Below are positions 1 through 31,964 of a stretch of 31,964 nucleotides of DNA, piece by piece (the first letter of the stretch is position 1; each line of letters begins with the position of its first letter). The stretch covers positions 1 through 31,964 of IMG/VR virus record IMGVR_UViG_3300037842_001054. The stretch is one strand, 5' to 3'. The position numbers and the translations under genes were made by a program. Below the pieces are notes generated by a model. The model was not told the origin of the DNA, searched no databases, and saw nothing but the letters and a program-made list of their open reading frames with translations. This DNA comes from a virus.

Positions 1-273
1 GTGGAAAAAAAAGTTATAGAACATAATGAATTAATTGCTACTAGAGTACCACCTGGAGATAGGTGGACTCTGGTTGGTGATCCTAAAAAAGAAGTATTTA
101 CAAATTTAACAGATTCTTTAGAAGCCTTTTTCCACCAAACAGGATTTCAGGGAGCTTATAGACTAGATCCTTTAGATAATAAATTATATGCTGTTCAATC
201 TTCTGAAATTGAAGTTAAAAAGGATACTCCTAAAATGTATGGTATGTATGGTGAATTTAGGCAAGGCATATAG
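1..273 (+). CDS. Conserved-looking hypothetical protein, possibly 5' partial
   Basis: Open frame of 90 codons beginning with GTG at the very first base, so the true start may lie outside the window. The protein is small, mixed-charge and soluble, with no membrane segment or cysteine motif. It lies just upstream of the homing endonuclease and clamp loader, where T4-like phages often carry the sliding clamp. It does not resemble gp45 to my eye: length and C-terminus do not fit. Function unknown. Confidence 0.6.
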   Translation: MEKKVIEHNELIATRVPPGDRWTLVGDPKKEVFTNLTDSLEAFFHQTGFQGAYRLDPLDNKLYAVQSSEIEVKKDTPKMYGMYGEFRQGI

Positions 274-325
274 GTGTTAATGCTTGCGACGAACGAGGAA
301 GTTCATATATGTATTATAAAACAAT

Positions 326-964
326 ATGAAGAAAGAATATAAATGTCCTCAATGTTCAAATATAAAACTATTGGCTGAGTCAAGTTGGAAAGAGTCAACT
401 AGATTAAATCGTATTTGTAAGAGTTGTGCTATGAGAAAATGGCAAGCTAAAAAATATGGAGTAAAGTCAGATGTTGAATTTACTAGTAACTGCTGTAATT
501 GTGGGAAGTTAAAAAAACATAAACATAAAAATTTGAGTCCAACTCAAGCAATTACCCTCTCAAAGACTATGTCCCAAAAGATGTGTAGAAGTTGCTCAAA
601 TTCAATACATTATACTTTGTCTAAGAAGAAGAAAAATACAAAACCCGAAAGAGAATTAAAGGTTATTCTTAAAGAATTAAATATTAAATTTAAGCAGAGT
701 TATAAATATAAAGGTCATAATTATGATTTTTACCTCCCAGAATTTAATATGTTAGTAGAAGTAGATGGAAATTATTGGCATGGGAAAAATTTAAAATGGG
801 GTGAATTAAATGACACCCAAAAAAATTCCCGGAAAAATGATGAAAAGAAAAACAAAATATGTTTGGAGACCCAACAATCTCTTATTAGATTGTGGGAAGA
901 CGAAATTAACAAAGAAACAGTTATATCTAAATTAAAGAATGGAAGATCACGGATTATTAGTTGA
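326..964 (+). CDS. Vsr-like free-standing homing endonuclease with N-terminal zinc fingers
   Basis: A 212-residue protein. The N-terminal half has paired cysteines (C7/C10 with C31/C34; C56, C57 and C59 with C87/C90) typical of zinc-binding DNA-recognition modules. The C-terminal half has the very-short-patch-repair/EDxHD endonuclease fold signature: YDFYLPEF near 133-140, VEVDGNYWH at 144-152 and RLWEDEI near 188-194. Such proteins are mobile, site-specific nucleases of T4-like and Bacillus phages. The last 26 bases overlap the start of the clamp loader gene, as expected for an endonuclease gene lodged at a conserved replication gene. No intron ends were recognised, so it is probably free-standing. 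The family is fairly sure; cleavage activity and site are inferred. Confidence 0.8.
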   Translation: MKKEYKCPQCSNIKLLAESSWKESTRLNRICKSCAMRKWQAKKYGVKSDVEFTSNCCNCGKLKKHKHKNLSPTQAITLSKTMSQKMCRSCSNSIHYTLSKKKKNTKPERELKVILKELNIKFKQSYKYKGHNYDFYLPEFNMLVEVDGNYWHGKNLKWGELNDTQKNSRKNDEKKNKICLETQQSLIRLWEDEINKETVISKLKNGRSRIIS

Positions 965-1856
965 GAGATACAGACCACAAACATTAAAAACATTTATTGG
1001 GAGTGAAACATTAAAAACCCAATTACAAAAATTCATTGACCAAAATGACATTGTAAATATGCTTTTTTACGGTCCTGCAGGCTCTGGAAAAACTACTTTA
1101 GCAAAACTGATAGTTAAAAACCTAGATTGTGATTACCTCCTAATTAACGCCTCAGATGAACGTGGTATTGAAACGATTAGAGATAAAGTATCAGGATTTG
1201 CATCATCAGCTAGTTTTAAACCACTTAAAGTGGTCATTTTGGATGAAGCTGATTTTCTTACTATACAAGCGCAAGCTTCTCTCCGTAATGTCATTGAAAC
1301 GTTTTCGCGTACTACTAGATTTATCTTAACTTGTAATTATGTAGAACGTATTATTGATCCTTTACAGTCAAGATGTCAAACATTAAAAGTTATTCCTCCA
1401 ACTAAATCAGATGTTGCAAAACATCTTGCTTGGGTTATGGGTGAAGAAAGTTGTTCATTTGAAATGGAGGATTTAAAAATCATAGTTAACCAATTCTACC
1501 CAGATTTACGTAAATGCCTTAATACAATTCAATTATCCATTTTAGATGGGGGAGCCAATGATAGATATCTTAAATTAGATAAATCAATATTAGTATCATC
1601 TAATTATATGGCTCAAATATTAAAAGAATTAACAGGTAAAAAATCATGGAAAGGTATTAGGCAAATTATTGCAGATGCTAATGTTCAAGACTTTGAAGAG
1701 TTATATCGTTATCTTTATGATAATGCTAACAAGTTTGCCCCTGGTAAAGAAGGGATGGTAGCATATTATATTAATGAATATTCATATCAATCTAATTTTA
1801 GAATTGATAAGGAAATAAATTGCATGGCTTTAATAAATCAATTAATTAGTTTATAA
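939..1856 (+). CDS. 44: Sliding clamp loader large subunit (T4 gp44-like AAA+ ATPase)
   Basis: A 305-residue AAA+ ATPase, close to the 319 residues of T4 gp44. The N-terminus has the RFC-type box VERYRPQTL. Walker A is GPAGSGKT (45-52), Walker B VVILDEAD (98-105), sensor 1 TCN (131-133), and the arginine-finger SRC motif is at 144-146. With the gp62-like subunit (2755-3168) it would open and load the DNA sliding clamp at primer ends. The start at 939 lies inside the preceding endonuclease gene. The stop overlaps the next ATG (TAATG), so translation is probably coupled. Confidence 0.92.
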   Translation: MEDHGLLVERYRPQTLKTFIGSETLKTQLQKFIDQNDIVNMLFYGPAGSGKTTLAKLIVKNLDCDYLLINASDERGIETIRDKVSGFASSASFKPLKVVILDEADFLTIQAQASLRNVIETFSRTTRFILTCNYVERIIDPLQSRCQTLKVIPPTKSDVAKHLAWVMGEESCSFEMEDLKIIVNQFYPDLRKCLNTIQLSILDGGANDRYLKLDKSILVSSNYMAQILKELTGKKSWKGIRQIIADANVQDFEELYRYLYDNANKFAPGKEGMVAYYINEYSYQSNFRIDKEINCMALINQLISL

Positions 1857-2482
1857 TGAATATTAATCCTGATTACCATAATGAAAAGTTAACCTATACA
1901 GATGATAATCTTTTATTAGATTCTAATGGAAGTGCCATTATGATGGGTTGGGAAAAAAATATCATGAAACATAGTGCTGTTGAAATTTGCAAAAATGGGG
2001 GGGATATTCTTAATGTTGGATTTGGGTTAGGTTTTATTGATAATTATATTCAAAAGTATAATACACTTATTAAAACCCATTGGATAATTGAATCACACCC
2101 TGATGTACAAGAAAAAATGATTAAAGAGGGGTGGTTGAAAAAGGAAAATGTAAAGGTTATATTTAAACCTTGGCAGGAAGTAATAAAATATTTACCTAAA
2201 TTTGATGGCATTTATTTTGATACTTGGTTAGAATCTCAAAAAGAATTTGATATAAATGTTAAAAACTTATTAAAACCTAAAGGAATATATTCATTTTTCA
2301 ATAATCCAAATGGTGGGGTAATTAATAATATAGCAAAACAATCTTATGATATTTTAAAATCATCATTCGATATAATACCCATAGAAATTCCAATAAAAAA
2401 TGATTCTAATCAATCTTTGAAGCATCAATATTTTGATACTAATATTAAAACCTATTTTATTCCTAAATGTCAATTAAAATAA
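1856..2482 (+). CDS. SAM-dependent methyltransferase, arginine/guanidinoacetate type
   Basis: A 208-residue class I methyltransferase. Motif I is ILNVGFGLGF, followed by an acidic strand end HWIIESHPDV and a motif-IV-like FDGIYFDTW. The VGFGLG, IIE.H and D.I.FDT combination resembles the RMT2 arginine-delta/guanidinoacetate methyltransferase group more than DNA methylases, and there is no DPPY or PC motif. It lies between the two clamp-loader genes, an uncommon place, and starts at the stop of gp44 (TAATG overlap). The substrate is unknown; a protein arginine or small guanidino compound is an inference. Confidence 0.75.
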   Translation: MNINPDYHNEKLTYTDDNLLLDSNGSAIMMGWEKNIMKHSAVEICKNGGDILNVGFGLGFIDNYIQKYNTLIKTHWIIESHPDVQEKMIKEGWLKKENVKVIFKPWQEVIKYLPKFDGIYFDTWLESQKEFDINVKNLLKPKGIYSFFNNPNGGVINNIAKQSYDILKSSFDIIPIEIPIKNDSNQSLKHQYFDTNIKTYFIPKCQLK

Positions 2483-2503
2483 ATTAATTTAAATTAAATA
2501 AAA

Positions 2504-2755
2504 ATGAGTGAACAAAAACAACAAATGAACATGAATGTAGATGTTAAGAACACTACAAAAATTGAAACACCAGATGGTGGAGTAGTTTTTCAACAAGGAG
2601 TATTGCTTCGTAAAGTATCTAAATTTGTAGTAGGTGCTGATGAAGATGCATTAATGCCTATTCCTGTATTTTTTGACCCTAAAACAGGCAAAATATTAGA
2701 AGCTACAGTACCAGCTGAACTTAGAGAAGAATATAAAGAACATACTATTGCCTAA
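2504..2755 (+). CDS. Hypothetical protein in the clamp-loader operon
   Basis: An 83-residue soluble protein with a polar Gln/Asn/Met-rich N-terminus and a compact C-terminal half (VGADEDALMPIPVFFDP, then AELREEYKEH). It ends in the TAATG overlap with the gp62-like gene, so its translation appears coupled to clamp-loader assembly. No family recognised. ATG at 2504 follows an A-rich stretch without a Shine-Dalgarno sequence. Confidence 0.75.
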   Translation: MSEQKQQMNMNVDVKNTTKIETPDGGVVFQQGVLLRKVSKFVVGADEDALMPIPVFFDPKTGKILEATVPAELREEYKEHTIA

Positions 2756-3168
2756 TGAAGCTCTGGGATTGGTTAGAAGAAATAACAGTTAAGAAAACAT
2801 CAGCCTCTCAATTTAGTGAAAAAGATTGGGAGAGCTGGAATTCTTATATGGTTCACAGGTTTATATCTATGGGAAAAAATAACATAGAAATATCTAACAT
2901 GGCCCAAAGATTTTTACCAACAGATAAAATAGGAATTTACAATTTTTATTGTAATATGATTCCTAGAAAAAAGGTATGGAACAAATATATTAAATCTAGC
3001 GTTAAAGGAAAAAATAAGGAATTAGTTGAAGTAATAGCTAATTATTTTGAATGTGGTTCCTATGAAGCAGATAATTATATTGATGTTATAGGTAAAAATG
3101 AAGTGAAAAATATTTTATTATCTATAGGAAAAGAAAAAAAAGAAATAACCCAATTACTAAAAATATGA
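2755..3168 (+). CDS. 62: Sliding clamp loader small subunit (T4 gp62-like)
   Basis: A 137-residue protein, shorter than T4 gp62 (187). The recognisable region is IYNFYCNMIPRKKVWNKYIK, which matches the T4 gp62 pattern of FNYLMAAVPRGKR followed by a basic segment. A helical stretch with KELVEVIANYF comes next. In T4, gp62 joins four gp44 subunits in the loader. Position downstream of the gp44-like gene supports the call. Similarity is diverged, so identity rests on pattern plus context. Confidence 0.75.
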   Translation: MKLWDWLEEITVKKTSASQFSEKDWESWNSYMVHRFISMGKNNIEISNMAQRFLPTDKIGIYNFYCNMIPRKKVWNKYIKSSVKGKNKELVEVIANYFECGSYEADNYIDVIGKNEVKNILLSIGKEKKEITQLLKI

Positions 3169-3389
3169 CACCAGAATTATTAAAAATGCTAAAAACATCA
3201 GCAGAAGCTGATAAAGCTAAGGCATTATTATCATTAGAATTATTAGGAAATAAATTAGTAGGTATTGGAGACCACTCAACCGAAGATTTTTATAAAAATG
3301 CTGAAGAAGCACTTTCAATGTTAGTAGATGCTGATGATAGACTTAATACATTAAAAATTTATTTTAACTATAAAAAAATAATAAAATGA
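3165..3389 (+). CDS. Hypothetical small helical protein
   Basis: 74 residues, predominantly helical, with alternating Leu/Ala and charged residues (LLKMLKTSAEADKAKALL). It starts in an ATGA overlap with the gp62-like stop and ends in an ATGA overlap with the DUF1599 gene, so it is embedded in one coupled operon. No family recognised. Confidence 0.7.
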   Translation: MTPELLKMLKTSAEADKAKALLSLELLGNKLVGIGDHSTEDFYKNAEEALSMLVDADDRLNTLKIYFNYKKIIK

Positions 3390-3781
3390 GTAGTACAGTA
3401 GAAAAATATTACGAAAAACCCCCAAATGAAGGCACAACTGTATCAAGTGCAGTAGAGTTATTTGAAAATGAATACCCAGAATTATCTGAAGAATTTAAAA
3501 GAATTACTGAAGAAATGTATGAAATGTTTGCTAGTAAACATATGGATTATGGTTTAAACAACATTACTTTAGGGGGTGATATATTAAATAGTGAAGATGA
3601 TAAGAAATTTTCATTAACAGGTCTAGCTATTAGACTTACAGATAAAATATCTCGTTTAAAAAATCTTTTAATTAATGGAAGAAATTTTGTTAAAGGAGAG
3701 GGGATGGAAGATACTTTTATTGATATTGCTAATTATGGTATAATTGGTTTGCTGGTAGGACGTAATAAATGGAAAAAATAA
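3386..3781 (+). CDS. DUF1599 / nucleotide-modification-associated domain protein
   Basis: A 131-residue protein with the DUF1599 (Nmad1) pattern: KHMDYGLNNIT, then GLAIRLTDKISRLKNLL, then EDTFIDIANYGIIGLL. This all-helical, MazG-like family occurs in phages, often near nucleotide or DNA-modification genes. A nucleotide-binding or hydrolysing role is usual speculation for the family and is unproved here. Both ends overlap neighbouring genes (ATGA and TAATG), and a glycosyltransferase follows directly. Confidence 0.8.
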   Translation: MSSTVEKYYEKPPNEGTTVSSAVELFENEYPELSEEFKRITEEMYEMFASKHMDYGLNNITLGGDILNSEDDKKFSLTGLAIRLTDKISRLKNLLINGRNFVKGEGMEDTFIDIANYGIIGLLVGRNKWKK

Positions 3782-4428
3782 TGATTAGTATTATAATCCC
3801 TACAATGTACAAATCCCCGAGATTACCAAAATTAATCCAGGATTTAGAGCAACATAATTTAGTTAGTGAGATTCTTCTTATTGAGGATACTCCCTCCATT
3901 GGGATGTTAGATAATATTACTACTACAAAAACCACTATATATCCTTTTACTAAAAAAAGATATTGTAATGGGGCATGGAATTTTGGGGTAAGTAAAGTTA
4001 AAAATCATTTTTATGCTTTATGTAATGATGATATTAATTTTAATACCAACATTATTGATGATGTCTTTTATTTCTACCAATCAAAACCAAACATGGGTTT
4101 TGTAGGTATGCACCACACATCATACATTTATCAGAAAGCTGAAATGTATGCTATTCAGAAAAACCAACCAAATACAGAAAATTATGGTTGGGGGTGTTTA
4201 ATATTTAACCATAAAAATAATGATGTTATAATTCCTGACGATTTAAAAAATTATTTTGGTGATAATTTCTATAGAGAAAATAGTAAATTTCAAAATTGGG
4301 ATTATATAGGCCATAAAATAGAAACAGAAATGAGTACAACTTCAAAAAATGTTCCTATGGATTTAGAAAAGGATATTTGGGAATCTAAATATAAAAAATA
4401 TCATGACCAGAAATACAAGATTAGTTAG
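3781..4428 (+). CDS. GT-A fold (GT2-like) glycosyltransferase
   Basis: About 215 residues from the ATG at 3781, which overlaps the preceding TAA; an in-frame ATG at 3769 would add MEKI and lies inside the DUF1599 gene. The N-terminus ISIIIPTMYKSPRL is a typical GT2 nucleotide-binding strand. NGAWNFGVSK is followed by LCNDDINF, a DxD-like metal/sugar-nucleotide site. It would transfer a sugar from a nucleotide donor; acceptor unknown. Its 3' end overlaps the FkbM methyltransferase, hinting at methylated glycans. Confidence 0.8.
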   Translation: MISIIIPTMYKSPRLPKLIQDLEQHNLVSEILLIEDTPSIGMLDNITTTKTTIYPFTKKRYCNGAWNFGVSKVKNHFYALCNDDINFNTNIIDDVFYFYQSKPNMGFVGMHHTSYIYQKAEMYAIQKNQPNTENYGWGCLIFNHKNNDVIIPDDLKNYFGDNFYRENSKFQNWDYIGHKIETEMSTTSKNVPMDLEKDIWESKYKKYHDQKYKIS

Positions 4429-5065
4429 TATCAAAGGGTGTCCTATGGTAATATTTGAAGCACCTGAATGCATATCAGATGATATAGTTAAGCATAATAA
4501 TTTTTTTGAATTTAAAATATTTGAAAAATGGAAACACCACTTCCCCGAGGAAGGATTTATGTTAGATATAGGGGCCAATATAGGATCTCACTGTGTGCAA
4601 TTCAACCATCATTTCCCAAATATAGAAATCCATGCTTTTGAACCTTATCTAGAAAATTACCAACTTCTTCTTCAAAATACTAAACAATATAAAAATACTA
4701 AATGTTTTAATGTTGGTGTGGGGAGTCGAGATAGTGTAGTTTCATTTACTGATGGACATTATAATAATAGTGGGGTCGTGCAAATTACTCCTAATAGTGA
4801 TAATCATAACATAGTATTAGCTTTAGATAATTTATTATTTCTAAAACCAATCAAATTTATAAAAATTGATATTGAAGGGCATGAACTTTCAGCCTTCGAA
4901 GGTATGAAAAATTTATTAATAACTCACAAACCTACAATTTGGGCAGAAGACCACAGTGGAAAAGCTATTCCCTTTTTAGAAGAGTTGGGTTATCAAATTA
5001 TAGATAATGAACCTATAACTAAGGATTATTTAATGTGTCACCCTGACAATGTTTGGTATAAATAA
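4403..5065 (+). CDS. FkbM-family SAM-dependent methyltransferase
   Basis: A 220-residue protein. Motif I is MLDIGANIGSH (near 53-63), the acidic strand end is HAFEPYLENYQLL, and the FkbM hallmark FIKIDIEGHE sits near residues 152-161. FkbM enzymes O-methylate sugars, lipids or small molecules. Overlap with the preceding glycosyltransferase suggests capping or decoration of a glycan. A cassette promoter begins directly after its stop. Confidence 0.88.
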   Translation: MTRNTRLVSIKGCPMVIFEAPECISDDIVKHNNFFEFKIFEKWKHHFPEEGFMLDIGANIGSHCVQFNHHFPNIEIHAFEPYLENYQLLLQNTKQYKNTKCFNVGVGSRDSVVSFTDGHYNNSGVVQITPNSDNHNIVLALDNLLFLKPIKFIKIDIEGHELSAFEGMKNLLITHKPTIWAEDHSGKAIPFLEELGYQIIDNEPITKDYLMCHPDNVWYK

Positions 5066-5097
5066 TTTGGATACTTAATAGTATTTTCGTATATTAC
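5066..5097 (+). promoter_or_regulatory. Cassette promoter P1
   Basis: TTTGG at 5066-5070, TTCG at 5086-5089 and TATATTAC at 5090-5097: the same 24-base register as the other cassette promoters. It reads into the Fe-S nuclease gene. It lacks the downstream hairpin seen at five sister sites. Confidence 0.75.
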
Positions 5098-5116
5098 GTC
5101 AATAAAATACATTATT

Positions 5117-6073
5117 TTGGCTAAAAAAAAATTACCTGTAATAGTTAGAGATATAAGAGAAAATCCCCCAACACCTGTTAATTTTGGTGTTGAAAAAAAT
5201 ATCTCATATTCTCAACTATCAATGTTTACTCAATGTCCTAAAAAATGGTCTCTCCAATATAGAGATGGTCATAAAATTAGTGAACAAAGTATTCATATGA
5301 CTTTTGGTACAGCCCTACATGAGGTATTACAACATTATTTAGATGTAATGTATGCTAAAAGTGGTGCTGAAGCAGATAGGATTGATATTAATGAATTATT
5401 TGAAGAAACATTAAGAGAATGCTACGCTAAAGACTACAAAAAAAACAAAAACCAACACTTTAGCACACCCGAGGAATTAAGGGAATTTTATGAAGATGGG
5501 AAAGCTATATTAGATAACTTTAAAAAGAAAAAAAGTGGTTATTTTTCTAAAAAAGGATGGTATTTAGTAGGTTGTGAAATACCCATAGTTATGGCGCCTA
5601 ATTTGCGTCTTAACCGCGTTAAATATATAGGTTATTTGGACATCGTAATGTACCATGAACCAACGAATACATTTAAAATAATCGATATAAAAACAAGTAC
5701 AAAAGGTTGGAATAAATACACCAAAAAAGATGAATCCAAACAATTCCAATTAATACTTTACAAGTACTTCTTCAGTAAACAGTATAATATTCCAATTGAA
5801 AATATAAAAATTGAATTTTTTATTGTTAGAAGGAAAGTTTATTTAGATGGTGAATATCCTCAAAAACGCATACAAACATTTGTTCCTGCTTCTGGTAGGA
5901 ATAAAGTAAACAAAGCTACCAAAAATCTAGATGATTTTATAAATAGAGCATTTAATTTGGATGGCTCATATAAAGATACTACATTTATGGCAAAACCAAG
6001 CAAATGGAATTGTACATTTTGCCCTTATAAAGAAAATAAAGAACTATGTAGCGCAGTTGGTAAATCTTTATAA
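5117..6073 (+). CDS. Cas4/AddB-like PD-(D/E)XK nuclease with probable Fe-S cluster
   Basis: 318 residues if started at TTG 5117, the only plausible start before the conserved SYSQLSMFTQCPKKW block (next ATG is inside it). Nuclease motifs: GTALHE (64-69), E154, D175 (GYLDIV), D190-I-K192 (IIDIKTS) and the QxxLY helix (209-215). Cysteines C40, C299, C302 and C311 have the iron-staple arrangement of AddB/Cas4 nucleases. Such phage enzymes act as 5'-3' or 3'-5' exonucleases in recombination, host DNA breakdown or end processing. It has its own promoter (5066-5097), so it is expressed separately from the genes on either side. Confidence 0.87.
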   Translation: MAKKKLPVIVRDIRENPPTPVNFGVEKNISYSQLSMFTQCPKKWSLQYRDGHKISEQSIHMTFGTALHEVLQHYLDVMYAKSGAEADRIDINELFEETLRECYAKDYKKNKNQHFSTPEELREFYEDGKAILDNFKKKKSGYFSKKGWYLVGCEIPIVMAPNLRLNRVKYIGYLDIVMYHEPTNTFKIIDIKTSTKGWNKYTKKDESKQFQLILYKYFFSKQYNIPIENIKIEFFIVRRKVYLDGEYPQKRIQTFVPASGRNKVNKATKNLDDFINRAFNLDGSYKDTTFMAKPSKWNCTFCPYKENKELCSAVGKSL

Positions 6074-6090
6074 TCTGCATATATGTATAG
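6056..6090 (+). promoter_or_regulatory. Candidate promoter upstream of the glycan island
   Basis: GTTGG at 6056-6060 and TATATGTA from 6080, again exactly 24 bases apart, but with TGCA in place of TTCG before the -7 element. It overlaps the nuclease gene's end and precedes the gene at 6116. The register supports it; the weaker match lowers confidence. Confidence 0.45.
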
Positions 6091-6115
6091 ACAAATATAT
6101 TAAAAAATAATAATT

Positions 6116-6310
6116 ATGTCACAAACAAAAGAAATGACACTTACGAGTGTAAAAGTAAAAAGCAACCTATTTGAAAATTTTAAAATAGAATGTGTAAAAA
6201 GAAAATTTAGTTTTCAAAAACTTGCTGATCGATCAATTTATTTGTATCTTACAGATGAAGATTTTAGAAAAAAAATCAACAATCAAATTAATTTAGAAAT
6301 TAAAGACTAA
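6116..6310 (+). CDS. Small basic protein, possible ribbon-helix-helix-like regulator
   Basis: 64 residues: a beta-prone start (MTLTSVKVKSNLFENFK) followed by two helices (RKFSFQKLADRSIYLYL), the rough layout of Arc/MetJ-type or CopG-like DNA-binding proteins. No family match can be proved by eye. It is the first gene before the glycosyltransferase run and sits eight bases upstream of it, so a regulatory role is plausible but inferred. Confidence 0.65.
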   Translation: MSQTKEMTLTSVKVKSNLFENFKIECVKRKFSFQKLADRSIYLYLTDEDFRKKINNQINLEIKD

Positions 6311-6317
6311 AACAAAA

Positions 6318-7748
6318 ATGAAAGAAGGTTATATTAAACAAAGTGATAGAAAGAAAATTCTATTGTTAACGGATGATATTAGAGTACATTCGGGAGTTGC
6401 TCAAATTGGTAGGGAAATTGTCACTAATACTTCGCACCATTATAATTGGTGTCAATTAGCAGGTTCTGTCCAACACCCAGATAAGGGAAAAGTCCAAGAT
6501 CTATCAGAAGAAGTAAATAAAACAGAAGGGATTGAGGATGCTTATGTAAAGCTATATCCTGTAGATGGTTATGGTAATCCTGATATTTTAAGAGAAGTTT
6601 TAAAAATTGAAAAACCAGATGCAATTTTTCTAATTACTGATCCAAGATATTTTGAATGGGTATTTCAAATGGAAGATGAAATCAGAACAAAAATTCCAAT
6701 AGTATACCTCAACATTTGGGATGATCTCCCAGCTCCTCAATATAATGAAGAATTTTATGAATCTTGTGATGCCTTATTCGGTATTTCCAAACAAACTGTA
6801 GCAATTAATAAAATTGTTTTAGGTGATAAAGCTAAAAATAAGGTTATTGAATATGTTCCTCATGGTTTAGATACTAAAAAATTCTTCACAATAACAGATC
6901 CAAATGAAGAATTTGATAATTTTAAAAAACAAATAACTAGGGGTGTTGAAAAAGACTTTATATTACTTTTTAATTCAAGGAATATTAGAAGAAAATCTAT
7001 ACCAGATGCTATTTCTGCTTGGAAATTATTTACAGAAACATTAACAGAAGAAGAAAAAAATAAAGTATTATTTATCTTACATACTGATATAGTTAGTGAT
7101 GCAGGGACAGACATACCGGCAGTAGTAGAATATTTAATGGGAGAGGATGATGAAACTGTAGTAATTTCTCAAAATAAATTACCACACTCCCATATGAATT
7201 ATCTTTATAATATGGCGGATGGAGTTATATTATTATCATCTGCTGAAGGTTGGGGACTAGCATTAACTGAATCCTTACTTACAGGAACCCCTTTTATTGC
7301 TAATGTAACAGGTGGAATGCAAGATCAAATGAGATTTGTAGACCATAAAGGTAATTGGTATGTTAATTCAATTGATATGCCTTCCAACCAATTTGGTACT
7401 TACACAGAACATGGAGAATGGGCACTCCCAGTTTACCCTAAAGCTATGGGGATGGTAGGTTCACCAATAACCCCTTATATTTGGGATAGTAGATGTGATT
7501 TTAGAGATGCTAAAGATAGAATCATTGAATTATATAAGATGGGTGATGAAGAGAGAAAAAGAAGAGGTAATTTAGGTAAAGAATGGGCTAAAGGAGATGA
7601 AGCTGGGTTTACTGCTGAACAAATGGGTAAAACTTTTACTGAAGGGATGGAAAAATTATTTTCAACTTGGACGCCTAGAGAAAGATTCACATTTTGGAAA
7701 GATACAGATTTCAAAGTAAGAACATTAAATCATAAATTAGAATACTAA
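6318..7748 (+). CDS. GT-B fold glycosyltransferase (GT4-like), 476 aa
   Basis: N-terminal Rossmann-like half begins ILLLTDDIRVHSGVAQIGRE. A linker with YVPHGLDTKKFF leads to the C-terminal donor-binding half with LLFNSRNIRRKSIPDAISAW. The retaining-GT E-x7-E type motif appears as SSAEGWGLALTESLLTGTP. No signal peptide or membrane segment; cytoplasmic. First of two consecutive GT-B enzymes separated by no intergenic bases, suggesting sequential additions to one glycan. Donor and acceptor cannot be read from sequence. Confidence 0.88.
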   Translation: MKEGYIKQSDRKKILLLTDDIRVHSGVAQIGREIVTNTSHHYNWCQLAGSVQHPDKGKVQDLSEEVNKTEGIEDAYVKLYPVDGYGNPDILREVLKIEKPDAIFLITDPRYFEWVFQMEDEIRTKIPIVYLNIWDDLPAPQYNEEFYESCDALFGISKQTVAINKIVLGDKAKNKVIEYVPHGLDTKKFFTITDPNEEFDNFKKQITRGVEKDFILLFNSRNIRRKSIPDAISAWKLFTETLTEEEKNKVLFILHTDIVSDAGTDIPAVVEYLMGEDDETVVISQNKLPHSHMNYLYNMADGVILLSSAEGWGLALTESLLTGTPFIANVTGGMQDQMRFVDHKGNWYVNSIDMPSNQFGTYTEHGEWALPVYPKAMGMVGSPITPYIWDSRCDFRDAKDRIIELYKMGDEERKRRGNLGKEWAKGDEAGFTAEQMGKTFTEGMEKLFSTWTPRERFTFWKDTDFKVRTLNHKLEY

Positions 7749-9038
7749 ATGAAAAATACATTTGTAATAAGCGCTCCAGTTGAGACTTACTCAGGATATG
7801 GAGCAAGAGCTAGAGATTTTGTAAAAGCTTTAATAGAATCAGATAAATATGATATTAAAATTTTATCACAAAGATGGGGTGATACTAGAAAGGGATTTTT
7901 AGATGATTTTCCAGAATGGAATTTCATGAAAGAATATCTTATACCTAATTTAACGTCAAAACCAGACATTTGGTGTCAAGTCACAGTACCCAATGAATTT
8001 CAACCTGTAGGCGAATATAACATTGGTTTAACGGCAGGTATCGAAACTACAGCATGTGCCCCCCAATGGATTGAAGGTTGTAATAGGATGAATTTAATTT
8101 TAACTTCATCTAATCATTCTAAGAATGTATTTGAAAATACATCTTATGAGATGCAAAATAAACAAACAGGTCAAAAACAACCTTTAAAATTAACCACACC
8201 AGTTAAAGTATTATTTGAAGGCGCTAATTTAGATGTTTATAAAGGAATTAAAGAATTTACTAATGAAAAATTATATAATCACATAAATGACATACCTGAA
8301 AAATTTGCTTATTTATTTGTTGGACATTGGTTAAAAGGTGCATTAGGTCATGATAGAAAAAATGTAGGTTTATTAATTAAAGCTTTCTTTGAAGTATGGA
8401 AAAATAAATCAAATGCACCGGCACTAGTTCTTAAAACATCTATTGGAAAAGGATCTCACATAGATCGGAGAGAAATATTGAAAAGGATTGATACAATTAA
8501 AAAAAGTCTTCCACCTTCAAACAAATTACCAAATGTTTATTTACTTCATGGTGATTTATCTGATGGGGAAATTAATGAATTATATAATCACCCAAAGGTT
8601 AAAGCTATGATTAGTGCTACTAAAGGAGAAGGATTTGGTAGACCATTATTAGAATTTGCATTAACAGGCAAACCAACAATTGCAACTGGGTGGAGTGGGC
8701 ATATAGATTTTCTAAATCCTAAATTTGCACCTATAATGGGGGGTAAATTAGGTAAACTAGATCCATCTTCAATACAAAAAGATGTATTAATTGAAGGGGC
8801 AGAATGGTTTGATGTAGACCACGGCCATTTGGGTCATTTTATGGTTGATGTTAAGAAAAATTATAAAGACTGGAATAAGAAATCAAAAATATTAGGTAGT
8901 AGACTAAGAAAAAACTTTAGCTATGAAGGTATGAAAAAGGTATTAATTGATATTTTAGATAATAATGTTGATGTTCCAACACAAATAAAATTAAAACTCC
9001 CAGAAATAAAAGGGGTTGAACTACCAAAATTACAATAA
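7749..9038 (+). CDS. GT-B fold glycosyltransferase (GT4-like), 429 aa
   Basis: Starts MKNTFVISAPVETYSGYGARARDF, a glycine-rich acceptor-side loop common in GT4 enzymes. The C-terminal half has LVFVGHWLKG-like and ATKGEGFGRPLLEFALTGKP segments, the latter being the donor-phosphate/E-x7-E region. The start is immediately after the previous stop and the end is one base before the next gene's ATG. Likely works in the same pathway as its upstream paralogue-like neighbour. Confidence 0.88.
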   Translation: MKNTFVISAPVETYSGYGARARDFVKALIESDKYDIKILSQRWGDTRKGFLDDFPEWNFMKEYLIPNLTSKPDIWCQVTVPNEFQPVGEYNIGLTAGIETTACAPQWIEGCNRMNLILTSSNHSKNVFENTSYEMQNKQTGQKQPLKLTTPVKVLFEGANLDVYKGIKEFTNEKLYNHINDIPEKFAYLFVGHWLKGALGHDRKNVGLLIKAFFEVWKNKSNAPALVLKTSIGKGSHIDRREILKRIDTIKKSLPPSNKLPNVYLLHGDLSDGEINELYNHPKVKAMISATKGEGFGRPLLEFALTGKPTIATGWSGHIDFLNPKFAPIMGGKLGKLDPSSIQKDVLIEGAEWFDVDHGHLGHFMVDVKKNYKDWNKKSKILGSRLRKNFSYEGMKKVLIDILDNNVDVPTQIKLKLPEIKGVELPKLQ

Positions 9039-9039
9039 A

Positions 9040-9752
<713 letters not shown>

Positions 9753-9756
<4 letters not shown>

Positions 9757-10373
9757 AGATAAGTTATGCTGTAACAGTATGTGATGAATTTGAAGAAATT
9801 AAAAAATTACTTGAAATATTATCAAATACTAAAAGAAATATTGATGAGGTAGTTGTTTTATTAGATACTACGAAATCAAACAATAAAATATTAGATTATT
9901 TAACTAAATTAGAATCTAATAATGAAATAGTTTTAATACAAGGAAAATTTAATAATCACTTTGCTGATTGGAAAAATAAATTAAACAGTGCCTGTACAGG
10001 AGACTATATATTTCAAATTGATGCTGATGAATATCCACATTTATATCTATTAAAATCTCTTCATATAATATTAGAATCAAACCCTGTAGATTTAATTAGG
10101 GTTTCTAGAGTTAATACTGTAAAAGGTTTAACATCCTACCACATACAAGAATGGGGGTGGAATATAAATAAAAATAATTGGGTCAATTGGCCTGATAAGC
10201 AGTGGAGAATTTATAAAAATAATTCTAAGATTAAATGGGAAGGAAAGGTTCATGAAAAAATTATTGGACATGAAACTTTTGCTGAGCTACCTGAGGAGGA
10301 AGCATATTCTTTATATCACCCTAAAAATATTAAAAAACAAGAAGCACAAAATAATTATTATAATACTCTTTAA
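9753..10373 (+). CDS. GT-A fold (GT2-like) glycosyltransferase
   Basis: 206 residues. KISYAVTVCDEFEEIKKLL is the GT2 nucleotide-binding start, and IFQIDADEYP carries the DxD motif. WINWPDK-like and KWEGKVHEKI segments are common in the WaaE/beta-1,4-glucosyltransferase-like branch that modifies LPS cores or protein glycans. Starts in an ATGA overlap with the deleted epimerase remnant. Confidence 0.85.
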
Positions 10374-10375
10374 AA

Positions 10376-11200
10376 ATGGAAATAGGAATAATAGGGCAAG
10401 GTTTTGTTGGTAATGCCGTTTACCAAAAATTTAAAAATTATTATAATGTTAAAACATTCGATATAAAAGGTAGAATTCATTGTAATAGCAATGAGCAAGA
10501 AGTATTCGATAGTGAAGTTGTATTTATTTGTTTACCAACCCCAATGAATAAAGATGGGAGTTGCCACACAAATATAGTTGAAAAAGCAATCAAACGTGTA
10601 GTTGAACTTGGTACATCTAAAATAGTAGTCATTAAATCAACAGTACCTCCGGGTACTACTGAAAGATTAAATAAACTATATAGTAATTTAGATATAGTAT
10701 TTAATCCCGAATTTCTAACTGAAGCAAATGCTGTAGATGATTATAATAGACAAAAACGAATTATATTGGGTGGACCCCGAAAATCAACTACAAAATTAAA
10801 ACCATTATTTTCTAAAGCATTTCCTAAAGCCCATATAATTAAAACAGATCCAACATACGCTGAAATGATTAAATATGTTACTAATTGTTTTTTAGCAACT
10901 AAAGTTTCATTTGCTAATGAAATGTATGATGTGTGTGAAGGGTTAGGTGTGGATTATGATAAAGTAATTGAATATGCTTGTTATGATGAAAGATTAGGAA
11001 CATCACACTGGTCAGTTCCAGGCCCAGATGGAGATAGAGGATATGGGGGGCATTGTTTTCCTAAAGATGTAAAAGCATTAATTAAAGTAGCTATAGATAA
11101 TGATTTACTCCCTCAAATGTTGATAGCAACAGATGATAAAAATAATGAAGTAAGAAATAACAGAAATTGGGAAAATATGAAAGGAAGAGCAATTATATAA
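10376..11200 (+). CDS. Short UDP-glucose/GDP-mannose dehydrogenase-like protein
   Basis: 274 residues against about 390-450 for the cellular family. Present: NAD-binding G-x-G-x-x-G (GQGFVG, 7-12), VIKSTVPPGTT (86-95), NPEFLTEANAVDDY (110-123), and the catalytic cysteine in GGHCFPKD (C227). The C-terminal UDP-sugar-binding domain is missing and the protein stops soon after the central helix. It would oxidise a nucleotide sugar to the uronic acid; since all catalytic residues are kept, activity through a dimer or altered sugar recognition is possible. Followed by an SDR epimerase, a logical partner. Confidence 0.85.
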   Translation: MEIGIIGQGFVGNAVYQKFKNYYNVKTFDIKGRIHCNSNEQEVFDSEVVFICLPTPMNKDGSCHTNIVEKAIKRVVELGTSKIVVIKSTVPPGTTERLNKLYSNLDIVFNPEFLTEANAVDDYNRQKRIILGGPRKSTTKLKPLFSKAFPKAHIIKTDPTYAEMIKYVTNCFLATKVSFANEMYDVCEGLGVDYDKVIEYACYDERLGTSHWSVPGPDGDRGYGGHCFPKDVKALIKVAIDNDLLPQMLIATDDKNNEVRNNRNWENMKGRAII

Positions 11201-11210
11201 ATTTGATAAA

Positions 11211-12230
11211 ATGAAAAAAACAGTATTAATAACAGGAGTAGCAGGGCTACTAGGAAGTAGACTAGCAGATTGGATTATTGAAAATAAACCTGAGTATGAG
11301 GTTGTTGGGATTGATGATTTAAGTGGTGGATTTGCTGAAAATATCAACCCTAAAGTAAAATTTTGGAATTTAGATTTGGCTAATACAGATATTGAAAACT
11401 GCTTTAGAGTTAATAAACCTGATTATGTTTTTCATTTTGCTGCATACGCTGCCGAAGGTTTATCTCCATTTATTCGTTGTTATAATTATGATAATAATTT
11501 AAAACCCACAGCCCGCATAGTTAATGAGTGCATAAAACATGATGTTAAAAGACTGATATTCACGTCAACTCTTGCAGTATATGGTCATGGGGATGGAGGA
11601 ATATTTGATGAATCCCAAAGACAAGCACCAATTGATCCTTATGGAGTTGCAAAATATGCTTGTGAAATGGACATCCAAATTGCGGGTGAACAGCATGGGT
11701 TAGATTGGTGCATTATTAGACCTCATAATGTGTATGGTATTAAACAAAACTTTTGGGATAAATATAGGAATGTATTAGGTATTTGGATGTACCAACATTT
11801 AAATGATATGCCTATGACAATATTTGGAGATGGTGAACAAACCAGAGCATTTAGTTTTATTGATGATTCATTAGAACCTTTATGGAATGCTGCTGTTAGA
11901 CCTCAAGCAAGCAAAGAAATTATTAATTTAGGAGGCATTGAAGAAGTATCTATAAAAGACGCATCTTTAATTTTAAGAGAAGTAATAGGTGAAGGAGAAA
12001 TTGTACATTTAGAAGGCAGACATGAAGTTAAACACTCAATTCCAACATACCAAAAATCAATTGATTTATTAGGATTTGAATATAAAACTGATATGAAATC
12101 AGGTTTAACTAAAATGTGGGAGTGGGCTAAAAATCAACCTATGAGAGATAGGTTTGTATGGCCTCAGTATGAGATTGAAAAAGGAATTTATAGTTTTTGG
12201 AAAAATGAAACTAAAAAACATAATAAATAA
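11211..12230 (+). CDS. NAD-dependent nucleotide-sugar epimerase/dehydratase (extended SDR)
   Basis: 339 residues, full family length. NAD-binding GVAGLLG (9-15), FHFAAYAA (75-82), catalytic S/T near 119-120 (TSTLAVYG) and Y144-x3-K148 (YGVAK) are all present, with substrate-side RPHNVYG and TRAFSFIDD. It probably interconverts UDP-hexoses or uronic acids made by the preceding dehydrogenase; exact substrate unknown. The adjacent gene overlaps its last 26 bases. Confidence 0.92.
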   Translation: MKKTVLITGVAGLLGSRLADWIIENKPEYEVVGIDDLSGGFAENINPKVKFWNLDLANTDIENCFRVNKPDYVFHFAAYAAEGLSPFIRCYNYDNNLKPTARIVNECIKHDVKRLIFTSTLAVYGHGDGGIFDESQRQAPIDPYGVAKYACEMDIQIAGEQHGLDWCIIRPHNVYGIKQNFWDKYRNVLGIWMYQHLNDMPMTIFGDGEQTRAFSFIDDSLEPLWNAAVRPQASKEIINLGGIEEVSIKDASLILREVIGEGEIVHLEGRHEVKHSIPTYQKSIDLLGFEYKTDMKSGLTKMWEWAKNQPMRDRFVWPQYEIEKGIYSFWKNETKKHNK

Positions 12231-12996
12231 AAGTTATTATTGTACTATAGGCCATGTAAGTAGTGAAAGCGATCTAGAATTACATGAAAGATATATTTTA
12301 TATAATCTACCAGTACTAAAGGAATTTAAACAACACATAATTGTTGTTAATTACTCAACACCCCTTCAACAAGAAAATACTAAATTATGGAGACACTACT
12401 TTCCAAATTGTGTAATTTTAAATTTAGAGGAAAATAGAGGCCATTCATTTGGAATTGCAGATCAGGAAAATGTTATAATTGATTACTGTCATGAAAATGA
12501 TATAGATTGGGTATGTAAATCCTCTCATGATGTAGTATTCCAACCTACAATTTTAGATATTAAAGTTGATGATAGTGATTTTTATTACATGAATGGTATT
12601 GGTTTTGGGGGGATGGAAAAATATAATTTTGATTTAGATAAAATCTCTAAGGAGGATTTTTACCCACAGACTAATTTTTATTTTATAGATACAACTAAAA
12701 TTGATTATCTTTATGACAAAAAATATGTTAATGATACTTACGATTATATTCAAAATTTAGAAGTTTATAGTGGTAGAGTTTGGGAACATATTGAAGGATG
12801 GACTTGTGAAGATTTTTTGAAAAAGTGTATAATTAGAAATAAACTCTCCAAATATCATTTGGTTTCCCATAAAAAATATCGTATATTATTGGAGACAATA
12901 AAACAACAACAAATACACGATTGTAGCCATAAAAATATCATGATAGAAGGAATATGTCATTTCCAACATCCTGATCAAAACGTTTTAATTATATGA
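12205..12996 (+). CDS. Glycosyltransferase-like protein
   Basis: 263 residues from ATG 12205; an upstream in-frame ATG at 12154 lies deeper inside the epimerase gene and is less likely. The N-terminal half reads like a GT-A domain: HIIVVNYSTPLQ, then NLEENRGHSFGIADQE, then DWVCKSSHDVVF, where SSHD stands where a DxD would be. The divergent DxD makes the call tentative. A candidate internal promoter lies near its 3' end (12858-12890). Confidence 0.65.
   Translation: MKLKNIINKSYYCTIGHVSSESDLELHERYILYNLPVLKEFKQHIIVVNYSTPLQQENTKLWRHYFPNCVILNLEENRGHSFGIADQENVIIDYCHENDIDWVCKSSHDVVFQPTILDIKVDDSDFYYMNGIGFGGMEKYNFDLDKISKEDFYPQTNFYFIDTTKIDYLYDKKYVNDTYDYIQNLEVYSGRVWEHIEGWTCEDFLKKCIIRNKLSKYHLVSHKKYRILLETIKQQQIHDCSHKNIMIEGICHFQHPDQNVLII
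12858..12890 (+). promoter_or_regulatory. Candidate internal promoter within the glycan island
   Basis: TTTGG at 12858-12862 and TATATTATT at 12882-12890, preceded by ATCG: the same 24-base register as the intergenic promoters. It lies inside coding sequence, 103 bases before the methyltransferase at 12993, and would allow separate expression of 12993-15075. Confidence 0.4.
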
Positions 12997-13592
12997 AAAT
13001 AGACATAGAAAGAAAAGTTAATGATATATTCAGAACTCCATCAGATATTAACGAACATATCCCTACAATAATTAACTTAGCACAAGAATGCGATCATATC
13101 ACGGAAATGGGCGTAAGAGGAATTATTTCAACTTGGGGGTGGCTAGCAGGTTTTCCAAAGAATGGTTTATATAGTTACGATCTTCATAATCCCTCTAAAT
13201 GGGGTGGTGATATTCAAAGTGTTTATGACACCGCTGAAGCTTATAATATCCCTTTTAAATTTATAGAAGGGGATGTGTTAAAAATTGATATTGAAGAAAC
13301 TGATTTACTATTTATTGACACTTGGCATCGTTATGACCAATTAAAATCAGAATTAGCAAGACACTCAGATAAAGCAAAAAAATATATTTGTTTCCATGAC
13401 ACAACAACTTATGAACATCGAGGGGAAGCAATGAGCTCTGAAGGAGGGGATAAATGGGATGAAAATGATTTGGAAAATAATAAAGGATTATGGGATGCTG
13501 TTACTGAGTTTTTAGATGAAAATAATGACAAATGGGAATTATTTAAAAGATACACAAATAATAATGGATTTACAATTATTAAACGTAAATGA
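12993..13592 (+). CDS. Class I methyltransferase, CmcI/Methyltransf_24-like
   Basis: 199 residues. ITEMGVRGIIST is a variant SAM-binding motif I, followed by YSYDLHNP, a later FIEGDVLKI, then LLFIDTWHRYDQLKSEL and ICFHDTTTYEH. The last two are hallmarks of the cephalosporin-hydroxylase/CmcI-like methyltransferases often found in glycan clusters. Start and stop form ATGA overlaps with its neighbours. Likely modifies a sugar; substrate unknown. Confidence 0.78.
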   Translation: MKIDIERKVNDIFRTPSDINEHIPTIINLAQECDHITEMGVRGIISTWGWLAGFPKNGLYSYDLHNPSKWGGDIQSVYDTAEAYNIPFKFIEGDVLKIDIEETDLLFIDTWHRYDQLKSELARHSDKAKKYICFHDTTTYEHRGEAMSSEGGDKWDENDLENNKGLWDAVTEFLDENNDKWELFKRYTNNNGFTIIKRK

Positions 13593-14281
13593 AAGTAATA
13601 TACAGGATATCAGATGCTGGTTATAATAAAGTTAAACCAGACTATATAAATAATGAAAAGTGTTTGGCAAATGCTATGAATGTATTTGGAGACGCTGAGT
13701 GGTCAATTATAGCTGACGGAATATCAGAAGAAACCAACAATATGATTCAAAAGTATATTCCACGGAATTATATTTATTATGTTAATGAAGGGAATGGAGC
13801 TAGTACATTTAATATAGCTTTAGATGAAGCCATAATGGAGGATGATGGAGATGAAATAATATATTTTTTAGAAAATGATTATTTACATAAACCTAATTCA
13901 CTAAAAATTTTAAATGAAGGATTTACATTAGGAGCCTCTTTTATATCCTTATATGATCATCCTGATAAGTATTTACCCCCCAATAAAGGAGGTAACCCAT
14001 TTTGTGAAGGGGGAGCTGAAGATACTAGAGTGCATTTAACTGATAGTTGTCATTGGAAAATTACAAATTCAACTACAATGACGTTTGCGTCTAAAGTATC
14101 TACTTTAAGAGCTAATGAAAGTATACTTCGCAAACATACCTCTAATACCCACCCAAATGATTTTAATATGTTTTTAGAATTAAGAGAAAAAAATGAATTA
14201 TTAGTAACACCTATACCAGGTTATGCTACTCATGGAGAAACTGCTTGGTTATCGCCTTTAACAGATTGGAATAAAATATGA
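13589..14281 (+). CDS. Putative GT-A-like glycosyltransferase
   Basis: 230 residues. SIIADGISEETNNMI and YYVNEGNGASTFNIALDEA resemble GT-A acceptor/donor loops, and IIYFLENDYLHKP puts END where the DxD motif usually lies. A second half with DSCHWKITNSTTMTF is not recognised. Flanked by ATGA overlaps with a methyltransferase and a clear GT2 enzyme, which supports a glycan role. Confidence 0.65.
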   Translation: MKVIYRISDAGYNKVKPDYINNEKCLANAMNVFGDAEWSIIADGISEETNNMIQKYIPRNYIYYVNEGNGASTFNIALDEAIMEDDGDEIIYFLENDYLHKPNSLKILNEGFTLGASFISLYDHPDKYLPPNKGGNPFCEGGAEDTRVHLTDSCHWKITNSTTMTFASKVSTLRANESILRKHTSNTHPNDFNMFLELREKNELLVTPIPGYATHGETAWLSPLTDWNKI

Positions 14282-15075
14282 TTAGTATAATAATCCCAAC
14301 ATATAGAAATCCTGAATATTTGGATATTTGCTTAAAATCAGCTATTGAACAACAGTCAAGAAAAAACGAAATAATTGTTGCTGTAGATGGTTTTATTGAA
14401 GAAAGTCAATTAGTATTAGATAAATATAAAAATGATATTCAAATACTAGATTTAGGTGAAAACCAAGGTATGCAAATGGCTCTTAATTTAGGAGTAATGA
14501 ATGCTACAAATGAAATTATCTTTATAGTAAATGATGATAATGTATTTTGTAAAAATTATGATTTAACTATATCAAAAGAAATAAAAAATTATCCAAAAAC
14601 AGTACTAACTTTAAATCAAATAGAACCAACAGGTCCAGGTATATTCAACTTCCCCGTTAAGGATTTAGGACGTAACCCTAAAGAATTTAAATATGAAGAA
14701 TTTATTAAGTACGAGCAATCAATTAATAAAGAGGAATTAACGATTGATGGTGGTATTTTCCCATTTGCAATGCATAAAAAATATTATATGGCTGCTGGTG
14801 GGTTTGATACAATGTATCAATCACCTTTTATTTGTGATTGGGATTTCTTTTTAAAATTAGATTTAATAGGACTTGGATTTATTAGAACACATAGAGCACA
14901 TTTATATCATTTTGGGAGCACCGCAACTAAAAATGGTAATGAAGGAGATAAATTTAAAGCAACAGAAGGACCAGCAGCTGAAATGTTTATGTATAAATGG
15001 GGTATGACACCTCAATTATTTGAAAATAATTCCCACAGCCCTAAAGGATCTAATATTAGAGGAATCAATTTTTAA
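14278..15075 (+). CDS. GT2-family glycosyltransferase
   Basis: 265 residues with textbook GT2 features: MISIIIPTYRNPEYLDICL start, IIVAVDGF, NQGMQMALNLGV, and the metal site IFIVNDDNVF. The later GGFDTMYQSPFICDWDFFLKL matches the GGFDE...DxD/W acceptor region of the family. Soluble, cytoplasmic. Last gene of the coupled glycan run. Confidence 0.9.
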   Translation: MISIIIPTYRNPEYLDICLKSAIEQQSRKNEIIVAVDGFIEESQLVLDKYKNDIQILDLGENQGMQMALNLGVMNATNEIIFIVNDDNVFCKNYDLTISKEIKNYPKTVLTLNQIEPTGPGIFNFPVKDLGRNPKEFKYEEFIKYEQSINKEELTIDGGIFPFAMHKKYYMAAGGFDTMYQSPFICDWDFFLKLDLIGLGFIRTHRAHLYHFGSTATKNGNEGDKFKATEGPAAEMFMYKWGMTPQLFENNSHSPKGSNIRGINF

Positions 15076-15081
15076 ATATTT

Positions 15082-15447
15082 ATGACCATAACCCCCAAAA
15101 ATATAATACAAATGGAAGAAAATGATAAAATGAATAAGGTATCTAAGAGAGAGGTTATAAACATAGAAATAGATTGGGATAATGAAGAAGATTTAATAGG
15201 ATTAAGTGATAATGAAATATTTGTTGATTTTATACTAGAAGAAAGTTTAAAAGCAATAGTTGATGCTTTAAAGAATAATAAAGATAAAGCAGAGCTATTT
15301 AATATATTTAATATGTCTGTTATTATAGAATTAAAAAAATCTCAATTTAAAAATGTTTTAAATAAAATCACTGATATGCTTATAAAGAATGAGGAATATG
15401 AGAGATGTTCAGAATTACAAAAATTAATAAAAAAATATGAAATATAA
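15082..15447 (+). CDS. Hypothetical acidic protein with UVR-like C-terminal helix pair
   Basis: 121 residues from ATG 15082; internal ATGs at 15112 and 15130 are alternative starts. The C-terminus (ITDMLIKNEEYERCSELQKLIKKY) resembles the UVR motif of UvrB/UvrC, a short antiparallel helix pair used for protein contacts. The rest is acidic and unrecognised. No catalytic motif. Confidence 0.7.
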   Translation: MTITPKNIIQMEENDKMNKVSKREVINIEIDWDNEEDLIGLSDNEIFVDFILEESLKAIVDALKNNKDKAELFNIFNMSVIIELKKSQFKNVLNKITDMLIKNEEYERCSELQKLIKKYEI

Positions 15448-15598
15448 ATTCTACAGTCCAAAAAATAAAGATAAAGAAACAATGGGGATAGTAAAGGCAT
15501 CCTCATTAAATGAAGCATACCAAATAGCAGCTTCAACTAAAAAACTAACTTTATCACAATTCAAAAAATTATTCATAGTAGAAGAAATAAAAATATGA
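15437..15598 (+). CDS. Small hypothetical protein, 53 aa
   Basis: ATG 15437 lies in an ATGA overlap with the preceding gene, and its own TGA (15596-15598) overlaps the next ATG at 15595. Such coupling on both sides is strong support for a real gene. The sequence KASSLNEAYQIAASTKKLTLSQFKKLF is a short alpha/beta unit like many phage mini-proteins that act as single folded domains. Function unknown. Confidence 0.7.
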   Translation: MKYKFYSPKNKDKETMGIVKASSLNEAYQIAASTKKLTLSQFKKLFIVEEIKI

Positions 15599-15984
15599 AT
15601 ACTGGAAACGAGGGTTTAAAACAATTATTTAAAATGGTTATCGGAGCTGATGTAAATATTAATGATAATTTTGATAAAACAGAAGAAGTAATATTTACAA
15701 GTTTAATTAAAAGACTAGAAGAATCTGAAAAAATGGAACATAAAGTGTTTCAAACTAGTGGTATTGATTTAAGTAAAGTAACAGATGGGTTATGGTTTGT
15801 TATAGAAAACCAAATGAGAATGTTATATGGCCCTGAATCATCAGAGTTAATTCAGTGGTACATTTATGATAGATTTAACCCAGATGGTAGTATTATACCT
15901 CTAGAAGGTCCTAATGGTAAATTATTTATATTAAGAAATCCAAATGATCTTTGGAGTTATATAAAATTTAAATTTACAAAATAA
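15595..15984 (+). CDS. Hypothetical protein, 129 aa
   Basis: Soluble, mixed-charge protein with FQTSGIDLSKVTDGLWFVIENQMRM in the middle and a C-terminal segment LIQWYIYDRFNPDG...NDLWSYIKFKF. No recognised family. It ends the operon; the next promoter's TTTGG begins at 15985, immediately after its stop. Confidence 0.75.
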   Translation: MNTGNEGLKQLFKMVIGADVNINDNFDKTEEVIFTSLIKRLEESEKMEHKVFQTSGIDLSKVTDGLWFVIENQMRMLYGPESSELIQWYIYDRFNPDGSIIPLEGPNGKLFILRNPNDLWSYIKFKFTK

Positions 15985-16017
15985 TTTGGGTATCTAATAT
16001 TCCTTTCGTATATTTAC
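15985..16017 (+). promoter_or_regulatory. Cassette promoter P2
   Basis: TTTGG 15985-15989, TTCG 16005-16008, TATATTTAC 16009-16017. A short dyad TTTA-CACA-TAAA (16013-16024) overlaps the -7 region. Reads into the zinc-finger gene at 16068 through a roughly 45-base AT-rich leader with no GNRA hairpin. Confidence 0.8.
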
Positions 16018-16067
16018 ACATAAATAGTTTATAATTATAGTGTAAGTATAAATTAAATATAGCATTA

Positions 16068-16319
16068 ATGAAATTGAAAATGATACCATGCATTGCATGT
16101 AAAGAACCTATGCCTGAATTAAGATTAACTAAGTTTGGGTATAAGGAATGTGTAGATTGCTCAACTGTAGGCGCATATAAGGCAGTAAGTATGCAACATG
16201 GCGAAGGTGACCATACATGGAATGATATTCAAATTATGACGCCTGAACAAATGGAGAAGTACAATAATGATTCAAAGAAAAAATCAAAATTAGACTCATA
16301 TAAAAATTTAGATGCCTAA
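16068..16319 (+). CDS. Four-cysteine zinc-finger protein, DksA/TraR-like finger
   Basis: 83 residues. CIACKEPMPELRL followed by KECVDCS gives a C-x2-C-x(n)-C-x2-C finger of the DksA/TraR style (CxxC...GxxxCxxC). It lacks the long coiled coil of full DksA, so RNA polymerase binding is only a possibility. First gene after promoter P2 and overlapping the next gene by eight bases. ATG 16068 is chosen; ATG 16080 is an alternative. Confidence 0.7.
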   Translation: MKLKMIPCIACKEPMPELRLTKFGYKECVDCSTVGAYKAVSMQHGEGDHTWNDIQIMTPEQMEKYNNDSKKKSKLDSYKNLDA

Positions 16320-16938
16320 AGCAAGACCACTTACTAAAGAACATATTTTAGCTGCAATGGCTAAGACAAAATCAAATATGGCAGCAGCTAGATATTTGAA
16401 TTGCTCTTATCAACATTATAAAAAGTGGGCTAAGTTCTATGAAAGTGACACACATGATAGTTTATTTGCACAGCATAAAAACCAATCAGGTAAAGGTATA
16501 CCTAAATTTTTAAGAACTGGTGGTAAGGAACCTGCATTATTAGATATTATTGAAGGTAGGGCTAACGCATCATCATTCACACCAGCTAAAATTAAATATA
16601 GACTTTTAACTGAGGGTTATTTAGAAGAAAAATGTAGTATGTGTGGGTTTCAAGAACGTAGGGTATTAGATTATAAAATGCCTTTATTGCTACATTTCAA
16701 AGATAATAATAAAAAAAATTATAAATTAGATAATATAGAATTATTATGTTATAACCATTATTTTCTAACAGTAGGTGATATTTTTACTGAAAAACAAGTT
16801 GAAGGTATTGAGGACCACAAACCAGTAAATCAGGGTAAAGTAGAGTGGGAAGTTGATGATTACCATCTTGAACGTTTAAAAGAATTAGGATTAGGTGATG
16901 ATGATGAAGATGAATTAAATATAATCTCAAGAATATAA
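16312..16938 (+). CDS. HTH plus HNH-like zinc-binding protein
   Basis: 208 residues. The N-terminal part KTKSNMAAARYLNCSYQHYKKWAKFY looks like a helix-turn-helix of transposase/homeodomain type. The central part has CSMCGF, LLLHFKDNNKKNYKLDNIELLCYNHYFL: an HNH-like beta-beta-alpha metal fold, in which the usual catalytic histidine position reads LLLHF and the second CxxC is CYNH. It could be a diverged HNH nuclease or a DNA-binding regulator. The acidic C-terminus (GDDDEDELN) is unremarkable. Confidence 0.7.
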   Translation: MPKARPLTKEHILAAMAKTKSNMAAARYLNCSYQHYKKWAKFYESDTHDSLFAQHKNQSGKGIPKFLRTGGKEPALLDIIEGRANASSFTPAKIKYRLLTEGYLEEKCSMCGFQERRVLDYKMPLLLHFKDNNKKNYKLDNIELLCYNHYFLTVGDIFTEKQVEGIEDHKPVNQGKVEWEVDDYHLERLKELGLGDDDEDELNIISRI

Positions 16939-16941
16939 ATT

Positions 16942-17118
16942 ATGGCTAAAAAAACTAGAAATATTAAGAGAAAAAAACACGACCAAATAGTAAATGATTA
17001 TGATAAAATTAAATCAAAACATTTGGAAAGATTAGCAAATAAAATTCTTAAAGATGAAGAAAAGAGAGATAATTTGAGATTAAAACACATTAAAGGTAAC
17101 TTTTTAGATAAATTTTAA
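16942..17118 (+). CDS. Small, highly basic helical protein, 58 aa
   Basis: Lys/Arg-rich protein (KKTRNIKRKKHD... then a charged helix KHLERLANKILKDEEKRDNLR). Four bases after the upstream stop, in an A-rich start context. Its charge suggests nucleic-acid contact. No family recognised. Confidence 0.6.
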   Translation: MAKKTRNIKRKKHDQIVNDYDKIKSKHLERLANKILKDEEKRDNLRLKHIKGNFLDKF

Positions 17119-17121
17119 CAT

Positions 17122-17691
17122 ATGAAACTTTTTAAATACAATTCGGATAAACTACAATTTGAACCTCTAACCCGAGATTGTGGGATGATTTTCTTAAAAA
17201 TAGCATTAGTATTTTTTTTAACAATTTCCTTTTTAGGATTAACGTATGCCCCTAGAGATCCTGAAATTATTACTGAAACAGAGAAAATATTAATTATAGA
17301 TGAAGCTAATGAATTTAGTGAGGAAAAATTAATAGAAAAAATAGCTAAATTAAATTTTAAATTTCCACATATTATATTAGCTCAGTCAATTTTAGAAACA
17401 GGACATTATGACTCAAAAATATTTATAGAAAATCATAACTTATTTGGTATGAAGGAAGCTCGTGTAAGACTTAATTTAGCTGAAGGAACTCAATATGGAC
17501 ATGCTTATTATAATAATTGGGAAGAATCAGTAATGGATTATGCTTTATGGTATTCAACATATGCTTATAAATGTAAAACAGAAAAACAATTATATAAGTT
17601 ATTAGATAAACAATATGCTGAAGCTACAGCATATGTATCATCGTTACAACACGTAATTGAAATAAATAACTTAAAAGAAAAATTCGAATAA
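17122..17691 (+). CDS. Membrane-anchored GH73-type N-acetylglucosaminidase (endolysin candidate)
   Basis: 189 residues. A hydrophobic segment at about 22-43 (MIFLKIALVFFLTISFLGLTYA) can act as a signal anchor. The catalytic domain has ILAQSILETGHYDSKIF with the expected general-acid Glu at 92, then NHNLFGMK, the FlgJ/GH73 fingerprint, and a later HAYYNNWEESVMDYALWYS. It would cleave peptidoglycan glycan strands from the periplasmic side, most simply as a lysis enzyme exported without a holin. The length is close to a minimal GH73 domain. Confidence 0.85.
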   Translation: MKLFKYNSDKLQFEPLTRDCGMIFLKIALVFFLTISFLGLTYAPRDPEIITETEKILIIDEANEFSEEKLIEKIAKLNFKFPHIILAQSILETGHYDSKIFIENHNLFGMKEARVRLNLAEGTQYGHAYYNNWEESVMDYALWYSTYAYKCKTEKQLYKLLDKQYAEATAYVSSLQHVIEINNLKEKFE

Positions 17692-17692
17692 A

Positions 17693-17830
17693 ATGGCCAA
17701 AATGGTATCTTTTACCCACAAGGGGAATGGAAGAAAAAAGCGTCCTGGTGTCCACGCTAAAACTAGAACATCAAAAATGAAAAACAGTGTTAATTATAAA
17801 AAAGCCTATAGAGGACAAGGTAAACCCTAA
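17693..17830 (+). CDS. Small basic conserved-type phage protein, 45 aa
   Basis: Very basic, glycine-containing peptide (GRKKRPGVHAKTRTSK, then NYKKAYRGQG). I recall similar tiny proteins with the RPGVHAK/YRGQG pattern from other marine phages, without a known function. ATG one base after the glucosaminidase stop; well placed for coupled translation. Confidence 0.65.
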   Translation: MAKMVSFTHKGNGRKKRPGVHAKTRTSKMKNSVNYKKAYRGQGKP

Positions 17831-17844
17831 AATGAAGTGAGATT

Positions 17845-17964
17845 ATGTCAAAGAATTCAACACAACAAACGGTAGAACAAATCAAAGAATGGAGACAATG
17901 GATGATAAAAAGAGGAAGTTTAAAGATAAAGAAAAAAACCAAACCTTTATACAAAATACAGTAA
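17845..17964 (+). CDS. Small basic ORF, 39 aa
   Basis: ATG 17845 to TAA 17964; VEQIKEWRQWMIKRGSLKIKKK is an amphipathic basic stretch. It overlaps in another frame the longer possible start (17889) of the next gene, so only one of the two readings is probably right for 17889-17964. Confidence 0.45.
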   Translation: MSKNSTQQTVEQIKEWRQWMIKRGSLKIKKKTKPLYKIQ

Positions 17965-17978
17965 AAAAGAAGAAAGAA

Positions 17979-18143
17979 ATGGATCATTTTAAACATTTTG
18001 ATGAAGATGTTTTATTAGAAATGGCCTTATATTATCCTGATCAACTTAAAAAAATGTGTATGTTAATTAGTTTAGATCAACAATTAGAAAAAGAACGTTA
18101 TGAAAAATATGAAAATCGTTATAATAGGGGAGACTTGTGTTGA
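17979..18143 (+). CDS. Small hypothetical protein, 54 aa
   Basis: MDHFKHFDEDVLLEMALYYPDQLKKM followed by an acidic/basic helix to the TGA at 18143. ATG 17979 has an A-rich upstream; ATG 17889 would give 84 residues but overlaps the preceding small ORF. Its last 35 bases overlap the sugar-kinase gene. Function unknown. Confidence 0.55.
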   Translation: MDHFKHFDEDVLLEMALYYPDQLKKMCMLISLDQQLEKERYEKYENRYNRGDLC

Positions 18144-18846
18144 TAAATTTATATACTGTAATATAAATAGATTATCCCCAGAAGCACCAGTCCCAGTATT
18201 AATTCCAATCCATACTGAAACAAACCCCGGCATGTCAGGTAATACTTGTGCTAATATTAAAGCATTATCACCAGACTCACAAGTTATTCACTTTTCAAAT
18301 TTAAAACAAATAACAAAAACAAGGTATGTAGAAAAGAAAACAAACCATATGTTTTTGAGGGTTGATGAAGGTGATGATAATATCGAATCCTTTAAATGGA
18401 GTGATGATTATATCTATTTTTTAGAAGAAGCTGATGTTGTTATTGTAAGCGATTATGATAAAGGATACTTAACAGACGAAGATTTAATAAAAATTGCTAC
18501 ATATTCAAAATTATCAATCTTAGACAGCAAACGTGAACTCACTAACTCAATTTCAAACTCTTTTGACTTTGTTAAATTGAATGAAGAAGAATGGGCTAGT
18601 AATAATGTTTTAAACCCTAAAAATATTATTGTAACTTTAGGATCTAAAGGCTCAATGTATATGGGAGAAATATTCCCATCTGATAATCCACAAGAAACAA
18701 TTGATGTTAGTGGTGCTGGAGACACATTTACAGCTGCATTTGCTATATCATATGCAACAGCCCCATCTGTTCCTAATGCTATTAAATATGCTAATACAGT
18801 GGCGTCTAAAGTCGTTAGTAAACGAGGAGTAAAGACTCCCGCATAA
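18109..18846 (+). CDS. PfkB/ribokinase-fold sugar kinase, HldE (RfaE) domain-1-like
   Basis: 245 residues from ATG 18109 (an ATG at 18100 adds MKN). RLSPEAPVPVL (21-31) is the signature of heptose-7-phosphate kinases of the HldE/RfaE type. SDYDKGYL (114-121) and the anion-hole/catalytic GAGD (202-205, D205) follow. Cellular HldE N-domains are about 318 residues, so this is a compact version without the adenylyltransferase half. Probably phosphorylates a sugar phosphate feeding glycan synthesis. A cassette promoter follows at once. Confidence 0.83.
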   Translation: MKIVIIGETCVDKFIYCNINRLSPEAPVPVLIPIHTETNPGMSGNTCANIKALSPDSQVIHFSNLKQITKTRYVEKKTNHMFLRVDEGDDNIESFKWSDDYIYFLEEADVVIVSDYDKGYLTDEDLIKIATYSKLSILDSKRELTNSISNSFDFVKLNEEEWASNNVLNPKNIIVTLGSKGSMYMGEIFPSDNPQETIDVSGAGDTFTAAFAISYATAPSVPNAIKYANTVASKVVSKRGVKTPA

Positions 18847-18849
18847 ATG

Positions 18850-18882
18850 TTTGGAGAAGCAAGAGAGGGTTCGTATATTTAG
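18850..18882 (+). promoter_or_regulatory. Cassette promoter P3
   Basis: TTTGG 18850-18854 within the extended box TTTGGAGAAGCA, then TTCG and TATATTTAG from 18874. A shortened dyad TTTA-GGTA-TAAA (18878-18889) overlaps -7. No hairpin; the leader ends in AAAGGTAAAGCAT before ATG 18904. Confidence 0.82.
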
Positions 18883-18903
18883 GTATAAATAAAGGTAAAG
18901 CAT

Positions 18904-19344
18904 ATGGCACTCTGGAAATTCACAAATTTAAATAAATACGGAAACCCAAGATCTAGGATTATCTATAGACCTGATGGTGAAGCTTTTGGGTTTAATCCTA
19001 AAGGGTTTGGTCCTTTTGTTAATGTTCAAAGGTTTAAATATGAGCATAAACATGAATTAATTCCACCAGCATTAGTAGTATCAAATGGTAAAAAATATAT
19101 TGTACCAACATGGAAAGAAGTTGATCCAAATACTACTTTAAATGATATTCAATGGATTAGACCAAAAGTTAAAATAACTAAATCTGAAACTGTAGTTAAG
19201 ATTTCAAAAAGTAGTAGTGGTGATGCTGAATATACTACAAAATACTACCCAGATTCAGGTAGATGTCATTGTGATTGTCCTGGTACTTGGAGGACTAGAG
19301 GAAATTGTAAACACGTAAAAGAAATGAGAAATGAACAGGGGTAG
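18904..19344 (+). CDS. SWIM zinc-finger protein
   Basis: 146 residues. The C-terminus has C123-D-C125 ... C135-K-H137, the CxC-x(n)-CxH SWIM finger, preceded by a basic stretch (KVKITKSETVVKISK). SWIM domains bind DNA or protein partners. The N-terminal ~85 residues (RIIYRPDGEAFGFNPKGFG) are not recognised. Overlaps the next gene by 14 bases. Confidence 0.8.
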   Translation: MALWKFTNLNKYGNPRSRIIYRPDGEAFGFNPKGFGPFVNVQRFKYEHKHELIPPALVVSNGKKYIVPTWKEVDPNTTLNDIQWIRPKVKITKSETVVKISKSSSGDAEYTTKYYPDSGRCHCDCPGTWRTRGNCKHVKEMRNEQG

Positions 19345-19747
19345 ACCAGCAGAAAACACAGAACGTAGAACAAAGTATGTTCTAGAATTTATTGATGTAC
19401 CATCAAAACCAGAATTAGGTGGTAGACAATTATGGCATTTTGATGATAATAAATCTAAAAATGGAGCATGGAAAGTAGAAAGTTTTCCTGGACCTGAGGA
19501 AAAGAAAAGTAAATTCAAACCAAATATTCAAAAAGGTAAAGCGTATGGTAAACTACCAGTAGTTATGGTGTTTAAATCATCAAATCGCTCAAATGCAAAA
19601 ACCAAAATGAAAATTTGGAATAACGAAAATGTAGATTACATTATATCAGCTAAAAAACTCCCGGGCGTTCCTGATAATGCTATTATATTAGAATTGGGTG
19701 TGGGGAAAAGTTTTATTGAAAAATGGCAATTAGAATATAGTTTGTAA
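19331..19747 (+). CDS. Hypothetical protein with N-terminal RGRP
   Basis: 138 residues. Begins NRGRPAENTERRTKY; RGRP is the core of an AT-hook minor-groove binder, although one copy alone is weak evidence. The remainder is a basic alpha/beta domain (LPVVMVFKSSNRSNAKTKMKIW). Start overlaps the SWIM gene, so the two are probably co-translated. Confidence 0.72.
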   Translation: MNRGRPAENTERRTKYVLEFIDVPSKPELGGRQLWHFDDNKSKNGAWKVESFPGPEEKKSKFKPNIQKGKAYGKLPVVMVFKSSNRSNAKTKMKIWNNENVDYIISAKKLPGVPDNAIILELGVGKSFIEKWQLEYSL

Positions 19748-19776
19748 TATTTATCAACGAATAAAAATTAAACACA

Positions 19777-20403
19777 ATGGCAACACGAGCACTTATAGGT
19801 TATTTAGATGAAGATAGAAACTTCACTTGCACATACAATCATTACGATGGTTACCCAGAAGGTTTAGGTAAAGCATTACTTAACCACTATGATACTGAAG
19901 ACACAGCTAAAAAAATAGCAAACACAGGATATATCTCATCTGTAGATGAAGATGGGACTATTGATTCAAAATACGATGAACCAGCTAATAAAATAAAATT
20001 AGATGGTGAGTGGGAAGATGCATTAGAAGAAATGGCTGGTAAAGTAGATGAAGTTGGTGGTGATTATGGCTATATTTGGTGGGAAGGTGATGGAGATTGG
20101 GTCCAAATAAAAAATACTGGTATGAGAAGTATGATGGATCAAATAGCAAACCAAATGTCATCAGCTACTAGCATGTTTGGCCCTGTTGATGAAAATAAAA
20201 AAGAAGAAATGGCGGAAAATTACATAACAAAATGGAATGATTTTATTACTGAAAATAAAGTAATTGATGATCAATGGACATTATATGTAAAATCATTAGT
20301 TAATGCCATTAGATTAAATGGAGTTGATGATTATATTGACTTTAGTGAAGATGACTTTAAAGAAGATTTTGATAATTATATAGCAGATAAAATGGATCTC
20401 TAG
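19777..20403 (+). CDS. Conserved phage protein of the MATRxxIG...DGYPEGLGK family
   Basis: 208 residues. The start MATRALIGYLDEDRNF and YNHYDGYPEGLGKALLNHY match a widespread phage/bacterial protein family of unknown function that I recognise by this N-terminal block. Then a strongly acidic region and WWEGDGDWVQI. It ends the operon, and the intrinsic terminator begins 30 bases later. Confidence 0.8.
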   Translation: MATRALIGYLDEDRNFTCTYNHYDGYPEGLGKALLNHYDTEDTAKKIANTGYISSVDEDGTIDSKYDEPANKIKLDGEWEDALEEMAGKVDEVGGDYGYIWWEGDGDWVQIKNTGMRSMMDQIANQMSSATSMFGPVDENKKEEMAENYITKWNDFITENKVIDDQWTLYVKSLVNAIRLNGVDDYIDFSEDDFKEDFDNYIADKMDL

Positions 20404-20432
20404 TATTAATTTTCACCCCTGATCCTAAAATT

Positions 20433-20457
20433 GAGGCACCATTGGTGCCTCTTTTTT
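20433..20457 (+). terminator. Rho-independent terminator
   Basis: GAGGCACC (20433-20440), loop ATT, GGTGCCTC (20444-20451), then six T. A perfect 8-bp G+C-rich stem with a T tract. The only clear intrinsic terminator in the window; it separates 19777-20403 from promoter P4. Confidence 0.95.
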
Positions 20458-20467
20458 ATTGAAAAAA

Positions 20468-20500
20468 TTTGGAGAAGCAAGACAGGGTTCGTATATTCAT
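20468..20500 (+). promoter_or_regulatory. Cassette promoter P4 (near-leaderless)
   Basis: TTTGG 20468-20472 in TTTGGAGAAGCA, TTCG, TATATTCAT 20492-20500. ATG 20504 lies only four bases further, so the transcript would start at or next to the start codon. No dyad or hairpin. Confidence 0.8.
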
Positions 20501-20503
20501 ACC

Positions 20504-20902
20504 ATGGATAAAGAAAGGATACGATCTATAATAAATAAAACTTACCCAAAAATAGAAAAATATTATGGTAATTCAAAATACCATAATTGTACTCCTTATA
20601 TTGAACTTCACCACAACATTTATATAAGAATAACAGGTGATGATTATGACCAAGATATTCTATCAGAAACAGAATGTAACCCTGATGCTGAATATGATAA
20701 GGATGATAATACTATTGTAATTTATTGGCCTAAAATGATTGATAAAGAAACAATTATTAGGTCTTTAATACATGAATACCAACATTATTTACAATCACCC
20801 TCATGGATGAAACGATATTATAATATAGGATATGATTATAATACCCACCCCTATGAAGTGCTAGCAAAAGAAGAAGAAGAAAATTGGAAGATATTTGTGT
20901 AA
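20504..20902 (+). CDS. Small zinc metallopeptidase-like protein (HEYQH)
   Basis: 132 residues from ATG 20504; the longer open frame from 20459 runs through the promoter and is not used. IIRSLIHEYQHYLQS contains HExxH (H90, E91, H94). HPYEVLAKEEEEN supplies a candidate third ligand E118, the arrangement of IrrE/SprT-like gluzincins. It could cut a host repressor or a phage assembly protein; the target is unknown. Monocistronic between a terminator and promoter P5. Confidence 0.8.
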   Translation: MDKERIRSIINKTYPKIEKYYGNSKYHNCTPYIELHHNIYIRITGDDYDQDILSETECNPDAEYDKDDNTIVIYWPKMIDKETIIRSLIHEYQHYLQSPSWMKRYYNIGYDYNTHPYEVLAKEEEENWKIFV

Positions 20903-20905
20903 AAA

Positions 20906-20946
20906 TTTGGAGAAGCAAAAAATCGTTCGTATATTTACGGGGTAAA
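20906..20946 (+). promoter_or_regulatory. Cassette promoter P5 with dyad
   Basis: TTTGG 20906-20910 in TTTGGAGAAGCA, TTCG, TATATTTAC 20930-20938. Inverted repeat TTTAC-GGG-GTAAA at 20934-20946. Drives the small-gene run starting at 20992. Confidence 0.88.
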
Positions 20947-20949
20947 TGA

Positions 20950-20960
20950 GGCATGAAGCC
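20950..20960 (+). promoter_or_regulatory. Leader hairpin of P5
   Basis: GGC-ATGAA-GCC, three bases after the dyad. The third pair is C-G where sister leaders have G-C, a compensated swap, but the loop is five bases and not GNRA. The leader continues to AAAGGTTATG. Confidence 0.6.
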
Positions 20961-20991
20961 AATAGAACACAAATAAATTAATAAAGGTTAT

Positions 20992-21177
20992 ATGAAAATC
21001 AATTTAAATCCGTCCAATTCAAAAGTAATAAATGAAGTTGTATTTGTTACAGCATTAAAAGTTCAATCAATGTCTAAAAAATTAGAAGAACTTGTAGAGT
21101 ATGGTAATAATATTAAACACCCAACATTAGGAATAATGTATCAATATAATGGGAAGTTTTCAAGAACTAATTCATAA
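20992..21177 (+). CDS. Small hypothetical protein, 61 aa
   Basis: First gene after P5. KVINEVVFVTALKVQSMSKKLEELVEYG then HPTLGIMYQYNGKF: one beta strand, a helix and a short hairpin. No recognised motif. The AAAGGTTATG start context is shared with the genes at 27794 and 30389. Confidence 0.7.
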   Translation: MKINLNPSNSKVINEVVFVTALKVQSMSKKLEELVEYGNNIKHPTLGIMYQYNGKFSRTNS

Positions 21178-21188
21178 AAATAAAAGTT

Positions 21189-21371
21189 ATGTTAAAATCA
21201 ATAAATTATAAAGCAGTTATTGGAGGTTTGGGATCATTAGGAGTAGCATATCTTATTGCAGCTGGTGTAGCCCAACAATATATTCACTTTTCAGACCCAT
21301 TAAATGAAATGGGCACATTTATGTGTGCTATTTTCTTGGGTGTTGGTTCATTTATGTGTATAAAAAAATAA
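21189..21371 (+). CDS. Small membrane protein, two segments
   Basis: 60 residues with hydrophobic segments at about 9-30 (AVIGGLGSLGVAYLIAAGVA) and 42-58 (TFMCAIFLGVGSFMCI). Short phage membrane proteins like this include holins, antiholins and superinfection-exclusion proteins; nothing here chooses between them. Start context AAAAGTTATG. Confidence 0.7.
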   Translation: MLKSINYKAVIGGLGSLGVAYLIAAGVAQQYIHFSDPLNEMGTFMCAIFLGVGSFMCIKK

Positions 21372-21375
21372 TAAT

Positions 21376-21573
21376 ATGAATAAATTTGAAGAAAAAGTAT
21401 TTTGGAAAGATGGATTTGATGGTAAAGCATTAGGTGGCATTATGTTTAGGTCATTTGACTTAAATAAATTCCTTAAAAAAATAGAAATTGATAACGGGCA
21501 TGAAGTTGTTGGTATTCAATTTGATGGTAATAATCTAGAAGTAATAGTTAAAAAAGAAGATGATGATAGTTAA
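21376..21573 (+). CDS. Small hypothetical protein, 65 aa
   Basis: Acidic C-terminus (KKEDDDS) and a compact alpha/beta core (HEVVGIQFDGNNLEVIV). Overlaps the next gene by 14 bases. No family recognised. Confidence 0.65.
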   Translation: MNKFEEKVFWKDGFDGKALGGIMFRSFDLNKFLKKIEIDNGHEVVGIQFDGNNLEVIVKKEDDDS

Positions 21574-21946
21574 AGCAAAAGTAAAAAAATCATTTCTAAC
21601 TCCTAAATGGGTAGAAGTTAAAGAAATGTATGAAAAAGACACAAATGGTTCTGACAAGTATGGTACCAATTTCCAAGTTGATGGTGAATTAGACGTATTG
21701 ACACGTGAATTTATTGATATTATTGGTGAATTTACACACCAATTTGGTTGGGAATGTGTTATTGAAGGTGTAAAGATGGATTTGTGGAAAGAACGTATTT
21801 GGTCATTAGTTGAAAATGCTGGTCTATTACCTGAAATCGCTTGGAGAGATGACTTAGAAGCAGATAGATTAGCTGAAGAAGAAGCTGAAGAAGATATTTA
21901 CGAATTGGATTTGGATGAAATGGAAGCAGAAATATATAATTCATAA
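21560..21946 (+). CDS. Hypothetical acidic protein, 128 aa
   Basis: MMIVKAKVKKSFLTPKWVEVKEMYEKD, a middle FTHQFGWECVIEGVKMDLWKERIW, and a very acidic tail (EEEAEEDIYELDLDEMEAE). The tail could mimic DNA charge, as several phage anti-defence or host-takeover proteins do; this is inference. ATG 21560 or 21563. Confidence 0.7.
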   Translation: MMIVKAKVKKSFLTPKWVEVKEMYEKDTNGSDKYGTNFQVDGELDVLTREFIDIIGEFTHQFGWECVIEGVKMDLWKERIWSLVENAGLLPEIAWRDDLEADRLAEEEAEEDIYELDLDEMEAEIYNS

Positions 21947-21947
21947 T

Positions 21948-22163
21948 ATGAAAAATAAAAAACAATACACAGGTCACTATATTTCCCTATATGACCACTT
22001 AGGCAGTGCTGCTGGTGGTGAATTAGGTACAAAAGTAGCTTATGCCGCTATTAAAGCAGGTGTTAAACATGAAATTAGACATTTAAATGAAAGTTATTAT
22101 ACTGGTGAGATTTATACTTACCCAAGTGACTTTTTAATGGATTACTTTAAAAATAAATTATAA
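21948..22163 (+). CDS. Small hypothetical protein, 71 aa
   Basis: Starts at ATG 21948, one base after the upstream stop; an earlier in-frame ATG (21915) would overlap it. YDHLGSAAGGELGTKVAYAAIKAGVKHEIRHLN and a C-terminal YPSDFLMDYFKNKL. No recognised family. Confidence 0.7.
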   Translation: MKNKKQYTGHYISLYDHLGSAAGGELGTKVAYAAIKAGVKHEIRHLNESYYTGEIYTYPSDFLMDYFKNKL

Positions 22164-22166
22164 ATT

Positions 22167-22370
22167 ATGGAATTATATAACGTACCAAATAATAGTAGAA
22201 TTAAAGTAATAGTAGAAGATAAAGTACCACCAGGTGCACCTCAAATCACAGAAGGTGAAGAGTTAAACTTTAGAAGTATCGATGGAATGTATAGCTATTG
22301 TACCAGAGATAATGGTGAGGTAGTACATTTAGCAGCTTGGACCGATGTGGAAGTAATAAATAAAAAATAA
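22167..22370 (+). CDS. Small beta-rich hypothetical protein, 67 aa
   Basis: NSRIKVIVEDKVPPGAPQITEGEELNFRSIDGMYSYC...EVVHLAAWTDVEVI: alternating strands and glycine turns, like a small SH3/OB-type barrel. Function unknown. Confidence 0.68.
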   Translation: MELYNVPNNSRIKVIVEDKVPPGAPQITEGEELNFRSIDGMYSYCTRDNGEVVHLAAWTDVEVINKK

Positions 22371-22372
22371 TT

Positions 22373-22507
22373 ATGGATAAAAACGAAAAAGAAAACTTAT
22401 ACCGAAAGTTAAGTTTAATTCTTCAATTAGTTGAAGATCATAGCAATAGAGAAGCTATGCAACATTTAGAAGAATTAATTCATAGAATTCAATTTAATAA
22501 GATTTAA
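22373..22507 (+). CDS. Small helical protein, 44 aa
   Basis: ATG 22373, two bases after the previous stop; NLYRKLSLILQLVEDHSNREAMQHLEELIHRIQ reads as two amphipathic helices. Coupled placement supports it being real. Function unknown. Confidence 0.62.
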   Translation: MDKNEKENLYRKLSLILQLVEDHSNREAMQHLEELIHRIQFNKI

Positions 22508-22511
22508 AATT

Positions 22512-22862
22512 ATGTTGTATAAGGATATGCTAATTGGGATATTCATGTTTAGTATGGCTCACATACTAACATTCTTTCAATTAAATGGTCAATTCTTTAA
22601 AATTGATTGGTTTAGGAAAAATGAATTACTAGTAGCAGCAACAGGTATAATTCTATCATTATTTTATATTTGGGGGACTAAATATACTGTTAATGCATTT
22701 GAGGGTCTTCTATGGCCTGCTAGATTTGTTGGGTTTGGGATTGGAATGATAATTTATGCTATTGGAGTCAATTATTATTTTGGAGAAACACTTACACCAA
22801 AAACAATAATTAGTTTAGGTATATCATTAATTTTAATTTGCATTCAAATATTATGGAAATAA
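22512..22862 (+). CDS. Multi-pass membrane protein, 116 aa
   Basis: Four hydrophobic segments: about 5-22, 41-57, 70-89 and 98-115. KNELLVAATGIILSLFYIWGTKY and LLWPARFVGFGIGMIIYAIG link them. The size and four-helix layout recall small multidrug-resistance or phage inner-membrane proteins, without a diagnostic motif. Last gene of the A/T-rich part of this run. Confidence 0.75.
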   Translation: MLYKDMLIGIFMFSMAHILTFFQLNGQFFKIDWFRKNELLVAATGIILSLFYIWGTKYTVNAFEGLLWPARFVGFGIGMIIYAIGVNYYFGETLTPKTIISLGISLILICIQILWK

Positions 22863-22911
22863 AAATCAAAAAGCTTTTATACAAGCAATACCCAGTTAAT
22901 ACGTATATACA

Positions 22912-23139
22912 ATGATATTGGATTATATTAAATATGTAAATGATAGAGCTTACATTGTTAAACGTGAGACTCCTATTCATACCTTTGAGCAAAAAGGTGA
23001 AAATAGATTAAATATGAGACTGCTAGAAGCATACCGCGATTACCTCGGATGCGATCATGTCTTAAGAACCCCAACACACTTTCTAATGTGTGAAACCATT
23101 CCCGAAGCGGAAGTAATTGAAGAAAATGTCGAAAGTTGA
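22912..23139 (+). CDS. Hypothetical protein, 75 aa
   Basis: Soluble protein with RLNMRLLEAYRDYLGCDHVLRTPTHFLMCETI. Together with the next gene it is clearly richer in G+C, with codons such as CGC, CTC, CCC and GCG that are rare around it. No motif recognised. The preceding ~50 bases hold no cassette promoter. Confidence 0.68.
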   Translation: MILDYIKYVNDRAYIVKRETPIHTFEQKGENRLNMRLLEAYRDYLGCDHVLRTPTHFLMCETIPEAEVIEENVES

Positions 23140-23332
23140 TTATCGGGATTGGATGACGGAGGATCCCTTCCACCCCTGCCTTTGCGGTGCTGAAGAATTT
23201 AAATTAAATTGGGAGACTGACATCTACACATGCATAGCGTGTGGTGAGCCTTTGATAGCCCCAAAAGAACCCCAAAAAAAGAAAAAGAGGCTTCTGAAGA
23301 AGCGCCCACGTCTTGAGGAAGACTGGGAGTAA
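23126..23332 (+). CDS. Zinc-ribbon protein with basic tail
   Basis: 68 residues from ATG 23126, overlapping the previous gene by 14 bases. HPCLCGAEEF and YTCIACGEP form a C-x-C...C-x2-C ribbon, followed by the Lys/Arg stretch KKKKRLLKKRPR. The finger plus basic tail suggests nucleic-acid binding. Base composition differs from neighbours. Confidence 0.68.
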   Translation: MSKVDYRDWMTEDPFHPCLCGAEEFKLNWETDIYTCIACGEPLIAPKEPQKKKKRLLKKRPRLEEDWE

Positions 23333-23364
23333 GTTTTGTAGGCTCCATATTTATAATCAAAATT

Positions 23365-24513
23365 ATGATAATTAAACCTTTAGGATTTTATACTTATGGA
23401 ATGGAGTGGTTGAGTGATGTATCGCTTAATGACTTTGATGGTTTTCGTATATGTCAAATAACTCCTAATAATGGGGATCCTGGAGATTCTTACTCTGCTT
23501 TGTCTACTTCTAGATGGAGAATTAATCCTACTTATCAAAGTGGAAATGAGCCACCCTATCAATGGGGGACTCCAGCTGATGGAGGTGTGGTAGATGAGGT
23601 GCATTGGGCTGTAATGGGAACAACTTATGCACTTGGAATTTCTAATCAATCTGGATTTGGATCATATCCGGCTTGGTGGTGTGGGTCGGATTTTGAAAGT
23701 AATAATGATTTATTTTCAACTCTTAATGCCTTGCCATATAATCAAATAAATGGTAATTATTGGGATCCTACAGCTGTTACAAGAGATGAAATAATACTGG
23801 ATCATTATCAAAATGGATTTTGGTTTTGGAGACATGGTAATTTACCTCCTCTTTCTCAAAGTTGTCTTTTAAGTTTTGAGTTTGAAACTGATAGTTGTTG
23901 GGAAAGTGAAGGAAGTGATGTTCAAGATTTAAGTGGGTTAGGAAATGATGGAGTAGTGGTAAATACCCCACCTTCGTATGATCATTGGGCTGCAACTGCC
24001 ACTACTCCATATTGTGGGGTTTTTCCCTTCCAAGATACAAATTATATTACAGTTGCAAATACTATTACAACAACTAATAATTGTTGTACTTATGAGTGGG
24101 TTAATAAGGTTACATCAGGCGCAAGTCAACAAAATTATGTTTTTGTAACTGAACTTAGTGCATTTTTGAGATGTAATCCTGTGTCCAACGATTGGGATTT
24201 TTCAGGACTTATTCAAATAAATACTCCAGTTAATACAATTCCTAATCACGGAGTCCTAAGTATAGATACTCAGGTGGCCCCCAACGGATCTGCAAGATTA
24301 TATTTAGGAAATAATACTGGGTATGCTTTGGCAGGTAGTTCTAACGCATCAGCTGCTGTATATGGAAAGGTTGGTGCTGACCTTACAATAGGTGGATTTG
24401 GAGTTGATGGATATGATGGAGATATGAATATGTTTAGAATATGGGATGGGGTTTTAAATTCCACCCAAGCTGAAATATTGTGGTATCATAGCCAATATAA
24501 AACACATTGGTAA
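23365..24513 (+). CDS. LamG/concanavalin-like domain protein, candidate adhesin or decoration protein
   Basis: 382 residues. The N-terminal ~165 residues, rich in Trp, Tyr and Gly (WRINPTYQSG, PAWWCGSDFES, GFWFWRHGNLPPLSQ), are not recognised. From about 167 a LamG-like jelly roll is visible: LLSFEFETDS, DLSGLGNDGVVVN, and the closing IGGFGVDGYDGDMNMFRIWDG with a final helix NSTQAEILWYH. Such domains bind glycans in tail fibres, capsid decorations or secreted proteins. No signal peptide. It probably belongs to the virion, but no tail gene adjoins it. Confidence 0.78.
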   Translation: MIIKPLGFYTYGMEWLSDVSLNDFDGFRICQITPNNGDPGDSYSALSTSRWRINPTYQSGNEPPYQWGTPADGGVVDEVHWAVMGTTYALGISNQSGFGSYPAWWCGSDFESNNDLFSTLNALPYNQINGNYWDPTAVTRDEIILDHYQNGFWFWRHGNLPPLSQSCLLSFEFETDSCWESEGSDVQDLSGLGNDGVVVNTPPSYDHWAATATTPYCGVFPFQDTNYITVANTITTTNNCCTYEWVNKVTSGASQQNYVFVTELSAFLRCNPVSNDWDFSGLIQINTPVNTIPNHGVLSIDTQVAPNGSARLYLGNNTGYALAGSSNASAAVYGKVGADLTIGGFGVDGYDGDMNMFRIWDGVLNSTQAEILWYHSQYKTHW

Positions 24514-24529
24514 TTCCCCTACGGAGAAA

Positions 24530-24570
24530 TTTGGAGAAGCAGGAAAGTGTTCGTATATTTACGACGTAAA
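24530..24570 (+). promoter_or_regulatory. Cassette promoter P6 with dyad
   Basis: TTTGG 24530-24534 in TTTGGAGAAGCA, TTCG, TATATTTAC 24554-24562. Dyad TTTAC-GAC-GTAAA at 24558-24570. Confidence 0.9.
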
Positions 24571-24572
24571 TC

Positions 24573-24584
24573 GGGTGCAAGCCC
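24573..24584 (+). promoter_or_regulatory. GNRA leader hairpin of P6
   Basis: GGGT-GCAA-GCCC: four-pair stem (last pair U-G) with a GCAA tetraloop, two bases after the dyad. Start codon follows in ACAGTTATG. Confidence 0.72.
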
Positions 24585-24596
24585 AATAAAACAGTT

Positions 24597-25088
24597 ATGA
24601 ATAAAAAAATATTATACTTGCATGGATTAGAAAGTCCACAGGGTGGTGAAAAGGTTGATTTCTTAGCAACCAAATCATTTGTTCATGCTCCTGAATTAGA
24701 TTATACACGAAGTGATATATTTCCGTTTTTAATTAGCACAGTTGAGGAATTTAAACCTGATGTAATTATTGGATCTTCAATGGGTGGATATTCAGCATTT
24801 GTTTTAGGTGCGCTTTATAAAATTCCAGTTGTTGCTTTCAATCCTGCTTTACATTCTAGACTAATTGAGCCTAATTTCCCTGAATTTGTAAATGCCCACA
24901 TTCCTGATGATCTTCATGTTGTAATTGGTGAGAAAGACACCGTTATTAGTGGTAAACGAACGTTAGAGTGGCTTAAAGATCATGTTAGAGATAGGTATGT
25001 GAGGTATGAGGTACATCATGTTAAAACAATGGGGCATAGAGTGCCACTTGATGTATTTTCCGATATGTATAATAAAACAATTAAATAA
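24597..25088 (+). CDS. YqiA/UPF0227-like alpha/beta-hydrolase esterase
   Basis: 163 residues, compact like E. coli YqiA. ILYLHGLESPQGGEKVDFL is the oxyanion-side start. The nucleophile elbow GSSMGGYSAF places Ser at 61; D114 (GEKDTVI) and H147 (MGHRVPLDVF) complete the triad. It would hydrolyse small esters or thioesters, perhaps removing acetyl groups from glycans. First gene after P6. Confidence 0.87.
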   Translation: MNKKILYLHGLESPQGGEKVDFLATKSFVHAPELDYTRSDIFPFLISTVEEFKPDVIIGSSMGGYSAFVLGALYKIPVVAFNPALHSRLIEPNFPEFVNAHIPDDLHVVIGEKDTVISGKRTLEWLKDHVRDRYVRYEVHHVKTMGHRVPLDVFSDMYNKTIK

Positions 25089-25089
25089 G

Positions 25090-25434
25090 ATGAAAGAATT
25101 AAATAATTTTAGAGAATTCCTCGCAGCAAAGGAGTTGAATAAAACTCAACTAAATGAAAGTGCTCCTGGATATGATACTAGAAAATTTGGTGGTGCTTTA
25201 CCAACATTAGAAAGTGTTAAGGCAGCTTATGAAGCTAAAGGAGATAAAGAAGAAGTTAAAGAAGGCATTTGGAATATTGGTAATGCAGATGATATTAGTA
25301 AATTTATTGAAACACTAATGGTAATGAAAGATGATTACTATGCAGTAGTAGGAAGTGATACTGTAATGGATGGTTTAGATACGGCTATTAAAGGAGCTGA
25401 GGAATTATTATATATAAAAACTCAGGGGGAGTAA
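25090..25434 (+). CDS. Hypothetical protein, 114 aa
   Basis: Starts at ATG 25090, one base after the esterase stop; a longer frame from 25006 would overlap that gene. N-terminal FREFLAAKELNKTQLNES resembles the short leader found on several T4-like prohead-associated proteins, though this is weak. The rest is helical and acidic. Its stop overlaps the next ATG (TAATG). Confidence 0.72.
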   Translation: MKELNNFREFLAAKELNKTQLNESAPGYDTRKFGGALPTLESVKAAYEAKGDKEEVKEGIWNIGNADDISKFIETLMVMKDDYYAVVGSDTVMDGLDTAIKGAEELLYIKTQGE

Positions 25435-25622
25435 TGCATAAAGTTTTCATTCGACATACTTACATCTACCAATGTGGTAATAATAAATGTAAGGGTGAGT
25501 GGAAAATAAATGAAGCAGTAGATATAGAAAAATTAAGATGCCCCCACTGTGGTGAACATGATACAGTTGATTATGTTATGGAGGATCAAAGAGAAAAATA
25601 TATTAGAAAATTTACAGGATGA
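25434..25622 (+). CDS. Zinc-ribbon protein, 62 aa
   Basis: CGNNKCKGEW and CPHCGEHD form a C-x4-C...C-x2-C ribbon. The fold is that of small rubredoxin-like or topoisomerase-type ribbons used for nucleic-acid or protein contact. Flanked by TAATG and ATGA overlaps. Confidence 0.72.
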   Translation: MHKVFIRHTYIYQCGNNKCKGEWKINEAVDIEKLRCPHCGEHDTVDYVMEDQREKYIRKFTG

Positions 25623-26170
25623 GTTTTGATTTAACAAAATATTTTAAAAAACAATACCTCCTAGAAGGTGATTGGGATATTTTATCTACCTCAGAAGTTG
25701 GGGAATTAGAAGATGATATTATTGAATTAATTAAATCAGCATATGCTTACATTGGAGGTCATAGCAATTACAAAAACACTAGTGATGTGGGTAAAGAAGC
25801 TTCTAGAGGTGCTGAATATGAAGTAATTGATTTAGATGATGATGGTGAAATGGATGCTGTTAATGTAGCTAAATCCAAACCTGTAGGAACTAAATTTGTA
25901 GCCACAGGCCATGATGGTTCTAGAGAAGCTAAAAGAGCTGTTATTACACATAAAATAGATAGATTAAAACAACCAGGATTTTATGTTGAAGTATCAGGAA
26001 AAATAAAAGATATCTTACTTAAAGCAGGTGTACCCCAGGTAACTGATAAAGCTACAATTGAAAAAGCATTGGCTGGTAAAGATATTACTATGAATGATGA
26101 TGGTTCATATACAAGAGGTATTGCTGGTGTAGAGCATGAAAAAATAATGCTAGGCACTCCGTTAGTATAA
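25619..26170 (+). CDS. Conserved phage-type protein, possible acetyltransferase-like
   Basis: 183 residues. AYAYIGGHSNYKN, DLDDDGEMDAVNVAKSKPVGTKFVATGHDGSREAKRAVI, and a C-terminal GIAGVEHEKIMLGTPL block. I recall similar proteins with TGHDGS...HEKIM in other large phages, sometimes annotated as acetyltransferases, but no GNAT acetyl-CoA loop is clear here. Function uncertain. The N-terminus YFKKQYLLEGDWD looks like a flexible leader. Confidence 0.7.
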   Translation: MSFDLTKYFKKQYLLEGDWDILSTSEVGELEDDIIELIKSAYAYIGGHSNYKNTSDVGKEASRGAEYEVIDLDDDGEMDAVNVAKSKPVGTKFVATGHDGSREAKRAVITHKIDRLKQPGFYVEVSGKIKDILLKAGVPQVTDKATIEKALAGKDITMNDDGSYTRGIAGVEHEKIMLGTPLV

Positions 26171-26185
26171 AAACCAACAATTAAG

Positions 26186-26221
26186 CTTGGGGATCCAACA
26201 ACTATTTCGTATGTTTGTTGG
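26186..26221 (+). promoter_or_regulatory. Variant promoter P7 with inverted repeat
   Basis: CTTGG 26186-26190, TTCG 26206-26209, TATGTTTG 26210-26217, a perfect TAnnTTTG. CCAACAA (26195-26201; another copy 26174-26180) faces TTGTTGG (26215-26221), spanning the -7 element. No GNRA hairpin. Confidence 0.8.
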
Positions 26222-26247
26222 TATATTATCAAAAAATTATTTAAATT

Positions 26248-26751
26248 ATGAAAAAAATAGTAGTAATATTATTAGTCACGCTTGGACTACAAACACAAGC
26301 ACAAATTAGTTGGTGTGATTCACTATCATACACAACCTTACCTCAGCAAACCTTAACTGTAATTGGAAATTCATCATTATCACCTAATATGGTAGATTCT
26401 ATAGAGTGGATGTGGTCAGCGTGTAATACAACATTATGTTATGCAGCTTATGGTAACCCAGCAACATTTGCAAGTATATTAACAACAGATACAGTTAAAT
26501 TATGTTATGACGCTTACATATATTCTATGGGAGCAACTTATGTATGTACTAATTGTGATTCATTAGTATATAACGGAAATTCTTATTCATGGGTATTATT
26601 TAATACGGGCAATCCAGCTGGCATAGATGAATTAGTAATTGATAGGTTCAATGACAATAAAATTTATGATATGTTTGGCAGAGAATTACTAGAAGCGCCT
26701 ATTGGGAAAATGTATATTCAAAATAGAAAAAAGTACATTAAATTTAATTGA
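26248..26751 (+). CDS. Secreted protein with type IX secretion sorting tail
   Basis: 167 residues. The N-terminus MKKIVVILLVTLGLQTQAQ is a classic Sec signal peptide with cleavage after TQA. The mature part is Ser/Thr-rich with several cysteines (C23, C59, C64, C86, C100, C103). The C-terminus KIYDMFGRELLEAPIGKMYIQNRKKYIKF (138-166) fits the T9SS type-A sorting domain pattern: YDxxGRE, short spacer, G-x-YI, basic end. It predicts export to the periplasm and then to the cell surface or medium by the host T9SS. Monocistronic under its own promoter variant. Function of the mature domain unknown. Confidence 0.85.
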   Translation: MKKIVVILLVTLGLQTQAQISWCDSLSYTTLPQQTLTVIGNSSLSPNMVDSIEWMWSACNTTLCYAAYGNPATFASILTTDTVKLCYDAYIYSMGATYVCTNCDSLVYNGNSYSWVLFNTGNPAGIDELVIDRFNDNKIYDMFGRELLEAPIGKMYIQNRKKYIKFN

Positions 26752-26768
26752 AAACTTCCACGAAGGAA

Positions 26769-26809
26769 TTTGGAAAACCGTAATCTTATTCGTATATTTA
26801 TGGTATAAA
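26769..26809 (+). promoter_or_regulatory. Cassette promoter P8 with dyad
   Basis: TTTGG 26769-26773, TTCG, TATATTTAT 26793-26801. Dyad TTTAT-GGT-ATAAA at 26797-26809; both arms change together relative to TTTAC/GTAAA. Confidence 0.9.
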
Positions 26810-26811
26810 TG

Positions 26812-26823
26812 GGGTGAGAGCCC
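26812..26823 (+). promoter_or_regulatory. GNRA leader hairpin of P8
   Basis: GGGT-GAGA-GCCC: same stem as P6 with loop GAGA, still GNRA. Two bases after the dyad; leader continues to AAAAGTTATG at 26839. Confidence 0.72.
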
Positions 26824-26838
26824 AAAAAAATAAAAGTT

Positions 26839-26874
26839 ATGAGTAAAATAAACATAATATTATGGGAAGAATAA
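26839..26874 (+). other. Possible 11-codon upstream ORF ahead of the GH16 gene
   Basis: ATG 26839 sits exactly in the AAAAGTTATG start context of the cassette, but its frame stops after 11 codons (stop 26872-26874). The real GH16 ATG at 26862 is in another frame and overlaps it. It may be a leader peptide for coupled or attenuated translation, or a chance ORF. Confidence 0.4.
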
Positions 26875-27632
26875 GAAATATATGGGAAAAATGGGCTTTC
26901 AAATTTAAAAAAATGCCCACTTGGGAAGAAGCCATTAAATTCACCCCAGATGGTGATTATACTAAAATAGATGCTTCAAATATTACATTAGGTAATATGA
27001 ATTGGAAAGCAGGGTATACTAAAAACTTCGACCCTGATGGGGAAGATCCTATGTTTAGACCTTCACGTCCCTGGGATAGTACATTATCTTCACCTGATAA
27101 TATTAAAGTTGAAGATGGTTTGATAAAATTAACACAGCCTGCAGGAGAGGGTCAAAAAGATGCGTGGATGGAGTCTAATTTCAAAATTAAATATGGGACT
27201 ATTAGAGCTCTAATAAAATTACCTAAAGTTGATGGAGCTTGGTCAGCTTTTTGGTTATTTGGTACTAATGGTATGCCCGAAATGGATATATTAGAACATT
27301 GTGGTAGTTGGAAGAATGAAGTAGCAGTTACTCACCATTGGGGATATGATTATAATGGTGAAAGAGGTAAGAAATCAACACTCCATAATGGGAGGAAGAA
27401 GAAGAAATTTAAACCTACGGATGAATATTATTTGTATGAAGTTGAATTATCTCCTTATTATATTAAATATAAAATTAATGGCGTAGTTGTAAGAAAATTA
27501 AAAAATCACCTATCTAGTGGTGAAAACACCATAATATTCGATGTTACTACGGGATTTTATTGTAATTCATCAGAAGTTGTGGAAGATGCTACCATGCTTG
27601 TGAAATTCTTGGAGATATATAAAATACACTAG
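26862..27632 (+). CDS. GH16-family glycoside hydrolase
   Basis: 256 residues. The catalytic strand MPEMDILEHCG gives E140-x-D142-x2-E145, the GH16 ExDxxE nucleophile/acid pair. It is preceded by GTIRALIKLPKVDGAWSAFWLFG and followed by HHWGYDYNG. Family members cut beta-1,3/1,4-glucans, agar, porphyran or carrageenan. No signal peptide, so it acts inside the cell, in the virion, or after lysis as a depolymerase. The basic N-terminus (MGRIRNIWEKWAFKFKK) is unusual. Specificity cannot be read from sequence. Confidence 0.9.
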   Translation: MGRIRNIWEKWAFKFKKMPTWEEAIKFTPDGDYTKIDASNITLGNMNWKAGYTKNFDPDGEDPMFRPSRPWDSTLSSPDNIKVEDGLIKLTQPAGEGQKDAWMESNFKIKYGTIRALIKLPKVDGAWSAFWLFGTNGMPEMDILEHCGSWKNEVAVTHHWGYDYNGERGKKSTLHNGRKKKKFKPTDEYYLYEVELSPYYIKYKINGVVVRKLKNHLSSGENTIIFDVTTGFYCNSSEVVEDATMLVKFLEIYKIH

Positions 27633-27634
27633 TA

Positions 27635-27751
27635 ATGAATAATAGAAAAGCCCAAGAAATATTAAAGGGAATGCCAAAAAATAAAATATCTTTAAAGATT
27701 CATGCGAGGGGATTTGGCTTAGCCAGATCTCTTTCGTATATTTACGGGTAA
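27635..27751 (+). CDS. Short ORF overlapping promoter P9
   Basis: 38 codons from ATG 27635, two bases after the GH16 stop. A basic peptide (RKAQEILKGMPKNK then KIHARGFGLARS). Its second half is the promoter P9 sequence itself, so much of it is constrained as DNA. May be translated, may be incidental. Confidence 0.35.
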   Translation: MNNRKAQEILKGMPKNKISLKIHARGFGLARSLSYIYG

Positions 27752-27752
27752 A
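27713..27752 (+). promoter_or_regulatory. Cassette promoter P9 with dyad
   Basis: TTTGG 27713-27717, TTCG, TATATTTAC 27737-27745. Dyad TTTAC-GG-GTAAA at 27741-27752. Reads into the RadA-like gene. Confidence 0.9.
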
Positions 27753-27754
27753 AC

Positions 27755-27766
27755 GGGTGCAAGCCC
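27755..27766 (+). promoter_or_regulatory. GNRA leader hairpin of P9
   Basis: GGGT-GCAA-GCCC, two bases after the dyad; then an AT-rich leader to AAAGGTTATG. Confidence 0.72.
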
Positions 27767-27793
27767 AAGTATTAATTAAATTAAATAAAGGTT

Positions 27794-28594
27794 ATGCAGA
27801 ATAAAGTAAAAAGAGGTCGACCAAGTAAGCAAGTTGTTGAAACAACTACTATGAAATTGAATGTTAGAACAGTAAAAATGAACGACATGGAGTTCAACAA
27901 GAAATTGTTTGAACCTATGAAAACAAATACCAAAGTTGATGCTTTCTTCAGTATGGAAGGTGGTGTTATGCCTGGTACAAACGTTGTAGTTACTGGTGAT
28001 CCTGGTGTTGGTAAAACAACAGTGTTGCTAGATGTTCTAGGCGATCTCCAGAAAAATGGTAAAAAATGTTTGTTCATTTCAGGTGAAATGAATGCAATTG
28101 ACATGGTTGGTTATGTTAAGCGTTTTCCAAAATTTGGAGATTTAGATATCTTGTTTATGGGTGATTATGCTGACGTTAATCCTGATGTTGTTCTTAGAAC
28201 AGCGCTTAAAGAGGGTTATGATTGTGTTTTGATTGATTCACTTGCTGAAATTTCAGATAATTATGTTGATTATTTTGGAGGTACTGGTAAGTCAAATACC
28301 AATCGTATTTTGCAGTTGCTTGATGAGCATAACCAAGCAAATAATGATGCTAAACTTAATAGCACGTTTTTGATAATTCAACAAGTTACCAAAGGTGGTA
28401 CATTTGTTGGATCAAATAAGATTAAGCATATGACAACAGCAATGGGTCATTTAAAATTTGATGGTGATGGTAGTCGTTTCTTCCATCTCAGTAAGAACCG
28501 TCGAGGTGGTAGTGGAAATAAATTGTTTTTCAATTTAAATAAAAAGAATAAAGTTAACTGGTTGTTTGATGAGCCAATTAATCAAATAGCATAA
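27794..28594 (+). CDS. RadA/RecA-like ATPase
   Basis: 266 residues. Walker A GDPGVGKT (68-75), SGE (96-98), Walker B VLIDS (145-149) and a RadA-type K-N-R motif at 234-236 (KNRRGGSG in place of KNRFG). It lacks the zinc finger and Lon-like C-domain of cellular RadA. The N-terminus holds RGRP (7-10), an AT-hook-like core. Likely a branch-migration or recombination ATPase, or a helicase-like factor. Codon choice (more TTG and GTT) differs from the glycan genes. Its stop overlaps the next ATG. Confidence 0.85.
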   Translation: MQNKVKRGRPSKQVVETTTMKLNVRTVKMNDMEFNKKLFEPMKTNTKVDAFFSMEGGVMPGTNVVVTGDPGVGKTTVLLDVLGDLQKNGKKCLFISGEMNAIDMVGYVKRFPKFGDLDILFMGDYADVNPDVVLRTALKEGYDCVLIDSLAEISDNYVDYFGGTGKSNTNRILQLLDEHNQANNDAKLNSTFLIIQQVTKGGTFVGSNKIKHMTTAMGHLKFDGDGSRFFHLSKNRRGGSGNKLFFNLNKKNKVNWLFDEPINQIA

Positions 28595-28773
28595 TGAGTT
28601 ATTTAATAATATATATAATAGTAGGGTCAGTTCTCACATCACTGTGGGACTGGCTTACGTGGAAAACAGAAAATGAATTTACTAATAAAGAAAGAGCCAT
28701 TTGTATTTTGATTTGGCCTCTAGCTTTAGGGTTGTATTTATGGAATTTATATAATAATCTTAAAAAGAAATAA
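28594..28773 (+). CDS. Small membrane protein, 59 aa
   Basis: ATG 28594 in a TAATG overlap with the RadA-like gene. Hydrophobic segments at about 3-20 (YLIIYIIVGSVLTSLWDW) and 36-52 (AICILIWPLALGLYLW) separated by a charged loop. No recognised family; placement in a replication operon is unexpected. Confidence 0.68.
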   Translation: MSYLIIYIIVGSVLTSLWDWLTWKTENEFTNKERAICILIWPLALGLYLWNLYNNLKKK

Positions 28774-28775
28774 TT

Positions 28776-29012
28776 ATGGCAAAAGATAAAAGATATGTAG
28801 TACAAATGGAAATGTATGTTTATGCTGAAAATGACTATATGGCTAGAAAAAGAAGTCATGAAATGAGGCAAGAATTAGATAGTAAATACCCTAATGCTCA
28901 AACAGCTGTTACAGAATTAGGTGAACAACCATTTGCTAGTTTAAGTTATAGAAAGTTTAAGGATCATTCAATGCCTTTAAGCAAATCAAAAGACGACGAA
29001 TTACCATTTTAG
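28776..29012 (+). CDS. Small protein with SSB-like C-terminal tip
   Basis: 78 residues. A basic/amphipathic body (KDKRYVVQMEMYVYAENDYMARKRSHEM) is followed by SLSYRKFKDHSMPLSK and the terminal KDDELPF. Acidic residues then L/I-P-F at the very end is the SSB tip that docks onto many replication and repair proteins. The protein has no OB fold, so it may borrow or compete for those contacts. It sits two genes after the RadA-like ATPase. Confidence 0.75.
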   Translation: MAKDKRYVVQMEMYVYAENDYMARKRSHEMRQELDSKYPNAQTAVTELGEQPFASLSYRKFKDHSMPLSKSKDDELPF

Positions 29013-29013
29013 T

Positions 29014-30132
29014 ATGTATTTAGGAGAAAGAATAAATTTTTCAATTAATACATCATTTTATAAAAGAAGTGATTGTATAGATCATATTTATGAAGGTTTA
29101 AAAGCTCAAACTTACAAATATTGGGAGTGGGTTGTAACTGATGATTTTTCTGAAGATAAAAATGCTGAAAAGAGTTTGAAGGAAATTGCTAGAAATGATC
29201 ATAGGGTAGTTTATTATACTCAATCTAGGAAGAAAGAATTATTTTGGAATCCTAATTATGGTGCTAGTGGCAATGTTATTTTCCAAATGGATAGTGATGA
29301 TACCATGTATCCTAATATACTTGAAATTTATGCTAAACATTTTATGGAGGATCCTTCATTGATGGGGATTTGCTGTGGGTGTTATATGGAGGGTGATGAT
29401 AAGACATATAGGGGGTATGGTTTTAATTTTCTGAGTGGTGAGAATTGTTTAAATATGACTTGGGGTAGAGCTTGGAGAAATATAATACCACACTTTGACT
29501 ATGAGGGTAAATTACAACACTTTCAAAATGATACTAATATTATAAGACATATTGAATCTAGAGGAAAAGTATTATCTCTTCCCAGAGAATTATACATTTA
29601 TAATTGGAGTGAAGAATGTATTTCTAAAGCACAATATTTTCCTTCTGAAGTAGAGGATGAAAGAAGTCTAATTGAAGGTAAATTTGGTATTAATAAAGTA
29701 GATGATAAATGTACTTTTGATTTAAAATATATTCCAATTGAGAATCTAGCTTCGGCTTTTTTAGGATCATGTTTTAATAAATCAGTAGACAGAAAGAAAA
29801 TATTACTCATTAAATCAGATATAAAACCTTATGAAAAACAATTATTAAATGAATTATTTTATGATCATACTATAGTTTACAATGGAGATAATTCAGATAG
29901 CTATGATGAGATTATTGTTTATATGGAGGATGAAAAAACTAGGGATTATTTATATAACAATATTTTAGAATTACAGAAAAATAATAAGGAAATATACTTG
30001 AGATGGTGGTGTACGATGGAAGATAAAGATAAGTGGGAGAATGAAGGTAAATGGGATTTCTTCGGAAGGTATTGTTATAATACCTTAGAGTCGAATAAGG
30101 GGGATGCCTGTGTTTGTGCTATAGTGTTATAA
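29014..30132 (+). CDS. GT2-like glycosyltransferase, 372 aa
   Basis: INFSINTSFYKRSDCIDHIYEGLKAQTY and WVVTDDFSED are GT2 N-terminal features. IFQMDSDDTMYP carries the DxD motif. The C-terminal ~150 residues (ILLIKSDIKPYEKQLLNELFYDHTIVYNG...) form a second alpha/beta domain not typical of GT2, possibly acceptor recognition. It lies far from the main glycan island, in a replication operon. Confidence 0.82.
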   Translation: MYLGERINFSINTSFYKRSDCIDHIYEGLKAQTYKYWEWVVTDDFSEDKNAEKSLKEIARNDHRVVYYTQSRKKELFWNPNYGASGNVIFQMDSDDTMYPNILEIYAKHFMEDPSLMGICCGCYMEGDDKTYRGYGFNFLSGENCLNMTWGRAWRNIIPHFDYEGKLQHFQNDTNIIRHIESRGKVLSLPRELYIYNWSEECISKAQYFPSEVEDERSLIEGKFGINKVDDKCTFDLKYIPIENLASAFLGSCFNKSVDRKKILLIKSDIKPYEKQLLNELFYDHTIVYNGDNSDSYDEIIVYMEDEKTRDYLYNNILELQKNNKEIYLRWWCTMEDKDKWENEGKWDFFGRYCYNTLESNKGDACVCAIVL

Positions 30133-30133
30133 A

Positions 30134-30298
30134 ATGAAGGAGAATAATAAAAAATTAAAAAAAGTACAATTAACTCAACAGGAAATTTGGGATAGTTTAA
30201 GGGTACCTCCTCCTTATAAAAGTAAAAAAGATTATAAACGTAAACCTAAACATAAAAAAGGAGATTCTGATTATTTTTATCCTGATAATCAACTTTAA
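30134..30298 (+). CDS. Small basic Pro-rich protein, 54 aa
   Basis: ATG one base after the glycosyltransferase stop. QQEIWDSLRVPPPYKSKKDYKRKPKHKKGD is basic with a PPPY stretch. Probably disordered and perhaps nucleic-acid binding. Ends 17 bases before promoter P10. Confidence 0.62.
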   Translation: MKENNKKLKKVQLTQQEIWDSLRVPPPYKSKKDYKRKPKHKKGDSDYFYPDNQL

Positions 30299-30315
30299 AG
30301 ACTTATGCAAGAAAG

Positions 30316-30356
30316 CGTGGAGATCGCATGAAGGGTTCGTATATTTATGGTATAAA
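30316..30356 (+). promoter_or_regulatory. Cassette promoter P10 with dyad
   Basis: CGTGG at 30316-30320 stands in for TTTGG; then TTCG and TATATTTAT 30340-30348 in the exact 24-base register. Dyad TTTAT-GGT-ATAAA at 30344-30356. Reads into 30389 and the ligase. Confidence 0.82.
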
Positions 30357-30358
30357 TC

Positions 30359-30370
30359 GGGTGCGAGCCC
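30359..30370 (+). promoter_or_regulatory. GNRA leader hairpin of P10
   Basis: GGGT-GCGA-GCCC, a third GNRA loop variant on the same stem, two bases after the dyad; leader ends AAAGGTTATG. Confidence 0.72.
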
Positions 30371-30388
30371 ATAAAAATAATAAAGGTT

Positions 30389-30613
30389 ATGATTAGAAAA
30401 AAAGAAGATTTAAAACCGTCAACTCCAATGATAATTGATTTGACTGGCCCAGATGGTAATGCATTTGCATTATTAGGTTTTGCAAAAAACTTTGCAAACC
30501 AATTGCAATTAGATTTTAGTAAGATAAGTGCTGAAATGACTTCAGGTGATTATGAGAATCTAATTGAAGTATTTGATAAGTATTTTGGTTCATTTGTAAT
30601 ATTAGAAAGATAA
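30389..30613 (+). CDS. Conserved small phage protein of the IDLTGPDGNAFALLG type
   Basis: 74 residues. PMIIDLTGPDGNAFALLGFAKNFANQL and EMTSGDYENLIEVFDKYFG form a pattern I recognise from small uncharacterised proteins of many phages. No enzymatic motif. Its stop overlaps the ligase ATG (TAATG), tying the two together. Confidence 0.8.
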   Translation: MIRKKEDLKPSTPMIIDLTGPDGNAFALLGFAKNFANQLQLDFSKISAEMTSGDYENLIEVFDKYFGSFVILER

Positions 30614-31890
30614 TGGTTATGAATGATTTAAAAGAATTTATAGATGACATGAGGGCTACAAGCAGTAGCACTGAAAAAGTAGCAATTATAAAACGTAGTT
30701 CTACATTTATACATGATGTGCTTGAAGCTACATATAATCCCTACAAACAATATTATGTTACTAGTAAAACGTGTAAGAAAAATAGTGATCTAGTAGCATT
30801 AGGTAGTCATACTTTGATGCAAACCTTAAATTATTTAAGTTCAAGGGAAGTTACAGGACATGATGCTATTAAATTAGTTAATAGGTTTGCTACTAAAAAT
30901 ATTGGGTGGGATTTAATTTACAAAATTATTGATAAAGATTTAGGCATTAGAGCTGGAGCTAAAGTAATTAATAAAGCAGTTCCTGGTCTTATCCCTGAAT
31001 TTTCAGTTGCATTAGCTAAAGAATATGAGGCAGGTAAATGTGATTGGAAAGATGGATGGTATGCTTCCAGAAAATTAGATGGTGTTAGATGTATAGCTCG
31101 AGTTGATAGTGAAGGTAATTGTAAGTTATTTAGTAGAACTGGTAAAGAATTTACTACACTTAATACAGTTAAAGAAGCCATTGAAGACACTGGTGTTATT
31201 AATACTACATTTGATGGTGAGATTTGTTTAGTTGATGAAAATGGCAATGAAGATTTTCAAGGTGTAATGAAGCAACTAAGACGTAAAGACCACCAAATTG
31301 AAGATCCAGCTTATATAATGTTTGATATGATATCAAATGATGACTTTGACAATTGTAAAGGTACAAGGTTATTAGAAAGACGTTTGTTTGAACTTAAATC
31401 ATTTGTTGAGACTTTAGATTTAAACCGCTATCATCAAGTACTGCGTTTTGCAGAGCAATTTTTAATTGAAGATGATGAAGATCTTGAATGGTGGAATAAT
31501 AAATCAAGTAATAACGGTTGGGAAGGTGTAATGTTGAGGAAGAATATTGGATATGAAGGTAAGCGTACTAAAAACTTGGTTAAAGTAAAGAAATTTCATG
31601 ATGCTGAGTATAAAGTGATGGCAGTTGATTATGATATGCATGAGGTGGTTGTAGATGGTAGATCAGAAACTGTTAAGATGTTAGCTCAAGTATGGATTGA
31701 ACATAAAGGTTATAAAGTGAAAGTAGGTAGTGGATTTACTCATGAGCAGAGACTTAAGCATGTGGGGGAGAATATTGTAGGTAAATTAATTACTGTTCAA
31801 TACTTTGAAGAAACTAAAAATGATAAAGGAGGAATTTCTTTAAGATTTCCTACCGTAAAACACATTTATGATGATACGAGAAATATGTAA
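30613..31890 (+). CDS. 30: ATP-dependent DNA ligase (T4 gp30-like)
   Basis: 425 residues (T4 gp30: 487). Adenylation lysine K154 in KLDGVR (motif I), FDGEICL, motif III AYIMFDMI (233-240), motif IV EGVMLRK (304-310), motif V VKVKKF (323-328), then an OB-fold C-terminal domain. The N-terminal ~145 residues match the helical DNA-binding part of the T4-type enzyme. It seals nicks in replication and repair. ATG 30613 overlaps the upstream stop; ATG 30619 is an alternative. Confidence 0.93.
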   Translation: MVMNDLKEFIDDMRATSSSTEKVAIIKRSSTFIHDVLEATYNPYKQYYVTSKTCKKNSDLVALGSHTLMQTLNYLSSREVTGHDAIKLVNRFATKNIGWDLIYKIIDKDLGIRAGAKVINKAVPGLIPEFSVALAKEYEAGKCDWKDGWYASRKLDGVRCIARVDSEGNCKLFSRTGKEFTTLNTVKEAIEDTGVINTTFDGEICLVDENGNEDFQGVMKQLRRKDHQIEDPAYIMFDMISNDDFDNCKGTRLLERRLFELKSFVETLDLNRYHQVLRFAEQFLIEDDEDLEWWNNKSSNNGWEGVMLRKNIGYEGKRTKNLVKVKKFHDAEYKVMAVDYDMHEVVVDGRSETVKMLAQVWIEHKGYKVKVGSGFTHEQRLKHVGENIVGKLITVQYFEETKNDKGGISLRFPTVKHIYDDTRNM

Positions 31891-31964
31891 ATTATGCGTT
31901 TTACTCGCGTTTTTAGGCGTAAATTTAACGTCAAATGCACAAGTCATTAATTATGTTGATGCAA
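31871..31964 (+). CDS. Secreted protein, N-terminus only (cut by window end)
   Basis: ATG 31871, inside the ligase 3' end in another frame, opens a frame that runs to the edge. The first ~24 residues (MIREICKLCVLLAFLGVNL then TSNAQ) form a Sec signal peptide, with cleavage likely after NA, as in many Bacteroidota. The mature part starts VINYVDA. Whether it carries a T9SS tail like 26248-26751 lies outside the window. Confidence 0.6.
   Translation, partial: MIREICKLCVLLAFLGVNLTSNAQVINYVDA

Follow-up and report, generated by a model that had tools for sequence, protein, structure and literature searches.

A short GNRA-type RNA hairpin follows the transcript start of one promoter class in large uncultured phages and may protect mRNA 5' ends

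The DNA analyzed here (the window), a fragment of 31,964 bases, belongs to an uncultured virus from IMG/VR; it encodes, among other proteins, an exonuclease, an ATP-dependent DNA ligase, a RecA/DnaB-type ATPase, glycosyltransferases, and a GH16 enzyme. Across most of the part that they share, a 64-kb record matches the window at about 94% identity, while a 164-kb record (G002) is collinear with it at about 74 to 86% identity. In cultured phages, the window leader DNA had no match at all, and the window proteins found distant matches only. Judged from promoter type alone, the host phylum of these large uncultured phages is probably Bacteroidota. Five promoters of the window are followed by a small hairpin. 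The features concerned are listed below; the dyads were delimited on the sequence, that of promoter 1 also by dyad covariation, and each +1 is a position predicted from spacing.

20930..20937, + strand: -7 element TATATTTA of promoter 1 (-33 TTTGG at 20906; predicted +1 at 20942)
20933..20947, unstranded: dyad ATTTAC-GGG-GTAAAT of promoter 1, covering the -7 element and +1
20950..20960, + strand: hairpin GGC-ATGAA-GCC (pentaloop class), +9 to +19; folds alone at -4.0 kcal/mol
24554..24561, + strand: -7 element of promoter 2 (-33 at 24530; predicted +1 at 24566)
24557..24571, unstranded: dyad ATTTAC-GAC-GTAAAT of promoter 2
24573..24584, + strand: hairpin GGGT-GCAA-GCCC, +8 to +19, before a UPF0227 esterase-like gene (24597-25088)
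26793..26800, + strand: -7 element of promoter 3 (-33 at 26769; predicted +1 at 26805)
26796..26810, unstranded: dyad ATTTAT-GGT-ATAAAT of promoter 3
26812..26823, + strand: hairpin GGGT-GAGA-GCCC, +8 to +19, before a GH16-like gene (26862-27632)
27737..27744, + strand: -7 element of promoter 4 (-33 at 27713; predicted +1 at 27748 or 27749)
27741..27752, unstranded: dyad TTTAC-GG-GTAAA of promoter 4
27755..27766, + strand: hairpin GGGT-GCAA-GCCC, +7/+8 to +18/+19, before the RecA/DnaB-type ATPase gene (27794-28594)
30340..30347, + strand: -7 element of promoter 5 (-33-like CGTGG at 30316; predicted +1 at 30352)
30343..30357, unstranded: dyad ATTTAT-GGT-ATAAAT of promoter 5
30359..30370, + strand: hairpin GGGT-GCGA-GCCC, +8 to +19, before a gene of unknown function (30389-30613) and the DNA ligase gene (30613-31890)

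The pattern GGGTGNRAGCCC was present in exactly four copies in the window, all on the + strand, and in none of 100 dinucleotide shuffles; the four GGGT-GNRA-GCCC leaders with GCAA, GAGA, and GCGA loops reported in a preliminary description were thus recovered as exact matches in their places. That description had put the hairpin about 10 bases into the transcript, close to the predicted +8 to +19, and two bases past the dyad, a distance that comes to one or two bases according to where the dyad is taken to end. It had also regarded the leader at 20950-20960 as a fifth copy with a G-C to C-G swap in the stem. This leader does form a real hairpin, but one with a 3-bp stem and a five-base loop that represents a second structural class; its covariance-model score was 26.4 bits, although it is itself a training sequence of that model. 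All five leaders fold alone as predicted, at -4 to -5.9 kcal/mol. Since this energy by itself is unremarkable when compared with shuffled sequences (z -0.7 to -1.8), the case was built on comparison among relatives. The window promoters at 5066, 15985, 18850, 20468, and 26186 have no such hairpin.

Each of the four GGGT-GNRA-GCCC hairpins is preceded by a Bacteroidota-type promoter with a TTTG-like -33 element and TATATTTA as the -7 element. The promoters agree with the Sigma-ABfr pattern (TTTG near -33 and TAnnTTT at -12 to -5), with the exception of promoter 5, which carries CGTGG rather than TTTGG. They share with known Sigma-ABfr promoters (TTTG / TAnnTTTG) the -33/-7 layout and the spacing to +1 (PMC6847099, PMC9723704), whereas what the phage promoters have in addition is TTCG ahead of the -7 element, a dyad spanning +1, and the leader hairpin. 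The core dyad of these phage promoters covaries as DNA. Because the -7 element spans -12 to -5 in transcription start site data from F. johnsoniae (PMC6847099; also PMC9723704), +1 was placed at the fifth base past TATATTTA. An independent check on this position came from leaderless genes of these phages, in which the ATG lies four bases past the -7 element (12 cases). At one locus (L145), the start of a tRNA gene coincides with the expected hairpin site, so transcription must start further upstream. The predicted RNA would begin with GUAAAU or AUAAAU, followed by the stem.

Pattern scans of uncultured viral contigs, together with a protein-based search, yielded some 290 loci, from which 286 distinct leaders were used. 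A GC-bearing hairpin was found in the same slot in about 105 of the 286 leaders, compared with 44.8±5.1 in dinucleotide shuffles, while a control stretch 21 to 45 bases downstream gave 8 hairpins only. In the GC-richer subset, the hairpin was present in 105 of 125 leaders (43.7±5.2 when shuffled). The stems covary (GGGT/GCCC, GGGT/ACCC, AGGC/GCCT, GGC/GCC, GCG/CGC, GTGC/GCAC, ATGC/GCAT, GTGA/TCAC, and GAGC/GCTC). When the 3' arms were redealt among the leaders, pairing fell from 7.79 to 5.79±0.30, in permutations that ignore relatedness; of 104 leaders picked by their loop alone, 68 were paired, compared with 43.4±3.2 and a maximum of 55 in 5000 permutations, likewise uncorrected for relatedness. 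The outer pair was G-C in 18 cases, A-U in 5, and unpaired in 13, the closing pair was U-G in 22, C-G in 10, and U-A in 4, and the third pair of the pentaloop class was G-C in 26, U-A in 5, and G-U in 3. Sliding the partner by 1 to 3 columns reduced pairing from 91% to at most 56% and from 79% to at most 26% in the two class alignments; the rows of both pair-count alignments had been preselected as hairpin classes, which inflates these percentages and makes the permutation tests the fairer measure. The five window leaders were used to train a covariance model, which was run, as the preliminary description had proposed, against 630 kb from six phage records. It returned 20 matches with E≤1, 5 of them the training sequences, and all were promoter leaders on the coding strand, at predicted transcript starts.

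The loops are constrained as well. Four-base loops were GNRA in 47 of 51 cases (6% in shuffles), and five-base loops were RNRAA in 37 of 50 (8% in shuffles). U-G closes 27 of the 48 GNRA loops, and UNCG loops are rare (2, versus 55 GNRA). Judged by their letters, these loops would adopt a GNRA-type fold, and those starting with A (ATGAA, ACGAA, AAGAA) may keep it with an A-A pair in place of the G-A pair. The preliminary description had proposed selection on RNA structure, which unpaired stem changes or the lack of a GNRA constraint in homologous leaders was to refute; the comparison revealed the opposite on both counts, with covarying stems and with GNRA/RNRAA loops far above chance. The restriction of GNRA to the sense strand and the G-U pairs speak for RNA, not DNA. 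We therefore hold with high confidence that a short GNRA-fold RNA hairpin occupies about +8 to +19 of the transcripts from one class of phage promoters.

The stem has its 3' end at +18 to +20 in 107 of 117 cases, whereas the gap to the start codon ranges from 9 to 38. Since +1, rather than the start codon, fixes where the hairpin sits, its action would be expected at the level of transcription or of the mRNA 5' end. Of the three roles named in the preliminary description (stabilization, protein binding, and translational control), translational control is thereby made less likely. A perfect core dyad accompanies 92 of 123 promoters with the hairpin versus 113 of 407 without it, and the spacer motif TGGAGAA 50 of 123 versus 39 of 407; the hairpins thus mark a promoter class. 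In G002, nearly all hairpin promoters fall within one 14-kb block (53-67 kb) of mostly small genes, with an intrinsic terminator in front and none inside. Other phages have sequence-unrelated hairpins in the same slot. A 158-kb relative (G012), whose RecA/DnaB-type ATPase is 81% identical, has eleven matching promoters, none of them with the hairpin, and the covariance-model search also gave no match there; the hairpin is therefore inessential to this phage type. The RecA/DnaB-type ATPase gene alone is preceded variously by GGGT-GCAA-GCCC, GGGT-GCGA-GCCC, GGT-GAGA-GCC, GGT-GAGA-ACC, GCG-GGAA-CGC, AGGC-GCGA-GCCT, and GGC-GCGAA-GCC, a diversity that exceeds point mutation of one leader and suggests that leaders were exchanged between genes or phages.

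At least 38 gene families carry the hairpin, and several of its forms occur within single families, which speaks against a purely inherited signal. Some further readings were rejected. Pairing of the 5' end in an outer helix (TAAATG with CATTTA) was confined to one leader lineage, and real leaders scored no higher than permuted ones. An upstream open reading frame starting at AAATGAGG was ruled out; many leaders have AAATAAGG or AAATCGGG. A host origin was also dismissed, as 84,980 prokaryote genomes, scanned with exact patterns, gave 0 matches at first and, in a looser second scan, 6 scattered ones outside the phage promoter context. Rfam yielded no match at the gathering threshold across the whole window, and unrelated chance matches only at E≤5, which rules out a known RNA family; no described family was found in the partly covered open-licence literature either, in line with the preliminary description.

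The explanation that we favor as a whole, and which we put forward tentatively, combines this structure with protection from decay. The mechanistic part, in which the hairpin is an mRNA 5'-end protection or expression element of a co-regulated promoter class, is possible, and we hold it with somewhat more reserve. Sitting near the 5' end, the hairpin would form a compact barrier to 5'-end-dependent decay and slow it, which would let transcripts of the class persist. Because it precedes the unstructured A-rich translation start region, it would leave initiation unblocked. The associated promoter dyad would probably set the time at which these genes are switched on. Decay protection is preferred because unrelated hairpins share the slot, which suggests that shape weighs more than sequence, because no reader protein was found, and because stem-loops or obstacles near the 5' end stabilize mRNAs in several bacteria (PMC3997798, PMC7509114). 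In addition, the region in which structure impedes initiation (PMC6847099) does not include the hairpin. Like the 5' stem-loops of ompA, papA, and Bacillus aprE (PMC3997798, PMC7509114), it is predicted to lie near the mRNA 5' end (+8 to +19), before the translation start region; it differs from them in its about 7 unpaired 5' bases, its tiny stem with a constrained loop, and its use by dozens of phage genes. Several observations stand against this role, among them the weakness of the stems (-4 to -6 kcal/mol) and the 158-kb relative without hairpins. Moreover, 5'-terminal protection in E. coli is reportedly most effective when only a few 5' bases are unpaired (Bouvet and Belasco; Emory et al.; both cited in PMC3997798), whereas about 7 are present here. 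Stability alone would also predict common C-G closing pairs and UNCG loops, in contrast to the U-G closing pairs and rare UNCG loops observed.

A tag recognized by a protein would better account for the constrained loop, the persistence of the U-G closing pair, the almost complete lack of UNCG loops, and the seven unpaired 5' bases, and such a boxB-like site is therefore ranked close behind decay protection, although we consider it rather unlikely. A phage or host RNA-binding protein would read the GNRA fold, as N of lambda or P22 reads boxB or as happens with the LoaP hairpin, and would load onto RNA polymerase or the mRNA, controlling a phage regulon through antitermination, elongation, or translation. 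The boxB RNAs of lambda, P22, and phi21, bound by the N peptide, are likewise short phage leader hairpins in which purine-rich loops of four or five bases reach one GNRA-like fold, the five-base ones with one base flipped out (PMC12550061), and the loop counts given above match this by sequence. In the phage leaders, too, the loop and its weak closing pair are retained while the stems vary, a fixed linear GUAAAU precedes the hairpin, and the hairpin is tied to perfect-dyad promoters. Regulation by LoaP in the dfn and mln clusters of Bacillus velezensis also requires a small 5' leader hairpin (PMC12691694). However, the LoaP hairpin is of the UNCG type and cooperates with both a NusG paralogue and a terminator located downstream, and neither partner was found for the phage hairpins; no NusG-like or RRM protein scored above the cut-off in 13 phage records, and a weak NusG match in G006 contains two stops and is not credible. 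The present hairpins differ from boxB in having a 3-4 bp stem of free sequence, which can change completely, at +8 to +19 of many promoters, and no N-like protein or boxA was seen. Hairpin-led blocks of the window and G002 contain no intrinsic terminators, the type searched for, and so little is visible that could be read through. When gene presence and absence were compared with hairpin-free G012, no clear RNA-binding protein tracked with the hairpin; a holin-like gene and a gene for a 108-aa unknown protein do follow the pattern, neither being convincing as an RNA-binding protein. A 54-aa basic protein (window 30134-30298) is a mere candidate for a cognate N-type protein, and a host-encoded UpxY-type protein may be the reader. 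The window also encodes a Zn-ribbon protein (23117-23332). The more specific version, in which GNRA-fold hairpin and fixed GUAAAU 5' end form a phage-wide RNA tag on dozens of transcription units read by one dedicated factor, which would act in the same way on all these mRNAs or their polymerases, is in our judgment unlikely.

The position fixed to +1 and the link to dyad and spacer motif would also suit an action in initiation or early elongation, with folding at the promoter exit favoring escape, pausing, or release. We regard this as improbable, given that 113 promoters with the same dyad and +1 sequence lack the hairpin, that 94 non-hairpin leaders begin with GTAAAT, and that the close relative G012 does entirely without hairpins. 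That the hairpin is an imperfect palindrome bound as DNA is very improbable, even though it adjoins a dyad that covaries as DNA. The hairpin has frequent G-U pairs (22 of 36 closing pairs), a strand-polar loop whose GNRA lies in the sense strand, and a loop length that switches between four and five with a register shift, none of which would be expected of a DNA operator.

Leader hairpins at 5' ends and phage RNA elements with a GNRA fold both have precedents; this hairpin family, its promoter context, and the phage group appear undescribed, judged from open-licence literature. Regulation in large uncultured Bacteroidota phages is almost unexplored, and a compact, reused, covarying leader element that defines a promoter class provides an annotation marker for them. 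If the phage-wide tag were true, it would resemble boxB but work without N or NusG and, going by the literature covered, would be the first such system in Bacteroidota phages. The hairpin offers a testable handle on the control of mRNA lifetime or transcription by such phages where the host initiates translation without Shine-Dalgarno sequences, and the hairpin leader may serve Flavobacterium genetics as a small expression module.

At five promoters of the window, a TTTAC-N3-GTAAA core dyad was found to cover the -7 element and +1:

20933-20947, core dyad
24557-24571, core dyad
26796-26810, core dyad
27741-27752, core dyad
30343-30357, core dyad

The bases flanking this dyad covary (C..G 180, T..A 17, C..A 17 and T..G 5 among about 220 sites), and its version in the phage record G014 is TTCAC..GTTGAA. 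The core dyad looks like an operator. We also observed that the -33 region lies within an inverted repeat, GAGGGGATTTGGCTTAGCCAGATCTC (window 27706-27734), and that the spacer motif, TTTGGAGAAGC, is seen again at other promoters. At window 20504, the ATG of a leaderless gene, placed at the predicted +1, doubles as the dyad's right arm. The dyad reads ATTCAT-ACC-ATGGAT here, and the arm is ATGAAT in relatives.

Some leaders at promoters of the same kind are of a second type, GTTATTG-AGTTCAGGC-CAATAAC, whose arms show changes that seem to compensate each other (GTTAATG/CATTAAC). More distant phages have longer leader hairpins, built of about 8 pairs or of 2+5 pairs on either side of a mismatch, that keep the same RNRAA loops. 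The viral loci concerned are:

L051 4272 (- strand), second type (GTTATTG/CAATAAC)
L034 7866, second type
L289 57, second type
L295 6345 (- strand), second type
L098 4215 (- strand), extended hairpin
L198 near 480, extended hairpin

In locus L145 (7989, - strand), a tRNA gene behind the same promoter type starts exactly at the hairpin position of other leaders.

Two of the proteins encoded in the window are:

23117-23332, Zn-ribbon-like protein whose tail is basic
30134-30298, small protein of 54 aa, very basic, encoded immediately upstream of hairpin promoter 5

The former occurs in several relatives bearing the hairpin and is absent from G012, a 158-kb relative having the promoters without leader hairpins. 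The latter, present in 38 loci of the compared set, may bind nucleic acids.
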